A DNA stretch of 64,000 bases. Origin: an uncultured Eubacteriales bacterium (GTDB lineage Bacteria; Bacillota; Clostridia; Oscillospirales; Oscillospiraceae). Shown piece by piece: positions 1-64,000 of this stretch. How positions within the stretch are numbered: the stretch's first letter is position 1; each line of letters starts with the position of its first letter. Below the pieces are notes generated by a model. It had not been told where the DNA came from. It saw only the letters and a program-made list of their open reading frames with translations, and did not search any database. Position numbers and translations under genes: made by a program. The stretch lies in contig UQQF01000005.1 in the NCBI GenBank assembly GCA_900543085.1, positions 10,286 to 74,285 of the forward strand. The letters are read 5' to 3'.

Positions 1-797
1 TGCGCATCCGGGCAAGGAGGTCGCTCTGATACCGGTGCATATAGATCAGTGCCTTGAAGCCGTTCTTCTTGCCGCTGTCAAAGAGCCAGTAGATGGGGCG
101 TTTCTGGTAGGTCTTGCAGTGGTAGGCATAGAAGTCGTTCAGGAAGTAGCTGCGGATGACCTCGCGGGGTGTACCCTTGCCGCCAAGCGCGTCGGCGATG
201 AACTTGAGGTTTTCTTCCAGCATATCGCTGCCGTAGACTGCCTCAACCCACTTCACAAAGCGTCCGGTCATGTCGTCTTCGAAGTAATCGTCGTCGCAGA
301 TGGGGATGATGTTGTCGGCATCCACCGGGAAGGTTAGTTCCTTCCACTCGCCGCCTACGTTGATATAGGTATACTCCTTGCTGACGCCAATACTTATGCC
401 GCCAAAAGTAATGGCATTGCCGTGTTCATCTACGAGGCGATCTTTCCGATATACATCATCCCAATCCCCGCCAGCGTAAGCAAGCCCCTCTACATCCAGT
501 GAGTACCGCCCGAACATGCAGCCTACGGCGTAGGAGATCAGGGAGATGATCTCATCCCGCTTAATACGGACATAGTTACTGCCCTGCATGGACTCCGGCA
601 CGTCATCCTTGGTGTCAAAGATGCGGTGTACTGTCACATCATTGTCCGCTACCTCCGGGGTCAGCTCGTCATGCAAGCTGTAGATGTCGATGAAAATGCG
701 GTTCAGCTCATTGAAAAAGAACGAAACAGGTCCCCCGTTTCCGAACAAAATTCCTTCTGGAACATATCTGCAAGAAAACATACCAGAGGACACTAGT
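1..797 (-). pseudogene. pglX: BREX PglX, C-terminal part in a shifted frame, open at the window edge
   Basis: Reading the minus strand leftwards from about 797 gives an uninterrupted frame ([20 protein letters not shown], later [20 protein letters not shown] and [11 protein letters not shown]) that runs to base 1 without a stop. This is the normal continuation of the PglX methyltransferase encoded upstream, but in another frame, so the join lies near 788-798. Restoring two bases there would give [19 protein letters not shown], a plausible unbroken product. A start inside the fragment (ATG near 777) could in principle give a separate C-terminal polypeptide. The true 3' end and any pglZ and brxL genes are outside the window. 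The frameshift could be real or a sequencing error. Confidence 0.8.
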
Positions 798-2891
798 CCA
801 CGTAATCGCTTCCTTGAAATAATAGGTTCTTTCACGAAGACGGTAGTTTTTAACAGTTGTTCTTACTTCAAATCCATCATTTTCCAAATTTACTATTGTA
901 TCAAAATTCCCGTACCATTTTCTCATATAGCCACCAGAAGTAACAGGAAACCACTTTAATCCAGATGCGACCATATCATCATGAGATTTCATAGTGAACC
1001 CAATCTTTTCGCTTATAACTTCATGCCAAAGTCTTAAAAATCGATCATTGTCACCTGTCAAAACACCTTTTCGCGTTTCTCCAGGAAAATGCTCCCCATC
1101 AGTAAATGCTCGAATAGCAAATTCACTAACCCAATATGCCACCGGCGAGCCGGGGATTTTGGAGAAGTTGGATTGCGGGGATTCATGAAAATAGCCGCAA
1201 TTAGGATTGGCGATGGCTTCCAACACCTTTTCCTTCTGTACTTCCATACCTCCCTTAAAATCAGATAGCCGGAAATATAAGCCCGGTTCAGAGGCGTTCT
1301 TATTTTGCAGTACAAAGGAACAGAGCGGGACAGTCGCTTCCTCAAAAGCGGAATATTCCATCTGAATCAGTGTTGTAATATTCTTGTTACGGATAATATA
1401 TTCCCGCAGCTTTTCATACGTTTTGATGAACATCCAGACAAAGGGTGTCATAAAGCCGCAGTATCCGTTCGGCTGGCAAAGTTGCAGATCTCGGTAAATG
1501 AATACACTGAACAAATCGCCGGAATAGTCCTTATAATTATCGTTGATATAATCTTTTAGCTTCGGGTTGTATTTGTTTAGATAGGGGGGATTGGTGCAAA
1601 CGACCGTGTACTTTTGGGATAGCACCCGCCGGTAATTCCAGTTGTTCAAGGTAGCTTCATAGTCCATATTAAACAGTGTCAGCGCTTCCGGCTCCTGTGG
1701 CTGGTCTGGAAGTGTCTTCACCTGTACCAGAGAACCAAATTCCCATAGCTCCGCATCAGAATGCGAAGGTGTGTAAACTTGAGGCTGGACGCCGCGGTTG
1801 AGAAAGCGCCGATCATATTGCCGTGCCTTCATAATCACAGCAAAATTTGCAAGCTGGATCGCACGCTCATCAATATCCAATCCAAAAAGGTTGTTTTTGA
1901 CAATCTCAGATGCCGCATCCCGCTCACTATAACCGCATTCCCTATAAATTTCCATCAGCACATCAAACGCATACACCAAAATATGCCCGCTGCCTACGCA
2001 GGGGTCAAGAAAGATCAGCTCTTGTGGTGCGATATTTTGTTTGATGTTTTGAAATTTACCACTTTTCGGCGCAGCTAGAAATGCAAGTTTCTCCCGCAAC
2101 TTACTTTCCGGATGCCGTTCAATCCAGTATTTGCCCAATGAATTATCAACCATATAGCGCACAACCCAGTCAGTAGTAAACAGTTGAGTTGCAGCGGGTA
2201 TATCTTCCCGAGTAACTGCACTTTTGTTGATGTTCACAACTTCATTGTGCTTTTCTAAACCGTAATACTGGTACAGCCAACCGATGATCTGCACCTGATT
2301 CGTCCAGTCCTCTTCGGGAATATCCGTGACCATGCGACCCAGAACGCTGTCGGCTTTCAGGATGTTGTTGGGGAACAGCAGCTCGGTATAGCCGCCCATT
2401 TTCTCAAACATCCGGGGCAGAGCTTCGTTCAGGGCATTGCACTGGGTCAGCAGCAGATAGCGGTAGAGGCCTTCGGTATGGTTAATCTCGATATACGAGG
2501 CAATCTTGTCCTTGTCCAGTCCCGGTAAATCCATATGCAGCGCGTCGCTGAGGATTTCCGGCTTGAACGCGCCGGTGCTGTCTGAAAAGACACGGATGTG
2601 GCTGGGCAGATAGTTGTTGACCTCCATGAAGCGCAGGGCGATAAAGCGGTTGAACCATGTATAAGCAACCTCTTCCATGACCTGAGCATATCCCTTCCGC
2701 TGGATCTGTGCCACAAGCTCCCTGCGCTGCTTGCATTCCTCGGAGGACAGGGCGCGGCCTCCAACGGTCACGGCATTTGCTTCGCCATAACCTTCTTCGG
2801 TAATTCCATATTGATAAGCCCTTTGCGATACCTGTGCAATCAGTTCCGTCCTTGCCCATATCGCAAATTTCTGTATGGCAGATTTATTCAT
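708..2891 (-). CDS. pglX: BREX-1 adenine-specific DNA methyltransferase PglX, N-terminal and catalytic part (frameshifted)
   Basis: PglX is the N6-adenine methyltransferase that marks self DNA in BREX phage defence. The 727-residue product has the S-adenosylmethionine motif DPCVGSGH (about 296-303) and the amino-methyltransferase catalytic motif NPPY (434-437), and starts at an ATG behind GGGGATAATG. Full PglX proteins are about 1,100-1,200 residues; here the frame breaks after ITWT (about residue 697) and ends in about 30 unrelated residues. Both catalytic motifs precede the break, but the lost C-terminal part carries target recognition in this family, so activity is doubtful. It is the last visible gene of the operon, 37 bases after the HEPN-like gene. 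The region is visibly more A+T-rich than the flanking chromosome. Confidence 0.9.
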
Positions 2892-2928
2892 ATCATTATC
2901 CCCAATTTATGAAGCTGATTTCAGCAAG

Positions 2929-3528
2929 TTATTCCCTCTCCTCAAAATCCACAAGCTTTTTTGCATAGAAGCCACTACAACTTGAGTAGCGGAAATTCCA
3001 ACCGAGGATTCTGAATAGATCGGACTGTTTATCTGGAATATCCCGTTCATCAGTATTGACGGTGATGTTTTGTAGGTATTTCATTTCAAGTAAGAACAGA
3101 GCCGCTAATACATAGAGCACATTTCTTTGACAGCCATCCTTGATATTTGCGACGCGACCATGCTTAATGTTGGTAAAGGCGTGCCACCAAAAAAGAGATT
3201 GGCCTGGCTGATCGTTATTCCAGCTATAGAATGGCTTAATCACCATTCCATTCATCAGGATCTGAACCTCTTGATTTAAGATGTCTGGGTAATCCTCTAT
3301 CACTGCTCTATAATATTGCGTAATTCTTTCGGCTGCCGAGGAAGAGCAAAACACTTTGAAGAATGAATCTAATTCTGCTCCGATCATCTGTATGAGCCCA
3401 GCATATTCATTGGAGTAGGCCATTGCATTATCGGCTGATAATGCAACATAGTTCAGTGTATGTATAAACTTTTCTTCCAGCATTAGGTAGTACGCCCAGT
3501 AGTCACGAAGAAATTGCTCACGATTCAT
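2929..3528 (-). CDS. HEPN-like accessory protein inside the BREX operon
   Basis: A 199-residue mostly helical protein, start chosen at the ATG behind GGGAGGG. The C-terminal half contains FWWHAFTNIKHGR followed by a Leu/Ala-rich helix (VLYVLAALFLLEMKYL), an arrangement typical of small HEPN/AbiV-like proteins in Firmicutes in which a conserved Lys-His pair sits before the last helix. I do not recognise a named family, and the canonical RNase motif R-x4-6-H is not clear. It sits between brxC and pglX, a position not occupied in the standard six-gene type 1 BREX order, and is co-oriented with short gaps (14 and 37 bases). It is probably an accessory defence or regulatory component; function unknown. 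Confidence 0.6.
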   Translation of the reverse strand: MNREQFLRDYWAYYLMLEEKFIHTLNYVALSADNAMAYSNEYAGLIQMIGAELDSFFKVFCSSSAAERITQYYRAVIEDYPDILNQEVQILMNGMVIKPFYSWNNDQPGQSLFWWHAFTNIKHGRVANIKDGCQRNVLYVLAALFLLEMKYLQNITVNTDERDIPDKQSDLFRILGWNFRYSSCSGFYAKKLVDFEERE

Positions 3529-3542
3529 AGCGTTGCCCTCCC

Positions 3543-6500
3543 TTAGCTGATCTGGATGCCGTCGCAGCTTTCCAGCGTCTTCATCAGCTTATCTCGGATT
3601 CCCTCAACATACTTGTCAATGTCCTCTTTGGATTGCAGACGCTTGACGGAGCATAGGTCATACCGGCGAACAGAGGTGATTTTTTTTGGCTTGGATGCCG
3701 GAGACCCAGTCGTGGCACCCAATTCTGGATGGGCCTGATGGTTATCAGCAGCCAAGACCTCCATCCGGCGGCAGATATTTTCCTTGTAGTTGAGAAGCTG
3801 CGTGACCATCGCGTCCAATTCTGTGAGGGATGAAGCTTCCTTTGCCGCTTCTCGCTTGCCAACGAAATAGTCGTCTGCCTGACGCAGCAGAGCCGTCGCG
3901 TCATTGGCTTCGGAAGCTAGCTGGTGAACATCCTGCATACACTGGCGAACATTCTCTAAAACTTCATCCCTCTTGATATCCAGCAGATTGTTGTAGGCAG
4001 CTTTCGCTTTGTGGATCAGCTCCGGCAGCTCACCGATGCGGTTATAGGGCTTCGGCATGGCAAGGATCGTTGAAATCTGACGGAAGACATCCTGCGCGCC
4101 GGCATCAGTCGCAAAGTAGTCGCGCTCCTTGCTGATTTTCTCCATCTGACGCCGGGCTTCGTCATAGACGGGACGTTGAGACTTGAAGAACAACTCCACG
4201 CCCTCCATATCTTCGATAGAATCCAGAAGGTCATCCTGTTTTTGCACCATACGGGAGAGAAGCGCCACGTTGTCCTTGCGCTGGCTCAGCACGTCGGCGG
4301 CAAGGTTACGAGCGGTTTCCACAACTTCCCGTTCCGGGTATCTCACTTGCTTATAGGCTTGCAAAAGCTCATTGTAGTGCTTCTCTTTTTCCTCGAAGGT
4401 GGTCAGCACAAACCGGATCAGTCCGTCTTCATCGGAAGGAATGTCCATTGCGCCGAGATAGTCCCGGAGGAAGTTGATGCTCTTTCTCATCAGGTCTTCC
4501 GAAGGGGCAATCCGGCGGGTCACAATCGCTTTGTCAATCTCTGACCGTTTGCGCAGATAGTCCACGAGTCTGCGCTCATCCTTACCCACAATCGCGCCGC
4601 CGTACTTGATCGAGATCTTCTGCTGGGCAATGAGACGGGCAACCAGAGCGGCAATGTCGATTTCCCGCCAACCATAGGGGATTGCGCTGTATCTGCGCTG
4701 CACGTCACCCATAGAAGTTGTGAGCATCTTTGCGTTTTGCAGTTCCAGCCATTGGCTGATCTCGTTCAGGGCATCCTCGTTGTTCGAGCCGGTCCCGGCA
4801 AAGGCACCCTGCTCATTGTCCGTCCCGTTGAGGATCGCAAGGATGTCCGCATCGCTTTCAACAAACTTGTTGACCATACTGAGCTTGGAATACACGCTCT
4901 CAACCAGACCGTTCAGGGCGGCATCCAACTTGTCTTTCGCGTTGCCAGCCTTGATGTCCATGACCTCACCATGAACCACAACCTTTGCGTCTACAATGGC
5001 TTTCTCAATATAGCCTCGCGCCCGCTCTTCAAGTCTGCGGGCTTCTTGCTGCCGCTTGCGGATAATATCCTGAATGCTCTCCGGGAGCTGGGAGACGTTT
5101 TTCTGCTTGACATACTTGCGGATTTTCATCGCCTGTTCCAGTTCCTCGAAGTACGGGGTTTCATTGGAAAGGACGACAATCGCTTCGTTATTTACCTGAG
5201 AATCCATAATCAGCCGCGGATCCGGTGCACCGTAGTAGTCACTGGCTATCGTAACAATCCGCAGCCGCATCCCACCGGAGGCAGAGCCGTTCAGCGTCTC
5301 GTCCACATACTGGTCATAGGCAAAATCATACTTGCCATACTTAAACTTCTTCGCCGGATAGATTTCCCCAAACACCGTCTGGGCGATGCTCGCTGTCACC
5401 TGTGCGCTGTCTACAACCGTGTTGCGGATGTCAATGGCAATGTCCTGTTCTTCGTCGGTCAGGAAGGCATAGGTGTCCCCATTGCGGGAGATATAGTTCT
5501 GAGACAACAGACGTTCAAGGGACTCCGTGACAGATTTCCTGAGGGCAATCTTATCGGTGCGAATGTCGTCGATCATCAGAATAGAAATGTTGTCGATATT
5601 TGGTTTAATGTCATTATCAATATACCGAACTAAGTACAGCAGTTTCAGGACGTTTACATCCTGCTGTTCCAAACCGTCATGGTGGTCAGCCGCATTCTGA
5701 CAGCGGTCAATCACGCGCCGGATAGCACTCTCAAGGAAGGTGTGGACGGTATCATAGAAGAGGTGGAAGGGGACAAGGGCGTTCTCGTCCTTATCCTGCA
5801 CCTTCTGCGCTGCCTCCTGGAAGCCGGAGAGCATAGACCGTTCGCCACCGGAGAGGTGCTTACCGGAATTGCCGTGTTTTCGGATCTCCGCAAGTACCTT
5901 CTGGATGATGATAAACTGGTATGGAACAAAGGGAAAAGTGTCAGAAAATTCCGCAGCGTCCGTAAAACCTTTGATGTCCAGCACTGGATTGTTGAAGATA
6001 TAGAGGTTTTTCAGGACGGCGTGTTCCTTGTCATATACCATGCGGAGAAGCTGGTCTGCCTCTTCGGTCTTTGCCAGCACACGCTTTTTGATGACCTCAT
6101 CAACGGAAGAAGAGGACAGACTGAGGCGGGTGTTGAAGCGTCCCTGAATCTTGGAAAAGTCATCACCGGAGATATGGACAACGGAGTCGATCGCCTCCTG
6201 GCTCGTAACCATAACCCAGACTTTCCCCATGCAGCGGGTTCCGATTTCTTCCACAAGGGATTGCAGATTGATCATCAGATCCCCGTCGTCACCGATATAC
6301 TGACCAACCTCGTCCACCATAAACAGCAGCCGGAAGTTCTTGCCTTTTCCGTCCACATATTCTTTGATGTCCGCAACTAGCTGGGCAATACTCAGTTCAT
6401 TCGTCTCTTCACCGTTAAACCAGTTCTGGGCAGCCTGTTCGCTCATACCAAGAACAGATTGCAATACTTCTACAATATCGTCCTCAAAGAAGGCAAAGGA

Positions 6501-7088
6501 GTCACGCGTTTCCACCCACGGTGCACCATTGATTTCTTCAAAGGCAGCAAGGAACTGCTCCGTCTTGCCCTGCTTTTCAATAAAGCGTTCCAGCTTGGCG
6601 ATCTTCAAATCGTCCCCATAGAAGCCGCAGTGATTATAGAACATTTTGGCGAAGACGCGCAGGACAGCAGTTTTGTCCTTTGTGATCGGGCCTTCAATAT
6701 CGATGTTAAACAGAATGGACTCCGTAGGCACCGAGACGCACTTAACCGCAGTGGCGTACATCATGGGATCGTCAAACTTGTCCTTGAAGTAGTCCATTGC
6801 CTCCTTGCCGCATACCTCCTTGTTTTCAAGAAGGTAGGAGAGAATTTTTAAGAAGTGAGATTTACCACTTCCAAAGAAACCGGAAATCCAGACACCGATT
6901 TTATCGGTGGGATAGTCGATAGCTTTTGAGTAGTTGTCAAAGAATGTACGGAAATGCCTGCGCAGCTCCTTCGTGATGATATACTCACTCAGCTCTTGCC
7001 GCAGACTATTGTCGTCGTTCTGGGAAACCTTAATTACACCGTTAATATCTCGGTTGATGTCCTTTTGGAACATATTTTGTATCTTCAT
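3543..7088 (-). CDS. brxC: BREX system P-loop ATPase BrxC
   Basis: 1,181 residues, the usual BrxC length (about 1,200). The N-terminus has a clear Walker A GFFGSGKS at 70-77, and LLFMVDEVGQ near 260 is the Walker B. The rest holds long helical stretches (VETARNLAADVLSQRKDN and following). BrxC is an AAA-like ATPase needed for BREX phage exclusion and host methylation; its exact mechanical role is not settled. The ATG follows GGAGGCAAGAACC, 14 bases after brxB. The frame is complete with no sign of decay, in contrast to pglX downstream. Confidence 0.95.
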   Translation of the reverse strand: MKIQNMFQKDINRDINGVIKVSQNDDNSLRQELSEYIITKELRRHFRTFFDNYSKAIDYPTDKIGVWISGFFGSGKSHFLKILSYLLENKEVCGKEAMDYFKDKFDDPMMYATAVKCVSVPTESILFNIDIEGPITKDKTAVLRVFAKMFYNHCGFYGDDLKIAKLERFIEKQGKTEQFLAAFEEINGAPWVETRDSFAFFEDDIVEVLQSVLGMSEQAAQNWFNGEETNELSIAQLVADIKEYVDGKGKNFRLLFMVDEVGQYIGDDGDLMINLQSLVEEIGTRCMGKVWVMVTSQEAIDSVVHISGDDFSKIQGRFNTRLSLSSSSVDEVIKKRVLAKTEEADQLLRMVYDKEHAVLKNLYIFNNPVLDIKGFTDAAEFSDTFPFVPYQFIIIQKVLAEIRKHGNSGKHLSGGERSMLSGFQEAAQKVQDKDENALVPFHLFYDTVHTFLESAIRRVIDRCQNAADHHDGLEQQDVNVLKLLYLVRYIDNDIKPNIDNISILMIDDIRTDKIALRKSVTESLERLLSQNYISRNGDTYAFLTDEEQDIAIDIRNTVVDSAQVTASIAQTVFGEIYPAKKFKYGKYDFAYDQYVDETLNGSASGGMRLRIVTIASDYYGAPDPRLIMDSQVNNEAIVVLSNETPYFEELEQAMKIRKYVKQKNVSQLPESIQDIIRKRQQEARRLEERARGYIEKAIVDAKVVVHGEVMDIKAGNAKDKLDAALNGLVESVYSKLSMVNKFVESDADILAILNGTDNEQGAFAGTGSNNEDALNEISQWLELQNAKMLTTSMGDVQRRYSAIPYGWREIDIAALVARLIAQQKISIKYGGAIVGKDERRLVDYLRKRSEIDKAIVTRRIAPSEDLMRKSINFLRDYLGAMDIPSDEDGLIRFVLTTFEEKEKHYNELLQAYKQVRYPEREVVETARNLAADVLSQRKDNVALLSRMVQKQDDLLDSIEDMEGVELFFKSQRPVYDEARRQMEKISKERDYFATDAGAQDVFRQISTILAMPKPYNRIGELPELIHKAKAAYNNLLDIKRDEVLENVRQCMQDVHQLASEANDATALLRQADDYFVGKREAAKEASSLTELDAMVTQLLNYKENICRRMEVLAADNHQAHPELGATTGSPASKPKKITSVRRYDLCSVKRLQSKEDIDKYVEGIRDKLMKTLESCDGIQIS

Positions 7089-7102
7089 GGTTCTTGCCTC
7101 CG

Positions 7103-7663
7103 TTACAGCAGATTAAAAGCCCGGTAATAGTGACCGTCCAGAAACTCGTTAAAAAGAATGAGCGTCTGACCGTTGAAGCTACCCGGATAAAACATCACAA
7201 TCGGAATGTCCTCAAAGAGATGCTGCATACTGTCCAGCATCTTGTGAGAGCGCATTAATGGGTAGATTTTTCCAATGCCTGTCATGAACAAAACGTCCTG
7301 TCCCTTCACATGAGGGGAGTAGTCCATCCTTGTCAGAAGTGCCTCCGGCGTTGCGATCTTTTGCAACTGGCTGAGAAGGTAATCCTTCCCACGCTTTTCC
7401 TCCAATCCGGGTACAGAGCGAAGGATGCGCTTATCTTCCAGCAGGGAAAGGAAGATTTCATAGAGGTCGCACTCGATAATCCGGTAGGGGGTGTTCGCCT
7501 CTGCTTTTAACCTTCGGATATAATCCTGAACCACAATCTCGTCTTTGGGGTCATAGCAGAAAACATGGATGCCCACCTCATTGCTCAAGCCCTTATTGGC
7601 GAGGAAACTCGGATCAGAAATCCGGTCTTTGATCCGATCCAGCTCTTGTTTTATCATGTCCAT
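7103..7663 (-). CDS. brxB: BREX protein BrxB (DUF1788)
   Basis: 186 residues, full length for DUF1788 proteins. It begins MDMIKQELDRIKDRISDPSF and ends with PIVMFYPGSFNGQTLILFNE, the conserved C-terminal segment of BrxB. An AGGAGG site lies five bases before the ATG and the start is 9 bases after the brxA stop, so the two are almost certainly co-translated. BrxB is a core component of type 1 BREX with no established enzymatic activity. Confidence 0.93.
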   Translation of the reverse strand: MDMIKQELDRIKDRISDPSFLANKGLSNEVGIHVFCYDPKDEIVVQDYIRRLKAEANTPYRIIECDLYEIFLSLLEDKRILRSVPGLEEKRGKDYLLSQLQKIATPEALLTRMDYSPHVKGQDVLFMTGIGKIYPLMRSHKMLDSMQHLFEDIPIVMFYPGSFNGQTLILFNEFLDGHYYRAFNLL

Positions 7664-7672
7664 GACCGCCTC

Positions 7673-8281
7673 CTATCGAAAACAATTAAATGCTGGCAGA
7701 GCTTCATAATCGTTGTTGGCTTTGATGCCTTCTTCCAGCTCTTCGCAGAGCAGAACCGGATTCAGAGTAGTCGCTCGTATCCCATCCAGATATTCTGTTT
7801 CCACCAGCATCCGCACCAGCACGCTTTTGATTTTTTTGACCGTGTTTTCGCTCCATGCCGCGACAGAATCATTCTGCGCCTGAAGCCGGGTAAAGAACGC
7901 ATTCAGGTCTTTCCGTGAAAAACTGAAATCCTGATTGCTGTATTTCTCTCCGATAACCTGTATCATAAATTCCCAGACCAAACGGTTATATTTCATGATC
8001 GCATAGAGGTTGATCTGCTTTGCAATTTCGCTGGGTGCGAATGCAAGCTCATGCACAAGCTGCCCGTTGCCCAGCGCATCCAGACGTTTATAGCAAGCCC
8101 TCGCCAGCCGAGAAACCTGACGCTCCGTAGGGTATTGAAAAAGATTGTCCTTTTTGATTATTTCGATTGCCTCTTCAATGGTTTTGCCGTCAATGTAATA
8201 TTTCGCGGCAATCCTGATCTCATAGAAGAGGAATTGCTCAGCCGTTAGGCTGCCGTTATATAAATGCGCCTGATCCATCAT
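7673..8281 (-). CDS. brxA: BREX protein BrxA (DUF1819)
   Basis: About 202 residues of the DUF1819 family, the first gene of type 1 BREX operons. An upstream in-frame ATG exists at 8314, but GGAGATATA lies directly before the internal ATG at 8281 and the family usually starts near the DQAHLYNGSLT segment, so I choose the later start. BrxA homologues fold as small DNA-binding helical proteins. It opens the operon behind a promoter at 8432-8460. Confidence 0.92.
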   Translation of the reverse strand: MMDQAHLYNGSLTAEQFLFYEIRIAAKYYIDGKTIEEAIEIIKKDNLFQYPTERQVSRLARACYKRLDALGNGQLVHELAFAPSEIAKQINLYAIMKYNRLVWEFMIQVIGEKYSNQDFSFSRKDLNAFFTRLQAQNDSVAAWSENTVKKIKSVLVRMLVETEYLDGIRATTLNPVLLCEELEEGIKANNDYEALPAFNCFR

Positions 8282-8431
8282 TATATCTCCGTTTATATAA
8301 ATATTTCTTGTCATACATCTTTACATAAACTAAAAGTAGGACTCGGTAGTGTTTGCCATAGACGTTGCAATATTTCAGAGTTATATAGCTTGATTTCATG
8401 CCTCTTATCTCAGCAACGAGCAGATAATTAT

Positions 8432-8460
8432 ATTGTACCAAGTTTTACTCTTTCTTTCAA
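8432..8460 (-). promoter_or_regulatory. Promoter of the BREX operon
   Basis: On the minus strand TTGAAA (8460-8455) is followed after exactly 17 bases by TACAAT (8437-8432), a good housekeeping-type promoter pointing at brxA. It predicts a leader of about 145 bases before the chosen brxA start. In the rest of the 8282-8689 gap I see no gene or other clear signal. Confidence 0.7.
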
Positions 8461-8689
8461 CGATATTACCTGAGCAAAAGGCATTTATCTCTAAGGTTGT
8501 TCTGCCATAACTGAAATATATTCTATAAAAAATGCCTACATATCGGCGCAACGAGGCTTATGGCAATTGCTTCATTTGAGTCGTTTTCAAAACCTATATT
8601 CAGATACTAATTAGTGAAGACAAAGGTTGCGCACGAGATGGCACTAAGATAGAATATAGTCAATAATGAACCGAAGGATGGGTGACGGC

Positions 8690-9037
8690 ATGGCTAAAAG
8701 AGACGGCGGCATATTCGGCGGGCTTTTCGACTTCAACAATGATGGCCGAACGGATGCGGGCGAGGAGTGGATAGCCTACCAGATTATGCAGGAAGTGATG
8801 AAGTCACCGGACAGCGAGCCGGAACAAAGTTGGCGCGACACCTGCGTAGACGGTAGCGAAAACGGCGTGTACCCATACGAGTACGACACTGAAGCCGAAT
8901 ACCTGGCAGCGATCGAGCGTGAAAAATACGCTTGGCGTGATTTTTGCGTTGTGGACTACAACAGCGGCATATTCCCCGAAGGCTACGAGACGCTGGAAGA
9001 GTTCGAGGCCGCCGTGGAAAATGGCTGGGATGGGTGA
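8690..9037 (+). CDS. Small acidic protein with an EF-hand-like loop
   Basis: About 115 residues, unrecognised. DFNNDGRTDAGEE near the N-terminus matches the 12-residue EF-hand calcium loop at every ligand position (D, N, D, G, D, E). Two related segments follow, EQSWRDTCVDGSENGVYPYEY and YAWRDFCVVDYNSGIFPEGY, suggesting an internal duplication. The start at the third ATG (8690) is preferred because GAAGGA precedes it; in-frame ATGs also occur at 8666 and 8678. No signal peptide, so probably cytoplasmic. It has its own terminator and no operon partner. Confidence 0.6.
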   Translation: MAKRDGGIFGGLFDFNNDGRTDAGEEWIAYQIMQEVMKSPDSEPEQSWRDTCVDGSENGVYPYEYDTEAEYLAAIEREKYAWRDFCVVDYNSGIFPEGYETLEEFEAAVENGWDG

Positions 9038-9055
9038 GCGCCGCGTAAGGAAAGC

Positions 9056-9083
9056 AAAAGGTCGCCAACGGCGACCTTTTATA
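9056..9083 (+). terminator. Bidirectional Rho-independent terminator
   Basis: AAAAGGTCGCC AAC GGCGACCTTTT is a perfect stem with A- and T-runs on both sides, placed between the converging acidic-protein gene and the phosphoesterase pseudogene. Confidence 0.85.
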
Positions 9084-9086
9084 ATT

Positions 9087-9785
9087 TTACTCCCCCAGCC
9101 TTGCATAGTTCTGATACATAATCCGCAGCCTGTCCATGGTTTTCGTCGTGTGGAAATGTCCGGCGTACCATCGGGCGTAGTGCAGCCTGCGCTCAATTTC
9201 GTCCAGCCACTGCTCGGTGCTCGTGTCGACGGTGCTCTGGTCGATGAACGGCAAAAACGCCTCAGTTGGCTCGTAAGTCAGCGGCGTGGTGTGGCTGAAG
9301 ACAACGTCTACCTGCCAGCCGCGATGTGAGAGCACGGACTCGATGCGGCGCTTGATTTCCTCGCCCGGCTGCTCGTCGGATCACCATGCCGCACCGCGCA
9401 GTAGGCGGTACTGCTTGTCGATGCTGTACGCGCCGCCGATGGCGATGCAGCTCCTGTCGTCAAGCCCGTACACCTCGCCGCCGAGGGCAAAGAGCAGGCT
9501 CGGGTACTTGCGCTGCGCCATGACCGTGCCGCCGAAGCGCTCGACCGGCTCGTATCCGAGCACCGCCGTGGGCCGCGCCTCGTGGTTGCCGTGGATGCAC
9601 AGCAGCGTTATTGGCATCGCGGCTATGTACTGTTTGAGCTTTTCGTTGAGGTGGTTGAGGCAGTAGTTGACGCCCGCGTCGCCGAGGATTATCAGCACGT
9701 CCTCGCGCGTAGTGTGGTTGTCGCGGCAGAAACACGCGATGCGCTCAAAGCGCCCATGCGTGTCGCCGGTGAGGTAGACGCTCAT
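9087..9785 (-). pseudogene. Metallophosphoesterase interrupted by an in-frame TGA
   Basis: The first 134 residues carry calcineurin-type metal-site motifs GDTHG (7-11), GDAG and GNHE. The frame stops at TGA (9381-9383) and continues in the same frame to 9087 with GHFH, the C-terminal metal motif. The codon before the stop is TGG, and this family commonly has two adjacent Trp followed by SDEQP; here W-stop-SDEQP is seen, so a single TGG-to-TGA change explains the break. TGA is an ordinary stop elsewhere in the window, so recoding is unlikely. Without the second half the metal site is incomplete. Confidence 0.85.
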
Positions 9786-9833
9786 ATTTCCCTCCTGATA
9801 TAGTGAGCGGACGGTGCAGGCCGTCCGCTCGTG

Positions 9834-10715
9834 TTATTTCTCATCCTCCACCTTCCCCGGCAGCTTCGCAGCGTCCTCAATGATGTCCGTCACTAGCTTC
9901 ATCGTCTTGGCGTTTTCGGCGCTTATTACGGGGCGACCCATCTCGCGCTCCAGCTCTTTTCTCGCGTTGCCGGCGACGCGGCCGCCGCGCTGAGCTACGC
10001 TCAGGTTCTCGGCCATGCCCTCGGGCTTTTCGATCTGCGAGATGCCCGTCGTGCTGGCTTCGGCCAGCATGTTCAGCACCAGCTCGAGGTCGCTCATGTT
10101 GTCGCGCAGGTTCTCCTTTTTGAGCCCCTTGAGGTCCTTATACTGCCGCGTGGTCATGCCTGACCACGCTTTACTTATCTCGTCCGTCAGTATCGCATAC
10201 TCGCGGCCCTTCTGTACGCCGCGTTTGCTCCACTCGTCCGTCAGCTCGTTGCGGATGCGTATCGCCAGCAGCCGCTGGTGCACCCACTCCTCGCTGTATC
10301 CCTTCTTGAGATACGTCTCGAGCGCGCGGTCGATGGCCTGCTCGGGGTCTATCGTCTCCTCGATACGCTCGCGGCCTACCTGCGCCAGCCAGAGCTTGAA
10401 CGGCTCGGCTTTCCGTGAGGGGATAGACTGGATGATGCGCAGCAGCTGTTCCGTGTCCGCGACGTCGGTGAGACGGCGCTTGCCGTCCTTAGACTTCAAT
10501 TTCAACTGCTGACAATTTGTCAGCAGTTCGTCCGCGCCCTCATCCTTGAGCCGCTGCTTGAGCTTAGCCCAGTAGTTGCTCGCGCCGCGCTTGTCCTTCT
10601 GGTCAGTCAGTGCGCCGACTACATCCACAACGGAAAAATACCATTCTTCGCGCTCGGCGTCCCATGCGGAGCGTATGGGCTGATCCTCAAATAACTGCAT
10701 TGCGTCGTTGCTCAT
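9834..10715 (-). CDS. Bro-N domain protein (phage antirepressor / DinD-like)
   Basis: About 293 residues starting at the ATG behind GGGGGTACATAGT. The N-terminal third (QLFEDQPIRSAWD..EWYFSVVDVVGAL..YWAKLKQRL) is the Bro-N DNA-binding domain of phage antirepressors and of the DNA-damage-inducible protein DinD; the helical remainder (WVHQRLLAIRIRNELTDEW, GMTTRQYKDLKGLKKENLRD) matches the DinD/P22AR-like C-terminal region. These genes are usual in prophage remnants and defence islands. No other phage genes are nearby, so it is probably an orphan cargo gene. Confidence 0.85.
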   Translation of the reverse strand: MSNDAMQLFEDQPIRSAWDAEREEWYFSVVDVVGALTDQKDKRGASNYWAKLKQRLKDEGADELLTNCQQLKLKSKDGKRRLTDVADTEQLLRIIQSIPSRKAEPFKLWLAQVGRERIEETIDPEQAIDRALETYLKKGYSEEWVHQRLLAIRIRNELTDEWSKRGVQKGREYAILTDEISKAWSGMTTRQYKDLKGLKKENLRDNMSDLELVLNMLAEASTTGISQIEKPEGMAENLSVAQRGGRVAGNARKELEREMGRPVISAENAKTMKLVTDIIEDAAKLPGKVEDEK

Positions 10716-10775
10716 ACTATGTACCCCCAAATTAGCTGATTAAATTGTACCACATTTTACCCGAAACTACAACGT

Positions 10776-10946
10776 TTATGTAACTTTTCGGCCCACCTCC
10801 TGCATTGCGGAGCAGAAGCGTTCCCACGGCTCCAACGTTGTCTGTGACGGGTCGCCCTCGCGGATGCGGAGGGTGCGGCGGATCTCCTTAGGGATAACGA
10901 CGCGGCCCAGGTCATCGATTCGGCGTACAATGCCGGTGGCTTTCAT
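10776..10946 (-). CDS. AbrB/SpoVT-type DNA-binding protein with an aberrant C-terminus
   Basis: 56 residues behind AGGAGGTATTTT. The segment MKATGIVRRIDDLGRVVIPK through IREGDP is the classic AbrB-type swapped-hairpin DNA-binding half. Where the family normally continues with EIF-type strand residues and an IL-K-Y motif, this one reads SQTTLEPWERFCSAMQEVG and stops. The second half of the fold is therefore missing or replaced, which suggests a deletion or recombination joint just after the GDP codons; it may not fold as a normal dimer. Confidence 0.75.
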   Translation of the reverse strand: MKATGIVRRIDDLGRVVIPKEIRRTLRIREGDPSQTTLEPWERFCSAMQEVGRKVT

Positions 10947-11340
10947 AAAATACCTCCTGCTTATATTTCTATGTGCAGGAATTAGTATCCGCAGTTTCCA
11001 ACCCTCTATGCGCAAGGTGGAATTTGGAAAAAGGAGTTGCGGAGGGTGTGACAGCCGCAGAGCTTCGTCATGAACTCCTTTGATTTCCATCATACATGTA
11101 AAACAGGTGCGAACGCCATCGTGCCGACAGAACCGCCAAAAAGAAGAACGCATATTACGTTCAAACGATTTGAGCTCAAGTGTCCATACACTGACTTTAG
11201 TCGGGACTGTGGAATTTTAGGGGGCAATAAATAGAATAGTAATTACGTAAAACTACATGTATAAAAGGCTGCACGTTTCCGGGATTGCCCCCGCGAAAAG
11301 GGGCGTTCCGGTACTTCTTCACGTTTTTGCCGTTGAAATA
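10947..11340. other. Non-coding stretch left of the CRISPR array
   Basis: 394 bases with no convincing gene. It holds the upstream region of the AbrB-like gene and the leader-distal flank of the array. A partial hairpin (GCCCCCGCGAAAAGGGGCG, 11287-11305) could end array transcription on the minus strand but has no T-run. Confidence 0.5.
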
Positions 11341-12640
11341 ATTTCAATTCACGCCCCCGTGTGGGGGCGGGCTTCAAGTCTGCGGAACGGTTTGCGCAGT
11401 GCTATCCCATTTCAATTCACGCCCCCGTGTGGGGGCGGGCTCTATGATTGCGCTTCCCCCGCTGCAAGGTATAAGATTTCAATTCACGCCCCCGTGTGGG
11501 GGCGGGCCGCTGGCAGCCTATTATGCTGCGCGGGAGTATCCGCTTATTTCAATTCACGCCCCCGTGTGGGGGCGGGCGCCGCGTTAATTGATGACGAGGA
11601 TGATGAGAGTTATTTCAATTCACGCCCCCGTGTGGGGGCGGGCGGCGCGTAGCGCCCCGCCTGGCCGCGCGTGCGCGATTTCAATTCACGCCCCCGTGTG
11701 GGGGCGGGCGTGTCGAATTGGCACGAATCGGGAAACTGGCAATTAATTCAAATCACGCCCCCGTGTGGGGGCGGGCCAACACCCCAGCGCGGGGGGGCGG
11801 ACGCCCCCCAATTTCAATTCACGCCCCCGTGTGGGGGCGGGCTTCGCTCCGCGAGCTGAAAGCGCTCAGCGAGGAATTTCAATTCACGCCCCCGTGTGGG
11901 GGCGGGCGGTTGCCTTGATATCGCTGAGAGCGCCATAGAGCAATTTCAATTCACGCCCCCGTGTGGGGGCGGGCTAGCATATGCGGTGCTTTTAGCGTAC
12001 TGCGAGGACATTTCAATTCACGCCCCCCGTGTGGGGGCGGGCCACGGTGATACTCCGGCACTATGATATAGGCCAATTTCAATTCACGCCCCCGTGTGGG
12101 GGCGGGCCCAACATCTCCGAGGTCGAGGTGTTCTATCCGCAATTTCAATTCACGCCCCCGTGTGGGGGCGGGGGGAGGCAAACAAAGTGGTATATCACAC
12201 CAGAGAGATTTCAATTCACGCCCCCGTGTGGGGGCGGGGCAAAATAAGAGCCGCCGAGACTGTAGCAGCAGACCTCATTTCAATTCACGCCCCCGTGTGG
12301 GGGCGGGCTATACTCCGCCTTAATCCTCAGCGCTTCCCGCGTATTTCAATTCACGCCCCCGTGTGGGGGCGGGTCCCCATTGAAGGGCTTATAGAAGCCG
12401 CAAACGAATTTCAATTCACGCCCCCGTGTGGGGGCGGGCGCCCGGCCTATACGTCGATAACGGCATGCTTAACTATATTTCAATTCACGCCCCCGTGTGG
12501 GGGCGGGCCGGTTGCCAATGCCTGATGATAAGTGCATACTTATTTCAATTCACGCCCCCGTGTGGGGGCGGGCCAGTGATAGGCTCGTCCTCCTTTGGCT
12601 TTTCTTCAATTTCAATTCACGCCCCCGTGTGGGGGCGGGC
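11341..12640 (-). CRISPR. Type I-C CRISPR array, 20 repeats and 19 spacers
   Basis: Twenty copies of a 32-base repeat that on the plus strand begins ATTTCAATTCACGCCCCC and ends GGGGGCGGGC; spacers are 33-38 bases. In crRNA orientation (minus strand) the repeat has stem CGCCCCC/GGGGGCG with loop ACAC and ends GTGAATTGAAAT, typical of type I-C. Repeat starts: 11341, 11409, 11476, 11546, 11612, 11678, 11745, 11811, 11876, 11943, 12010, 12076, 12142, 12208, 12277, 12343, 12408, 12477, 12542, 12609. Deviants: 11745 (two changes at the ATTTCAATT end), 12010 (one extra C, 33 bases), 12142, 12208 and 12343 (last plus-strand base changed). The leader should be on the right, next to cas2, so the newest spacer is at about 12574-12608. 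Confidence 0.97.
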
Positions 12641-12844
12641 AGCAAATTTGCATAAATGCAAAGTGCTGTTTATGTGCAAAATGGTAGAAACCAGAGATGG
12701 AATAAATGGTAAAAGATGGCTAATAAGCAAACCTGTACAATATACAGCTGATGGATTCGTGCCGCTTGAACAAAAGCATCCGGGACGCTATTGCGCCAAC
12801 CTGCCGGCATATTCTGTTTTGCCGAGGTCGGCGCAACAGCTGGC
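12641..12844 (-). promoter_or_regulatory. CRISPR leader region between cas2 and the array
   Basis: 204 bases, A+T-richer than the neighbours, no gene. On the minus strand it follows the cas2 stop and directly precedes the newest repeat, the position of a type I-C leader. A palindromic GCAAATTTGC abuts the first repeat. I see no strong promoter; TTGCAC-N17-TTTATG (ending close to the repeat) is the best weak candidate. Confidence 0.6.
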
Positions 12845-13135
12845 TTACAGGAGGATAGGTTCACCTGTCTGTACAAGACCTGTCCGACCCATGGTATCTA
12901 TGCGGGTTTGATAGCTGTTTCCAAGACGATAGAACCTGACAGAATCATGGTCGTGATCTATTATGGCCGCGAGCTCAGACTTTAATGTCGCCAATTGAGC
13001 GGGGTCGACCAGAAGCTCGAATACTGAATTCTGAACCCTAAGCCCATATCTCTCGCAAAGCTTAGCCACCTTACGCAGCCGCTTTTGACCGGCCGGGCTT
13101 GAGGTGTTTACGTCATATGTAACTAGCATCAGCAT
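12845..13135 (-). CDS. cas2: CRISPR-associated endoribonuclease/adaptation protein Cas2 (type I-C)
   Basis: 96 residues, normal for Cas2. The ferredoxin-like first strand MLMLVTYDV with Asp8 is intact, as is the type I-C C-terminal pattern (SVRFYRLGNSYQTRIDTMGR). Cas2 bridges two Cas1 dimers in the spacer integrase and is not known to integrate spacers alone. Here it starts 3 bases after the stop of a cas1 remnant and has no intact Cas1 partner in the window, so it is probably a leftover unless Cas1 is supplied by another locus. Confidence 0.93.
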   Translation of the reverse strand: MLMLVTYDVNTSSPAGQKRLRKVAKLCERYGLRVQNSVFELLVDPAQLATLKSELAAIIDHDHDSVRFYRLGNSYQTRIDTMGRTGLVQTGEPILL

Positions 13136-13138
13136 GGG

Positions 13139-13282
13139 TTATCTCCATACAAAAGGCGGGTAGCAGTCCAGGTCGCCGCGCAGAAGCCTGGCAAAAAGCA
13201 TGGCTTGCACATACGGGACTAAACCAATCTGCACCTTTTCTCCCAGGAAAGGATGATCGATGGTTGCGGCAAATAATCGCTG
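13139..13282 (-). pseudogene. cas1: Remnant of cas1 (last ~45 codons)
   Basis: Translating the gap between cas7 and cas2 on the minus strand gives DHPFLGEKVQIGLVPYVQAM, then LFARLLRGDLDCYPPFVWR and a TAA at 13141-13139. This is the conserved C-terminus of type I-C Cas1. The frame is the same as that of cas7, immediately after its TGA, with about nine residues (QRLFAATI) of unclear origin between. The rest of cas1 (about 290 codons) and all of cas4, which normally lie here, are gone: one deletion from the cas7 stop into the 3' part of cas1. Confidence 0.9.
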
Positions 13283-14278
13283 TCATCCAATTTGCAGCCA
13301 GTCCTCTCCATCAGGCAGCGCTCCCCAGCAAATCGGGCCGTATGGATTGCTCTGAAAGCCGATCTCTACGCCCGAGGGCACATTGTCGACGCTGACTACG
13401 GCATCATAGTCGCGATAGCTCCTGGCAAATTCTACGTCAGCTTTCTTCTGTACATGTACAAGCTCAAACAGCTTATGCGCGGGAGCGCAGCCCAGCTTGG
13501 CCTGACGCACCCGCTGAACCGCATCGCTGTCGTTGCCGACATGCTTGAAGATTATCAGCGGCGAGACAACTGACATCTCACCCTTGCTGGCAGAGTGGTC
13601 ATGCTCGTACATATTCAAAATGGCCTCGAACAGAGCCTGGAGGTCATCGTCGTCGAAGCCGGTCTCAGCCGCAAGGTTGGCGCTGATGAAGCCTCTAATC
13701 TCGTAGAGACCAAAGGGTATCAGCTGCTTTCGACCCATCGTGCGCAATTTGTCCTCGGCGGTTTCCGCCTCCATTTTCAGATAGTCCTCCACCTTGCCGT
13801 CCTTGATGGTTTCGGCAACGGCCGTGCGCGTTATGGAGATGTCCATGGGCAGCACAGGATCCAGGCTTTTTCCGAAGGCTATCTGCACCGGACCGCGCAC
13901 CTGACCCGCGTTGGGGCCGGTGGACATGACGGCGCCGAAGGTTCGCACGTCGAAGAAAAGCTCACACGCCTTCTTGCGGCCGGCGTATACAGCTTCCTTC
14001 TCCTTGGCACAGTCCTCAACGCCTGCGGCGCGTTTGGCCTCGGCTATGTGGCGGTTGAGATTCGTAGACTGCTGTACGATGATGTTCATGCCGGGCTGGC
14101 CGGCATATGCTGTCTGTATGTAGTTGCGTATGCGGCGCTTGATGGCCACGTCGGTTATAAAGCCCTGCATGGTCTGGGGATCGATGCGCGGGGCGTTTCC
14201 CATGTCGGGATCACCGTTTGGGTTGGCGTTGGTGCACGCGACGTAGTACACGAATTCATAACGGTTCTGGATAGCCAT
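13283..14278 (-). CDS. cas7: Cascade backbone protein Cas7 (Csd2, type I-C)
   Basis: 331 residues, slightly longer than the usual 280-300. The start NRYEFVYYVACTNANPNGDP is the standard Cas7/Csd2 opening, and KHVGNDSDAVQRVRQAKLG and YDAVVSVDNVPSGVE are family segments. Cas7 forms the helical backbone on the crRNA spacer. The ATG follows GAGGAGAGAAAC, 13 bases after cas8c. Its 3' end borders the cas4-cas1 deletion. Confidence 0.95.
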   Translation of the reverse strand: MAIQNRYEFVYYVACTNANPNGDPDMGNAPRIDPQTMQGFITDVAIKRRIRNYIQTAYAGQPGMNIIVQQSTNLNRHIAEAKRAAGVEDCAKEKEAVYAGRKKACELFFDVRTFGAVMSTGPNAGQVRGPVQIAFGKSLDPVLPMDISITRTAVAETIKDGKVEDYLKMEAETAEDKLRTMGRKQLIPFGLYEIRGFISANLAAETGFDDDDLQALFEAILNMYEHDHSASKGEMSVVSPLIIFKHVGNDSDAVQRVRQAKLGCAPAHKLFELVHVQKKADVEFARSYRDYDAVVSVDNVPSGVEIGFQSNPYGPICWGALPDGEDWLQIG

Positions 14279-14291
14279 GTTTCTCTCCTCC

Positions 14292-16082
14292 TCAGTCAGC
14301 TTTCTTTTCCGCGGCGGCTGCGGCGCGGATACGACGGTCTTTTGCTATTTTGGCGCACATCTGGTAGTAGCCCAGTGCAAAGTACGACTGCAGCTCTGGG
14401 CTCAGAACGGTCGGAGCGTTATCCCCTATGGCACAAGCGACTTGATCGCGCAGCTCAGCGTAATCCTTCTTCTGCCAATTAGACAATTTGCCAATGTGAT
14501 AATTTGACAGCTTGGACAGTTGGCCAAGCACCAGAGCCGGGGTTTGAATGGCGGATGCATAGTACCGGTCGATCAGGCTGGCGTTGACATCCCCCATGGC
14601 GAGTCTTTGGATCTCACCGTATACGGCCACCAGTGCTCCGCAGTGATAGGCGGGCTCCGGGTGCTTTTCGTTATATTCCATAGCAAGCTCCTCCTTTTGG
14701 TATTTTTGCCTCTCCTTGCGGCACAGCCAAGCCTTCAGCCACTGACAGGCCCAGGGGTCGGGAGTTTTGCGAACCTGGTTTTCGGCCGTGGAGCTGAGCA
14801 TCTGAGAGCGGATATAAGACAGTGCGCGCACGGCGGTTGCATTGGGAAGCTGGGTGCCGTTGATTATGGCGCTGATAATAGCGGGTGTAAGGCCTGCCAG
14901 CTCCTTGGACATACGATCAAAAACATTTTTGTCCGAGCTCTGCTTTGCCATCAGGCGAATAAGCCTGGCAGACAATTTGGCGGGCTTGATTGCTGCGGTG
15001 CCCGAGCTGTTGATGAGAGACAGGTCGCTCTCCCACTTCCTCAGATTTTCGGTCAATTGCCCATAATTGCCCACTTCATAGGAACGCACCATGACACGGC
15101 CGCCTACTCCGCTGAGCAGTAAAATATAGTACAGGTTGGGCAAATCATGCACGGGCGTACCGGTTTTGACCGAAGCTATGTGCTCGTTTGCCTGATCTCT
15201 TGCCAGTTTGGGGTCTACATCCGGTTCCCGCCGGAGGCCTGCATCTTCGTCGTCTTCGTCGTTAAATGCGGAGTATATGATGGAGTCAATGCAGTCGCAC
15301 TCCGCCTCAACCGGCTTGTCGTACCAATGGACGAATTTCATGCCGGACAAGACCGGAGCTTTTTTCAGAAGCTCATCAAGCGCAGCTTTCACTCCGGCAA
15401 ATGCGTCTTCAGACACGGGCGCGTTGGAGCCCTGCTTTAAACCGTAAGAGCAGAAGGCGTCTTTATCAAAGCAAATCAGCGTGTCTCCGCGCGCGTGCCC
15501 GCCGACGACGGACAGGCCGGAAATCGGCGGCACCGTAGCCGTGGGTATCGTGAGCTTGCCGGTTATCAGGCAGGGGGCTCTGCTGCCGGAGGGGCGGAAC
15601 TGCTGCCTGAACTGTTCCCACCAGCTCCGCACGGCTGGATATTCCAGTATGCTTACACCGTCTACCATGAAGCTGAGCACTTTGGCGCCGTCCAGCTTGA
15701 GGCGATCCAGCTCGCCGGAAACGCTCGCTGCCACCTCCTCGTTACACAGAGCGTCCAGACAGAACTTCAGACGCGGCTCCATCTTTGCGGCGTCTGCCAT
15801 GGTCTCGCGGAAGTACGCCGCCTTGGCGGCGTATTTTTCGCGCTGCTGTTCATCGCTGGGAAAGAGGATGCTGCGCTTTTCGGCCAGCACGTTGCACTTG
15901 TCACCGCTGTTTGCAAGGCTGCCGATGTCCGGACAGGGGACCTTTTCGTTGCTTGTGGATATTATTCCTACATATTTTCCGCCTCTTGAAAGCGATATGT
16001 ACGCGCGAACCGGCTTTTTTACATACCCGGCGGGCAAAATCAGGTTTTCCCGGAGCGCGTAATCGTACAGTTCTCTCAGCAT
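14292..16082 (-). CDS. cas8c: Cascade large subunit Cas8c (Csd1)
   Basis: 596 residues, normal for Csd1. Family segments include FVDGVSILEYP-like FMVDGVSILEYP, RAPCLITGKL, GNAPVSEDAF-type NAPVSEDAFAG, and the C-terminal helical small-subunit region (QLSKLSNYHIGKLSNWQKKD). Cas8c recognises the PAM and, in I-C, an internal translation product serves as Cas11. It overlaps cas5 by seven bases, so the two are translationally coupled, with GGGAGAG upstream of the ATG. Confidence 0.95.
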   Translation of the reverse strand: MLRELYDYALRENLILPAGYVKKPVRAYISLSRGGKYVGIISTSNEKVPCPDIGSLANSGDKCNVLAEKRSILFPSDEQQREKYAAKAAYFRETMADAAKMEPRLKFCLDALCNEEVAASVSGELDRLKLDGAKVLSFMVDGVSILEYPAVRSWWEQFRQQFRPSGSRAPCLITGKLTIPTATVPPISGLSVVGGHARGDTLICFDKDAFCSYGLKQGSNAPVSEDAFAGVKAALDELLKKAPVLSGMKFVHWYDKPVEAECDCIDSIIYSAFNDEDDEDAGLRREPDVDPKLARDQANEHIASVKTGTPVHDLPNLYYILLLSGVGGRVMVRSYEVGNYGQLTENLRKWESDLSLINSSGTAAIKPAKLSARLIRLMAKQSSDKNVFDRMSKELAGLTPAIISAIINGTQLPNATAVRALSYIRSQMLSSTAENQVRKTPDPWACQWLKAWLCRKERQKYQKEELAMEYNEKHPEPAYHCGALVAVYGEIQRLAMGDVNASLIDRYYASAIQTPALVLGQLSKLSNYHIGKLSNWQKKDYAELRDQVACAIGDNAPTVLSPELQSYFALGYYQMCAKIAKDRRIRAAAAAEKKAD

Positions 16083-16732
16083 ACGGGCTCTCCCTTCAAA
16101 ACCTCCGGGCTGTCATAGGGAGGAACGTGTATCACGCCCTGCTTCATCACGCAGTGGTAAAGCGACAAACGCGGCCTCGCCTTTTTTCTCAGCTCGTAAT
16201 CATTGAGGTCGAATACATCGTAGACCATCAGCCCTAAATCCATATCGACGGGTATCGGCTTCGGTCCGGCGGAGTCGCCCTCCTGAAAATAAGCCACAAA
16301 CTCCTTGAGGCCCAGTGCGGGCTGTACATAGGCTTTGCCATCGCGTATCCGGCGCAGCGCCTGGGCATACAGCTGGGTCTCGGTGCCTCCGAAATCCGGG
16401 CGGGGGCAGATGCTTGCGGCAAAACGGTAGCGTACATCACGCAGTGCGACCGTCTGCCGTCGGGTTCGGTCGTCGTCGGTAAAAATCGGCTTGTCCCTCA
16501 CTTTTGATTTGACCTCGTTGCGTTTGAAGCTGATGTAGCGGATGGGGTTGAGCACTTCGATTCGGTTTACCTGCCACACGAACTCCCTCGGTTTAGCGTA
16601 GATGCTTGAAAGTATCCCGCGCACAGACGACGGGGTCGGCACGGGATAGGTCAGGCGTTCCACTTTGCTCTCGGGTCTGGCAAAGCAGGCAAAGTCACCC
16701 CAGACTTCCAAAACGATTTCCAAATTCTTCAC
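16076..16732 (-). CDS. cas5: Pre-crRNA endonuclease and Cascade subunit Cas5c (Cas5d)
   Basis: About 218 residues. VWGDFACFARPESKVERLTY at the N-terminus and the VPTPSSVRGILSSIYAKP segment identify Cas5 of type I-C, the subtype in which Cas5 replaces Cas6 and cuts the repeat hairpin to give an 11-base 5' handle. The first possible start is GTG at 16732, but the GGAGG site overlaps it; the TTG at 16723 is correctly spaced from GGAGG and may be the true start. An unusual 173-base gap separates it from cas3 and holds a promoter and a CRISPR-like element. Confidence 0.93.
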   Translation of the reverse strand: MKNLEIVLEVWGDFACFARPESKVERLTYPVPTPSSVRGILSSIYAKPREFVWQVNRIEVLNPIRYISFKRNEVKSKVRDKPIFTDDDRTRRQTVALRDVRYRFAASICPRPDFGGTETQLYAQALRRIRDGKAYVQPALGLKEFVAYFQEGDSAGPKPIPVDMDLGLMVYDVFDLNDYELRKKARPRLSLYHCVMKQGVIHVPPYDSPEVLKGEPVC

Positions 16733-16739
16733 CTCCGTT

Positions 16740-16816
16740 TTCCTGGCTGAGTGCGACGCCCAGCCAGGAATGATAATGCTTATATTTCAATTCCCAGCTC
16801 ACTCAAATGAGCTGTC
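16740..16816 (-). ncRNA. Candidate Cas-regulating RNA: solitary degenerate CRISPR repeat plus pseudo-spacer
   Basis: On the minus strand a 33-base element (16816-16784) ends GGGAATTGAAAT, matching the array repeat's 3' end GTGAATTGAAAT, and is preceded by a hairpin AGCTCA-TTTGAG-TGAGCT in place of the array's GC stem. It starts at the predicted transcription start of the promoter at 16823-16851. The following pseudo-spacer begins ATAAGCATTATCATT. The plus strand over the same promoter reads ATAAGTATTACAATT (16817-16831): identical at 1-5, 7-10 and 13-15, with mismatches only at 6, 11 and 12. A ten-base-pair hairpin (TTCCTGGCTG/CAGCCAGGAA, 16740-16770) closes the element before the cas5 ribosome binding site. 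Resembles CreR/CreA RNAs known from other CRISPR types; function inferred. Confidence 0.5.
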
Positions 16817-16822
16817 ATAAGT

Positions 16823-16851
16823 ATTACAATTGAAAACCCTAAATCTGTCAA
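16823..16851 (-). promoter_or_regulatory. Internal promoter for cas5-cas8c-cas7-cas2
   Basis: TTGACA (16851-16846), 17 bases, TGTAAT (16828-16823) on the minus strand: a near-consensus vegetative promoter. Predicted transcription start is about 16817-16815, exactly at the repeat-like element. It separates expression of the Cascade genes from cas3. Confidence 0.8.
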
Positions 16852-16867
16852 GCACTGGCTTACAGAA

Positions 16868-16905
16868 AAGTAAAAAACCAGCAGCGTAGTTGCGCTGCCG
16901 GTTCT
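16868..16905 (-). terminator. Terminator after cas3
   Basis: On the minus strand GAACCGGCAGCG CAACTA CGCTGCTGGTT is followed by TTTTTTAC, a Rho-independent terminator immediately after the cas3 stop. Together with the promoter just downstream it splits the cas locus into two transcription units. Confidence 0.8.
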
Positions 16906-19125
16906 TTACGATATAAATATGCCGTCATCAGGTGCCAGAGCGACAAGCTGAAGCCCTGCATCCTTATGATAATACTTTTCATGTCCTGTGGACAGTATGT
17001 AAAAATCGCTCTCTGTCCGCGCGTCCGAGCTCCTTTTTCGATATGGTATCTGTTCGCAGTGCTGCCTGACCAATTCTTCGTTAAAGCAGGACACAGTGAT
17101 AGGCGCAGCCTCCTTGATAAGCGCCGGGGTTACGCCGTCCTTTTCTGCTGACAGGCGTATTTTTGCCAGCAGGTCTTCGTCATAGGGCACGACTACCTGT
17201 ACACCCTGGTTCTCTATGAGCTTGTACTCTCTCTCGACTGCTTCATAGTTCTCGGAAGAAATTGCTTCTGTCAGGTTCTCGTTATCTTTTACAGTGCGGA
17301 ACAGAAGCCGGTAATACTCCTTTATGGACTCCGGACTGTGGATGTCAAGATCTCCGTTTATATACATGAGCTTTACCTTCCCGGCGGCATTGCCGTACGC
17401 TTCGCCGGGGTAGATGCTGCGTTCGTCATCCGGTATGAACACGGTGACGGTTCCGCCTCCCGGCAAAAGCCCGTTTCGGTTGCAGCGTCCGGCGGCCTGG
17501 ATTATGGCTTCGAGCGGGGCAAGGGCGCGGTACATGGACTCGAAATCCAAATCCACGCCCGCCTCTATGCATTGAGTAGCCACAACTCGGCAGGGAAGGT
17601 GGTGAGAGAGACGGGAGTTTATGGCGTCGATCACATCGCTCCTGTGTGCGGGACAGAGATCGGTGGTCAGAAAGAACAGACCGTCCCTTTCGCTTTCGGG
17701 ACACAGCCTTTTCAGCTCGGTAAACAAACGCAGCGCGTGGCGGCGAAGGTTTACGATTGCGCAAACGCTGTTCTGGGCGGACATCTCAAAAGCAATGTCC
17801 TCGAGCGCTGTCGGGCGATCCAGGTTCCAACGTATGCGTGTGCGCTTCAGGGCATCGTAAAGCTTGTTTCCCTCGGGAAGAATCTCTCTGGGGCGCCAGT
17901 CTGTCAAGCCCGGCAAAGCCGCAAAATCCGGCTGTGTAGCCGTAGAAAATACCATGGTGCAACCGTAGTCACTGCACAGAGATGAGACGGAGCGCATCGT
18001 GGCGGCGGCAAGCTCCGCCGGCAGGCTTTGAGCCTCGTCAAACAGGATGACGCTTTGAGCAATATTGTGGAGCCTGCGGCAGTCCCTCGGGCGTGAGGAA
18101 AACAGGCTCTCAAAAAACCGAACCGATGTCGTAATAATAAATGGCGAGTCCCAGCGGCTGGCCAATTCCAGCTGTTCATTGCTCAGCCTGCTCTGGCTGT
18201 GATCGGCCAGAATGTCCGGACATAGCTTTTCATATGCTCTCTGACTTTGCTCAGTAAGCGTCAGGAATGGAAGCACAAGTATGATTCGCCGCTTGCCGTG
18301 CGCTGCGCAGTGACGCAGCGCAAAGTGCAAAAGCGCCATAGTTTTTCCTACGCCGGTCGGAGCTGTCAGCGTGAACAAGCCCGGAGCCATTTCCCCTGCG
18401 TCTCCGCACTGCGTGAATACCTCGTCGCGCAAAGCGTTCAACGCTTTGTTTGAGTTTGAGCCAGACCTCAGCTCCCGCATGTGATCGTAAAGCCTGGACA
18501 GAAGCTGCCGTGGCTGCAAGCTCTCGCTCTCTGCCGCAGCACCGCCGGCGGAGGCTGTATAGTCGGCGTCCACCAGGCACGACAGGAGCATACGGGCGCG
18601 AAGCATCTTTTCGTCTATGGATTTATCCACAAACCGTTCCAGCCCGGAAGGCTTGAAATCGGGGAAATCACGCATGAATGCCAGAAAGGCGGCACCGTAT
18701 TCTTCCTGCCCGAAAAGCGCCGCCCTTTTCCCGCTGGCGCAGCTACCCTGGCCTTGTCCGAGGCGTATTGCCTTGAGCTCCGGTTTCATACGGCTGAATG
18801 CGCGCAAAGCGCTGTGGTGCGCTGCCGAGACGGCAGCTGCGAGACAAAGAGCGGGGTCTTCGTTCTTCGATAGGCGTGCTATATATAACAGCACTGCAGA
18901 GCATATGGCGTGGTCGACGTTGGTTGCCGTTCCTTTTAGAACGTTTTGGAATAATTCGCTGTACTTTCCGAAATCGTGTATTATGCCTGTTAACCAGGCT
19001 GTTTTTGGCATGCCGATTTCCTCTCCGCAGCGCAGAGCCAGAGCGGCGACCGCGCCCAGGTGCTCCCGGTTGGTGACCTTATTCCCAAACTCATCTGCGG
19101 ATTTGGCATAATAAATCATAGACAC
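16906..19125 (-). CDS. cas3: CRISPR nuclease-helicase Cas3 (type I-C)
   Basis: 739 residues, full length. HD nuclease residues are visible: H50-D51 in GIIHDFGK, H72 in VDHA, and H103-H104 in SAAHHS. The superfamily 2 helicase has Walker A TAPTGVGKT (254-262), DEAQ (363-366), and late motifs TQCIEAGVDLDFE and QAAGRCNRNG. Cas3 is recruited by Cascade to unwind and degrade target DNA. The start is GTG at 19125 or ATG at 19119; neither has a strong ribosome binding site. All catalytic motifs are intact, so interference may still work although adaptation cannot. Confidence 0.95.
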   Translation of the reverse strand: MSMIYYAKSADEFGNKVTNREHLGAVAALALRCGEEIGMPKTAWLTGIIHDFGKYSELFQNVLKGTATNVDHAICSAVLLYIARLSKNEDPALCLAAAVSAAHHSALRAFSRMKPELKAIRLGQGQGSCASGKRAALFGQEEYGAAFLAFMRDFPDFKPSGLERFVDKSIDEKMLRARMLLSCLVDADYTASAGGAAAESESLQPRQLLSRLYDHMRELRSGSNSNKALNALRDEVFTQCGDAGEMAPGLFTLTAPTGVGKTMALLHFALRHCAAHGKRRIILVLPFLTLTEQSQRAYEKLCPDILADHSQSRLSNEQLELASRWDSPFIITTSVRFFESLFSSRPRDCRRLHNIAQSVILFDEAQSLPAELAAATMRSVSSLCSDYGCTMVFSTATQPDFAALPGLTDWRPREILPEGNKLYDALKRTRIRWNLDRPTALEDIAFEMSAQNSVCAIVNLRRHALRLFTELKRLCPESERDGLFFLTTDLCPAHRSDVIDAINSRLSHHLPCRVVATQCIEAGVDLDFESMYRALAPLEAIIQAAGRCNRNGLLPGGGTVTVFIPDDERSIYPGEAYGNAAGKVKLMYINGDLDIHSPESIKEYYRLLFRTVKDNENLTEAISSENYEAVEREYKLIENQGVQVVVPYDEDLLAKIRLSAEKDGVTPALIKEAAPITVSCFNEELVRQHCEQIPYRKRSSDARTESDFYILSTGHEKYYHKDAGLQLVALAPDDGIFIS

Positions 19126-19472
19126 GGTTCAATCACCCACAATCAGTTGAAATACCACGCCGGACGTTCGGCGTTCGAGGCTGAGCTTACGGACTGCCAT
19201 CGGAGAATTGCACAGCGTCGGAGCTTGCAACATGCGTTCCTGTATTTGCCGCTTCAATTCTAGCATGTTTGGGCCGGAACCACAATAATCATATAGCTTT
19301 TTGACCCGCTGCCGGCGCCGTCGGGCATAGCAGTCCCCCCACTCCACGCGTAGAAAAAACTTTTTCAAAAAATTTTTCCCGCCGACCCCGGTTTCGGCGG
19401 GGGCGCTCCGTAATCTATGGGTGTAAGCGAAAAACAAAACGCCAAACACACATAAATAAGGAGATGACTTAA
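19126..19472. other. Divergent intergenic region between cas3 and the lipoprotein gene
   Basis: 347 bases. No convincing gene; a short minus-strand reading frame ends just before cas3 but has no ribosome binding site or recognisable family. A GCCGA/TCGGC hairpin lies at 19381-19398. ACCCCG (19385-19390), 18 bases, CGTAA (19409-19413) loosely resembles SigI promoters (ACCCCC and CGAA/CGTA type boxes) before the lipoprotein gene; weak evidence. Confidence 0.4.
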
Positions 19473-20381
19473 ATGAAGAAGCTCAACGTCAAAACGATAG
19501 GTATCGCCGCCGCGGCCGCCGCAATGCTCGTCCTCGCCGGGTGCGGGGAGAACGGCACGGCCTCCCTCCCGCAGGAGAGCCAGGGCGCACAGGGCATCGC
19601 CGCCCCGCAGGAGACCGCCGGAACGCTGCTGCTCAGCGTGAACCCCGCGATAGAGCTGGACTACGACATGGCAGGCAACGTGCTGCAGCTCAACGCCCTC
19701 AACGACGACGCCAAGGCCGTGCTCGCCGGCTACGACAGCTACTACGGCCGCAGCGCCGAGGTCGTCGCCGCCGAGCTGGTGGGCGAGATAGACGAGGCCG
19801 GGTACTTCGACACGACCGTCGCCGGTCAGGAGCGCAACATCGTGCTCAAGCTCGAGCGCGGCAGCGAGTACCCCGAGGGCTTCCTCACCGGGATAGAGAA
19901 CTCCATCCGCCAGGCCGTCAGCGAGCAGGGAGGCACCAGCCGCCCCGTGACGATAGGCGAGAACGACTACAACGCGGCCTACGCCGGCCGCGGCTACATC
20001 AGCGAGAGCGCCGCCGAGCGCCTGGTCGCGGCTCAGACCGGCGTCAGCAACCCGCAGTTCGTTGTCAAAGATTACGAGCTGGACGACGGCGACTACGAGG
20101 TGGAGCTGATAGTCGACGGCGTGGAGTACGAGTACGAGGTCGACGCCTACACCGGCCGAGTGACCGAGGTCGAGCGCGACGACGACGGACTTGACGACCG
20201 CTACGACGATATTTACGACGATGTCTACGACGACCGCTGGGACGATCTCGACGACCTCTACGACGACGACCGCTACGATGACTGGGACGACGATGACGAT
20301 GACTGGGATGACGACGATGACGATGACGACTGGGACGACGATTGGGATGACGATGACTGGGATGACGACTGGGACGACTGA
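19473..20381 (+). CDS. Lipoprotein with RsgI-like and PepSY domains and an Asp/Trp-rich tail
   Basis: 302 residues behind AAGGAGATGACTTAA. Residues 1-24 are a lipoprotein signal with lipobox LAGC (Cys24). Residues 51-128 (LLLSVNPAIELDYDMAG, then LNALNDDAKAVL) match the extracytoplasmic middle domain of RsgI anti-sigma factors. Residues 172-236 (GYISESAAERLVAAQTGV through YEVDAYTGRVTEVE) are a PepSY domain. The last ~66 residues consist almost only of D with W, Y and R, in units such as DDWDDD. The neighbouring RsgI has a homologous middle domain and the same type of tail, so the two probably form a surface pair; a cation-binding role for the tail is inferred. Confidence 0.8.
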   Translation: MKKLNVKTIGIAAAAAAMLVLAGCGENGTASLPQESQGAQGIAAPQETAGTLLLSVNPAIELDYDMAGNVLQLNALNDDAKAVLAGYDSYYGRSAEVVAAELVGEIDEAGYFDTTVAGQERNIVLKLERGSEYPEGFLTGIENSIRQAVSEQGGTSRPVTIGENDYNAAYAGRGYISESAAERLVAAQTGVSNPQFVVKDYELDDGDYEVELIVDGVEYEYEVDAYTGRVTEVERDDDGLDDRYDDIYDDVYDDRWDDLDDLYDDDRYDDWDDDDDDWDDDDDDDDWDDDWDDDDWDDDWDD

Positions 20382-20511
20382 GCGGTTAATCGAGATTTAA
20401 CCCGGATTTCACGTGGATTTGATGTAAAATCCTGCCGATTATGATATTCTCGTAAAAACCCACGCGCCGGCCTTGAAAACAGACCGGCGCGCGGATTTAT
20501 GGGGGATGAAG

Positions 20512-21225
20512 ATGGTCTCTACGAAGCAGGACATAATTGAATGGGTGCTCGCGGCCAAGGAGGACTCCGACGCAGCCGACAGCCTGATAAGCCAGTACAT
20601 GGGCTTCATCCGCGCCGAGGCCAAAAAGCTCAGCTTCGGCGACGGCGAGGACGAGCTGAGCATAGCCATGCTCGCGTTCTACGAGGCCGTGCTCGGCTAC
20701 GAGAAATCGCGCGGGAGCTTCCTCGGCTTCGCCGCGAAGGTGATACGCTCACGCCTTATAGACTACCACCGCGCCGAGAGCCGCCACCGCGGCCACGGCT
20801 CGCTGAACGAGCGCGCGGGCGAGGACGGAGCCGAGCTTTTGGAGCTGCTGCCCGACACGCGCGACGACATAGAGGAGCTGAACACCCGCGAGGCGGCGCA
20901 GGGCGAGATAGAGGAGTTCGCCCGGACGCTGGCCGCCTTCGGCCTGACCTTCTCCGACGTCGCGGACAACTGCCCGAAGCAGGAGCGCACGCTCCGCGCC
21001 TGCCTCGACGCCCTGAACTATGCGAGGCGGCGGCCGGAGCTGCTCGCGGCCGTGGAAAGGAGCGGCAAGCTGCCCATTGCTGAGCTGGCCTCCGGCGCGG
21101 GAGCGGAGCGCAAGACGCTGGAGCGGCACAGAAAGTACCTGGTCGCCATGCTGCTCGCGTTCACCAACGGATTTGAGATAATACGCGGCCACCTGTGCAG
21201 GCTCGACGCCGGGAGGGGGACATAA
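20512..21225 (+). CDS. sigI: RNA polymerase sigma factor SigI
   Basis: 237 residues starting at the ATG six bases after GGGGG. Region 2 (DSLISQYMGFIRAEAKK, DDELSIAMLAFYEAV-type EDELSIAMLAFYEAVLGYE, RGSFLGFAAKVIRSRLIDYH) and the C-terminal segment GLTFSDVADNCPKQ...ERHRKYLVAMLLAFTNGFEIIRGH are diagnostic of SigI; the last is split here only for brevity. SigI controls heat, cell-wall or polysaccharide responses in Bacilli and Clostridia and is held by RsgI. Its TAA overlaps the rsgI ATG (TAATG), so the pair is coupled. A GCGCCGG/CCGGCGC hairpin lies upstream at 20464-20494. Confidence 0.92.
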   Translation: MVSTKQDIIEWVLAAKEDSDAADSLISQYMGFIRAEAKKLSFGDGEDELSIAMLAFYEAVLGYEKSRGSFLGFAAKVIRSRLIDYHRAESRHRGHGSLNERAGEDGAELLELLPDTRDDIEELNTREAAQGEIEEFARTLAAFGLTFSDVADNCPKQERTLRACLDALNYARRRPELLAAVERSGKLPIAELASGAGAERKTLERHRKYLVAMLLAFTNGFEIIRGHLCRLDAGRGT

Positions 21226-21968
21226 TGAAATACCTGATACTTGAGTCCCGCGCCGCCTACTGCGTCGCCCTCGGCGAGGACGGGCGCTGCGTCAAGTGCG
21301 CCAACATGCGCTACGAGGTCGGCGACAGGGTGGAGGACGTTGTCGAGCTGAAGCTGCCCGAGCGCCGCGACAGACGCCGGACGGTGCGCATGATCTCGCT
21401 CTGCGCGGGGCTGGCCGCCTGCGTGTGCATAGCCTTCTTCGGCTGGTACCGCCCAAATTACGCGGCCTACGGCACCATGCGCATGAGCATCAACCCGGAC
21501 GTGGAGCTGACGCTCAGCCGCACGGAGCGAGTCCTGGACGCCGAGGCGCTGAACGCCGACGGCGCCGCGCTGCTGGAGGGCATGGACTTCTCTGGCATGG
21601 ACGCCCGGGAGGCGGCGGAAGCCCTGGTCGCGCAGTCCATCGCCGGCGGCTTCCTCGCCGAGGGCGGACAGGTGACCGTCTCCGTGGACGGCGGCAGCGA
21701 GAGCTGGCGCAGCGAGACCGAGCAGGACACGCTTGAAGCGCTCGAGCAGCGCTACGGCGGCTTTGCGATAATCCGCACGCCGGACGACCCGGTGATCACC
21801 ATCCCGGTTCCGACGCCGACGCCTAGCCCGACGCCGTCGCCGACCGCCGCTCCAACGCCGATCACCGGTGTAACCGATGACGACGGCCGCTATGACGATG
21901 ATGACGACGATGACGATGATTGGGATGACAATGACGCCGGAGACGATGATGACGATTGGGACGACTGA
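21225..21968 (+). CDS. rsgI: Anti-sigma factor RsgI with Asp/Trp-rich tail
   Basis: 247 residues beginning at the ATG overlapping the sigI stop, behind GGGAGGGGG. Residues 1-45 (KYLILESRAAYCVALGEDG) are the cytoplasmic RsgI N-terminal domain that binds SigI; 55-74 is the single membrane helix; 80-156 (RMSINPDVELTLSRTERVL) is the conserved periplasmic-side domain. A Pro/Thr linker (194-212, PTPTPSPTPSP) leads to a tail at 218-247 made of D with W, Y and N. In cellulolytic clostridia the C-terminus carries carbohydrate-binding or enzyme domains that sense polysaccharides; here the acidic tail takes that place, so the signal is probably different. Confidence 0.9.
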   Translation: MKYLILESRAAYCVALGEDGRCVKCANMRYEVGDRVEDVVELKLPERRDRRRTVRMISLCAGLAACVCIAFFGWYRPNYAAYGTMRMSINPDVELTLSRTERVLDAEALNADGAALLEGMDFSGMDAREAAEALVAQSIAGGFLAEGGQVTVSVDGGSESWRSETEQDTLEALEQRYGGFAIIRTPDDPVITIPVPTPTPSPTPSPTAAPTPITGVTDDDGRYDDDDDDDDDWDDNDAGDDDDDWDD

Positions 21969-21988
21969 GCGCAGCGTCGGCCAAAGCG

Positions 21989-22023
21989 GCAAAAACCGGC
22001 AGCCTTAGGGCTGCCGGTTTTTG
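21989..22023. terminator. Bidirectional terminator after rsgI
   Basis: AAAAACCGGCAGCC TTA GGGCTGCCGGTTTTT is a strong stem with A/T tracts on both sides, between the converging rsgI and the iron-sulfur flavoprotein gene. Confidence 0.88.
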
Positions 22024-22048
22024 ATGTAGGCGTATGTCCGCCGAGGCG

Positions 22049-23275
22049 TTATTTGGCGGTGGGGAAGACCTCCAGCTCTATGTCGCTGAGAGGATAGCTG
22101 ACGCAGGGGTGGATCCAGCCGAACTTTTTGTCGGCTATCCTGCGCCCGTCGGCGTCGGAGGGGACATAGACCTGGCCGCTGATGAGGCGGGAGTGGCACC
22201 AGCCGCACTCGCCGCTGCGGCAGTGGCTGGGAGCCTTTATGGCCGCGCGCTCCATCGCCCAGAGCAGGCTCTCGTCCGCCTTGCAGCCGACCGTGGTTTT
22301 CTCGCCGTGTATCAGCACGGTGAGCTTGTACTCGCGGCCGATCTGCTCCTTGGGGTAGTCGGCGTTGTTCACGACGCCCATGTAGTCACCGGACATCTCC
22401 GCGCGGTAGCGGCGCTTGGGCAGACCCAGCTTTTTGCACTCGCCCTCACAGAAGGTGTACATCGCCTTGGGGCCGCACATGAGCACGCTGTAGTCGCCGT
22501 CTCCGGCGTACTTTTTGATCAGCTCGGCGTTGATGAAGCCGTGCTCGTAGCCCTCGCGCTCCTCGTCCGAGAGCACGTGCACCACTTTGACGCGGCCGCC
22601 GCTTTGCGCGGCGAGGGCTTCGATCTCGTCCTTGAGCAGTATGCCGTCCGCAGTGCGCGAGCCGTACAGTATGGTGAGGTCAAAGTCCTCCAGGCCGCTG
22701 ACTATGGCGGCGGCCATGGAGTAGAACGGCGTGATGCCGCTGCCGCCGGCGAGGGCGACGACGTGCTTCGCGTCGCGCAGGCTCTGGTAGTAGAAGTCGC
22801 CCAGCGGACCGGAGATATCCACCCGGTCGCCCTGCTTCCAGTTGTCGAGGATGTACGCCGAGGCGTAGGCTGGGTTGGTGCGCTTTATCGTGAGCGTGTA
22901 GCTGGTGTTCTCGGTGCCGAGCGCGTCCGCCGGGTTGGAGCGTATGGTGTACGGCTTGTTGACAAGCGCGCCGTCTATGTTCAACGCGACGGAGACGTAC
23001 TGGCTGGCGCGGAAGAAGGCCAGCTCGGAGGTCCCTCTGGCCGCGTCGGGCGTGAGGACAAAGCTCTTGGCGTCGCCGTGATCCGTGACCGAGGCGATGA
23101 CGCAGTGCTGCACGGCGGGGTGCAGGCGCCGGGCGAGCACGTTGGCGTTGAACACGCTGCTGGGTATGGTGTCCGGGGCGGCGGCTATGGCCTCGTTGCG
23201 GGTCTTTACCTGGTGCAGAAAAGGACCTGTCGAAACGCCCTTGAGCAGACTCTTGTCATAGTTGTACTTGGCCAT
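22049..23275 (-). CDS. Ferredoxin-NADP reductase-like flavoprotein with C-terminal [2Fe-2S] domain
   Basis: 408 residues. An FAD-binding barrel with KPYTIRSNP (RxYS/T-type flavin motif), an NAD(P)-binding domain with ALAGGSGITPFYSM and MCGPKAMY, and a C-terminal plant-type ferredoxin domain with cluster ligands C-x4-C-x2-C (CRSGECGWC) and a later HPC. The layout is that of phenol-hydroxylase or vanillate-type reductases passing electrons from NAD(P)H to a partner oxidoreductase. It follows, one base apart, a phytoene-desaturase-like FAD protein, which is the likely partner. Substrate unknown. Confidence 0.85.
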   Translation of the reverse strand: MAKYNYDKSLLKGVSTGPFLHQVKTRNEAIAAAPDTIPSSVFNANVLARRLHPAVQHCVIASVTDHGDAKSFVLTPDAARGTSELAFFRASQYVSVALNIDGALVNKPYTIRSNPADALGTENTSYTLTIKRTNPAYASAYILDNWKQGDRVDISGPLGDFYYQSLRDAKHVVALAGGSGITPFYSMAAAIVSGLEDFDLTILYGSRTADGILLKDEIEALAAQSGGRVKVVHVLSDEEREGYEHGFINAELIKKYAGDGDYSVLMCGPKAMYTFCEGECKKLGLPKRRYRAEMSGDYMGVVNNADYPKEQIGREYKLTVLIHGEKTTVGCKADESLLWAMERAAIKAPSHCRSGECGWCHSRLISGQVYVPSDADGRRIADKKFGWIHPCVSYPLSDIELEVFPTAK

Positions 23276-23276
23276 C

Positions 23277-24827
23277 TTACTTGCCCTCCTTCTGCATGTC
23301 CAGCAGCATATATCTCGCCTGCTCCGCGCCGGAGAGATACGCCTGGGAGAAGCCGTCCATCTGTGTGCCGTGCCCGCCGCAGAAGCGCAGGCCGTGTATC
23401 GTGTAGTCCAGCTTGTGGCCGCACTGTACGCGCGGGAACATGCCGTCCCACGTCGCCGGCTCGTAGCCGTAGACGTCGCCTCGGGGCGTGCCGAGGTATC
23501 TGGCCCAGGTCACCGGCGTCGCGATGACTATCTCCTCTATGTGGTCATGTATGTTGCAGCCGGTTATGGACTCATAGCGCTCCACGCACTCGCGCGCTAT
23601 GCGATCCTTGAGCTTGAAGTACTCCTCCTCCTTGACATCCGCAAAGGGGTCGCCCGTGTAGAACTTGGCAAACTCTATCATGCAGCGGTGCTCGCCGGAT
23701 ATGCCGGGGATGGCGTTGTCGAGAATGGTGACGGAGAAGTCCTTGTGGGTGTCTATGCTGTCGTCGGACAGGTACTGCATGTGGTTGTCCGGGTTGTGCC
23801 TCACAAAGGTGTCGTAGCCTCTCAGACCCAGCTCCTCGGCGGATGCGTCCAGACCCATGTAGACGGTGAGCGGCGCCTGGGCGAGCTTCTGCGCGTTCAT
23901 CATGCGCCTGTTGCGCTCCGGCACCTCGCTTTTGTCCATGAGCCTGTCGAACACCACGTGCGGCATCAGGTTGGATATGACCCACTCGCAGGGTATGTAT
24001 TCGCCCGAGGCCAGCTCCACGCCGCGGACACGGTTGTCCTTCACGTCAATGCGCGTGACCTCTGCGTTGTACCATACGTCGCCGCCCAGGGCGCGTATCC
24101 TCGCGTCAAAGGCGAGCGAGATCTCGTGGCTGCGGCCGTGCGCCACCCAGGGCATCTGCGTTAGATACATATATGTCATGTAGGCGTAGACCGCGAAGGA
24201 CATGCTCTTGGAGTCCGCCGAAACGTACGTCCAGTAGCTCTCAAAGATGTGCTTGGCCTTTTCCGGCAGCCCGACGCGGTCGCAGACCTCGTCGCAGGTC
24301 ATCGGCACCAGCTTCATGAGGTCGCCGTACTTGAGCAGCATCTCCACCTTGGCCAGCCCCTCCGGCTCGTTGTTGTGCTCGGCCAGCCAGTTTACGCCGT
24401 CTTCTATCATGCGCGCCATTTCCATGATGGTCGTCATCGGCCCGCGCGAGCCGGGCACCTGGCGCTCCATCTCGTCGATGAAGGCCTGCACGCCCACGGG
24501 CATCTCCACGTTGAAGCCGCCCTCGTCGGTGGCTATGGCGCAGAAGGCCTCGTTCACGGCGCGCCAGTCCACGTCCAGCCGGTACTTGTCGTCGAGCAGC
24601 TCGCGCACAGCGCCCTTCGGACGCCCCTCTTTGCCGTCACCCATCTGGCACAGCTCATGAAGCGCGGACTCAAACTCATACGCGCCCCTCTTGAAGCTTG
24701 TCGCGCAGCCTCCGGGCAGGTTGTGCTTTTCAAGCACCAGCACCTTTTTGCCCTCGCTGGCCAGATAGGCGGCCGCCGAAAGCCCGCCGTTGCCGGCGCC
24801 CACGACGATTACGTCATATTTCTGCAT
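23277..24827 (-). CDS. FAD-dependent oxidoreductase, phytoene desaturase (CrtI)-like
   Basis: 516 residues from the ATG behind GGGAGATACGGC. YDVIVVGAGNGGLSAAAYLA is the dinucleotide-binding motif, followed by GKKVLVLEKHNLPGGCATSF, the typical CrtI-type continuation, and C-terminal FCGGHGTQMDGFSQAYLSG binds FAD. No carotenoid genes are nearby, so a carotenoid role is not supported; the family also covers saturases and other hydride-transfer enzymes. It is paired with an NAD(P)H flavo-iron-sulfur reductase and preceded by a GntR regulator with a matching operator upstream. Confidence 0.85.
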   Translation of the reverse strand: MQKYDVIVVGAGNGGLSAAAYLASEGKKVLVLEKHNLPGGCATSFKRGAYEFESALHELCQMGDGKEGRPKGAVRELLDDKYRLDVDWRAVNEAFCAIATDEGGFNVEMPVGVQAFIDEMERQVPGSRGPMTTIMEMARMIEDGVNWLAEHNNEPEGLAKVEMLLKYGDLMKLVPMTCDEVCDRVGLPEKAKHIFESYWTYVSADSKSMSFAVYAYMTYMYLTQMPWVAHGRSHEISLAFDARIRALGGDVWYNAEVTRIDVKDNRVRGVELASGEYIPCEWVISNLMPHVVFDRLMDKSEVPERNRRMMNAQKLAQAPLTVYMGLDASAEELGLRGYDTFVRHNPDNHMQYLSDDSIDTHKDFSVTILDNAIPGISGEHRCMIEFAKFYTGDPFADVKEEEYFKLKDRIARECVERYESITGCNIHDHIEEIVIATPVTWARYLGTPRGDVYGYEPATWDGMFPRVQCGHKLDYTIHGLRFCGGHGTQMDGFSQAYLSGAEQARYMLLDMQKEGK

Positions 24828-24858
24828 GCCGTATCTCCCTTTCCTGAAATAATGTTGG

Positions 24859-24869
24859 TGGTTATACCA
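24859..24869. promoter_or_regulatory. Candidate GntR (FCD-type) operator
   Basis: TGGTTATACCA (TGGT-N3-ACCA) is a perfect inverted repeat of the form bound by FadR/FCD-type GntR regulators. It lies 32 bases upstream of the CrtI-like gene, downstream of the gene for such a regulator (24955-25677). Confidence 0.6.
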
Positions 24870-24917
24870 AGTTGACAACAGTTTAACACATTGTGTCCGA
24901 CACTTCAATGCCTTTGT

Positions 24918-24953
24918 GAAAAAAACTCCGGCCGGGCGAAGTCCGGTCGGAGT
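24918..24953 (-). terminator. Terminator after the GntR gene
   Basis: ACTCCGGCCGG and CCGGTCGGAGT form an 11-base-pair stem; on the minus strand it is followed by TTTTTTTCAC, fitting termination of the GntR-family gene. Confidence 0.8.
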
Positions 24954-24954
24954 C

Positions 24955-25677
24955 TCATTTTTCATATTTGCGCCCCAGCTCGCTCATGCCGAGCCTGAGC
25001 ATGCGCTCCACGCACTCCGCGGCGGCGTCCTCGTCCTTTGCGCGTATGTGGTCGAGCAGCTCCTTGTGCATGGCGGCCTCGGCGGCTATGTCGGCGTTGC
25101 GCATGGTGTAGTACCTGGTTATCAGCGTGGTGATAACCGGCTCGAACGCACGGAACATGATGGAAAAGATGCTGTTTCCCGACGCCTGCGTGAGCATGTA
25201 GTGATAGCGGTAAACTATCCCGGGCAGGTCGTCGCGCTCGTCCTCCATGCGGTCGGCTATGGCCTGCATCTCCTCCAGCGTGCTGTCGTAGATATTGCGG
25301 CAGGCTCTGCGCGCGCAGCCGGTCTCCAGCCAGATGCGGGCGTCCATCATGTCGTGGAACAGCGGCTCGTCTATTTCGATGGAGCCGTAGCCCACAAGCG
25401 CGGAGAGCGACTGGGGCGTGGGGTGCTTGCGGTAGTCGGCCACTACCGTGCCGCGCCTCGGTTCGACCTTCAGAAAGCCCTGGCTCTCCAGCTGGAGCAC
25501 CGCGTGGTGCAGGGAGCTGCGGCTCACGCCCAGCTGCTCGGCCATGTCCCGCTCCGCGGGGAGCCACTCTCCCGGGCGCAGCTCGCCGGAGAGGATTTTG
25601 CCCAGGAGGGCGCGCGCTATTTTTTCGGTGAGCGGCTCCGCGCTCAGACGCTCGAAATTCGTCATATCCTGCGCCAC
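24955..25677 (-). CDS. GntR/FadR-subfamily transcriptional regulator (FCD domain)
   Basis: 240 residues from a GTG start (an ATG four codons later is also possible). The winged helix (ALLGKILSGELRPGEWLPAE, LGVSRSSLHHAVLQLESQG) occupies about 20-80, followed by the all-helical FCD ligand domain with DARIWLET, metal-binding-type D and H positions and an HKELLDHIRAKD helix. FCD regulators respond to small organic acids and usually repress. It probably controls the redox pair downstream on the same strand through TGGTTATACCA at 24859. Confidence 0.9.
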   Translation of the reverse strand: MAQDMTNFERLSAEPLTEKIARALLGKILSGELRPGEWLPAERDMAEQLGVSRSSLHHAVLQLESQGFLKVEPRRGTVVADYRKHPTPQSLSALVGYGSIEIDEPLFHDMMDARIWLETGCARRACRNIYDSTLEEMQAIADRMEDERDDLPGIVYRYHYMLTQASGNSIFSIMFRAFEPVITTLITRYYTMRNADIAAEAAMHKELLDHIRAKDEDAAAECVERMLRLGMSELGRKYEK

Positions 25678-25795
25678 TCCGTTTCAGGCTCCGGCCGGTC
25701 AGGCGTGCCGCCGGGCGCCGCCGCAGACTGCGGCGGACGGTCGTATAAGCCATTATATCACTGCGCCGCGCACTTTTCAATCGTGGCAGAGCCGC

Positions 25796-25824
25796 TTGCA
25801 TACTCATTCGGGACGTGGTATATT
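25796..25824 (+). promoter_or_regulatory. Promoter of the ammonia-dependent nadE
   Basis: TTGCAT (25796-25801), 17 bases, TATATT (25819-25824), followed by a roughly 50-base leader and GGAGGAAGG before the ATG at 25880. Confidence 0.7.
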
Positions 25825-25879
25825 ATACGCTGTAGAGATGAGTTTTGGGGAGAGAACTCTAGCGGAGGAAGGTCGTTTT

Positions 25880-26608
25880 ATGAGAGACTACAAAGTGGAA
25901 TTTGAAAAGCGGGTGGAGTTCATACGCTCCCGCCTCGCCGCCGCGCACGCCAGGGGCATCGTCTTCGGCAACTCCGGCGGCAAGGACAGCGCCCTGGTCG
26001 GCATCCTGTGCAAGGCCGCGTGCGACAACACTGTCGGCATCATCATGCCCTGCGCCAGCCGCCGAAACTACGGCATGGACAGGGACGACGGCATGGAGGT
26101 CGCCGAGCAGTTCAACATCGAGACTCGCGTCGTAGACCTCACGCCGGTGCGCGAGGCCGAGCTGGCCGCGCTCGAGGGCGTGACGGAGCTGACGGACATG
26201 GCCGTCGCCAACATCGCCCCGCGTCTGCGCATGGTCACGCTCTACGCCATCGCCCACGCCGAGGGGCGCATCGTCGCCGGCACCGGCAACGCCAGCGAGG
26301 CCTACGTCGGCTACTTCACCAAGTGGGGCGACGGCGCGCACGACTTCAACCCCATCGCGGACTTGACCGTGACCGAGATCTACGAGTTCCTCGAGTACCT
26401 GCACGCCCCGCGCGCGATAATCGAAAAGGCGCCCAGCGCCGGCCTCTTTGAGGGGCAGACCGACGAGGCGGAGATGGGCATCACCTACGCCGCCATCGAC
26501 GCCTACATCTCCGGCCGGCCCGTCAGCGACCACGACCGCGCCGTCATAGAGCGCATGCACCGCGCAAGCGAACACAAGCGCGAGCCTATCGCGCGCTACG
26601 AGGGCTGA
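25880..26608 (+). CDS. nadE: NH3-dependent NAD(+) synthetase
   Basis: 242 residues, the short single-domain form. The PP-loop motif SGGKDS is at 32-37, and IVAGTGNASEAYVGYFTKWG is the conserved acceptor and ammonia-site region. It amidates deamido-NAD to NAD with ATP and ammonia. It is monocistronic with its own promoter and terminator. A second, nitrilase-fused NAD synthetase lies at 41729-43618, so the genome has both types. Confidence 0.92.
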   Translation: MRDYKVEFEKRVEFIRSRLAAAHARGIVFGNSGGKDSALVGILCKAACDNTVGIIMPCASRRNYGMDRDDGMEVAEQFNIETRVVDLTPVREAELAALEGVTELTDMAVANIAPRLRMVTLYAIAHAEGRIVAGTGNASEAYVGYFTKWGDGAHDFNPIADLTVTEIYEFLEYLHAPRAIIEKAPSAGLFEGQTDEAEMGITYAAIDAYISGRPVSDHDRAVIERMHRASEHKREPIARYEG

Positions 26609-26619
26609 ATACGCGAAAA

Positions 26620-26660
26620 ACTCAAGCTCCAAGGCCTGCATACAAGCCTTGGAGCTTTTT
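26620..26660 (+). terminator. Terminator after nadE
   Basis: AAGCTCCAAGGC, a ten-base loop, GCCTTGGAGCTTTTT: a 12-base-pair stem with T-run. Confidence 0.88.
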
Positions 26661-26672
26661 CACAATCCAGAA

Positions 26673-26758
26673 GTGCGATATTTCGCACATCCGTCAATTG
26701 ACGCGGCGGACTTCACGTGCTATGCTGAATGTGGGCGATGTGGTATATTTCGCACATA
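26673..26758 (+). promoter_or_regulatory. Promoter flanked by two similar operator-like palindromes
   Basis: TTGACG (26698-26703), 17 bases, TATGCT (26721-26726) drives the membrane-protein/HTH pair. On either side are related inverted repeats: GTGCGATATTTCGCAC (26673-26688) and ATGTGGTATATTTCGCACAT (26739-26758). Their placement around the promoter suggests control, possibly autoregulation by the HTH protein at 27251. Confidence 0.6.
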
Positions 26759-26785
26759 ACGCTTTGGGATACGGGAGGGTGCAGC

Positions 26786-27184
26786 GTGAAAACGGTGTAT
26801 ATTACCATGATAGCGGACTGTCTTGTGACGTTTTGCATGGCGGCGCTCTGCGCCTGCGTCTATTTGCTGGGGCTGGCGAGCTGGCTGGAGTGGATACGGG
26901 TCTTGTACGCCATCGCCGCCATCGCGCTGGGCATTGTGATCGCGGTAAACCGCGAGCTCATCCGCCGCAGCAAGGACGAGATGGTAAAGTACCTGCTGGG
27001 GAAGATAGACACTCTCCTGCTGCGGGCATCGGAAATATTTGCGTTTGCCCTGGTGATAGTAACGGCGATTTGGCTGGAAGGAAACGGCGGAGCCGTCGCC
27101 GCGCTCCTGTGCATATGGCTGTTCGCGGTATTCACAGCCCGCCTGATAATGTTCCGCCGCTACGACCGGGCGGGGGTTGAATAG
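26786..27184 (+). CDS. Small membrane protein with four predicted helices
   Basis: About 132 residues; the GTG at 26786 is chosen because GGGAGG lies seven bases upstream. Four hydrophobic segments: the N-terminal ADCLVTFCMAALCACVYLL, then VLYAIAAIALGIVIAV, EIFAFALVIVTAIWL and ALLCIWLFAVFTARLIMF. This matches small Firmicutes membrane proteins that precede an XRE regulator, a pairing whose role is unknown. The downstream HTH gene is 66 bases away on the same strand. Confidence 0.7.
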   Translation: MKTVYITMIADCLVTFCMAALCACVYLLGLASWLEWIRVLYAIAAIALGIVIAVNRELIRRSKDEMVKYLLGKIDTLLLRASEIFAFALVIVTAIWLEGNGGAVAALLCIWLFAVFTARLIMFRRYDRAGVE

Positions 27185-27250
27185 TGCGCTCTGCGCCTGC
27201 TCTGTGCTGCGCGCCGGCCTTTATCTGCTACGACAGGATAGGAAACAAAG

Positions 27251-27466
27251 ATGACTGACGACAACATCCTGCTGAAAAACGACATAAGCGTCTACCGCGA
27301 GCGGCTGGGGCTGACTCAGGGCGAACTGGCTTTGAAGTGCGGCGTGCGGCGCGAGACCATCGTCAACCTCGAGCGGGGGAAATACAATCCCTCGCTCAAG
27401 CTGGCGCTGAAAGTCTGCGCCGCGCTGCAAGCGAGGGTGGAGGACATATTCTGGCTGGAGGGGTGA
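27251..27466 (+). CDS. XRE-family HTH regulator (YozG-like, single domain)
   Basis: 71 residues, essentially one helix-turn-helix (VYRERLGLTQGELALKCGVR, ETIVNLERGKYNPSLKLALK) with the family end VEDIFWLEG. Such mini-regulators are usually encoded next to a small membrane protein, as here, and probably bind the palindromes around the shared promoter. Confidence 0.88.
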   Translation: MTDDNILLKNDISVYRERLGLTQGELALKCGVRRETIVNLERGKYNPSLKLALKVCAALQARVEDIFWLEG

Positions 27467-27468
27467 AT

Positions 27469-28026
27469 TCACGCCTCCAGCTTTTTCTTTGCGCCGCTGA
27501 CGGACTTGACAAATGCCACGGTGGCGCGCCAGCAGAGCAGGCCGAGCGCGGCGAGCAGCACGCCGGTGAGGCAGGCAAGGACGAAGCCGAGCCAGGGTTC
27601 CGCCGTCCAGCCGCCTATCTGGAACATGACCCAGGGCAGGGGGTTGCCCGCCAGCTCAAAGACGAGGTTCACCGCGCCGATCACCGGGCAGACCACGCCG
27701 CAAAGCAAAAAGGCCACGGCGCAGATGCCGGTGACCGGCAGGATAATAATCCCGCCCAGCCCCGCATAGCTGTAGAACGCGGCCAGCAGGCCTAGCTTGC
27801 GCCAGGAAAAGCGCGGCGACTTGGCTATCGCGTCGCCCAGATACCCGGCGGCGAGGGAGCGCGCGCTGCCCAGCCGCGCCTCGATCTCCCCGCCCGACAG
27901 CCCGGCCGCGGAGAGCTCAGCGATCTCGCTTTTCAGCTCGTTGACTATGTCCACGCGCTCGGCCACCGGCAGGCGGCGGAGCCTGCGGTCGACCTCGCCG
28001 AGGTATTTTTCCATAAAGTCATTCAT
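27469..28026 (-). CDS. DUF1700 membrane protein
   Basis: 185 residues: an N-terminal helical segment (EKYLGEVDRRLRRLPVAERV, then YLGDAIAKSP) typical of DUF1700, followed by hydrophobic helices over about 75-165. DUF1700 proteins are commonly paired with a PadR regulator and often act with anti-sigma-like or envelope stress functions. Overlap with the upstream padR is eight bases, so the two are coupled. Converges on the HTH gene, with only two bases between the stops. Confidence 0.85.
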   Translation of the reverse strand: MNDFMEKYLGEVDRRLRRLPVAERVDIVNELKSEIAELSAAGLSGGEIEARLGSARSLAAGYLGDAIAKSPRFSWRKLGLLAAFYSYAGLGGIIILPVTGICAVAFLLCGVVCPVIGAVNLVFELAGNPLPWVMFQIGGWTAEPWLGFVLACLTGVLLAALGLLCWRATVAFVKSVSGAKKKLEA

Positions 28027-28363
28027 TGCCTTCGTCCCCTTCCAGGTCTTCTATGGCGGCTCTCAAGTCCGCCCACTCACGCCGCATCGCGGCCAGGTAT
28101 TCGCGCCCCGCGTCCGTGAGCGCGTAGTATTTGCGCGGCGGCAGCCCCTCCGCCGTCTCCTGCCAGCTGGCCGTCAGACAGCCGTCCTTTTGCAGCCGGC
28201 GGAGCAGGGGGTATATCGTGCTCTCCTTCGTCGCCACTATCGGCGAGCGCTCGAGAGTGCTTATAAGCTCGTAGCCGTAGCGCGGCTTTTTATCTATCAG
28301 CAGCAGTATGCAGAATTCCAGCGTCCCGCGCTTTATCTGACTGCGCCACTCGTCGACGTTCAT
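28019..28363 (-). CDS. PadR-family transcriptional regulator
   Basis: 114 residues from the ATG after GGAGGCGAGGCAC. KRGTLEFCILLLIDKKPRYG and ESTIYPLLRRLQKDGCL are the PadR winged helix; PPRKYYALTDAGREYL is the conserved wing. Likely represses its own operon with DUF1700 and may also affect the divergent operon at 28593. Confidence 0.92.
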   Translation of the reverse strand: MNVDEWRSQIKRGTLEFCILLLIDKKPRYGYELISTLERSPIVATKESTIYPLLRRLQKDGCLTASWQETAEGLPPRKYYALTDAGREYLAAMRREWADLRAAIEDLEGDEGNE

Positions 28364-28475
28364 GTGCCTCGCCTCCAGTGGGTACATCGTACCACACAGT
28401 ATATAGCATGTCAAGGGTATATCGCAAAATTCCGGCCATTTGAGGGGCGAGTTCGGTAAAAAGTTAGCAAATTGT

Positions 28476-28504
28476 TTGACAAACTGGTCAATATATACTA
28501 TAAT
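28476..28504 (+). promoter_or_regulatory. Consensus promoter of the dehydratase-like operon
   Basis: TTGACA (28476-28481), 17 bases, TATAAT (28499-28504): a perfect sigma-A promoter. The -35 and spacer contain an inverted repeat TTGAC-N6-GTCAA (28476-28491), a possible operator. Predicted leader about 80 bases, holding GACC/GGTC repeats near 28550-28567. Confidence 0.85.
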
Positions 28505-28592
28505 TTTTCTACATACGAACGGCAACTTGTGCAATTGTCAGGACTGACCACGACCAGATGGCCGGTCTAACGAACTTATAAGGGGGTCAAAC

Positions 28593-29789
28593 ATGAAGGA
28601 TCTAAAACACCTCATATATTTTGAGGATCTGCTGCAGGAGGCGCAGAACGAGCTTGTGACTCAGGCCGTCAACGAGGGGAAGACGGCGCTGGGCTACAAC
28701 TGCTACTACATACCGGAGGTACTGCTGAACCTGCCGGGCTGCTTTTCCTCTCGTCTGCGCGCGCCGCGGTGCACTTCGCCGGACATTGCGACCTACTACA
28801 TGACCAACCGCAACTGTCCCTACGTCCGCAGCATACTCGAGCGCGCGATAGAGGGCGGCTACAACTACCTCAGCGCGCTGTTCGGCGCCGAGGGCTGCGC
28901 CGCGATGGAGCGCATGGAGGAGCACTTCTTCCTGCTCAACCCCGTCAAGCACGACAACTTTTTCGTAACCATCATCGACCCTCCCATGAAGGGCGACCAG
29001 ACCTCGCTGGACTACTACAAGGCTCAGCTCAAGCTGAAAGTCGTGGACGCGCTGCACGACCGCCTGGGCGTGGACACCTCCGACGCGGCCATGCGTCAGG
29101 CGGTGGCCGAGTTCAACGAGCTGTGCGACGTTGTGACCGAGATAGGCAACTTCCGCAAGCTGGACAATCCGCCGATAACGGGCTATGAATTCCACGTGAT
29201 ACAGCTGGTCAGCCAGGTGTGTCCGCACTATCTCATACTGCCCTACCTCAAGGAGACGCTGGAGGAGCTGAAGACCCGCGAGCCGGAGCCGAAGTTCCCG
29301 TTCCGCGCCCGCATCGCCATCGCGGGCAGCGAGATAGACGACCCCGAGTTCACCAAGCTGGTGGAGATGTGCGGCGCGATGGTCGTGGCCGACCGCTACT
29401 GCTTCGGCAGCTTCCCGAGCCGCGAGCGCATCGAGATAGCCGAGGGCGAGGACGCCTTCGACGCCATCTGCCGCCACTACCTGCACTGGAACCAGTGCGC
29501 GAGATTCATGAGCGGCGACAAGATAGACCAGCGCCACACCGAGCTCAAGCGCCTGGTGGACGAGTACAAGGCCGACGGCATCGTATACGAGAGCATGAAG
29601 TTCTGCGAGTTCTGGAGCTATGAGAAGGTCCTGGCCTCTCACGTGCTGCAGACGGAGATGGATGTGCCCTGCTGCACTATCGAGAAGGAGTACGCCCTCG
29701 GCTCGGTCGGACAGCTCCGCACCCGCTTCCAGGCCTTTGTCGAGAGCCTGGAGATCAAACACATCCAGGCAAAGGAGGCAGCACGATGA
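28593..29789 (+). CDS. 2-hydroxyacyl-CoA dehydratase-family subunit (smaller)
   Basis: 398 residues behind AGGGGGTCAAAC. It belongs to the HgdB/FldC/BcrC-like family, whose members bind a [4Fe-4S] cluster through conserved Cys and dehydrate 2-hydroxyacyl-CoA or reduce aryl-CoA. Conserved segments include GYNCYYIPEVLL, LRAPRCTSPDIATYY, ARIAIAGSEIDDPEF and VYESMKFCEFWSYE. It overlaps the larger subunit by four bases (ATGA). No HgdC-type activator ATPase lies in the operon; one would have to be encoded elsewhere. Substrate unknown. Confidence 0.82.
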   Translation: MKDLKHLIYFEDLLQEAQNELVTQAVNEGKTALGYNCYYIPEVLLNLPGCFSSRLRAPRCTSPDIATYYMTNRNCPYVRSILERAIEGGYNYLSALFGAEGCAAMERMEEHFFLLNPVKHDNFFVTIIDPPMKGDQTSLDYYKAQLKLKVVDALHDRLGVDTSDAAMRQAVAEFNELCDVVTEIGNFRKLDNPPITGYEFHVIQLVSQVCPHYLILPYLKETLEELKTREPEPKFPFRARIAIAGSEIDDPEFTKLVEMCGAMVVADRYCFGSFPSRERIEIAEGEDAFDAICRHYLHWNQCARFMSGDKIDQRHTELKRLVDEYKADGIVYESMKFCEFWSYEKVLASHVLQTEMDVPCCTIEKEYALGSVGQLRTRFQAFVESLEIKHIQAKEAAR

Positions 29790-31387
29790 AAAACCCCATC
29801 ACAGCCTTTATAGACAAGAAGCTGCAGCGGTTCGACCCCGTCTGGCAGGCCGAAAACGGCAAGGGCGGCCTCCGCAGCCGCTTTTACGACAAGACCGGCA
29901 TCGCCAAATACCGCGAGTGGCGCGGCGTGCACGACACGCTCTCTGACTACCTGGCCTGGCTGAACAACCTCAAGAGCATGGGTCTGATGGTCGCCAGCGC
30001 CCCGATACCCGTGCTCAAGGGCATATGGGAGTACCGCTGGATGGGCTCCTACCTCGGCACCTTTGCGTTCATCGACCGCCTGTTCGAGGGCTATCGCGGC
30101 CCGGAGCTGAAGATAGCCCACCTGAACATGCACGCCATAGTGCAGAGCCTGACGAAGAAGATAGCGCTCGTCCTCGCCAACGACCGGCGCCTGGGCGGCG
30201 GACCGCTGACCGAAAAGATGGTGCCCATGGACGAGGTTCTGCCCCCGCTGTTCATGACCGGCTTCGCCAACCTCATCCCCATCCCGCTGCAGACCCTGCC
30301 CGAGTTCATAATCTGCGACATAGACCAGCAGCTCGAGCCGTTCTACATAGACGTGGCGGAGAGCTTCGGCCTCGCCGCCGACGTCTGCTCGCGCTGCTCG
30401 GCCGAGACGGGCGTCACGTTCAACGACGACTTCCCGCTCATCGGCAAGGCCTTCCTCTCCACCAACATGCCCTGCAACGCCAGCGAGGCGACCAGCATGT
30501 TCCAGCGCCGCCGCATAGACCTGCCCGACTTCCCCGTGACCCTGGCCATGATACACAACGAGCCGGGCGCGCACCCCTATTCGACGCAGATGCTGCGCGA
30601 CGCGATAAAGTTCATAGAGGACGAGTACAACGAGGTCTACGACTGGGACGCCCTGTTCGCGCGCGCCAAGCAGATGAACGAGCAGAACCAGATAGAGCTG
30701 GAGAAGTGGGACTTCTTCAAGACCGAGTACAGCCCGCTGTGCGGCATAGCCGAGACGCTCTACCGCCTCTACTCCTGGGCCAGCGTCAACGGCCAGGAGG
30801 ACTACTTCACGAAGGTCGACCGCAAGGTCATCAAGATAATGCGCCGCTGCTACGAGAAGAAATACAAGCCCTTCGGCGGCAAGACGCGCCACCGCGCCTT
30901 CCTCTGGGGACCGAGCGCGGTGTACTACACCGACTTCCCGACCTGGATACAGAACTGCTGGGGCGTCAACATCGTGCTGAACATGGACTCCACCATGGGT
31001 CACAACATGATAAGCACCGACGACCCGGAGCAGGCGATACAGGACCTGGCTCTGTTCAGCGAGAAGGGCGTCATGCGCCACCACGCCGTCGGCGGCTGGG
31101 ACAACGTCAACGCCGTCTGGGACTGGGCCAAGAGCTTCAACTGCGACATGGTGCTCATGAACGACAACGTCGCCTGCAAGGGCATGAACGGCGTCCACGC
31201 CATGATGGAGGAGCAGGCGCGCGACCTGGGCTTCTACTTCATCTTTGTCGAGCACGACCTGGAGGACTGCCGCACCGTCTCGCGGCGCGACATGCGCAAC
31301 ATAGTCAACAACTACATGTCCGTCGTCGTCGGCGAGGAGCCGCTCGACCCCACGCTGGTGGACTTCGACGACTCCGAGGCGTGGTAA
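29786..31387 (+). CDS. 2-hydroxyacyl-CoA dehydratase-family subunit (larger)
   Basis: 533 residues, longer than the usual 400-480 of HgdA/BcrB-type subunits because of an N-terminal extension. Recognisable parts are the family core near CSRCSAETGVTF, STNMPCNASEATSMFQ and HRAFLWGPSAVYYTDFP, and a C-terminal segment that includes MVLMNDNVACKGMNG. With the four-base overlap it must act with the upstream subunit. The subfamily without its own activator is common in gut Clostridia; its reaction has not been established as far as I know. Confidence 0.8.
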   Translation: MKNPITAFIDKKLQRFDPVWQAENGKGGLRSRFYDKTGIAKYREWRGVHDTLSDYLAWLNNLKSMGLMVASAPIPVLKGIWEYRWMGSYLGTFAFIDRLFEGYRGPELKIAHLNMHAIVQSLTKKIALVLANDRRLGGGPLTEKMVPMDEVLPPLFMTGFANLIPIPLQTLPEFIICDIDQQLEPFYIDVAESFGLAADVCSRCSAETGVTFNDDFPLIGKAFLSTNMPCNASEATSMFQRRRIDLPDFPVTLAMIHNEPGAHPYSTQMLRDAIKFIEDEYNEVYDWDALFARAKQMNEQNQIELEKWDFFKTEYSPLCGIAETLYRLYSWASVNGQEDYFTKVDRKVIKIMRRCYEKKYKPFGGKTRHRAFLWGPSAVYYTDFPTWIQNCWGVNIVLNMDSTMGHNMISTDDPEQAIQDLALFSEKGVMRHHAVGGWDNVNAVWDWAKSFNCDMVLMNDNVACKGMNGVHAMMEEQARDLGFYFIFVEHDLEDCRTVSRRDMRNIVNNYMSVVVGEEPLDPTLVDFDDSEAW

Positions 31388-31403
31388 GAAAGGGAGGCTG
31401 CAT

Positions 31404-31580
31404 ATGAAAAAGAAGCTCATAGGAATCCTCGGCAAGCTGGCGCTGCTGCTTTTCGGCGCATTTGTTGCGACGTTCACGATATACATGTTCAACCTGGAGA
31501 ACAAGCTTATCTATTACGTGATACGCCCCTTCCTGAACAAGCACTACGACAGCCAGAAGCGAGACCGCAGAATAGTGTGA
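31404..31580 (+). CDS. Tiny single-span membrane protein of the dehydratase operon
   Basis: 58 residues, start at the ATG behind AGGGAGGCTGCAT, 16 bases after the larger subunit. One hydrophobic helix (LALLLFGAFVATFTIYMF) between basic ends (MKKK and KRDRR). Not recognised. Its position as last gene before the operon terminator suggests a membrane anchor or docking peptide for the dehydratase, which is inference only. Confidence 0.7.
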   Translation: MKKKLIGILGKLALLLFGAFVATFTIYMFNLENKLIYYVIRPFLNKHYDSQKRDRRIV

Positions 31581-31591
31581 GGCTTTGAGGT

Positions 31592-31632
31592 CAAACTGTC
31601 CAAAAAGGCGAGAGCCTTTTTGGACAGTTTTT
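31592..31632 (+). terminator. Terminator of the dehydratase-like operon
   Basis: AAACTGTCCAAAAAGGC GAGA GCCTTTTTGGACAGTTT followed by TTTT: a 17-base-pair stem, one of the strongest terminators in the window. Confidence 0.92.
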
Positions 31633-31699
31633 TTGTTGCATTTTGCGCCGGTGAGCGTCTATAAATAAAATGAGAACCAGCCGGACGGGAGGGAGAGGC

Positions 31700-32239
31700 A
31701 TGGTCGAGACCGGCAGCCGGTTTTTGGAGGAGCTGTACGAGCGCCACAGGCGGCTGATGTACGCCACGGCGCTGAAGTTCGTCAGCGACCAGCGCGCCGC
31801 GGAGGACATAGTCCACGACGCCGTGGTCAAGCTGTTGGAGAAGGAAGATACGCTGCGCACGCTTTCGTGCTGCACGTTGACAAGCTATGTCGTATACACG
31901 GTGAGGAACACCGCCGTCAGCCATTTGCGCCGCCAGGACGTGAGGAAGAAGCACCGCGTGGAGACGGAGTCGGACTGGGAGGCGGAGGACGCCGCGCCCG
32001 GGCCGGAGGAGCTGGCGATCCTGGCGGAGCGGCGCGAGACGCTGCGCCGCGCGTGGTCAAGGCTGGACGACGGCTCGAGAGATCTGCTGGCGGGCAAGTA
32101 CATACTGGAAAAGAGCGACGATGAGATCGCCGAGGAGCTGGGCTGCGCTTCGGGCAGCGTGCGTATGAAGCTCACCCGCGCGCGGCGGCGCCTGCTGGAG
32201 ACGATGAAAGAGGAGGAGGCAGACCATGGAAAGACGTGA
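31700..32239 (+). CDS. ECF-type RNA polymerase sigma factor
   Basis: 179 residues from the ATG after GGGAGGGAGAGGC. Region 2 (FLEELYERHRRLMYATALKF, AAEDIVHDAVVKLLEKED) and region 4 (DEIAEELGCASGSVRMKLTR) are clear. The gene overlaps by 14 bases the start of a membrane protein whose cytoplasmic N-terminus and single span fit a cognate anti-sigma. Likely autoregulated; its target genes cannot be read from the sequence. Confidence 0.9.
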   Translation: MVETGSRFLEELYERHRRLMYATALKFVSDQRAAEDIVHDAVVKLLEKEDTLRTLSCCTLTSYVVYTVRNTAVSHLRRQDVRKKHRVETESDWEAEDAAPGPEELAILAERRETLRRAWSRLDDGSRDLLAGKYILEKSDDEIAEELGCASGSVRMKLTRARRRLLETMKEEEADHGKT

Positions 32240-32963
32240 GATGCTCAGGCAGAGCTATGAAGACGCGCTCCTGGCTCTGCTCATGGAGGACATAGCCGAG
32301 AGCGAGGGGGAGCGCTTCGAGCGCGAAGCCGCAGCTCTGCCGGACACCCCGGCGGAGCTGGACAGGCGCTGCCTGCGCGCCATACGCGCCAGCCGGGCGG
32401 GTAAACGCGCGCGGCGGGTTGCACGCAGAGCGTACAACCTCGTCAGCAAGGCGGCTGTCGCCGCCTTGATAGCCGTTGTGCTCGTCACCGGCGCGTTCGC
32501 CGCCTTCCCGCAGCTCAAGGTGGGGACGAAGAACATGATAATAGAAGTCAGAGACGTGGCGACGACCCTCTTTTTCGGCGAGGAAGAACAGTTCCTGCCC
32601 GAGGACACGACCGGGTTCCTGAAAGGCTGGACCTTCCCCTTGCCGGAGGAGTTCGAGCTTGTGGACAGCGATGAGAGCGTTTACTCCAGCTACCTGCGTT
32701 ACAGCGACGGGGAGAGCGAGCTGAGCCTGGAGGTTCGGCTCATCATGGACGGCCTGTCCACCAGCATAAACACTGAGAACGCCCTCAGCGTGGACTACAT
32801 CACGATTCACGGCATGGACGCCATGCTGGTCTGTCATGAGGAAGTGACCATACTGGTGATTGTGGACGCGGAGCACTCGCTGCTCATAAGCATGTACGCC
32901 GAAGGTATGGACAAGAACTCCGTTTTGGATGTCGCCCTCGGCGGAGTTTACGAGGACACTTGA
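32226..32963 (+). CDS. Putative anti-sigma factor with DUF4367-like outer domain
   Basis: 245 residues. Residues 1-65 are charged and cytoplasmic, about 75-95 (AAVAALIAVVLVTGAFAAF) span the membrane, and the outer part (WTFPLPEEFELVDSDESV, ITIHGMDAMLVCHEEVTIL) resembles DUF4367, a domain found in Firmicutes membrane proteins next to sigma factors. The 14-base overlap with the sigma gene indicates coupled translation and 1:1 stoichiometry. Confidence 0.8.
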   Translation: MERREMLRQSYEDALLALLMEDIAESEGERFEREAAALPDTPAELDRRCLRAIRASRAGKRARRVARRAYNLVSKAAVAALIAVVLVTGAFAAFPQLKVGTKNMIIEVRDVATTLFFGEEEQFLPEDTTGFLKGWTFPLPEEFELVDSDESVYSSYLRYSDGESELSLEVRLIMDGLSTSINTENALSVDYITIHGMDAMLVCHEEVTILVIVDAEHSLLISMYAEGMDKNSVLDVALGGVYEDT

Positions 32964-33006
32964 AACTCCGTGCAAAACGCGGTATCATTCCCTGGGAGGG
33001 ATGCGC

Positions 33007-33594
33007 GTGAAGATTTGGGCGCCGCCGGCGCGGGACGTGAAGTCCAACGCCGCTGTGGGTATAGCGCTGACGGTCGCGCTGGCGATGGCCTTGACCGTGG
33101 GCGCTGTGGTTCTGTTTGTGAAATACGACCTGGGCGCGTATTTCCTGCTTATCTGCGTCGTGGCCATAACGGCGCTGTGCATGGCTCTGGCCGTGAGTAT
33201 GGGCAGGCGCGTGCGCCGCTCCACGCTGATCTTCTGCCTGGACGATGAGCGCCGGCTCTTTTTCATCGACGCCAACAAGTACACGGACTACCACAGGGGT
33301 CTTGCCGGGTACGCCGCCATGCAGCGCGAGGCTCACCGCGCGGTGCAGACGCTGTGTGCCCCGGGCGGTATGCTGGAGCGGTACATGGCCGAGCCAAAGA
33401 GCCTGGTGGGGCTGGAGCCTGAGATAACGGCCGTGGAGCGCCTGCGTGAGAAGCGGGAGCACGCGTACATCACCTGCCGCGCCAAGTACCCCAACGGCCG
33501 GGTGGAGCGGGCAAAAATAATGCTCGTCCACGGCTACGAGGACGAGGACTTGCTCTATCGCGAGCTGGAGCGGCTGCAGGTGCCGGAGCTGTAA
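33007..33594 (+). CDS. Membrane protein of unknown function, two N-terminal helices
   Basis: About 195 residues. Start GTG at 33007 has GGGAGGG six bases upstream; an in-frame ATG at 33001 touches that site. Two hydrophobic helices (VGIALTVALAMALTVGAVVL and FLLICVVAITALCMALAV) precede a soluble part of about 135 residues that I do not recognise. It may belong to the sigma/anti-sigma transcription unit (43-base gap). Confidence 0.65.
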   Translation: MKIWAPPARDVKSNAAVGIALTVALAMALTVGAVVLFVKYDLGAYFLLICVVAITALCMALAVSMGRRVRRSTLIFCLDDERRLFFIDANKYTDYHRGLAGYAAMQREAHRAVQTLCAPGGMLERYMAEPKSLVGLEPEITAVERLREKREHAYITCRAKYPNGRVERAKIMLVHGYEDEDLLYRELERLQVPEL

Positions 33595-33599
33595 AATAA

Positions 33600-33645
33600 T
33601 AAAGCGGATTTGGCGCTGTTCAGCGCCAGATCCGCTTTGCGTTGT
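33600..33645. terminator. Bidirectional terminator
   Basis: AAAGCGGATTTGGCGCT GTTC AGCGCCAGATCCGCTTT, a long stem with one mismatch between the converging membrane-protein and GIY-YIG genes; it overlaps the last codons of the latter. Confidence 0.85.
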
Positions 33646-33961
33646 ATTTTGCGAGAGCCTGTACGACAAGCGCCTCCAGCTCCTCGCCGTGGTCTTCCGC
33701 TGGGTCGTCGTATTCAAGCACGCTCTCCACGTAAAACTCAAAGGCGTCCTGCCCGTACCGGCTCCAGAGCTGAGCCAGCTCCCGGTTCCGGTGGCTGCCG
33801 GAGGCGAGCTTGAAGCGGTTGCTGTTTATGTCCGCCTTCGTGTCCTTGGACGCGCCGACGAACACGTCGCCGGTGGCCGTGCAGCGGATGGCCACCACGC
33901 CCATCTCCGTGTGGCGGCTTTTGTAGCTCTCCATCAGCTCTCTGCGTTTTTCCCTGTCCAT
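33620..33961 (-). CDS. GIY-YIG nuclease-like protein
   Basis: 113 residues, ATG behind GGAGGTTCAA. MGVVAIRCTATGDVFVGASK aligns with the GIY-YIG core of small Clostridia proteins, with Val-Val and Val-Gly in place of the Tyr pairs, followed by the helical segment LAQLWSRYGQDAFEFYVESV. The catalytic tyrosines are substituted, so nuclease activity is doubtful. Function unknown. Confidence 0.75.
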   Translation of the reverse strand: MDREKRRELMESYKSRHTEMGVVAIRCTATGDVFVGASKDTKADINSNRFKLASGSHRNRELAQLWSRYGQDAFEFYVESVLEYDDPAEDHGEELEALVVQALAKYNAKRIWR

Positions 33962-34037
33962 TTGAACCTCCGAATGGCAAAGCTGTCGGCTCGGGGCGAG
34001 CCTCGAGCCGACAGCGGATTTTTGTGTTTGGCGTAGC

Positions 34038-35585
34038 TCACTTCGCGTACTCCACGGCCTTTGTCTCACGCAGCACGTGGACTTTGATCTGGCCGGGGTA
34101 GGTGAGTTCGCTCTCGATCTTCTTGGCGATGTCGCGCGCCAGCAGCACCATCTGATCCTCGCTGACCTGGTCGGGCTTGACCATGACGCGGATCTCGCGG
34201 CCGGCCTGTATGGCGTAGCAGCTCTCGATGCCGGGGAAACTGCGCGTGACCTCCTCGAGCTTTTCGAGGCGCTTGACGTAGTTTTCGATGTTCTCGCGCC
34301 TGGCTCCGGGGCGGGAGGCGGAGATGGCGTCGGCGGCCTGCACGAGACAGGCTATCACGCTGTGAGCCTCCACGTCGCCGTGGTGAGCCTCGATCGCGTG
34401 GATGACCTCGGGGGACTCCTTGTACTTGCGGGCGATGTCCACGCCGATGGTGACGTGGCTGCCTTCTACCTCGTGGTCGATGCTCTTGCCCAGGTCGTGC
34501 AGCAGTCCCGCGCGCTTGGCGGTGGTGACGTCCACGCCCAGCTCGGCGGCGAGCAGCCCCGCGATGTGCGCGACCTCGATGGAGTGGTTGAGGACGTTCT
34601 GCCCGTAGCTGGTGCGGTACTTCATGCGGCCGAGCAGGCGGATTATCTCCGGGTGCAGGCCGTGGATGTTCGTCTCGAACGCGGCGCGCTCGCCCTCCGC
34701 CTTGATGGTGGCGTTGACCTCGCGCTGGGCTTTGGCGACCATTTCCTCGATGCGCGCCGGGTGAATGCGCCCGTCCTGGATGAGCCGCTCGAGCGCTATG
34801 CGCGCTATCTCGCGCCTGACGGGGTCAAAGCTGGAGACGGTGATAGTCTCGGGGGTGTCGTCGATGATCAAATCGCAGCCGGTGAGCGTTTCTATGGAAC
34901 GAATGTTGCGTCCCTCTCGTCCTATGATGCGGCCTTTCATCTCGTCGTTGGGGAGTGGTACGACGGAGACGGTGATTTCGCTGGCGTGATCTGCCGCGCA
35001 GCGCTGGATGGCGGTGGCGATGATCTCGCGGGCGCGCTCCTCGGCCTCGTCCTTGTACTTGGCCTCGACCTCGCGCACCTTGGCGGCCATTTCGTGCGTG
35101 ACCTCGGTCTCAATGTTGGAGATAAGGTACTGCTTGGCCTCCTCCTGCGTGTAGCCGGAGATCTTCTCAAGCATTTCCAGCTGGCTCTTTTTTACAAGCT
35201 TGACCTCCTCCTGCATGGCCTCGGCCTGGGAGAGCTTCTGGTTGAGGCTCTCGGTCTTTTTCTCCAGGGCGTCGGTCTTGCGGTCGAGGTTCTCCTCCTT
35301 CTGCTGAAGGCGGCGCTCTTGCTTGGAGAGCTCGTTGCGGCGCTCTTTGACCTCGCGCTCATACTCCGTGCGGTTCTTGTGTATCTCCTCGCGCGCTTCG
35401 ACAAGGGCTTCGCGCTTTTTGCTTTCAGCGGCCTTGATGGACTCGTTGATGATGCGCTTGGCCTCCTCCTCGGCGCTGGATATTTCGCGTTCGGCGACCT
35501 TTTTGCGGTACACAATACCCAGCAGGAACCCTATGACCAGCACCACGATCACGCCGATCACGATGCCTAGTATTTCCCAAAACAT
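34038..35585 (-). CDS. rny: Ribonuclease Y
   Basis: 515 residues, full length. An N-terminal membrane helix ([20 protein letters not shown]), a long coiled coil (about 30-190), a KH domain ([19 protein letters not shown]) and an HD domain with HDLGK and HHGDVEAHS. RNase Y is the membrane-tethered endonuclease that starts mRNA decay in Firmicutes. Monocistronic behind a good promoter; a GCTGTCGGCTCG-type hairpin (33979-34016) follows the stop region. Confidence 0.97.
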
Positions 35586-35720
35586 AGTTTCAGTCTATTC
35601 CTCCTTCTCTTTGTGATAGAACAATAAGGGGCGAGCGCCGCAAAGCGTCCGTCGCGCGGCGGCCCCGAAAGAGTTAATATCAAAGGGGTCTCCCCATGAC
35701 CCCTGAAATATTATCATGTC

Positions 35721-35750
35721 ATTTTACACCACGTGAAAGCGTTATGTCAA
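35721..35750 (-). promoter_or_regulatory. Promoter of rny
   Basis: On the minus strand TTGACA (35750-35745), 18 bases, TAAAAT (35726-35721), with a leader of about 130 bases before the ATG. Confidence 0.75.
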
Positions 35751-35839
35751 GCTTGTCAGGCGGTGAACAAATACTATTTTGGCGGCCGCGCCGGGATTGC
35801 ACGGCGAGGAGCCAATAACTTGCAAAAGGGGATGCGCGT

Positions 35840-37216
35840 TTGGAAAACGCTCACATCAAGACACATACCGTGCTTGACACGCTGCTGAGCGCGGTCTCGG
35901 CCGCAGTCTGCGCGGCCATGCTCTGCGCGGCGGCGGCCTACGTGCTGCTGGACGCCCCGCGGCACGGCGCGGCTATCTGCCTCGCGGGCGTGGCCGCGGC
36001 GCTGCTGCTTGCGCTGCCGGCGAGGGGGACGCGGCGCTTTTCGGCCGCAAAACTGGGCGCCGCCGTGGCTCTTACAGCCCTGGCCGTGCGCGCGGCCTAC
36101 ACTTTGAGCGTGGAGACCGTGCCGGTCAGCGACTTCGAGCTGCTGTATTCCGCGGCTCAGGAAGTGGCCGGGGGCAATCCCGGCGCGCTGAGCGGGGAGT
36201 ATTTCGAGCTTTGGGGCTATCAGAAGCCCTTCGTGTACTATGAGGCGCTGGTCATAGCCCTCGGCGGAGGTACGACCGCGCTGGGGCTGCTGAACGCCGC
36301 CTGGGGCGCGCTGACGGCCTGGCTGGTGTTCGCGACAGCGAGGCGCTTTGCTCCGGACGGGGCGGCCTTCGCCGCCGCGCTGCTCTACGCGCTAAGCCCC
36401 GGGGCGATAATGCTCACACCGGTGGCGACAAACCAGTGCGTGTCGCTCGCGCTTATACTCCTGGGCGTGTATCTGGCGGTGTCCGGCTCCGGCTGGCGTC
36501 GCGCCGCATTGGCGGGCTGCGCGCTCGCGGCGGGGAACCTGATGCGCCCGGAGGGGATAATCGCCGTGGGCGGCCTCGCCGTCGCCGCCGTGCTCGCGCT
36601 CGCGCGCGGGGAGGACTGGAGGGCGCTGCTGCGAGACCTCGCCGCGCTGCTGCTGGCTTATTTCGCGCTGCAATTGGCCGTGGGACTGCTCGTCCCCGGC
36701 GGAATAGGCAACGCCGCGCCGGAGTGGAAGTTCGTGCTCGGCCTGGACACGGCGAGCGGCGGGCGCTACTCCGACGCCAACGCCTGGATACTCGAGCTGG
36801 AGAGCGCGGGCGAGCGCCGCGCCGCCGCGCTGGACGCGATACGCGCCTCGCTCTCCGACGCGGGCGGAGCCGGAGGCGTGCTGGGCTTCTTCGCCGGGAA
36901 GGCGGCGAGCTTCTGGGGCGGCTACGCCGACAGCTGGCTGGGCGTCGAGCACGCCTCGGACTACTTCATGCGCCTGGCCGAGCGCGCGACGTTCATCGCC
37001 ATGTGCGCGCTCGCCGCTGTGGGCAGCCTGAAGCGGCGCTCCGGCGCGGCTCACGCCGCCGTGAAGGCTGCGGTGGCGATAAACTTTGCGGCCTATCTGC
37101 TGATAGAGGTGCAGTCGCGCTACCGCTATTTCGTGCTGCCGTTTTTGTGCATCCTCGCCGCGGCGGGGCTGGAAACGCTGGCTGAGTGTAGACATCGGGC
37201 GAAAAAACGTGTATAA
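35840..37216 (+). CDS. Multi-span membrane glycosyltransferase (GT39/PMT_2-like)
   Basis: 458 residues from a TTG start with AAAGGGGA upstream. About ten hydrophobic segments. The first outer loop has VPVSDFELLYSAAQEVAGG, where the acidic residue matches the catalytic Asp of lipid-linked-sugar transferases, and the C-terminal RYRYFVLPFLCILAAAGL is typical of the family. It likely transfers a sugar from a polyprenyl carrier on the outer face. It precedes a second transferase gene. Confidence 0.75.
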   Translation: MENAHIKTHTVLDTLLSAVSAAVCAAMLCAAAAYVLLDAPRHGAAICLAGVAAALLLALPARGTRRFSAAKLGAAVALTALAVRAAYTLSVETVPVSDFELLYSAAQEVAGGNPGALSGEYFELWGYQKPFVYYEALVIALGGGTTALGLLNAAWGALTAWLVFATARRFAPDGAAFAAALLYALSPGAIMLTPVATNQCVSLALILLGVYLAVSGSGWRRAALAGCALAAGNLMRPEGIIAVGGLAVAAVLALARGEDWRALLRDLAALLLAYFALQLAVGLLVPGGIGNAAPEWKFVLGLDTASGGRYSDANAWILELESAGERRAAALDAIRASLSDAGGAGGVLGFFAGKAASFWGGYADSWLGVEHASDYFMRLAERATFIAMCALAAVGSLKRRSGAAHAAVKAAVAINFAAYLLIEVQSRYRYFVLPFLCILAAAGLETLAECRHRAKKRV

Positions 37217-37217
37217 T
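37189..37217 (+). promoter_or_regulatory. Promoter inside the end of the first glycosyltransferase gene
   Basis: TAGACA (37189-37194), 17 bases, TATAAT (37212-37217). The -10 box overlaps the TAA of the upstream gene, giving the second transferase its own promoter. Confidence 0.75.
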
Positions 37218-37257
37218 ACTATGATGCCCAATAATTTGGATGGATGAGGGAGAGCGT

Positions 37258-39102
37258 ATGTCCTACCTTACTTATATATTCCCCGTTCTTGCGGCTTTCT
37301 TCGTTATAATGGTCGCGCGGCGCTGGATGCCGGCCTTTGCCGACTCGCGCCTGCCCGCAGACCCCGAGACGGGACGCGCGGAAAAGCCCAGGTTCGGCTT
37401 TGAAAGCCGCGAGGGGCGGCTGGTGAAGCTAGACGCGCTGCTCTGCCTGATTATCACCGTGTGCTACGCCGTGGTGGCCTTCACCGGCCTGGGCGACACG
37501 ACCGCTCCGCAGAGCTGGTGCCGCTTTACCGAGCGCGGCCGGTACGCGCTCATCGACCTCGGCGAGGAGTACGACATAGGCATCGTGCGCTATTACACAG
37601 GACTGCACACCGGCAGGTACGAGATGCAGTTTTCCACGGACGGCACCACCTGGTGGGACGCCGGAACGCTGGAGCAGGAGTACGCCGACCTCTTTAAATG
37701 GCAGGACTTCTTCCCCGCGAGCGAGGGCGTGGAGGAGACGACCACGCGCTACATACGGCTCGTGGCCTCGGCCGAGCTGAGCCTCGGCGAGCTCGCCATA
37801 TATGACTCCGAAGGCACGCAGCTTGACGCATCCGGTTTTGAATACGACGCCGGCTGCACGCCGCTGTTCGACGAGCAGGACACCGTGCCGGTGCGCCCGT
37901 CGTACATGAACAGCAGCTACTTTGACGAGATATACCACGCGCGCACGGCGCTGGAGCACATAGAGAACGTCTACCCCTATGAGATAACCCACCCGCCGCT
38001 GGGCAAGGAGATAATCGGCATAGGCATCCGCCTGTTCGGCATGACGCCCTTCGGCTGGCGCTTCATGGGCACGCTTTTCGGCGTGCTGATGCTGCCCATC
38101 CTGTACGTGTTCCTCAAGCGCATGACGCGCTCGAGCGCGATAAGCGCCTGCGGCACGATCATCTTCGCGTTTGACTTCATGCACTTCGTGCAGACGCGCA
38201 TCGCCACCATAGACACGTACAGCGTGTTCTTCATACTGCTGATGTACCTGTTCATGTGGCGCTTCGTCAGCGGGGGCAAGTGGCGGTATCTGGCGCTGTC
38301 GGGCGTATTCTTCGGCCTGGGCGCGGCCAGCAAGTGGACGTGCATCTACGCCGGAGGCGGCCTCGCCGTCATCTGGCTGGTATACTGGATAACGCAGGTG
38401 AAAAAGCCCGGCTTTGCCAAGCGCTTTATCGGCAACTGCGCGTTCTGCCTGCTGTTCTTCGTGGCCATACCGGCGGCGATATACTATGTCAGCTACTACC
38501 ACTACGGCACGGCCAGCGGCCTGGACGGAGGCGTGGGGATGTTCTTCACCCGCGACTACTTCGACGTCGTGTGGGACAACCAGGTCTACATGTGGGAGTA
38601 CCACTCCGACCTCGTCAGCACGCACCCGTACTCCTCGCGCTGGTATCAGTGGCTGGTGGACGCCAGGCCGATACTCTACTACCTCGAATACTTCGACGAC
38701 GGCACGAAGATGGCCTTCGGCGCCTTCCTGAACCCCGTGTTCTGCTGGGCGGGTCTGCTGGCCATGATAGCCAACGGCATCTTCGCCGTCAAAGACCGCG
38801 ACGGCAAGAGCGCGTTCATAGTCATCGGCTATCTGGCTCAGCTCCTGCCCTGGGTACTGGTCACCAGGCTTACCTTCGCCTACCACTACTTCCCCAGCTC
38901 GGTGTTCATGCTGCTGGCTCTCTGCCATGTGTGGGAGCGATTGAAGCAGCAGGGCATCTTCAGGTGGCAGCGCAACATGTACGCGGTCACCGGCGTCTGC
39001 GCCGGACTGTTCGTGGCGTACTACCCGGTGCTGACCGGACTGCGCACGGCTATCTGGTATACGCGCGGCTTCCTGCGCTGGTTCCCCAGCTGGCCGTTCT
39101 GA
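37258..39102 (+). CDS. Phospholipid carrier-dependent O-mannosyltransferase (PMT family) with a discoidin-like insert
   Basis: 614 residues from the ATG after GGGAGAGCGT. After two N-terminal hydrophobic stretches comes a soluble segment (about 85-205: YALIDLGEEYDIGIVRYYTG, MQFSTDGTTWWDAG, RYIRLVASAELSLGELAIYD) that reads like an F5/8C discoidin fold. Then the PMT core follows: SSYFDEIYHARTALEHIE, ITHPPLGKEIIGIGIRLFG and many membrane helices. The DE pair and the HPPLGK motif are hallmarks of protein O-mannosyltransferases. The discoidin-like part could bind a glycan acceptor. Confidence 0.88.
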   Translation: MSYLTYIFPVLAAFFVIMVARRWMPAFADSRLPADPETGRAEKPRFGFESREGRLVKLDALLCLIITVCYAVVAFTGLGDTTAPQSWCRFTERGRYALIDLGEEYDIGIVRYYTGLHTGRYEMQFSTDGTTWWDAGTLEQEYADLFKWQDFFPASEGVEETTTRYIRLVASAELSLGELAIYDSEGTQLDASGFEYDAGCTPLFDEQDTVPVRPSYMNSSYFDEIYHARTALEHIENVYPYEITHPPLGKEIIGIGIRLFGMTPFGWRFMGTLFGVLMLPILYVFLKRMTRSSAISACGTIIFAFDFMHFVQTRIATIDTYSVFFILLMYLFMWRFVSGGKWRYLALSGVFFGLGAASKWTCIYAGGGLAVIWLVYWITQVKKPGFAKRFIGNCAFCLLFFVAIPAAIYYVSYYHYGTASGLDGGVGMFFTRDYFDVVWDNQVYMWEYHSDLVSTHPYSSRWYQWLVDARPILYYLEYFDDGTKMAFGAFLNPVFCWAGLLAMIANGIFAVKDRDGKSAFIVIGYLAQLLPWVLVTRLTFAYHYFPSSVFMLLALCHVWERLKQQGIFRWQRNMYAVTGVCAGLFVAYYPVLTGLRTAIWYTRGFLRWFPSWPF

Positions 39103-39191
39103 TTCGCAGACACTTTACGATACCGCCGCGCACGGCGGAGCTTTGCGGGGCTTGCCCTGATAGATTTAACGTTGTTGGGAGATAATAACCA

Positions 39192-40049
39192 ATGTTTCTC
39201 GCGGATTATCATGTACACAGCAGCTGCTCGTTCGACGCGGCAGACCGCATGGCGGCGATGGCCAGGGCCGAGCTCAAGATTGGCGTCGCCGAGATATGCT
39301 TCACCGACCACGCCGATTTCGGCGACCAGCAGACCATACAGCTCGGGCCTGAGCGCTTCCAGCTCCCCAAGAGCCAGGTAAAGCAGTTCATCGAGGCCAT
39401 GGAGAAGGCGCCCGAGGGCATAGACATCAAGCTCGGCCTGGAGCTGGGCGAGGGCAACCACGACCCGGCGCGCGCCAAGCGCGTCTACGCGATGCCGGAG
39501 TACGACTTCATCCTCGGCTCGCTGCACAACCTGAGGGACGAGCAGGACTTCTACTACATCAAGTACGAGAGCTACGACCAGTGCTGGGAGCTGTACGACA
39601 GGTACCTGGACGAGCTGATCGAGCTGGCCGGCATAAACTGCTTCGACTGCATGGCGCACATAGGCTACTGCCTGCGCTACATGCACAGGCAGGGCTTCGA
39701 CGCCGAGATAACCATGGAGCGCTACGGCGGCAAGCTGGACACGCTGCTGCGTATGCTGATAGAAAACGGCAAGGGCATAGAGCTGAACGTCGCAGACCTC
39801 GTCCCCGGCGGGCACGACGCGCCGGGCGAGCACGCCGATCCGCTGCTCAAGCCGGTGCCGAGCATAGAGATACTCCGCCGCTACCGCGAGCTGGGCGGGG
39901 ACATCATCACCGTCGGCTCCGACGCCCACTCGGTAAAAGCCGCGGGCGTGGGTCTGCGCGAGGGCTATCAGCTGCTGAGCGACATCGGCTTCAGGTACGT
40001 AGCCGTGTACAAGCGGCACAAGCCCGAGTTCAAGAGAATTGAGGTATAA
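39192..40049 (+). CDS. PHP-family histidinol-phosphatase-like enzyme
   Basis: 285 residues. DYHVHSSCS, ICFTDHADFG, LGLELGEG, LGSLHNL, MAHIGY and VGSDAH are the metal-binding His/Asp/Glu motifs of the PHP fold. HisK-type members hydrolyse L-histidinol phosphate. No his genes are near, so another phosphoester substrate is possible. First of three closely spaced genes with rpiB and a DUF4015-like gene. Confidence 0.85.
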   Translation: MFLADYHVHSSCSFDAADRMAAMARAELKIGVAEICFTDHADFGDQQTIQLGPERFQLPKSQVKQFIEAMEKAPEGIDIKLGLELGEGNHDPARAKRVYAMPEYDFILGSLHNLRDEQDFYYIKYESYDQCWELYDRYLDELIELAGINCFDCMAHIGYCLRYMHRQGFDAEITMERYGGKLDTLLRMLIENGKGIELNVADLVPGGHDAPGEHADPLLKPVPSIEILRRYRELGGDIITVGSDAHSVKAAGVGLREGYQLLSDIGFRYVAVYKRHKPEFKRIEV

Positions 40050-40061
40050 GGAGGCACGACC

Positions 40062-40502
40062 ATGTACGCAATCGGCTCCGACCACGGGGGCTACGCCCTC
40101 AAGCAGGAGATAATGAAGCACCTTTCTGAGCGCGGCATAGCCTACCGCGACTACGGCACCTACAGCGAGGAGAGCTGCGACTACCCCGACTACGGCGAGG
40201 CCGTGGGCAGGGCGGTGGCCTCCGGCGAGTGTGAGCGCGGCATAGTGGTCTGCGGCACCGGCATAGGCATCTCCATCGCCGCGAACAAGGTGCGCGGCGT
40301 GCGCTGCGCGCTGTGCGGCGACTGCTTCAGCGCGCAGATGGCTCGCGAGCACAACGACGCCAACGTGCTCGCCCTCGGCGCGCGCGTCCTGGGCGCGGGA
40401 CTGGCGCTGAAGATAGTGGACACCTTCCTGGACTCGTCCTTCGCCGGCGGCCGGCACGAGCGCCGCGTGGCCAAGCTGATGGCCATAGAGGGCGGGGAGT
40501 AA
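40062..40502 (+). CDS. rpiB: Ribose-5-phosphate isomerase B
   Basis: 146 residues. Starts IGSDHGGYALKQEIMKHL with the Asp-His substrate-binding pair, and has the active-site Cys in VCGTGIGISIAANK and the HNDANVLALGARVLG segment. Interconverts ribose and ribulose 5-phosphate in the pentose phosphate pathway. AAGGAGGCACGACC precedes the ATG, 12 bases after the PHP gene. Confidence 0.95.
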   Translation: MYAIGSDHGGYALKQEIMKHLSERGIAYRDYGTYSEESCDYPDYGEAVGRAVASGECERGIVVCGTGIGISIAANKVRGVRCALCGDCFSAQMAREHNDANVLALGARVLGAGLALKIVDTFLDSSFAGGRHERRVAKLMAIEGGE

Positions 40503-40505
40503 GCC

Positions 40506-41672
40506 ATGGCAGTCAAACGCGGCCGCGAGGTATACCGCGGCAGACGCAAGCGGCTGAACGTCATGGGCGTCGTCTTCGGCGCCATAGCGGTGCTGCTGCT
40601 GATAATGATAGTGCTGTTCTACGGCCTGCAGCGCTACATCGTGTTCGAGCACGACGGCATCTCCGTCGTGCTGCCCGGCGCGCAGTCCGACGCCTCGTCC
40701 GGCGACGGCACGGCCACGGACGGCGAGCTGACGCAGGTCAACGCCGCGCTCACGGTGGAGGACCCTGACTACTCCTCCCTGGCGGCGACGGCGGGCGAGG
40801 GGCTGAGCGATATGTTAGGCGTGTTCGTCCCGGCTGCGGACGTGACTCTGTCCGGCGTGGGCAGGTATATGTCCGTCATGTCCTCCTACGGAGCCAACGC
40901 CCTGGTGCTGGAGGTCAAGCCCGTCAGCGGCCAGCTGGTCTGGGCGTCGTCCTCGGAGACGGCGGCCGGATACGGCACCAACGGCACGACGGATCTGGCT
41001 CAGCTGGTGGCCGCGCTCAGGCAGCAGGACAGCGACATATACCTGGTCGCGCAGGTCTGCTGCTGCATAGACGGCCTGCTGCCGACGCGCAACCCCGCCA
41101 CGGCGCTCACGCTCAGCACCGGCGCGGCCTACACCGACAGCGAGGGCGCGTGGCTCGACCCGTATAACTCCACCGTGTCACAGTACATAATCGAGCTGTG
41201 CGAGGAGCTTATCGGCATGGGCTTTGACGAGATACTGCTCAAGAGCCTGTCCATGCCCGTCACCGACGCGGCCATAGGCTACAACGTACAGCTGAGCAGC
41301 ACGCCCACGGCGGAGACGGCAATCTGCGGCCTGGCCATGGAGATAACCAACGCGCTCAGCTCCTACGACGTGCCCATATCCGCCATCCTCGACACCACCA
41401 GCCTGCGCAACGGCCTGGAGAGCCAGTCCGGGCAGAACCTGGAGGTCTTCGGCAAGCTGTTCGACAGGCTGTGCTCGGCCACGGACAGCGCCTGGCGCTC
41501 CAACGTGGACTTGAGCCTGATAGACGAATACCTGACCCTCGGCGACTCCGCGCAGCGGTACCTGCCGATAATGAGCTATGTGCCCGAGGGCTACACCAGC
41601 TGCATAGTCCAGGTTCCGGAGTCTGTGCTCCCCGCGTCAGACAGCGGCACGACGGACAGCGCTGCGGCGTAA
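40506..41672 (+). CDS. Membrane-anchored putative glycoside hydrolase (DUF4015-like)
   Basis: 388 residues: basic N-terminus, one membrane helix (about 19-43, NVMGVVFGAIAVLLLIMIVL), a variable outer linker, then a TIM-barrel-like domain. ANALVLEVKPVSGQLVW, YLVAQVCC and GMGFDEILLKSLSMP correspond to DUF4015 strand motifs (typically V-KDDSG and GFDEIQFDYIRFP). The acidic residue expected after GFDEIQ is Lys here, so catalysis is uncertain. Its start is three bases after rpiB. Confidence 0.65.
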   Translation: MAVKRGREVYRGRRKRLNVMGVVFGAIAVLLLIMIVLFYGLQRYIVFEHDGISVVLPGAQSDASSGDGTATDGELTQVNAALTVEDPDYSSLAATAGEGLSDMLGVFVPAADVTLSGVGRYMSVMSSYGANALVLEVKPVSGQLVWASSSETAAGYGTNGTTDLAQLVAALRQQDSDIYLVAQVCCCIDGLLPTRNPATALTLSTGAAYTDSEGAWLDPYNSTVSQYIIELCEELIGMGFDEILLKSLSMPVTDAAIGYNVQLSSTPTAETAICGLAMEITNALSSYDVPISAILDTTSLRNGLESQSGQNLEVFGKLFDRLCSATDSAWRSNVDLSLIDEYLTLGDSAQRYLPIMSYVPEGYTSCIVQVPESVLPASDSGTTDSAAA

Positions 41673-41679
41673 ATAAAAA

Positions 41680-41716
41680 GCACCGGGACGGTAAAGACCG
41701 TCCCGGTGTTATTTTT
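41680..41716. terminator. Terminator between converging genes
   Basis: CACCGGGACGGT AAAG ACCGTCCCGGTG, a 12-base-pair stem with A-run on the left and TTATTTTT on the right. Confidence 0.9.
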
Positions 41717-41728
41717 GCGGCGCGAGGC

Positions 41729-43618
41729 TCAGAGCTTGTCGACCTCGCCCAGCCAGAGCGCGTTGCAGGCGTCGCTGGGCATCTTGTGGCCGTCGCGCGG
41801 GCTGAGGGTGAAGCCCATGACGGCGGGGCCGTCGGCGCTGGCGGAGCGCTTGAACTGCTGCACGAAGAAGCGGCGGCAGTAGCTGCGCAGCCAGTGTACC
41901 AGCGTGTCGTGGTCAAACTCGCCCTTGAAGGCCAGCTCGGCCAGGCGGAGCACCTTGGCGGGGGAGCCGCCGCGCATGACCATGTGGTACAGGAAGAAGT
42001 CCTGGAGGATGTAGGGACCCACGCTGTCCTCGCTCTTTTGCAGCAGCTCGCCCTCGTCGCCGATGGGCAGCAGCTCGGGCGTGACCGGGGTGTCCCAGAT
42101 GTCGTGCAGGGCATCGGCGAGAACCTTGTCCTCGGTGGTCTCGGAGATGTACTTCACAACGGCGCGAACCATGGTCTTGGTCATGCCGGCGTTGATGTCG
42201 TAGTTGGAGATCTGGTCGCCGTTATAGGTGCACCAGCCGTCGGCCTGCTCGCTGAGATCCTTGGTGCCGACGTCGAGGCCGTCCACCTTGTTGGCGATGT
42301 CCAGCAGCACCATCGTGCGCTCGCGCGCCTGGGCGTTCTCGAAGACGACGCTGTGGTCGTTGAAGTCGTGGCCGATGGTCTCGAAGTGCTTCTTGACGCT
42401 CTCGCCTATGGGGATGACGCGCAGCTCCGCGCCGAGCTGCTCGGCGATGGTGATGGCGTTGTTCTTGGTGCGGTCGGTGGTGCCGAAGCAGGGCATCGTC
42501 ACGGCGACGATGTTCTTGCGGGGCAGGCCGCAGATGTCCATGGCCTTGGCGCAGGCGAGCATGACCAGCGTGGAGTCGACGCCGCCGGAGACGCCAATGA
42601 CGGGGCGCCAGCAGTTGGTGTACTCCATGCGCTTGATGAGGCCGGTGGCCTGGATGGTCAGGCAGCGCTCGGCAAACTCGGCGATGTGGCCGTCGGGCAC
42701 GAAGGGCTCGCGCTTTATACGGCGGGTGAGGCGGGTCTCGGCCAGGTGCAGCTCCCAGGTGTAGCGGGCGATGGGCATACGCGGCGCGTCGGCATAGGTC
42801 TGAGAGCGCATACGCGCGTCGTTGAGGTTGAAGATGTCCAGCTCGCTCACGGCCATGCCGGAGCCGTTCTCGCTGACGGAGAGGGTCTCGCCGTCGTCGG
42901 TGACGAGGCACAGGCCGTAGTAGCTCTTGTCCGTGGTGCTCTCGCCGCTGGACGGCGCGGCGCTGACGCAGCCGTAGTGCAGGCGCCTGGTGTCCACCTC
43001 GAGGGCGGTCATGGTGTCGCGGCGGGAGGTGGAGCTCATCGGCGCGTCGCTCAGCTCGGCAATGACGGTGGCGCCGGCGGTGCAGAGCATGGCGGTGGGG
43101 GGCACGGCGAGAGCGCGGTCGGCGGCGAACTGCACGCCCACGGCGAGGCCGGGGATGGTCTCGGTCACGTAGAGCATCTCGCTCTCGATGCAGCAGTAGT
43201 AGTCGTCGGAGACGTTGACGTCGATGTTCTCGTTGGTGTTGACGGCGGTGAACGGCGTGCCGCGCACGTTGCGGCGGGCGGTGAAGCCCAGGATCTCGCC
43301 GTTGCAGATGACGGCGGCGGCGCTGTAGACCGCTCCGCGCACGGCCAGCGGCAGGCCGACGACGACGAGCATGTCGCTGCCCTGGGTCGACACGGTTATC
43401 TGCCTGAGTCCGTCCATCGCGGCGTCGGTCAGCTGGCGCTGGAAGTAGAGGTGACCGCAGGTGGCGCCGGTCAGCACCAGCTCGGGGAAGGTCAGCAGCT
43501 TAACGCCCTGCTCCTTCGCGTCCGCTATGCAGTCAATGATCTTACCGGTGTTGTAGGCGGGGTCGGCGACCCTGATCTCAGGAGCCGCCGCGGCAACTTT
43601 CAGAAATCCATCCTTCAT
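41729..43618 (-). CDS. nadE: NAD(+) synthetase with degenerate nitrilase (glutaminase) domain
   Basis: 629 residues, the size of glutamine-dependent NAD synthetases. The synthetase half is intact: VSGGVDSTLVMLACAKAMD (SGGVDS 344-349) and VTMPCFGTTDRTKNNA. In the N-terminal nitrilase half the Glu is present (FPE, Glu46), but the usual EICEDLW segment with the catalytic Cys reads QFAADRA (Ala165), and the usual PK-LPNY segment with the catalytic Lys reads ARRNVRG. The glutaminase triad is therefore lost, while the fold seems kept (GATVIAELSDAP). It may use free ammonia. A separate short nadE lies at 25880-26608. Confidence 0.9.
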   Translation of the reverse strand: MKDGFLKVAAAAPEIRVADPAYNTGKIIDCIADAKEQGVKLLTFPELVLTGATCGHLYFQRQLTDAAMDGLRQITVSTQGSDMLVVVGLPLAVRGAVYSAAAVICNGEILGFTARRNVRGTPFTAVNTNENIDVNVSDDYYCCIESEMLYVTETIPGLAVGVQFAADRALAVPPTAMLCTAGATVIAELSDAPMSSTSRRDTMTALEVDTRRLHYGCVSAAPSSGESTTDKSYYGLCLVTDDGETLSVSENGSGMAVSELDIFNLNDARMRSQTYADAPRMPIARYTWELHLAETRLTRRIKREPFVPDGHIAEFAERCLTIQATGLIKRMEYTNCWRPVIGVSGGVDSTLVMLACAKAMDICGLPRKNIVAVTMPCFGTTDRTKNNAITIAEQLGAELRVIPIGESVKKHFETIGHDFNDHSVVFENAQARERTMVLLDIANKVDGLDVGTKDLSEQADGWCTYNGDQISNYDINAGMTKTMVRAVVKYISETTEDKVLADALHDIWDTPVTPELLPIGDEGELLQKSEDSVGPYILQDFFLYHMVMRGGSPAKVLRLAELAFKGEFDHDTLVHWLRSYCRRFFVQQFKRSASADGPAVMGFTLSPRDGHKMPSDACNALWLGEVDKL

Positions 43619-43647
43619 TATTTATCACCCTGATTTAAGAATTCCAT

Positions 43648-43776
43648 GGGGGACTTCGTCCCCCCTAGATACGCGGCATAAATGCCGCGATACCCCCCTC
43701 GCCTCGCACGGCGAGGCGGTCGCGGACACGTGTCCGCGAGATGCGGTATCGAGCCGAGGCAAAGCCCCGTCTCGAT
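43648..43776. repeat. Cluster of five consecutive hairpins
   Basis: Between glyS and nadE lie, in order, GGGGGA-CTTCG-TCCCCC, GCGGCAT-AA-ATGCCGC, CGCCTCGC-ACG-GCGAGGCG (43700-43718), the 20-base perfect palindrome TCGCGGACACGTGTCCGCGA (43720-43739) and an ATCGAG..CTCGAT stem (43748-43776). No gene. It looks like a REP/MITE-type palindromic insertion, or an RNA processing or termination block between the two minus-strand genes. Confidence 0.7.
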
Positions 43777-43810
43777 GTTTTATATCTGTTGCGCGAGGGG
43801 AATTGTAAAC

Positions 43811-45235
43811 TTAGTATTTGAGTTTTTCGCTCAGATAGCTGACCAGCTCGCTTATGGGCATACGGACTTGCTGCATGGTGTCGCGTTCGCGGACGGTGAC
43901 GCAGTGGTCGGCCTCGGTCTTGTCGTCGCCGACGGTGGTGAAGTCCAGCGTGACGCAGTAGGGGGTGCCTATCTCGTCCTGGCGGCGGTAGCGCTTGCCG
44001 ATGGAGCCGGTGTCGTCGTACTCGCACATGAAGTGCTTGGCCAGCTCGGCGTACAGCTCACGGGCGGGGCCGGCGAGGACTTCCTTCTTGCTCAGCGGCA
44101 GCACGGCGACCTTGATGGGAGCGAGGGCGGGGTGGAGGTGCAGCACCACGCGGGTGTCCTTCTTCGCCTCGTCCACGACTTCCTCGTCGTAGGCGTCGGC
44201 CAGGAAGGCCAGGGTCACGCGGTCGGCGCCCAGGCTCGGCTCGACGACGTAGGGGACGTAGTGCTCGTTCTTCTCCTGGTCGAAGTAGGTGAGATCCTGG
44301 CCGGAGTGCTGCTGGTGCTGGCCGAGGTCGTAGTCCGTGCGGTCGGCAACGCCCCAGAGCTCGCCCCAGCCGAACGGGAACAAATACTCAAAGTCCGTCG
44401 TCGCTTTGGAATAGAAGGCCAGCTCAGCCGGATCATGGTCGCGCAGGCGGAGATTTTCCTCCTGCATACCGAGATTTATCAGCCAGTCGTGGCAGTGGTT
44501 GCGCCAGTAGTCAAACCACTCGAGGTCGGTCCCCGGCTCGCAGAAGAACTCCAGCTCCATCTGCTCGAACTCGCGGGTGCGGAAGGTGAAGTTGCCCGGG
44601 GTTATCTCGTTGCGGAAGCTCTTGCCTATCTGGCAGACGCCGAAGGGGATCTTGCGGCGGGTGGTGCGCTGTATATTCTTGAAGTTGACGAAAATGCCCT
44701 GAGCGGTCTCGGGGCGGAGGTACACCTCGTTGGCGGAGTCCTCGGTGACGCCCTGGTGGGTCTTGAACATCAGGTTGAACTTGCGGATGTCGGTGAAGTC
44801 GCTCTTGCCGCAGACGGGGCAGGCGACGGAGTGCTCACGGATGAAGGCCACCATCTCCTCGTTGGTCATGGCCTCGGCGGAGACGCCGTCCATGGGGTTC
44901 TCGGCGAGGTAGTCCTCTATGAGCTTGTCCGCGCGGTGGCGGCTCTTGCAGGCCTTGCAGTCAATGAGCGGGTCGTTAAAGGTGGTGACATGACCGGAGG
45001 CCACCCAGACCTCGGGGTTCATGAGTATGGCAGAGTCGAGGCCGACGTTGTAGGGGTTTTCCTGGACGAATTTCTTCCACCAGGCCTTTTTGACGTTGTT
45101 CTTCAGCTCCACGCCGAGAGGGCCGTAGTCCCAGCTGTTGGCAAGACCGCCGTAGATCTCGCTCCCCGCGTAGATGAAACCCCTGTTCTTGCACAGGGCG
45201 ACCAGCTTTTCCATAGTCTTTTCGGTGTTCTTCAT
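43811..45235 (-). CDS. glyS: Glycyl-tRNA synthetase (class II, alpha2 type)
   Basis: 474 residues from the ATG behind [30 protein letters not shown] is motif-1-like, [15 protein letters not shown] and [11 protein letters not shown] are class II motif 2 region, and [16 protein letters not shown] resembles motif 3; [11 protein letters not shown] and [11 protein letters not shown] give zinc-type Cys pairs. Charges tRNA-Gly. No T-box (no AGGGTGG-type antiterminator) is visible in the upstream 220 bases. Confidence 0.96.
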
Positions 45236-45283
45236 TACAGTCTCCTTTTCCCGCAGATGGCTTCTGCGGAGATTTTTGTTACC

Positions 45284-45312
45284 TTTACTATCGCGGCAAG
45301 GTGTGCTATAAT
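45284..45312 (+). promoter_or_regulatory. Promoter for the aminopeptidase gene
   Basis: TTTACT (45284-45289), 17 bases, TATAAT (45307-45312), with a leader of about 135 bases that shows no recognised riboswitch. Confidence 0.6.
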
Positions 45313-45454
45313 GCGCGGTAAGCCGTGCGCAATACGTGTTGCGCCGCAAATCACGTCGGGTAATGGCGACATCTGCCTGACAACCAATAATGTTAACACA
45401 AACGACACATATTATCAATAAAAGTTAAACATTAAATTAGCACGGAGGAGTAAA

Positions 45455-46684
45455 ATGGACACAGAACAGCTCAGGCGGTATGCGCGCCTCATCGCGGTCA
45501 CCGGCGGGGGTATCCGGCCGGGGCAGAGCGTTGTGCTGCGCGCCGGGCTCGACCAGCCGGAATTTGCGCTCATGCTAGCGGAGGAGTGTTATCGCGCGGG
45601 CGCGTCCGAGGTCGAGGTCGAATGGGAGTACCAGCCGCTTGTGAAGCTAGACAACGCCTGGCAGAGTGTTGACACCCTGGGTACGGTCAAACCCTGGCAG
45701 GAGCAGAAGCTGCGCTATCGCTCCGAGACGCTGCCCGTCATGCTGTATCTCGAGAGCGCCGACCCCGACGGACTGTCGGGCATAGACCAGGCCAAGCGCG
45801 CCGCGGCGCAGAGAGCACGCTACGCGGTGACCAAGCCGATAAGCGACACGATGGAGAACCGCTATCAGTGGTGTATCGCGGCCGTGCCCGGCGTGGAGTG
45901 GGCGCGCAAGGTGTTCCCGGGTCTGGGCGACGGCGAGGCCGTAGAAAAGCTCTGGGAGGCGATACTCGCCTGCTCGCGCGCGCTGGACGGCGACCCGGCG
46001 GAGAACTGGGCGAGGCACAACGCCTTCCTGGCCGACCGCTGCGCCAGGCTCAACGCCCTGGACCTGGTGCGCCTGGAGTACCGCGCCGGCAACGGCACGG
46101 ACTTCAGCGTGGGGCTGATACCCGAGGCGATGTTCCTCGGCGGAGTCGAGACCAACGGCGTCAACGGCGCCGTGTACAACCCTAACATCCCGTCCGAGGA
46201 GGTCTACGTCACCCCGCGCGCCGGCGAGGCCGAGGGCATAGTGTACGCCACGCGCCCGCTGGCCTATCGCGGGCAGCTCATAGAGGACTTCTGGCTCCGC
46301 TTCGAGAACGGGCGCGTCGCCGACTGCGGCGCGGGAAAGAACGCCGAGGCGCTCCGCGCGCTCATCGCCATGGACGAGGGCTCGTGTATGCTGGGAGAGT
46401 GCGCCCTCGTTCCCTATGACAGCCCGATAAGAAACAGCGGCATCATGTTCTACAACACCCTCTTTGACGAGAACGCGGCCTGCCACCTGGCGCTTGGCCG
46501 GGGATACACGAGCAATATCAGGAACTACGAAAGCTACACCCTGGAGGAGCTGCGCGCAATGGGCGTCAACGACTCCATGGTGCACGAGGACTTCATGATA
46601 GGCTCCGCCGACCTGACCGTGACCGGTATCACGGCCGGCGGCGAGCGCGTCGCCATATTCAAAGACGGCGGCTGGGCTTTCTGA
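45455..46684 (+). CDS. M29-family aminopeptidase
   Basis: 409 residues, ATG behind GGAGGAGTAAA. The metal ligands of AmpS/AmpT-type enzymes are in place: NIPSEEVYVTP (Glu), MLGECALVPY (Glu), FDENAACHLALG (His) and MVHEDFMIGSADLTV (His and Asp). A cytoplasmic metallo-exopeptidase that recycles peptides. LRR protein gene follows after 28 bases. Confidence 0.93.
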   Translation: MDTEQLRRYARLIAVTGGGIRPGQSVVLRAGLDQPEFALMLAEECYRAGASEVEVEWEYQPLVKLDNAWQSVDTLGTVKPWQEQKLRYRSETLPVMLYLESADPDGLSGIDQAKRAAAQRARYAVTKPISDTMENRYQWCIAAVPGVEWARKVFPGLGDGEAVEKLWEAILACSRALDGDPAENWARHNAFLADRCARLNALDLVRLEYRAGNGTDFSVGLIPEAMFLGGVETNGVNGAVYNPNIPSEEVYVTPRAGEAEGIVYATRPLAYRGQLIEDFWLRFENGRVADCGAGKNAEALRALIAMDEGSCMLGECALVPYDSPIRNSGIMFYNTLFDENAACHLALGRGYTSNIRNYESYTLEELRAMGVNDSMVHEDFMIGSADLTVTGITAGGERVAIFKDGGWAF

Positions 46685-46712
46685 CCTAAGCAAAAGCACC
46701 CAGGAGGGAACC

Positions 46713-48671
46713 ATGGAAACCAGGAAGAAGACTCAAACCCCGCGCATGGATCGCAAGGCGCTCATTCTCACCGTCGTGGGCGCGCTGCTTGTTATTGCGA
46801 TCATCGTCATCGCCGTGGTGCTCATGCAGCGCAGCGGCGGCGACGCGTACGCGGACAACTATGAAGCGGCTATGGAGCACTACATAGCCGGAGAGTACAG
46901 CGAGGCCATAAGCTCGGCACAGCTTGCATACGCCGAGGACGCGACCGAGGAGGCTGTGCTCATCATCGCGCGCAGCTACGCGGCTCTGAACGACTACGCC
47001 AACGCCGTCTCGGCGCTGGAAAACTGGGTCAACGCCCACGGCAGCGGCTCGGAGGCGGGCGCGCTGCTGGAGGAGTACAGGACGCACATAGACGACAGCG
47101 GCGAGGACACCGTGACCATCGCCGGGCAGGAGTATGCGCCGGACACGCAGACGCTGGCCATATCCGGCCAGGCGCTGACGAGCTCGGATCTGGAGACCGT
47201 CGCCTCGCTCACCGAGCTGACGAGCCTGAGCCTGAACGACTGCTCGCTCTCGGACATCTCCGCGCTCTCGGCGCTGACCAAGCTCACGACGCTCTCGCTG
47301 AACGACAACGCCATCACCGACCTCTCGCCGCTCTCGGCGATGAGGGGTCTCACGGCGCTGTACCTGAGCGGCAACGCGGAAATATCGTCGCTGGAGCCGC
47401 TCTACGGCCTGGACGGCCTGACCACGCTGGACATACGCGGCCTGGAGATAACCGACGAGCAGTTTGAACAGCTCGAGGCGGAGCTGCCCGACTGCGAGCT
47501 CTTGACCGACGAGCCGGTGTCCACCGCGACCGAGATAACGCTCGGCGGCATGACCTTCATGAGCGACGTGACGGAGCTGGACCTCTCCAACCGCCAGATT
47601 TCCGACATCTCGGCGCTTGCGGCGTGCACAGACCTGGAGAGCCTGAACCTCTCCGGCAACGTCATCTCCAACATCTCCGCCCTCGCGTCCCTGCCGAACC
47701 TCAAAACGCTGGACATCTCCAACAACGAGATATCCAACATCTCGCCTCTCATGTCGCTCACCCGGCTTGAGAGCGTGAACGCGGCGAACAACGCCATAAC
47801 CAACATCGCCGCCCTCGCAGGGCACACGGCTCTGCGCGAGCTGAACCTCAGCGGCAACCCGCTGGCGAGCGTGGACGCGATAAGCGGCATGACCAACCTC
47901 ACCACCCTCGATCTCAACAGCTCCGGCCTGGACGACGGAGACATGTCCGCGCTGCACATGCTGACCGGGCTGACCAGCCTGAACCTCGAGGGCAACACGT
48001 CCATCAGCGCGGAGGCGGCCGACGCGCTGACCGCGGCGCTGCCCAACTGCACGATAAGCCTGCCGCAGGAGATATACTCCGTCACCCTCGGCGGAAGCAG
48101 CTACGCTGCCGACTCCACCTATGTGGACGCCACCAGCCAGGGCGTCACCAGCCTGGACGGCGTGGAGCACTTCACCGGCCTCCAGGTGCTGATACTCGAC
48201 CGCAACCCGGGCATAGACCTGTCCAACGCCGGGGCGCTGACCACGGTGACCTCGCTGGGTCTGGCCAACTGCGGCCTGACGGACATCTCCGCGCTCTCGA
48301 CGCTCACGCAGCTGACCTCGCTGGACCTGATGCTCAACGACCTGCGCGACATCTCGGCGCTGAGGTACCTGACAAACCTGACTGAGCTGCACCTGAGCAT
48401 GAACGAGGACCTCTCGGACATCTCGGCGCTCACCTCGCTGGAGGAGCTCACCACCCTCTCGCTCAACGGCACCGCCGTGACCGACCTCAGCGCGCTCGAG
48501 AACCTCACGAACCTCACGGTGCTGGACCTGGAGGGCTGCAATATACGCGACATCACGCCCCTGCTCGACCTGAAAAACCTGAGGACTCTCTACGCCGCCG
48601 GATGCGGGCTGAGCCAGCAGGAGATAGACGAGCTGGGCGACGCGCTGCCCAACTGCACCATCTACACCTGA
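46713..48671 (+). CDS. Membrane-anchored leucine-rich repeat protein (internalin-like)
   Basis: 652 residues behind CAGGAGGGAACC. One membrane helix (about 12-35, ILTVVGALLVIAIIVIAVVL), a TPR-like helical stretch (about 45-125, YEAAMEHYIAGEYSEAISSA), then some 20 leucine-rich repeats of 22 residues (LTSLSLNDCSLSDISALSAL) in three blocks, each ending with a short LPDCEL or LPNCTI segment and restarting with a V-LGG strand. No sortase motif; it is an N-terminally anchored surface protein. LRRs suggest protein binding; partner unknown. Confidence 0.88.
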   Translation: METRKKTQTPRMDRKALILTVVGALLVIAIIVIAVVLMQRSGGDAYADNYEAAMEHYIAGEYSEAISSAQLAYAEDATEEAVLIIARSYAALNDYANAVSALENWVNAHGSGSEAGALLEEYRTHIDDSGEDTVTIAGQEYAPDTQTLAISGQALTSSDLETVASLTELTSLSLNDCSLSDISALSALTKLTTLSLNDNAITDLSPLSAMRGLTALYLSGNAEISSLEPLYGLDGLTTLDIRGLEITDEQFEQLEAELPDCELLTDEPVSTATEITLGGMTFMSDVTELDLSNRQISDISALAACTDLESLNLSGNVISNISALASLPNLKTLDISNNEISNISPLMSLTRLESVNAANNAITNIAALAGHTALRELNLSGNPLASVDAISGMTNLTTLDLNSSGLDDGDMSALHMLTGLTSLNLEGNTSISAEAADALTAALPNCTISLPQEIYSVTLGGSSYAADSTYVDATSQGVTSLDGVEHFTGLQVLILDRNPGIDLSNAGALTTVTSLGLANCGLTDISALSTLTQLTSLDLMLNDLRDISALRYLTNLTELHLSMNEDLSDISALTSLEELTTLSLNGTAVTDLSALENLTNLTVLDLEGCNIRDITPLLDLKNLRTLYAAGCGLSQQEIDELGDALPNCTIYT

Positions 48672-48733
48672 GGCGCAATGTCGCAATCGGACAAGTTTTT
48701 TGACAGCGTACAGCCGGGCAGTGAAATTTGGTG

Positions 48734-48761
48734 TTGCTTTTCCTGTGCTATGTGGTAGAAT
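48734..48761 (+). promoter_or_regulatory. Promoter of the ferredoxin gene
   Basis: TTGCTT (48734-48739), 16 bases, TAGAAT (48756-48761), about 60 bases before the ferredoxin ATG. Confidence 0.55.
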
Positions 48762-48820
48762 ACATCCGTACATCAGGCTTCACTGCCGGTATAAAACACA
48801 AGAGAACGGAGGTTAGACTC

Positions 48821-48991
48821 ATGGCTTACGTCATCAATGACAACTGCGTCTCCTGCGGCACCTGCGCCGCCAACTGTCCTGTCGAGGCCATCGACATGGG
48901 CGACGACAAGTACGTCATCAACCAGGACACCTGCATCGCCTGCGGCACCTGCAAGGAGAACTGCCCTGCCGACGCCATCGACGAGGAGTAA
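48821..48991 (+). CDS. 2[4Fe-4S] ferredoxin, clostridial type
   Basis: 56 residues, ATG behind GGAGGTTAGACTC. Two ferredoxin motifs, CVSCGTCAANCP and CIACGTCKENCP (C-x2-C-x2-C-x3-CP), each bind one cluster together with the other's last Cys. Low-potential electron carrier of fermentation; could serve the flavoproteins or an HgdC-type activator of the dehydratase-like enzyme. Confidence 0.97.
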   Translation: MAYVINDNCVSCGTCAANCPVEAIDMGDDKYVINQDTCIACGTCKENCPADAIDEE

Positions 48992-49000
48992 TGGCACAAA

Positions 49001-49044
49001 CGCGTATCCGGGGAACAACTCTCCGGATACGCGCTGTTATTTTA
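49001..49044 (+). terminator. Terminator after the ferredoxin gene
   Basis: CGCGTATCCGG and CCGGATACGCG form an 11-base-pair stem, followed by CTGTTATTTTA. Confidence 0.85.
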
Positions 49045-49093
49045 CGCTTTTGCCCGCTTACGGCGGGCTTATTTCATAACCGGAGGTGGCGGG

Positions 49094-49798
49094 ATGTCCG
49101 AGCTGTGGCCGGGAGGACCGGAATATGCTTTTGCCGGCGCGTTCCCGGTGACGACCGACAGCGTGCTGCTGGCGGACTTCGCCCGGGTTCGGCCCGGCTC
49201 GCGGGTGCTGGAGCTGTGCTGCGGCGCGGGGCTCATATCGCTGCTGCTCATGGCGCGCGCTCCCGGGCTGGACGTGCTGGCCGTGGAGCTGGATGAGGCC
49301 GCGGCGGCGCTCGCCCGCGAGAACTTCGCCGCCAACGGCCTGAGCGCGCGCGTGGTGTGCGGCGATCTGCGCGACGCCGCCGTCCTGCCCGAGGCCAACA
49401 GCGTGGACTTCGTGGTGTGCAACCCGCCGTACTTCGCCGCGAACAGCGGGAAGGCCGCGCCCGACAGGCCGCGCGCCGTGGCCAGGAGCGAGAGCGAGTG
49501 CACGCTCGCCGATGTGGCGCGCGCGGCGGCTCGCAGCCTCAGGCAGGGTGGCAGGCTGGCGCTGGTGCACCGCTCGGAGCGGCTGGCCGAGGTGTTCGCC
49601 GCCCTGGCGGCGGAGCGGCTGGAGCCGAAGCGGCTGCGCTTCGTGCAGCACCGGCCGGGCAGCGCACCGGGACTGTTCCTGTGCGAGGCCGTGCGGCTCG
49701 GCCGTCCGGGGCTGACGGTGGAAGCGCCGCTGGTGCTCTACGGCGAGGACGGCCGGGAGAGCGATGAGTTCCGGCGAATCTATCATCTGGGAGGCTAA
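49094..49798 (+). CDS. tRNA1(Val) A37 N6-methyltransferase-like protein (TrmN6/YfiC)
   Basis: 234 residues behind GGAGGTGGCGGG. VTTDSVLLADFARVRPG is the diagnostic N-terminus, VLELCCGAGLISLLLMARA the AdoMet motif I, and VVCNPPYF the adenine-N6 motif IV. Methylates A37 of tRNA in homologues. It ends two bases before the rsmI start, the usual Firmicutes pairing of these RNA methylases. Confidence 0.9.
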   Translation: MSELWPGGPEYAFAGAFPVTTDSVLLADFARVRPGSRVLELCCGAGLISLLLMARAPGLDVLAVELDEAAAALARENFAANGLSARVVCGDLRDAAVLPEANSVDFVVCNPPYFAANSGKAAPDRPRAVARSESECTLADVARAAARSLRQGGRLALVHRSERLAEVFAALAAERLEPKRLRFVQHRPGSAPGLFLCEAVRLGRPGLTVEAPLVLYGEDGRESDEFRRIYHLGG

Positions 49799-49799
49799 T

Positions 49800-50636
49800 A
49801 TGGCGGGAAAGCTCTATCTTGTGGGTACGCCCATCGGGAACCTGGGCGACATGTCGCCCAGGGCGCTGCGCACGCTGGAGGAGGCGGACTTCATCGCCGC
49901 CGAGGACACGCGCGTGACGCTGAAGCTGCTGAACCACTTCAACATAAAAAAGCCGCTCGTGAGCTACTACGAGCACAACGCCAAGCGCTCGGGCGAGAAG
50001 ATACTCGAGCGGATACTCGCCGGCGAAAACTGCGCCCTGGTGACGGACGCGGGTATGCCCAGCGTGTCCGACCCCGGGGAGGACCTGGCCGCGCGCTGCG
50101 CCGCTCTGGGGATAGAGATGAGCGCCGTGCCAGGGCCGAGCGCCGTGGTCACCGCGCTCGCGCTCAGCGCCCTGCCCTCGGGCAGGTTCTGCTTTGAGGG
50201 CTTCCTGTCCACCTCGGGCAGGAGCCGGCGCGAGCATCTGGAGTCGCTCAGGGGCGAGCGGCGCACTATGATCTTCTACGAGGCTCCGCACAAGCTGGTC
50301 AAGACCCTGGAAGACCTGGCCGCCGCCTTCGGCGCCGAGCGCCGCGTCGCGCTCTGCCGCGAGATGACGAAGATGCACGAGGAGGTCATCCGCACCACCC
50401 TGGGCGGAGCGCTGGCCATGTACGCCGAGACGCCGCCGCGCGGGGAGTTCGTCCTGGTCATAGACGGCGCGCCTGAGGACGCGGCCGAACAGTACACGCC
50501 CGAGGCCGCGCTGGCGCTGGTGAACGAGCACCGCGCCGCCGGCAAGAGCCTCAAAGAGGCCTGCCGCCTGGCCGCCGAGGTCACGGGCTACAAGAAAAAC
50601 GAGCTGTACGACATGGCCGTGAACGGCGCCGGGTGA
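49800..50636 (+). CDS. rsmI: 16S rRNA (cytidine1402-2'-O)-methyltransferase RsmI
   Basis: 278 residues; the ATG at 49800, behind TGGGAGGCTAAT, gives the standard start MAGKLYLVGTPIGNLGDM. EDTRVTLKLLNHF, VTDAGMPSVSDPGEDL and ALSALPSGRFCFEGFL are tetrapyrrole-methylase-fold motifs of RsmI. Modifies C1402 in the decoding centre together with RsmH. Confidence 0.96.
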   Translation: MAGKLYLVGTPIGNLGDMSPRALRTLEEADFIAAEDTRVTLKLLNHFNIKKPLVSYYEHNAKRSGEKILERILAGENCALVTDAGMPSVSDPGEDLAARCAALGIEMSAVPGPSAVVTALALSALPSGRFCFEGFLSTSGRSRREHLESLRGERRTMIFYEAPHKLVKTLEDLAAAFGAERRVALCREMTKMHEEVIRTTLGGALAMYAETPPRGEFVLVIDGAPEDAAEQYTPEAALALVNEHRAAGKSLKEACRLAAEVTGYKKNELYDMAVNGAG

Positions 50637-50706
50637 CGCCGCCGAAAATGATCCCAGCCCCTTTCGCGCCCATGGAGCGCGAAACTCTGCGAGGTTTTTA
50701 CAAGCT

Positions 50707-50742
50707 GAGCCGCCCCGCACATTACGTGCGGGGCGGCTGCGT
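50707..50742. terminator. Terminator between rsmI and the kinase gene
   Basis: AGCCGCCCCGCAC ATTAC GTGCGGGGCGGCT: 13 base pairs between the converging genes; T-rich sequence follows on the plus strand. Confidence 0.8.
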
Positions 50743-50743
50743 C

Positions 50744-51616
50744 TTATTTTGCGAAGATCTCGGCCACGCGCCGGATGTAGTCGGGCAGCGCGCCTTCAAA
50801 GTCCACGCCGTAGGGGCGGGGGGTGCCGCGCGCGTACGTGCGCTCTATGCTCTCGCGCACCAGCGCGGCGGCGGCGTCCAGCGCGTCGCCTATGGACGCG
50901 CCGCGCACCAGCAGCGCGGCCATCGCGGAGGCGAATATGTCGCCCGTGCCGTAGAACATACCGGGCAGCGCCGCGCTCATGGCGCTGCGCTCCTCGCCGG
51001 TCTCCCGGTCGCGCACGACGGTGCCTATCACGCCCTCGGCCGGGTGAACGCCGGTTATGGCGACGTACCTGCCCGCGTGCCGCTCCAGCCCGTCAAAGAG
51101 CCGGCTTATATAGTCGCGCGAGTGCGGGGCGGGGCGGTAGTCTACGCCGGAGAGCAGCGCGGCCTCGGTGACGTTCGGCGTTATCACGTCCGCGCGCGCG
51201 CACAATCTCCGGAACGCCTCGGTCATGCCCTCGCCCAGGCCGGAGTAGTAGCGGCCGTTGTCGGCCATCGCCGGGTCGCATATGACGAGGGTGTCCCCGC
51301 CAGCGATGGTGCCTATGATCTCCTCGACCAGCAGCGCCTGCTCCGGCGAGGCCAGGTAGCCCGAGTATATGCCGTCGAACTCCAGCCCCAGCTGCGCCCA
51401 GTGCCGCGCGATGGGCAGCATCTGGTCGGAGAGGTCGCGGAACGTCCAGCCCGTGAACTCCCCCGTGTGGGTGCTCAGCAGCGCCGTGGGGATGCACGCG
51501 CACTCCACGCCGGTCGCGGACACGACAGGCAGCGCGACGGTGAGCGAGCACTTGCCGAAGCCGGACACGTCGTTCACCGCGGCTATCCTCTTTAGTTTTT
51601 CCAGCTTAACTTCCAT
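50744..51616 (-). CDS. Pyridoxal/pyridoxamine kinase
   Basis: 290 residues of the ribokinase-like PdxK/PdxY group: RIAAVNDVSGFGKCSLTVAL, FDGIYSGYLASPEQ, DPAMADNGRYYSGLG and the catalytic FYGTGDIFASAMAALL. Phosphorylates B6 vitamers for the PLP salvage pathway. The ATG at 51616 has no ribosome binding site and lies 7 bases after a -10 box, so the mRNA may be leaderless. Confidence 0.9.
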   Translation of the reverse strand: MEVKLEKLKRIAAVNDVSGFGKCSLTVALPVVSATGVECACIPTALLSTHTGEFTGWTFRDLSDQMLPIARHWAQLGLEFDGIYSGYLASPEQALLVEEIIGTIAGGDTLVICDPAMADNGRYYSGLGEGMTEAFRRLCARADVITPNVTEAALLSGVDYRPAPHSRDYISRLFDGLERHAGRYVAITGVHPAEGVIGTVVRDRETGEERSAMSAALPGMFYGTGDIFASAMAALLVRGASIGDALDAAAALVRESIERTYARGTPRPYGVDFEGALPDYIRRVAEIFAK

Positions 51617-51623
51617 GTGCGCT

Positions 51624-51652
51624 ATTTTAGCACTCTTTCCGGCGCTTAGCAA
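51624..51652 (-). promoter_or_regulatory. Promoter of the pyridoxal kinase gene, at leaderless spacing
   Basis: On the minus strand TTGCTA (51652-51647), 17 bases, TAAAAT (51629-51624); the ATG begins seven bases after the -10 box, so transcription would start at or next to the start codon. Confidence 0.6.
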
Positions 51653-51802
51653 TGGTAAGGGCGGCAAAAACCTCGATTCGGGCTTGACTTTTTGGCGATG
51701 CAGGTGGTAAAAACAAGTGTCGTGTAGCGAAAGGCAAAGCGTACGGCGCCGTGTGGCGCTGTGCGCTTTTTCTTTTTGCGAGGGCAAAAACGGAGGGAAA
51801 TC

Positions 51803-52306
51803 ATGTTCAAAACGATAATCCGGGGCTTCACTTTCGGCCTCATCATGTCCTATGCAATGACGATAGGCATGGAGATCTACAACATGGCACTCAAGTACGG
51901 CTTCCAGGCTCAGCCGGGCGGGCTGAGCGGCCTGAGCTACGCCGCGGTGGGCGAAGCGCTGACGGAAACTCTGTACATGGGTCTGCTGGTGCTGCTGTTT
52001 TCAAACCTCTGGGGCAACAGGGCGGGAGATGCGTTCCGGCGCCGGCACTGCGACGCCGGGCGAGACAACCCGTATTTCTGCCGGCTGCTGCGCCAGGGCG
52101 GCACCGTGGCCGTCATGTGCCCGACCATGAGCCTCGTGGCCGCCGTGCTCTTCAACGTCATACTCGCGGGCGAGAGCGCGGCGCGCTTGCCCGCCATATG
52201 GCTGGGGACGCTGATGAAAAACTTCCCCATGGCCTTCTTCTGGAACTTCTTTGCCGCCGCGCCGTTCACCCACTGGCTGCACGGGAAGCTGTTCCGCGCC
52301 GCCTGA
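51803..52306 (+). CDS. DUF2798-type membrane protein
   Basis: 167 residues, ATG behind GGAGGGAAATC. Four hydrophobic helices including FTFGLIMSYAMTIGMEIYNM and the typical LMKNFPMAFFWNFFAAAPF of DUF2798. Unknown function, cytoplasmic membrane. TTGACT-N18-TAAAAA at 51684-51713 is a possible promoter. Confidence 0.75.
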   Translation: MFKTIIRGFTFGLIMSYAMTIGMEIYNMALKYGFQAQPGGLSGLSYAAVGEALTETLYMGLLVLLFSNLWGNRAGDAFRRRHCDAGRDNPYFCRLLRQGGTVAVMCPTMSLVAAVLFNVILAGESAARLPAIWLGTLMKNFPMAFFWNFFAAAPFTHWLHGKLFRAA

Positions 52307-52380
52307 GCGCGGAGAAGGCACTTGCGCGTATCGTCCGACCGGGGTATAATCGCAAAAGTACACTGCAACGGAGGGATAGC

Positions 52381-52866
52381 ATGGCGATCACAGTCGAAAG
52401 ATACACTCCCGACGACTTGCCGGCGCTGACGGCGGTTTGGAACGAGGTCGTGCGCGAGGGCGTGGCCTTCCCGCAGCTGGAGGAGCTGACGCCGGAGACG
52501 GCGGGCGAGTTCTTCGCGGCGCAGGACTTCACCGCCGTGGCTAAGGACGGCGGCGAGGTGCTGGGCCTTTACATACTGCACCCCAACAACGTGGGCCGCT
52601 GCGGCCATCAGGCCAACGCCAGCTACGCCGTGGCGTCGGCGGCGCGCGGGCGGAGGATAGGCGAGGCGCTGGTGCGCCACTCTCTGGCCACGGCCGCTGA
52701 GCTGGGCTACAGGCTGCTCATATTCAACGCCGTCGTGGCGTCGAACACGCGCGCTATAGCGCTCTATGAGCGCCTGGGCTTCCGGCGCATCGGCACCGTG
52801 CCCGGCGGCTTCCTGCTGAAGGACGGCAGCTGGAGCGACACAATACTGTTCTACCACGAGCTTTGA
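52381..52866 (+). CDS. GNAT-family N-acetyltransferase
   Basis: 161 residues behind GGAGGGATAGC. ASAARGRRIGEALVRHSLAT is the acetyl-CoA pyrophosphate loop (motif A), and NAVVASNTRAIALYERLGF is motif B. Substrate unknown; similar proteins acetylate small amines or phosphinothricin-like compounds. It is the last host gene before the mobile-element remnant. Confidence 0.88.
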   Translation: MAITVERYTPDDLPALTAVWNEVVREGVAFPQLEELTPETAGEFFAAQDFTAVAKDGGEVLGLYILHPNNVGRCGHQANASYAVASAARGRRIGEALVRHSLATAAELGYRLLIFNAVVASNTRAIALYERLGFRRIGTVPGGFLLKDGSWSDTILFYHEL

Positions 52867-52898
52867 TGCAGAAAAGTCCGCCGGAGCCCTTCCGGCAA

Positions 52899-52939
52899 AA
52901 AACGCGGCGAGCCAATCGGCCCGCGTGGATAAGGATGTT
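52899..52939 (+). repeat. Left inverted repeat of the element
   Basis: AAAACGCGGCGAGCC (52899-52913) and GATAAGGATGTT (52928-52939) recur in the same order as the reverse complement of 56233-56274; the bases between are similar (AATCGG versus ATATCGG). Confidence 0.7.
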
Positions 52940-53019
52940 AAGAAAGACTTTTGACAGAGTGTGAATCAGATCGGTTTTATGGACTTGTGACGAAATCCAA
53001 ATCACTGGAGGCACACGAA

Positions 53020-53388
53020 ATGAAAAAGTCAAATCTTAATCTATCCTACCATGAGCAGGACGGAGTACTGCTGCCGAATATTTGCATTTCTGATCAGCCG
53101 GAGGACGAGCAGCCCCTCGGAAGATACGGCCGCATGGCGCTTGCTTATCTGCGCGAGAACCACCCGGAGCGGTATGCCGTCTTGAAGATGGACGGCAATC
53201 TCATGAAAACAATGCACCGAGTCCAGCGGGACGCTCTGGAGCGGATGGAGCATCTGACCCAGCAAATGCTGCTTGACGATCCCGTGCCGGAGACGGAGGA
53301 TCTTCTGGAACGCGCGCGTCACTGGAATGATTTAAAAAGTATGGCGGAAAAAATTGTTTTGCAGACCACTGTATTTCGTGTAAGATAA
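53020..53388 (+). CDS. tnpV: Transposon-encoded protein TnpV
   Basis: 122 residues, ATG behind CTGGAGGCACACGAA. LSYHEQDGVLLPNICISDQP, LGRYGRMALAYLRENHPERY and LMKTMHRVQRDALERMEHLT are the TnpV signature. TnpV is carried by Tn4451/Tn4453-like and related elements of Clostridia; its role is not known. Confidence 0.9.
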   Translation: MKKSNLNLSYHEQDGVLLPNICISDQPEDEQPLGRYGRMALAYLRENHPERYAVLKMDGNLMKTMHRVQRDALERMEHLTQQMLLDDPVPETEDLLERARHWNDLKSMAEKIVLQTTVFRVR

Positions 53389-53393
53389 TGCGG

Positions 53394-53422
53394 ACCGGGA
53401 GGGGCATCATGCCCCTCCCGGT
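53394..53422 (+). terminator. Terminator after tnpV
   Basis: ACCGGGAGGGGCA TCA TGCCCCTCCCGGT, a 13-base-pair stem followed by TGCTTTGT. Confidence 0.75.
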
Positions 53423-53445
53423 TGCTTTGTCCTGCATGGAAGCAC

Positions 53446-53880
53446 TCAACGCTCGGTCCCTTCCGGTCTCACGATCTTATACCCCACTCGGAAAACAGTT
53501 TTGATATAGATAGGGTGTTTGGGGTTAGGTTCCAGCTTCTGCCGTAAACGCCAAATCGTGTTGTCCACCGTATTTGTACCGAATTCGTAGCTTTCTTCCC
53601 AGGCTGCGTTGTAAAGCTGCTCCCGGCTAAAGACCTGCTCAGGTGATTTTGCCATACAGTATAGGATTGAAAATTCACCGTAATTCAGATGAACCTCTGC
53701 ACCTTGATTCAATACCCGTCGCTGTTCTGGAAATATCTGAATACCACCTAAAGTTACAACAGAATCCTTACGGCTATCAGCATGGAGAATTTGGATGTCT
53801 TTACCCTGCAAAATGTCTAAAATGGAGTGGAAGACACTTCCGTCTGGGTCAGAAGTGCGGATGACTATAATCTCTTTCAT
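53446..53880 (-). CDS. Winged-helix DNA-binding protein (OmpR/PhoB-type) without receiver domain
   Basis: 144 residues, ATG behind GGAGGAAATCGT. The C-terminal 95 residues are a Trans_reg_C winged helix (LNYGEFSILYCMAKSPEQVF, NTVDNTIWRLRQKLEPNPKH, IKTVFRVGYKIV). The N-terminal ~45 residues are too short for a receiver and lack the phospho-acceptor Asp. It may act as a phosphorylation-independent regulator within the element. Confidence 0.85.
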   Translation of the reverse strand: MKEIIVIRTSDPDGSVFHSILDILQGKDIQILHADSRKDSVVTLGGIQIFPEQRRVLNQGAEVHLNYGEFSILYCMAKSPEQVFSREQLYNAAWEESYEFGTNTVDNTIWRLRQKLEPNPKHPIYIKTVFRVGYKIVRPEGTER

Positions 53881-54071
53881 ACGATTTCCTCCGTGGACCA
53901 ACGGCTCTGATCTCATGCATAAAGAAAACGGCGGCCTTGATTTCTCAAAACCGCCGTCAGGCTACTGTATTATGTCAGGGCGCATGGATGACCAGCCGCC
54001 GAAACAACGGTTTTTTTATTATCCGTTTTTCGCGGCTTGTGTCTGGATGGTATATACAAAGGGAAAAGCGA

Positions 54072-55370
54072 TTAGTGCTGCCAAACAATCTCACCGTTAT
54101 CAATTTTCTGCTGAATGTCGTTCCATTCTTCTGGGGTATATTCAAACATTTTCATACTGCTGTTTTCAGTCCCCACATTGCCTTCTACCAGGTCTAAGTC
54201 ATCAGTATCCAGAATCTGGCCGCGAGTATCAGAGGGATCAATCATCTTCATGCCGTTAGATTGCGTCCCGACTTGTCCTTCCGTAAGATTGAACTGATCC
54301 AGATCTTTAACTTGGTCGGGGATACCCTCAGAATCAACAATCTTCATATTATCGGTTTCTGTCCCGGTATGCCCTTCTGTGAGGTTAAGATCATCCAGAT
54401 CAAACTCCTGCCAAGCACCCGAAGATGTTGCAAAGGCAGTTGTTGCGCCGACTACAAAAACCAACGCAAAGGCGCAGGCTAAAATAGAAGTCTTTTTGAA
54501 TTTCATAATTGCTTCAATCCTTTCTGAAATTGCATTTTTCCCAAAGTGGCTACACAAAGCGGACATACCGTTTCTCCGTTCCTCCATTTTAATTAACATC
54601 AGCGCATAGGAGGAGCGCTTTTTTTCACCCATCATTCGGATGACCCAGGCATCACACGACAACTCTATATCCCGGTTGGCGAGAACATACATGACCCAAA
54701 CAAACGGATTAAACCAATGGATGCAGAGCACGGCGGCAAAGAGAATTTTTGTGATTGCGTCAAAGCGCCGAATGTGGACATATTCATGGGTCAGCACATA
54801 CTTCAATGCAACCGGGTCATTCCGATCAAGTTGTTTGGGCAATAGGATCACCGGACGCAGGATGCCATAGGTCAGCGGAGAGGAAATCAAATCGGAACTC
54901 CGCACCGCAAGGGGTCTGGAAATTTGGTGTGCAGCCAACCAATTTTGGATATACGGTGTGTTGTCGGGGATAGACATTCTGAACTTCCGCATACTCCGAA
55001 AATAGGAAATAGAGAAGTAGATGGCCAACAGCAGCACGCCAACCAGCCAGAGTATCTCAAAGGTAGAAATGTGTTCTGTTGCAGGACTTGGAACAGCCGT
55101 ACCTATATCATAAGACGGCGGACTATCCCCCGGTAAAGTAGAAGCGATATTTCCAGAGGGTAATTCTTGAACCACATCTGAAAAAACATCAAGGCCGATA
55201 TGGATGTTGAAAGTCAGCGGGATGGAGAATGGCAGGAGCAAGCGCAGAGCTGCGATCATCCACAACGCTAAAAAGGTTGTTTTAGGCAAACGATGGATTG
55301 CCAATGCGCGGATAACCACAATGAATAAGATCAATACTCCTCCGGCCACGCTCATTTGAAATAGGCTCAT
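54072..55370 (-). CDS. BlaR1/MecR1-type M56 metallopeptidase sensor
   Basis: 432 residues. N-terminal membrane helices, then HEYVHIRRFD (HEYVH 195-199, gluzincin zinc site) and the downstream acidic ligand region (ANRDIELSCDAWVI), then a fourth helix (ILACAFALVFVVGATTAF). No penicillin-binding sensor domain follows; instead three ~32-residue tandem repeats (324-419) fill the outer C-terminus. Homologues sense a signal and cause cleavage of the BlaI-type repressor encoded just upstream. The signal here is unlikely to be a beta-lactam and no resistance gene is present. Confidence 0.88.
   Translation of the reverse strand: MSLFQMSVAGGVLILFIVVIRALAIHRLPKTTFLALWMIAALRLLLPFSIPLTFNIHIGLDVFSDVVQELPSGNIASTLPGDSPPSYDIGTAVPSPATEHISTFEILWLVGVLLLAIYFSISYFRSMRKFRMSIPDNTPYIQNWLAAHQISRPLAVRSSDLISSPLTYGILRPVILLPKQLDRNDPVALKYVLTHEYVHIRRFDAITKILFAAVLCIHWFNPFVWVMYVLANRDIELSCDAWVIRMMGEKKRSSYALMLIKMEERRNGMSALCSHFGKNAISERIEAIMKFKKTSILACAFALVFVVGATTAFATSSGAWQEFDLDDLNLTEGHTGTETDNMKIVDSEGIPDQVKDLDQFNLTEGQVGTQSNGMKMIDPSDTRGQILDTDDLDLVEGNVGTENSSMKMFEYTPEEWNDIQQKIDNGEIVWQH
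54141..54401 (-). repeat. Three tandem repeats encoding the BlaR1-like outer tail
   Basis: Protein units start at residues 324, 356 and 388: DLDDLNLTEGHTGTETDNMK, DLDQFNLTEGQVGTQSNGMK, DTDDLDLVEGNVGTENSSMK; unit length 32 residues (96 bases). Confidence 0.85.
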
Positions 55371-55380
55371 GCGTTACCTC

Positions 55381-55740
55381 CTATTCCAATTCAGCCACCA
55401 TCCGGCGCAGATTTTCAATTTGCTCCTTGGATAGCTTTTGATTGTCCAGCAAGGCGGCAAACAGTTTGTCGGGGGAGCCGTCAAACAGCTTGCCAATCAG
55501 CTCCTCTGCCTCCGCCTCTTGCACAACCTCTTTTGCAATCAGCGCATGGCACATGAAGTTTGGCTCGCTACGCTCAATGGCGCCTTTCGCGATGCACTTT
55601 TTAATCACGGTGTAGGTGGTGTTCATGTTCCAGCCGATTTCCTCTTTGAGAATATCAGAAATTTGCTTTGCGGTCTTGTCACCTTCTTTCCATAGCACAT
55701 CCATGACCTTTAGCTCAGAATCAAAGAGCTTAATTGCCAT
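55381..55740 (-). CDS. BlaI/MecI/CopY-family repressor
   Basis: 119 residues. FDSELKVMDVLWKEGDKTAK and NTTYTVIKKCIAKGAIERSE are the winged helix with the family's recognition helix; the C-terminal helices (LLDNQKLSKEQIENLRRMV) dimerise. It is cleaved by M56 sensors in known systems. It precedes the M56 gene by ten bases and is preceded by three matching operators. Confidence 0.92.
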   Translation of the reverse strand: MAIKLFDSELKVMDVLWKEGDKTAKQISDILKEEIGWNMNTTYTVIKKCIAKGAIERSEPNFMCHALIAKEVVQEAEAEELIGKLFDGSPDKLFAALLDNQKLSKEQIENLRRMVAELE

Positions 55741-55760
55741 ATCATCAAATCCTTTCTTTG

Positions 55761-55830
55761 AACTATTGCAATAGTTTACGCTATAATACTATCACAATAG
55801 TTTCGAGTTGTCAATACTACTGCAATAGTT
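55761..55830 (-). promoter_or_regulatory. BlaI-type promoter with three operators
   Basis: Three related palindromes: AACTATTGCAATAGTT (55761-55776, perfect), ACTATCACAATAGTTT (55788-55803) and ACTACTGCAATAGTT (55816-55830). The promoter TTGACA (55814-55809), 17 bases, TAGTAT (minus strand) lies among them, so repressor binding would block transcription of the repressor/sensor pair. Confidence 0.85.
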
Positions 55831-55884
55831 TGCTTGAAACCTCCCACAGCCAGCTTGACAAGCTGCTTTATTCGCGCTACTCTT

Positions 55885-56181
55885 TTTGTAAGACAGGAAG
55901 AAAGACAATTGCTGGTGCGGGGGTATGAGCAGGAAAAGGCGGAGCTGGAGGCAAAGGCGGAAACGCTCAAAGACGAGATTGCTAATCGACAGGATACGCT
56001 TCTGAACGCTGAACGCTTCCGCAAACTGGTGGACAAGTACACGGATATTACGGAGCTGATGCCGGAATTGGTGCGGGAGTTTGTTGAACGCATCGAGGTG
56101 CATGAACGCTCCGGGCGGTACAAGAAAAAGCACTACACCCAGCAGGTCGATATTTACTTCAATTTCATCGGCCAGGCATGA
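55885..56181 (+). pseudogene. C-terminal remnant of a large serine recombinase (TnpX-like, DUF4368)
   Basis: About 97 residues (RQEERQLLVRGYEQEKAELE, DIANRQDTLL-type EIANRQDTLLNAERFRKLVD, VREFVERIEVHERSGRYKKK, YTQQVDIYFNFIGQA) match the very C-terminus of Tn4451 TnpX-type resolvase/integrases. The catalytic serine domain and the recombinase domain are absent; the sequence upstream belongs to the blaI-type operator region, so a deletion or recombination removed them. Confidence 0.85.
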
Positions 56182-56187
56182 CAAAGC

Positions 56188-56217
56188 GGCCCCAGGATGC
56201 CGTAACATCCTGGGGCC
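56188..56217 (+). terminator. Hairpin after the recombinase remnant
   Basis: GGCCCCAGGATG CCGTAA CATCCTGGGGCC, a perfect 12-base-pair stem without a clear T-run. Confidence 0.5.
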
Positions 56218-56232
56218 ATGCGTGGAACCAAA

Positions 56233-56274
56233 AACATCCTTATCAGGGCGAGCCGATATGGCTCGCCGCGTTTT
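56233..56274 (-). repeat. Right inverted repeat of the element, containing a hairpin
   Basis: Reverse complement matches 52899-52939 over AAAACGCGGCGAGCC and GATAAGGATGTT. It contains GGCGAGCC GATAT GGCTCGCC followed by GCGTTTTATT, so it can also act as a terminator for either strand. Confidence 0.7.
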
Positions 56275-56288
56275 ATTCTGTAGGCTTA

Positions 56289-57731
56289 TCAGTCCGCGCC
56301 GCCGGTGGGGACGCGGAAGATCCACTCGTTACTCATGTTCTTCCAGCCGCAGCTGACGGAGTCGGAGCACCAGGCAAAGCCGTCAATGACCACGCCGGTG
56401 CAGCCGTCCGCCACAAAGGAGCCGGCGGAGTCGTACAGCGTCTGGGTGCCGGGGTTGTACATGTAGGTATCGCCCGTGGCCTGGTCCTGGACGAAGCTGC
56501 ACTCGCCGTAGCTGACCACGCGGCTGTAGTTGTCCATGACCGCCTGGCTGCCGTCGGCCAGCTCCACCAGCCAGAGGTCGCCGCTGCGCGAGATTATAGA
56601 GCTCGCGCCGGAGAAGTAGACCTCGCTGCCGCCGGTGAGGAACACGCGCACGCCGGTCTCGCCCTTGACCCAGAAGCCGCCGTCGATGGGCACTCCGGTG
56701 TAGCCGTAGAAAACGGCCTGCTCAAAGGTCTGGGTGCTGTAATAGGTGCCGTCGGCGTCTATGCTGCCATAGCCGAGGCTGACCTCGCTGACGCCGGGGA
56801 GCTGCAGCCGCACGGTGCCGGTGGTGTCTATTATCTGCCACATTCCGCTGCCGTAGACGGCCGCGTAGCCGCCGACGAAGCTCGTCGCCTGAGAATAGGC
56901 AGGCTGCACGGCAAACTCGCCGTCGGTGTTCACATAGCCCCACAGGCCGTTCACGCGCACGGCGGCGTAGCCCTCGGAGAAGGGCAGGGCGTCCTCAAAA
57001 TAGCTGGTGCGGCCTTCGCTGCGGTTGAGCGCCGTGCCGTCGGCGCGCAGGAAGCTCTTGGAGCCGCTCTGGTACGTGCAGAGCATCAGTCCGCTGCCGC
57101 ACTGGGCGAGCGTTGAGACGCTGCCGGCGGCCATCATGCTGCGGTCGGAGAAGTTGGCCGTGCTGAAAAGCTGCGTGCCGGCCTCGTCATAGCAGACGGC
57201 GAGGTTGGCGTTCTCGTCCGTGACGCACAGCACGCCCAGCTCCATCGGGTAGACGGCGGTGTAGGCGAAGTCGCTTATCCAGCTGCCGTCCGCGGCGCAG
57301 ACGGCGTACAGCCCGCCGGTGTTTTGCAGGATATAGATGTCGAGGTACTGTGTCTCGCCGCCGCTCTCATAGCTTGCGGCCGTGACGCTCTCGAGCACGG
57401 GGTCGAGGACTATCATGCCGCTCTCGGTCACGAGTCCGCCGCCGAAGGGCAGCAGGCGGCTGTAGGAGTCCGAGGTGGCGAGCGTGTCCATTACGGAGCT
57501 GCTCAGGCGGCTGTACACGGCCTCGAAGGGCACGTATTCGGTAAGCTCCTCGCGGTCGGTGGCGACGTTGGGGGCGACTACTCCGCCCTCGTCCGAGGCG
57601 GCGTTGCCCTCCGCGCGCTCTATGGCGGGGTCGATGTACTCCTCACGCACGGTCGCCCACTGGTCTGAAAGCCCGCAGCCCGTCAGCGTGAGCGTCAGCG
57701 CAAGCGCGAGCGGTATTATACGTTTCTTCAT
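56289..57731 (-). CDS. WG-repeat-like lipoprotein
   Basis: 480 residues, ATG behind GGAGGCGGTTCG, overlapping the upstream gene by four bases. Lipobox LTGC at about 16-19. The body has repeated beta units ending in Y-NTDG or similar (GLWGYVNTDGEFAVQPAYSQ, GGLYAVCAADGSWISDFAYT, SGMWQIIDTTGTVRLQLPG), typical of WG (KWG) repeat propeller-like proteins. Extracytoplasmic, function unknown, co-transcribed with a PstS-like lipoprotein. Confidence 0.82.
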   Translation of the reverse strand: MKKRIIPLALALTLTLTGCGLSDQWATVREEYIDPAIERAEGNAASDEGGVVAPNVATDREELTEYVPFEAVYSRLSSSVMDTLATSDSYSRLLPFGGGLVTESGMIVLDPVLESVTAASYESGGETQYLDIYILQNTGGLYAVCAADGSWISDFAYTAVYPMELGVLCVTDENANLAVCYDEAGTQLFSTANFSDRSMMAAGSVSTLAQCGSGLMLCTYQSGSKSFLRADGTALNRSEGRTSYFEDALPFSEGYAAVRVNGLWGYVNTDGEFAVQPAYSQATSFVGGYAAVYGSGMWQIIDTTGTVRLQLPGVSEVSLGYGSIDADGTYYSTQTFEQAVFYGYTGVPIDGGFWVKGETGVRVFLTGGSEVYFSGASSIISRSGDLWLVELADGSQAVMDNYSRVVSYGECSFVQDQATGDTYMYNPGTQTLYDSAGSFVADGCTGVVIDGFAWCSDSVSCGWKNMSNEWIFRVPTGGAD

Positions 57732-58564
57732 CGAACCGCCTCCAAATAGCCCTGCGAGGATATGAACGCCTGACCCACGCTGCCCTGCAGCCAGAGCCAG
57801 AGCGTGCGCGCGGCCTCGCCCTCGGGCGCGGAGCTTGCGACGCCCGCAAGCACGTCCAGCGCGAGGGTGTACTCCCCGGAGCGTATGCTGTCCGCCGAGG
57901 GAGCCACGCCGTCGACGGAGATGATCTTGTACCCGTCCGCAAGCCCCAGAAGCTCGCACTCGCTCCAGAACCCGAAGCCTATCACGTTGTCGCCCGTGAG
58001 AGGCAGGCTCTCGCCCGTGACCAGGGCGCTGTCGCAGCCTATGAGGCTGTCCAGGGCGGCTATGGAGCCGCTGCCCTCGGGGCGGGTGAGTATCCGTACC
58101 GTGCCGCTGCCGCCGTAGCTGCTCCAGTCCTCGGCGCGGCCGGAGAAGATGTCCGCCAGCTCGTCCGAGCTAAGGTCGCTCACGCTGCTGCCCTCGCCGA
58201 CAAAGAAGACCAGGGCGTCGCGCGCTATGGGCGCGGTGTCTACGCCGGAGGGCGTGGAGGAGCCCTCTGGCGCCACGACGACGTCGGCCTCGCCGCTGCC
58301 CAGCGCGGCCCAGGCCGCGTCCGTCGCGCCGAAGCTCAGGTGCCTGGCGGCGTTGGTGCGGGTGGTGCCCAGCATGATGGCGGCGACGGCCTCCGTCAGC
58401 GGCTCGTATGCGGAGCTGCCCGCCACGGCGGGGAAGCTGTCCGAGCTGTATGAGTAGTCAAGCGTCGCGTCCGGCGCAGCGGTCGGATCGGGCGCAAAGT
58501 CGCCGCAGGCGGCGAGCGACAGCATCAGCGCCGCCGCGCACAGCAGCGCAACAGGTTTCTTCAT
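57728..58564 (-). CDS. PstS-like phosphate/anion-binding lipoprotein
   Basis: 278 residues with lipobox LAAC at about 17-20. SSAYEPLTEAVAAIM, DVVVAPEGSS, ARDALVFFVGEGSSVSDLSS and ILTRPEGSGSIAALDSLIG are the phosphate-binding-protein fold segments (ELADIFSGRAEDWSSYGG is the PBP-like-2 hallmark). No pst permease genes are adjacent, so it may be a sensor or scavenging protein instead of a transporter component. Confidence 0.82.
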   Translation of the reverse strand: MKKPVALLCAAALMLSLAACGDFAPDPTAAPDATLDYSYSSDSFPAVAGSSAYEPLTEAVAAIMLGTTRTNAARHLSFGATDAAWAALGSGEADVVVAPEGSSTPSGVDTAPIARDALVFFVGEGSSVSDLSSDELADIFSGRAEDWSSYGGSGTVRILTRPEGSGSIAALDSLIGCDSALVTGESLPLTGDNVIGFGFWSECELLGLADGYKIISVDGVAPSADSIRSGEYTLALDVLAGVASSAPEGEAARTLWLWLQGSVGQAFISSQGYLEAVR

Positions 58565-58718
58565 TGTATGTCCTCCCAGCGGGTGTTGTCGGTGCTCCAG
58601 ATGAGCGCCGTCCGGGCAGCGCAGCGCGCCGCTGCCGCCCGTCCGGACTCCAGGAGCTATTATAATATTTTAAGAATACTCATTTATGAACAATCTGTCA
58701 ATTCTTCATTTGCCGCTA

Positions 58719-58772
58719 TTGACATTGGCAGTGCTCGGTGTTATATTAGCACTCGGAAGCTGAGAGTGCCAA
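58719..58772 (+). promoter_or_regulatory. Heat-shock promoter with CIRCE operator
   Basis: TTGACA (58719-58724), 17 bases, TATATT (58742-58747). CIRCE, TTAGCACTC-N9-GAGTGCCAA (58746-58772), overlaps the -10 box and predicted start site; one arm differs by one base from the consensus GAGTGCTAA. HrcA bound here would block the operon. The rest of 58565-58841 shows no gene. Confidence 0.95.
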
Positions 58773-58841
58773 CAGGCGCGTTGAAGCGCCCGCGAGGGCG
58801 CCGGGACGGCCGAAAATACGGCGCGATCTTCCGGGGATAAG

Positions 58842-59939
58842 ATGGCTTTGACCGACAGGAAAAAGAAAATACTTGCCGCCGTCGTGGAGGAGTACATCCG
58901 CACGGCGGAGCCGGTCGGCTCCAAGACGATAGCTCAGGTCGCCAACCTGGGCTGCTCCTCGGCCACGATACGCAACGAGCTGGCCGAGCTGACCTCCATG
59001 GGTTATCTGGAGCAGCCCCACACCAGCGCCGGCCGCGTGCCGACGCCGCAGGGCTATCGCATCTACGTGAACGAGCTCATGCAGCGACAGAAGCTCTCCA
59101 TCGAGGAGACGGAGGCCATAAACCGCAGCCTCAACGACAAGCTCAGCGAGCTTGACCACCTGATGAGCAACGTGGGCGCGCTGGCGTCCAGCCTGACGAA
59201 CTACCCCGCAATGGCCATCGCGGCTCCGCCGCCGGCGACGATAAAGCGTTTTGACCTCATATATATAGACGCCAATACGTTCATAATTGTTGCCATGATG
59301 AGCAATGATACAGTCAGGAACAAGCTGGTTCACCTGCCGGTGAGCGTGGGTCAGGACATGATCGCAAAGCTCTCGGCGGTGTTCAACGCCAACTTCACGG
59401 GCATCACCGAGGACAAGATAACCTCGCTGACCATCCGCGCCGCCGAGCGGGCGGTGGACGACACGATGGGGCTCACGGGCGTGATCGCCTCCTTCGCCAT
59501 CGAGATACTCTCCGAGTCGAAGAACGGCGAGGCCTATGTCACGGGCGCTAACCGGCTGCTGGCTCAGCCGGAGTATCAGGATCCGGCGAAGGCTCACGCG
59601 CTGATGAGCTACATCTCGGACGCCGAGCACATCAAGAACCTTCCGGACGTCTACAGCGTGGACGGCGAGGGCATCAAGGTGCTCATAGGCCCCGAGAACG
59701 TCGCCGAGGAGCTGAAGGACTCCAGCGTCGTGCTTGCGAGCTACGATATGGGCGATGACACCAAGGGTCTCATCGGCGTGGTCGGCCCCACCAGAATGGA
59801 CTATTCCGCCGTGGCAGCCAAGCTCGGGCTGATAGCCCGGGCGCTCTCCGAGCGGCTGGGCGGCGGCAGCGCGCCACCGAAGGGATTGGACAACAAACTC
59901 ATTATAAAGGAAGATACGAATGAGCAGCAAGAAGAATAG
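58842..59939 (+). CDS. hrcA: Heat-inducible transcription repressor HrcA
   Basis: 365 residues. The N-terminal winged helix (DRKKKILAAVVEEYIRTAEP, SSATIRNELAELTSMGYLEQ, HTSAGRVPTPQGYRIYVNEL) binds CIRCE; the GAF-like and dimerisation domains follow (VLASYDMGDDTKGLIGVVGP, PTRMDYSAVAAKL). Represses its own operon through the CIRCE element upstream. Overlaps grpE by 20 bases. Confidence 0.97.
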   Translation: MALTDRKKKILAAVVEEYIRTAEPVGSKTIAQVANLGCSSATIRNELAELTSMGYLEQPHTSAGRVPTPQGYRIYVNELMQRQKLSIEETEAINRSLNDKLSELDHLMSNVGALASSLTNYPAMAIAAPPPATIKRFDLIYIDANTFIIVAMMSNDTVRNKLVHLPVSVGQDMIAKLSAVFNANFTGITEDKITSLTIRAAERAVDDTMGLTGVIASFAIEILSESKNGEAYVTGANRLLAQPEYQDPAKAHALMSYISDAEHIKNLPDVYSVDGEGIKVLIGPENVAEELKDSSVVLASYDMGDDTKGLIGVVGPTRMDYSAVAAKLGLIARALSERLGGGSAPPKGLDNKLIIKEDTNEQQEE

Positions 59940-60510
59940 GCCGGAAGACGCCGTCCCCGAGCAGGAGAACAAGGCGGCGGAGCAGGCCGCAGAAAACGAA
60001 AAGCCGCCCGAGGCGGAAAACCAGGGCGCAGCCGGCGAGGACACGAAGACCGAAGCGGCTCCGGAGGAGAAGTCCGGCGCGGACGACTGCGCGGCCAAAG
60101 TTCAGGCCGAGCACGACCGCTATCTCCGTCTCGCCGCAGAGTACGACAACTACCGCAAGCGCTCCGCCAGGGAGCGTGAGAGCATATACTCCGACGTGAG
60201 AGCCGACACCGTGACCAAGTTCCTGCCCGTGTACGACAACCTGATCCGCGCGCTGGAGCAGTCCACGGCGGACGAGGCCTACCGCAAGGGCGTCGAGATG
60301 ATAATGACCCAGTTCAAGGACATCCTCGGCCGCCTGGGCGTCACGGAGATCGAATCCGTCGGACAGACCTTCGACCCCGCGCTGCACAACGCGGTGATGC
60401 ACGACACCGACGAGGAGAAGGGCGAGAACGTCATCGTCCAGGAGCTGCAGAAGGGCTTCAAGATGGGCGACAAGGTCATCCGCTTCGCCATGGTCAAGGT
60501 CGTCAACTGA
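59920..60510 (+). CDS. grpE: Nucleotide exchange factor GrpE
   Basis: 196 residues, ATG behind AAGGAAGATACGA. A long acidic N-terminus (1-60), then DRYLRLAAEYDNYRKRSARE coiled coil and the C-terminal beta wing (TFDPALHNAVMHDTDEE, VIVQELQKGFKMGDKVIRFA). Releases ADP from DnaK. Confidence 0.97.
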   Translation: MSSKKNRPEDAVPEQENKAAEQAAENEKPPEAENQGAAGEDTKTEAAPEEKSGADDCAAKVQAEHDRYLRLAAEYDNYRKRSARERESIYSDVRADTVTKFLPVYDNLIRALEQSTADEAYRKGVEMIMTQFKDILGRLGVTEIESVGQTFDPALHNAVMHDTDEEKGENVIVQELQKGFKMGDKVIRFAMVKVVN

Positions 60511-60571
60511 AATCTGACATACAAACCAAATTTATATATTAACTCTTTAACTTATACTGGAGGCAGACATC

Positions 60572-62416
<1,845 letters not shown>

Positions 62417-62538
62417 TCACCAGCGCCGGGGAGCGCGGCTCCCCGGCGCGCCCAGCCTTATCATGGCGCCGCGCCGGGGCTTGTGACAGCTCCGGCGCGC
62501 GCTTGGCGTAAAAGGCCACAAATTGTGAGGTGAAGCAT

Positions 62539-63690
62539 ATGGCGGAACAGAAACGAGACTACTATGAGGTCCTGGGCGTCAGCAAGAGCGCCACGGACGA
62601 CGAGATCAAAAAGGCATACAGGAAGCTTGCCAAGCAGTACCACCCCGACCTGCACCCCGGCGACAAGGAGTGCGAGGAGAAGTTCAAGGAGCTCAACGAG
62701 GCCGCGGAGGTGCTCGGCGACCCCGAGAAGCGCAAGAAGTACGACCAGTTCGGTCACGCGGCCTTTGACCCCAACGCGGGCTTCGGCGGCGGTGGAGCCG
62801 GCTTCGGAGGCTTCGGAGACTTCGGGGGCTTTGGCGGCTTTGGAGATATATTCGGCGATTTGGGCGACATCTTCGGCTTCGGCGGCGGCTCGTCCGGCGC
62901 GCGGCGCAACGGGCCGCAGCGCGGCGAGAGCGTGCGCACGGGCGTGACTCTGACCTTTGAGGAGGCCGCCTTCGGCTGCAAGAAGGAGGTCAGCATCGGC
63001 AGGGTGGAGGAGTGCCCGGACTGCCACGGCAGCGGCTGCGCCGCCGGCACTACGGCCGAGACCTGCCCCGACTGCGGCGGCACCGGCACCGTGCGCACCA
63101 CCAAGCGCACGCCCTTCGGCATGGTGCAGTCCACCGGGCCGTGCTCCAAGTGCGGCGGCAGCGGCAAGATAATCCACCAGCCCTGCCCTACCTGCCGCGG
63201 CAAGGGCGCGGTGCGCCGCAACAAGAAGGTGACCGTGAACATACCCGCCGGCATAGACGACGGCCAGACCATATCCCTCAAGGGACAGGGCAGCGCGGGC
63301 GCCAACGGCGGCCCGGCCGGAGACCTGCTGGTCACAGTCGCGGTGCGCGACAGCGACAAGTTCGAGCGCGACGGCTCCAGCGTGCTGAGCAACGTTGAGG
63401 TCAGCTTCGCCCAGGCCGCGCTGGGCGCGGATCTGCAGGTGGACACGATAGACGGCAAGGTCAAGCTCACCATTCCCGAGGGCACACAGAGCGGCACGGT
63501 CTTCCGCCTGCGCGGCAAGGGAATACCGTTCCTGCGCGGCTCCGGGCGCGGCGACCAGTACGTCACGGTCAACGTGGCTGTGCCCAAGGGCTTGAACAAC
63601 CACCAGAAGGAAGCCCTGCGCGCCTTTGCAAAGGCGATGGGCGAGGAGGCCGAGGAGCCCGCCGGACTGTTCAAAAAGAAGCGCAAATGA
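62539..63690 (+). CDS. dnaJ: Co-chaperone DnaJ (Hsp40)
   Basis: 383 residues; the ATG at 62539 lies behind GTGAGGTGAAGCAT. J domain with HPD ([20 protein letters not shown]), Gly/Phe-rich region (about 80-125), four zinc motifs [24 protein letters not shown] and CPTCRGKG, then the C-terminal substrate domains. Type I DnaJ, last gene of the operon. Confidence 0.97.
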
Positions 63691-63691
63691 T

Positions 63692-63757
63692 TTAAGAGCC
63701 GGTCGCAAGACCGGCTCTTAAACTGTCAAAAAAGGCCGTCGACGGCCTTTTTTGACA
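63692..63757 (+). terminator. Two tandem terminators of the dnaK operon
   Basis: TTTAAGAGCCGGTC GCAA GACCGGCTCTTAAA (about 63691-63722) is followed at once by TGTCAAAAAAGGCCG TCGA CGGCCTTTTTTGACA (63724-63757); both are long stems. Confidence 0.88.
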
Positions 63758-63772
63758 ATAAAGTCCACCCGT

Positions 63773-64000
63773 CGTCGTCGCAAGCTGCATATCCTTCACT
63801 CCCGGCTAAAGCCGAGAACTCAGTCATTCCGCTGCTCCTCCTCTCCCACGAAGTGCATTCTGCACTTCGTGGGTTCCCAGCGGCCGATGGAGACCGGCGC
63901 TTTGCTTCGTCGTCGCAAGCTGCATATCCTTCACTCCCGGCTAAAGCCGAGAGCTCAGTCATTTCGCTGCTCCTCCTCTCCCGATGAGTGCGATTCGCAC
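63773..64000. repeat. Direct repeats of an interspersed palindromic element, open at the window edge
   Basis: A ~75-base core beginning CGTCGTCGCAAGCTGCATAT occurs at 63773 and again at 63908 (period 135), with only a few differences (for example AGAACTCAG versus AGAGCTCAG). Between the cores lies a hairpin CCCACGAAGTGCA TTC TGCACTTCGTGGG. Read on the minus strand the core would encode the short peptide SALAGSEGYAACDD in both copies, but there is no ribosome binding site. It looks like an extragenic repeat family. Confidence 0.7.

Follow-up and report, generated by a model that had tools for sequence, protein, structure and literature searches.

A putative self-repressing guide RNA encoded between cas3 and cas5c of a type I-C CRISPR locus

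The type I-C locus and its cas3-cas5c gap

The DNA analysed here, a 64-kb stretch from an uncultured Eubacteriales bacterium referred to as the window, carries on its minus strand a type I-C locus in which cas3 is followed by a 173-nt gap, cas5c, cas8c, cas7, cas2 and an array of 20 repeats. The assignment to type I-C relies on cas3, cas5c, cas8c, cas7 and repeats of 32 nt; cas4 and cas1 are missing. The features of the locus are as follows.

16906..19125, minus strand: cas3, separate and upstream (cas3_HD, E 2e-22, above its cut-off)
16870..16909, minus strand: terminator-like hairpin at the cas3 end, 17 pairs and then TTTT
16846..16851, minus strand: −35 element TTGACA, read from the sequence
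16823..16828, minus strand: −10 element TGTAAT at 17-nt spacing, read from the sequence
16817..16831, plus strand: target (protospacer) ATAAGTATTACAATT, predicted start site through −10, located by its match to the guide
16814..16816, plus strand: PAM-like GTC adjoining the target, read from the sequence
16795..16814, minus strand: hairpin 1, a repeat-like stem-loop (z −4.0) with predicted Cas5c cleavage at its 3' base
16784..16794, minus strand: 11-nt handle GGAATTGAAAT; the array handle is TGAATTGAAAT
16769..16783, minus strand: 15-nt guide (pseudo-spacer) ATAAGCATTATCATT, matching the promoter
16742..16768, minus strand: hairpin 2 (z −4.05), 5 nt short of GGAGG
16732..16736, minus strand: GGAGG, probable cas5 ribosome-binding site
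16076..16732, minus strand: cas5c, the type I-C crRNA-processing Cas5 (TIGR01876, E 4e-34)
14292..16082, minus strand: cas8c (TIGR01863, E 6e-70)
13283..14278, minus strand: cas7 (TIGR02589, E 3e-86)
12845..13135, minus strand: cas2 (TIGR01573, E 1e-20)
11340..12651, minus strand: CRISPR array, 20 repeats, consensus GCCCGCCCCCACACGGGGGCGTGAATTGAAAT

A second cas3 model, cas3_core, also matched the gene (E 2e-27, 96.2 bits), under its cut-off of 102.45. The mechanically listed cas5 start, GTG at 16732, overlaps GGAGG, and TTG at 16723 is likely to be the start instead. The adaptation genes have been lost, cas4 and cas1 being absent between cas7 and cas2. The cas7-cas2 gap holds a Cas1 remnant of 47 residues (13142-13282, minus strand; 64% identity to the Cas1 of the related locus L012, E 2e-16). 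Weak similarity to Cas4 also extends over the end of cas7 (36% over 47 residues, E 9e-5), and nothing else in the window convincingly matched cas4 or cas1 when it was searched by tblastn with the proteins of L012. Among 21 relatives checked for these genes, 14 had both, three had cas4 alone at a contig end and four had neither, one of the latter being L002, which lies on a 15-kb stretch. Within the array, the repeat at about 12009-12042 has a one-base insertion in its stem. Beyond cas3, translations of two plus-strand genes (19473-20381 and 21195-21968) end in long aspartate-rich C-terminal tails, and that of the open reading frame between them (20473-21225) resembles a sigma factor.

The terminator-like hairpin after cas3 should keep cas3 apart from the cas5 transcript, so the Cascade genes should need a promoter of their own, and the cas3-cas5c gap has one. 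An initial annotation of the sequence had placed TTGACA-N17-TGTAAT between cas3 and cas5, and both elements are present (16851-16846 and 16828-16823); a consensus promoter scan reported no promoter in the gap because it demands an A at position 2 of the −10 element. On the minus strand the order is TTGACA, 17 nt, TGTAAT, 6 nt, hairpin 1, handle and guide. The annotation had also described an isolated repeat-like hairpin with an array-like 3' end, followed by a pseudo-spacer that matches the plus strand over the −10 element, and each of these was found in place. The hairpin (16814-16795) lies outside the array and near the cas genes, and the 3' end of the element, GGGAATTGAAAT, is identical to that of the array, GTGAATTGAAAT, at 11 of 12 positions. 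The guide (16783-16769) matches the target at 12 of 15 positions, with mismatches at 6, 11 and 12, and GTC precedes the match (16814-16831 with the triplet). Positions 1-5 and 7-10 are paired and 11 is not, which we counted as the pairing pattern of CreR RNAs. The promoter match stops where hairpin 2 starts.

None of 1000 simple shuffles of the 120 upstream nucleotides reached the score of the window. When both strands of the whole window were searched, the target was the sole site besides the guide itself with at least 12 of 13 scored positions; the next-best site, with 11 of 13, does not match the first five bases and adjoins ATG. An Rfam search of 10500-20000 up to E 1 gave no match to the element, the sole match in this interval being Thr_leader at 16868-16998 (24.1 bits, against a gathering score of 55).

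The element in related loci

Relatives were collected with a Cas5c scan, from which the best 80 of 107 loci were taken, and with genome searches that added 13 loci, of which six were contigs already in the set and one was L033, as judged by handles and coordinates. Genome samples searched at E 1e-60 gave 8 of 394, 2 of 397 and 3 of 350; samples searched at E 1e-85 gave 1 of 396 and 1 of 391, only genomes already in the set. The closest Cas5 relatives among the best 80 of 107 come from assemblies titled Oscillospiraceae, Gemmiger and Limiplasma. No close Cas5 relative was found in viral contigs, and those in plasmids (49 records) and phages (two records) were all below 60% identity.

Counting the window, 24 non-duplicate loci drawn from the best 80 of 107 and the genome samples carry the handle motif GAATTGAAAT between cas3 and cas5, with at most one mismatch in 22 of them and two in L002 and L020. 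A quick Cas5 tree with six outgroup rows, poorly supported at 11 of its 29 inner branches, places 26 loci in one clade (SH-aLRT 100); these include L007 and L010, in which the handle motif was not found. By eye, no such element is present in the distant loci L023-L037, L040 and L068, in which cas5 lies close behind cas3, and the one-mismatch motifs of L030 and L093 are chance occurrences. Arrays were compared for 14 of the 26 loci: 13 end in GAATTGAAAT, and that of L022 ends in GAATTGAAAC, as does the L022 element. One-base departures of the element from the array form are GAAAA in L005, L009 and L011 and GAATAG in L017, L018 and L021, with further ones in L008, L013 and L084; by pattern search, the genomes of L011, L018 and L021 contain GAATTGAAA repeats, and the L017 genome gave no match.

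Guide-promoter agreement was scored at positions 1-14 without 6 and 12, that is, at 12 positions. The guide matches its own promoter at 10 to 12 of these in 20 of the 24 handle-motif loci, window included, and the triplet beside the target is GTC in 16 and GTT in four of the 20 (GTY). After L014, L015, L016 and L019 were dropped as close kin of L012, 16 of the 20 remaining loci match. Per position, agreement among these 16 is 16, 16, 15, 16 and 16 at positions 1-5, 15, 15, 14, 16 and 15 at 7-11, and 13, 12 and 11 at 13-15; it falls to three at position 6 and one at position 12, and is one to eight at each of positions 16 to 30. In 20000 permutations of the targets among the 16 loci, a procedure that ignores kinship, the 79 of 80 agreeing cells at positions 1-5 compare with a permuted mean of 40.8 and a maximum of 60, the 75 of 80 at 7-11 with a maximum of 69, and the 36 of 48 at 13-15 with a maximum of 34, while positions 6 and 12 agree at chance level. 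On the Cas5 tree, the first five guide bases have undergone at least 13 changes on the guide side and on the target side. At position 12 the target carries A in 13 of the 16 loci and the guide never does, which looks like avoidance rather than neutrality.

Because omitting positions 6 and 12 could bias the choice of site, the loci were rescored with all 15 positions. The sites of the 16 were unchanged and L001 joined them with 9 of 15 beside GTT; positions 6 and 12 match in three and two of these 17, and the best site adjoins GTC or GTT in 17 of 20 loci. When the site was chosen from the promoter alone, 12 of 20 loci matched at 10 or more of 15 positions, and 10 of those 12 sites start exactly 6 nt after the −10 element. 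This rule found no eligible triplet in L006 and L084, missed L012 and L017 because it took another triplet, and failed in L001, L002, L004 and L008. In 13 of the 16 reduced loci the guide scores strictly best at its own promoter when compared with those of the other 23 loci; the ties are L006 with L016, L085 with L022 and L092, and L012 with its close kin. L084, L085 and L092, added once the pattern was recognised, match at 12, 10 and 12 of 12 positions. The Cas5 reading frame of L084, a 12 of 12 match, holds one TGA. Single-locus shuffles across the 20 matched loci reached the observed score in 0 to 35 of 1000 trials, L085 (35), L014 (14) and L020 (11) being the weaker cases. In a scan of whole loci for handle-like motifs with a nearby match, at a threshold of at least 11 of 13, 2709 motifs gave 34 hits, and three control motifs gave 36 from 2150, 5 from 671 and 8 from 1999, so that the raw count is not above one of the three controls; 18 of the 34 hits are the cas3-cas5 elements, and L020 and L085 fell under the threshold.

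Seed-promoter covariation, sought across related cas3-cas5 gaps, was found, with mismatches mainly at 6 and 12, and the repeat-like end and the seed-promoter match are both kept in 20 of the 24 loci; the relatives strongly support the self-targeting guide that the initial annotation had read from a single sequence. That annotation had offered as an alternative an ordinary operator dyad, since the two segments also form an inverted repeat. A protein repressor would then bind there, and the segments are indeed inverted in 19 of the 20 matched loci, window included. This alternative fails on several counts. Target and handle are separated by anything from 31 to 102 nt; positions 6 and 12 are unmatched while their neighbours match; the sequences differ between relatives with the match retained; and an operator gives no reason for a handle or for a constant GTY. 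In L006, the locus of the cultured strain Flintibacter muris DSM 110149, moreover, the target lies on the other strand, again beside GTC, and the segments are direct rather than inverted, which argues against both an operator dyad and an RNA hairpin. We consider an operator highly improbable.

Four of the 24 loci have the motif and no good match. L001 has a weak match at the same place and L008, by eye, a match with a one-base slip; in L004 the promoter is present and the leader short, and L002 has seemingly lost sequence between −35 and the handle. Inspection by eye shows no evident promoter in L007 or L010. Guide loss thus seems to accompany damage to the promoter or leader. The element could accordingly be seen as a functionless relic of a self-targeting spacer, or a stray repeat, given the loss of the match in four loci and of the element in two; a relic would not be expected to retain its match through at least 13 seed changes on both sides, and this reading is most unlikely.

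Target flanks and leader anatomy

GTY is not among the type I-C PAMs given in the available part of PMC8482600. The L006 target, on the other strand, lies beside GTC where start-site constraints do not apply, which suggests that GTC is read as a PAM. Spacers were also compared with viral sequences. IMG/VR scans with five spacers gave no match, and searches of phages with eight arrays gave none for the window, L015, L012 and L014; the arrays of L016, L006, L007 and L004 matched one, two, one and 19 phage records, respectively. Flanks were taken from four hits, with H15, H16 and Pseudomonas phage records left out. The triplet is ACC beside the L006 spacer target (E 6e-5) and ATC beside that of L016 (E 0.1), and the seed region of two L004 hits is too diverged for PAM use; an array PAM could not be derived from these four hits.

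Hairpin 1 leaves 8 to 14 unpaired bases ahead of the guide in 18 of the 20 matched loci, compared with 11 for a type I-C repeat; in L006 and L020 its predicted fold takes in handle bases too. No sequence likeness is evident between this stem and the array repeats. A second hairpin follows the guide in the matched loci, its best predicted start falling at guide positions 14 to 17 in eight loci including the window (L020 weak), at 21 to 25 in another eight and at 9 to 12 in four (L017 weak as scored). In L020 the predicted stem of hairpin 2 extends into the cas5 start region. Neither the two-repeat mini-CRISPR form, usual though not universal for CreR, nor a second repeat or terminator defining the 3' end of the guide RNA was found: there is one repeat-like element, and then hairpin 2.

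No terminator was found between guide and cas5, by terminator scan in the window and by eye in the relatives, so the transcript should run into cas5, and the guide apparently serves as leader to the mRNA it would control. We tentatively entertain, at somewhat less than even confidence, a more specific candidate reading, in which the cas5-cas8c-cas7 mRNA itself carries the guide as its 5' leader, in place of a separate small RNA. Cas5c would cut its own mRNA and expose the handle, so that each transcript could return Cascade to its promoter; hairpin 2 would trim the guide to about 15 nt, giving a shortened Cascade that silences and cannot recruit Cas3, and might also occupy the ribosome-binding site.

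The same anatomy lends itself to two readings that involve RNA alone. Cas5c might tune expression merely by binding and cutting the hairpin in its own mRNA leader, with no DNA targeting. The predicted 5' leader does include both hairpin and handle, no terminator was found ahead of cas5 in the window, and type I-C Cas5 recognises a hairpin and 3' single strand (PMC3890593, available text). Such cutting does not predict that 15 post-handle bases track the promoter with 6 and 12 skipped and GTY adjoining; as a sole explanation it is very unlikely, and it may act in addition to DNA targeting. Alternatively, the guide might pair inside the transcript as an attenuator, a reading favoured by the strong leader hairpins. 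The matched segment lies at and upstream of the predicted start, so the transcript should not contain it, and the direct match of L006 cannot pair; we give an attenuator almost no credence.

Proposed autorepression and its known counterparts

Repeat-like guides also occur in distant type I-C loci titled planctomycetes. In L043 (about 7393), L047 (about 5898) and L051 (about 7702) the cas3-cas5 gap carries a guide on its opposite strand. With 12 to 13 of 13 scored positions agreeing, a mismatch at 6 and TTC or GTC alongside, this guide matches what looks by eye like the start of a promoter-like stretch leading to a short ORF or RNA ahead of cas5. These guides look like CreTA or CrePA modules in type I-C, and a fourth such module is possible in the planctomycete-titled L059 (about 7633), in which a repeat-like guide in the cas3-cas5 gap has an exact match of 15 beside TTT, likewise at the start of such a stretch. 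L043, L047 and L051 came to notice in the whole-locus scan, whose raw count was not above one of the three controls. In the 1000 bases before cas5 of 58 distant loci, 12 motif matches, some overlapping, were examined; besides L043, L047 and L051, only L036 reached 10 of 13. Given these cases and a guide logic that is the same, the element in the window might be the CreA of a toxin-antitoxin module and not a cas regulator. In CreTA the target promoter drives a toxin; here it reads straight into cas5, with only about 93 nt of leader between, and the window has no other comparable target site. A toxin-antitoxin role is barely conceivable, and on the evidence given above this reading, the operator dyad, the RNA attenuator and the relic were set aside.

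The gap has a handle, hairpins, a target match and a PAM-like motif, with co-variation among relatives and Cascade-like mismatch spacing. In all likelihood it encodes a CreR-type, crRNA-like guide by which the type I-C Cascade represses itself, with processing, loading and repression predicted from the DNA. Type I-C Cas5 cuts the base of the repeat hairpin to leave an 11-nt 5' handle and a 21-nt 3' hairpin tag (PMC5965380, PMC3890593), and every sixth guide base is flipped out in Cascade, as described for type I-E (PMC5965380). Haloarchaeal CreA depends on bases 1-5 and 7-11 and leaves 6 and 12 free (PMC8501985; all as given in the available text of these papers). From this fingerprint, which the loci studied here share and extend to 13-15, we conclude that Cascade loaded with the guide very probably represses the cas5 promoter.

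The mechanism may be pictured as follows. Transcription would start about where hairpin 1 begins (predicted start about 16816), Cas5c would cut at the 3' base of hairpin 1 to yield the 11-nt handle, and Cascade would load the handle and 15-nt guide. Through positions 1-5, 7-11 and 13-15 and a candidate GTY PAM, it would open the DNA from the start site through −10, and RNA polymerase would be blocked at the opened promoter. Limited pairing does not license Cas3 cutting in other type I systems, and so short a pairing should not license it here. Cascade would thus limit its own supply, and by analogy with CreR, whose release by crRNAs or anti-CRISPRs is described in reviews (PMC12737573, PMC12948488, in the parts available), repression would be released when crRNAs or inhibitors such as anti-CRISPRs occupy Cascade. 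Against this explanation stands position 11 of the window, a seed base in published CreA, which is mismatched.

The element resembles the CreA of CreTA in pairing through 1-5 and 7-11 while leaving 6 and 12 free, in a PAM or PAM-like triplet adjoining the target and in a degenerate repeat, and a one-repeat CreA is on record from H. hispanica. It differs in that CreA silences a toxin RNA, whereas the guide here is directed at the operon of the effector itself, with pairing up to position 15 (PMC8501985 for CreA, as far as its available text goes). Like CreR, the cas-regulating RNAs attributed to Liu et al. (2023), it is a crRNA-like guide near the cas genes with a partial match to a cas promoter and predicted autorepression. 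CreR is listed for types I-B, I-E and V-A in the available part of PMC13131331 and for "Type I and Type V-A", without subtypes, in that of PMC12737573. Unlike CreR as excerpted there, the element belongs to type I-C, is single, has a stem unrelated to the array, reads into cas5 and carries hairpin 2 where a second repeat would be. This suggests a compact unit made up of promoter, guide and the mRNA under control; searches for repeat similarity would easily miss such an element, since no more than about 10 bases are array-like.

Shmakov et al. (2023) reportedly described crRNA-like regulatory elements as standalone repeats with spacers partly matching cas promoters, and Workman et al. (2021) are said to have found a natural single-guide RNA that represses Cas9's own promoter. 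In the Cas9 case, too, a natural guide represses the promoter of its own effector; Cas9 is type II with a tracrRNA-derived guide, whereas the present element is type I-C and crRNA-like. Unlike Racr, a phage RNA anti-CRISPR in which a solitary repeat resides in a virus or plasmid, it lies between the cas3 and cas5 of its own system. The literature surveyed, in the parts available and with Liu 2023 and Shmakov 2023 outside its scope, names no I-C case of such guides, and one review speaks of type I generally. The loci would provide a natural record of what Cascade needs for silencing, namely GTY and bases 1-5, 7-11 and 13-15, with no pairing called for at 6 and 12. The principle itself has precedent; the type I-C setting, the single degenerate repeat and the leader position together appear to be new, with priority subject to Liu 2023 and Shmakov 2023, and guide-based self-repression of CRISPR effectors appears to extend to type I-C.
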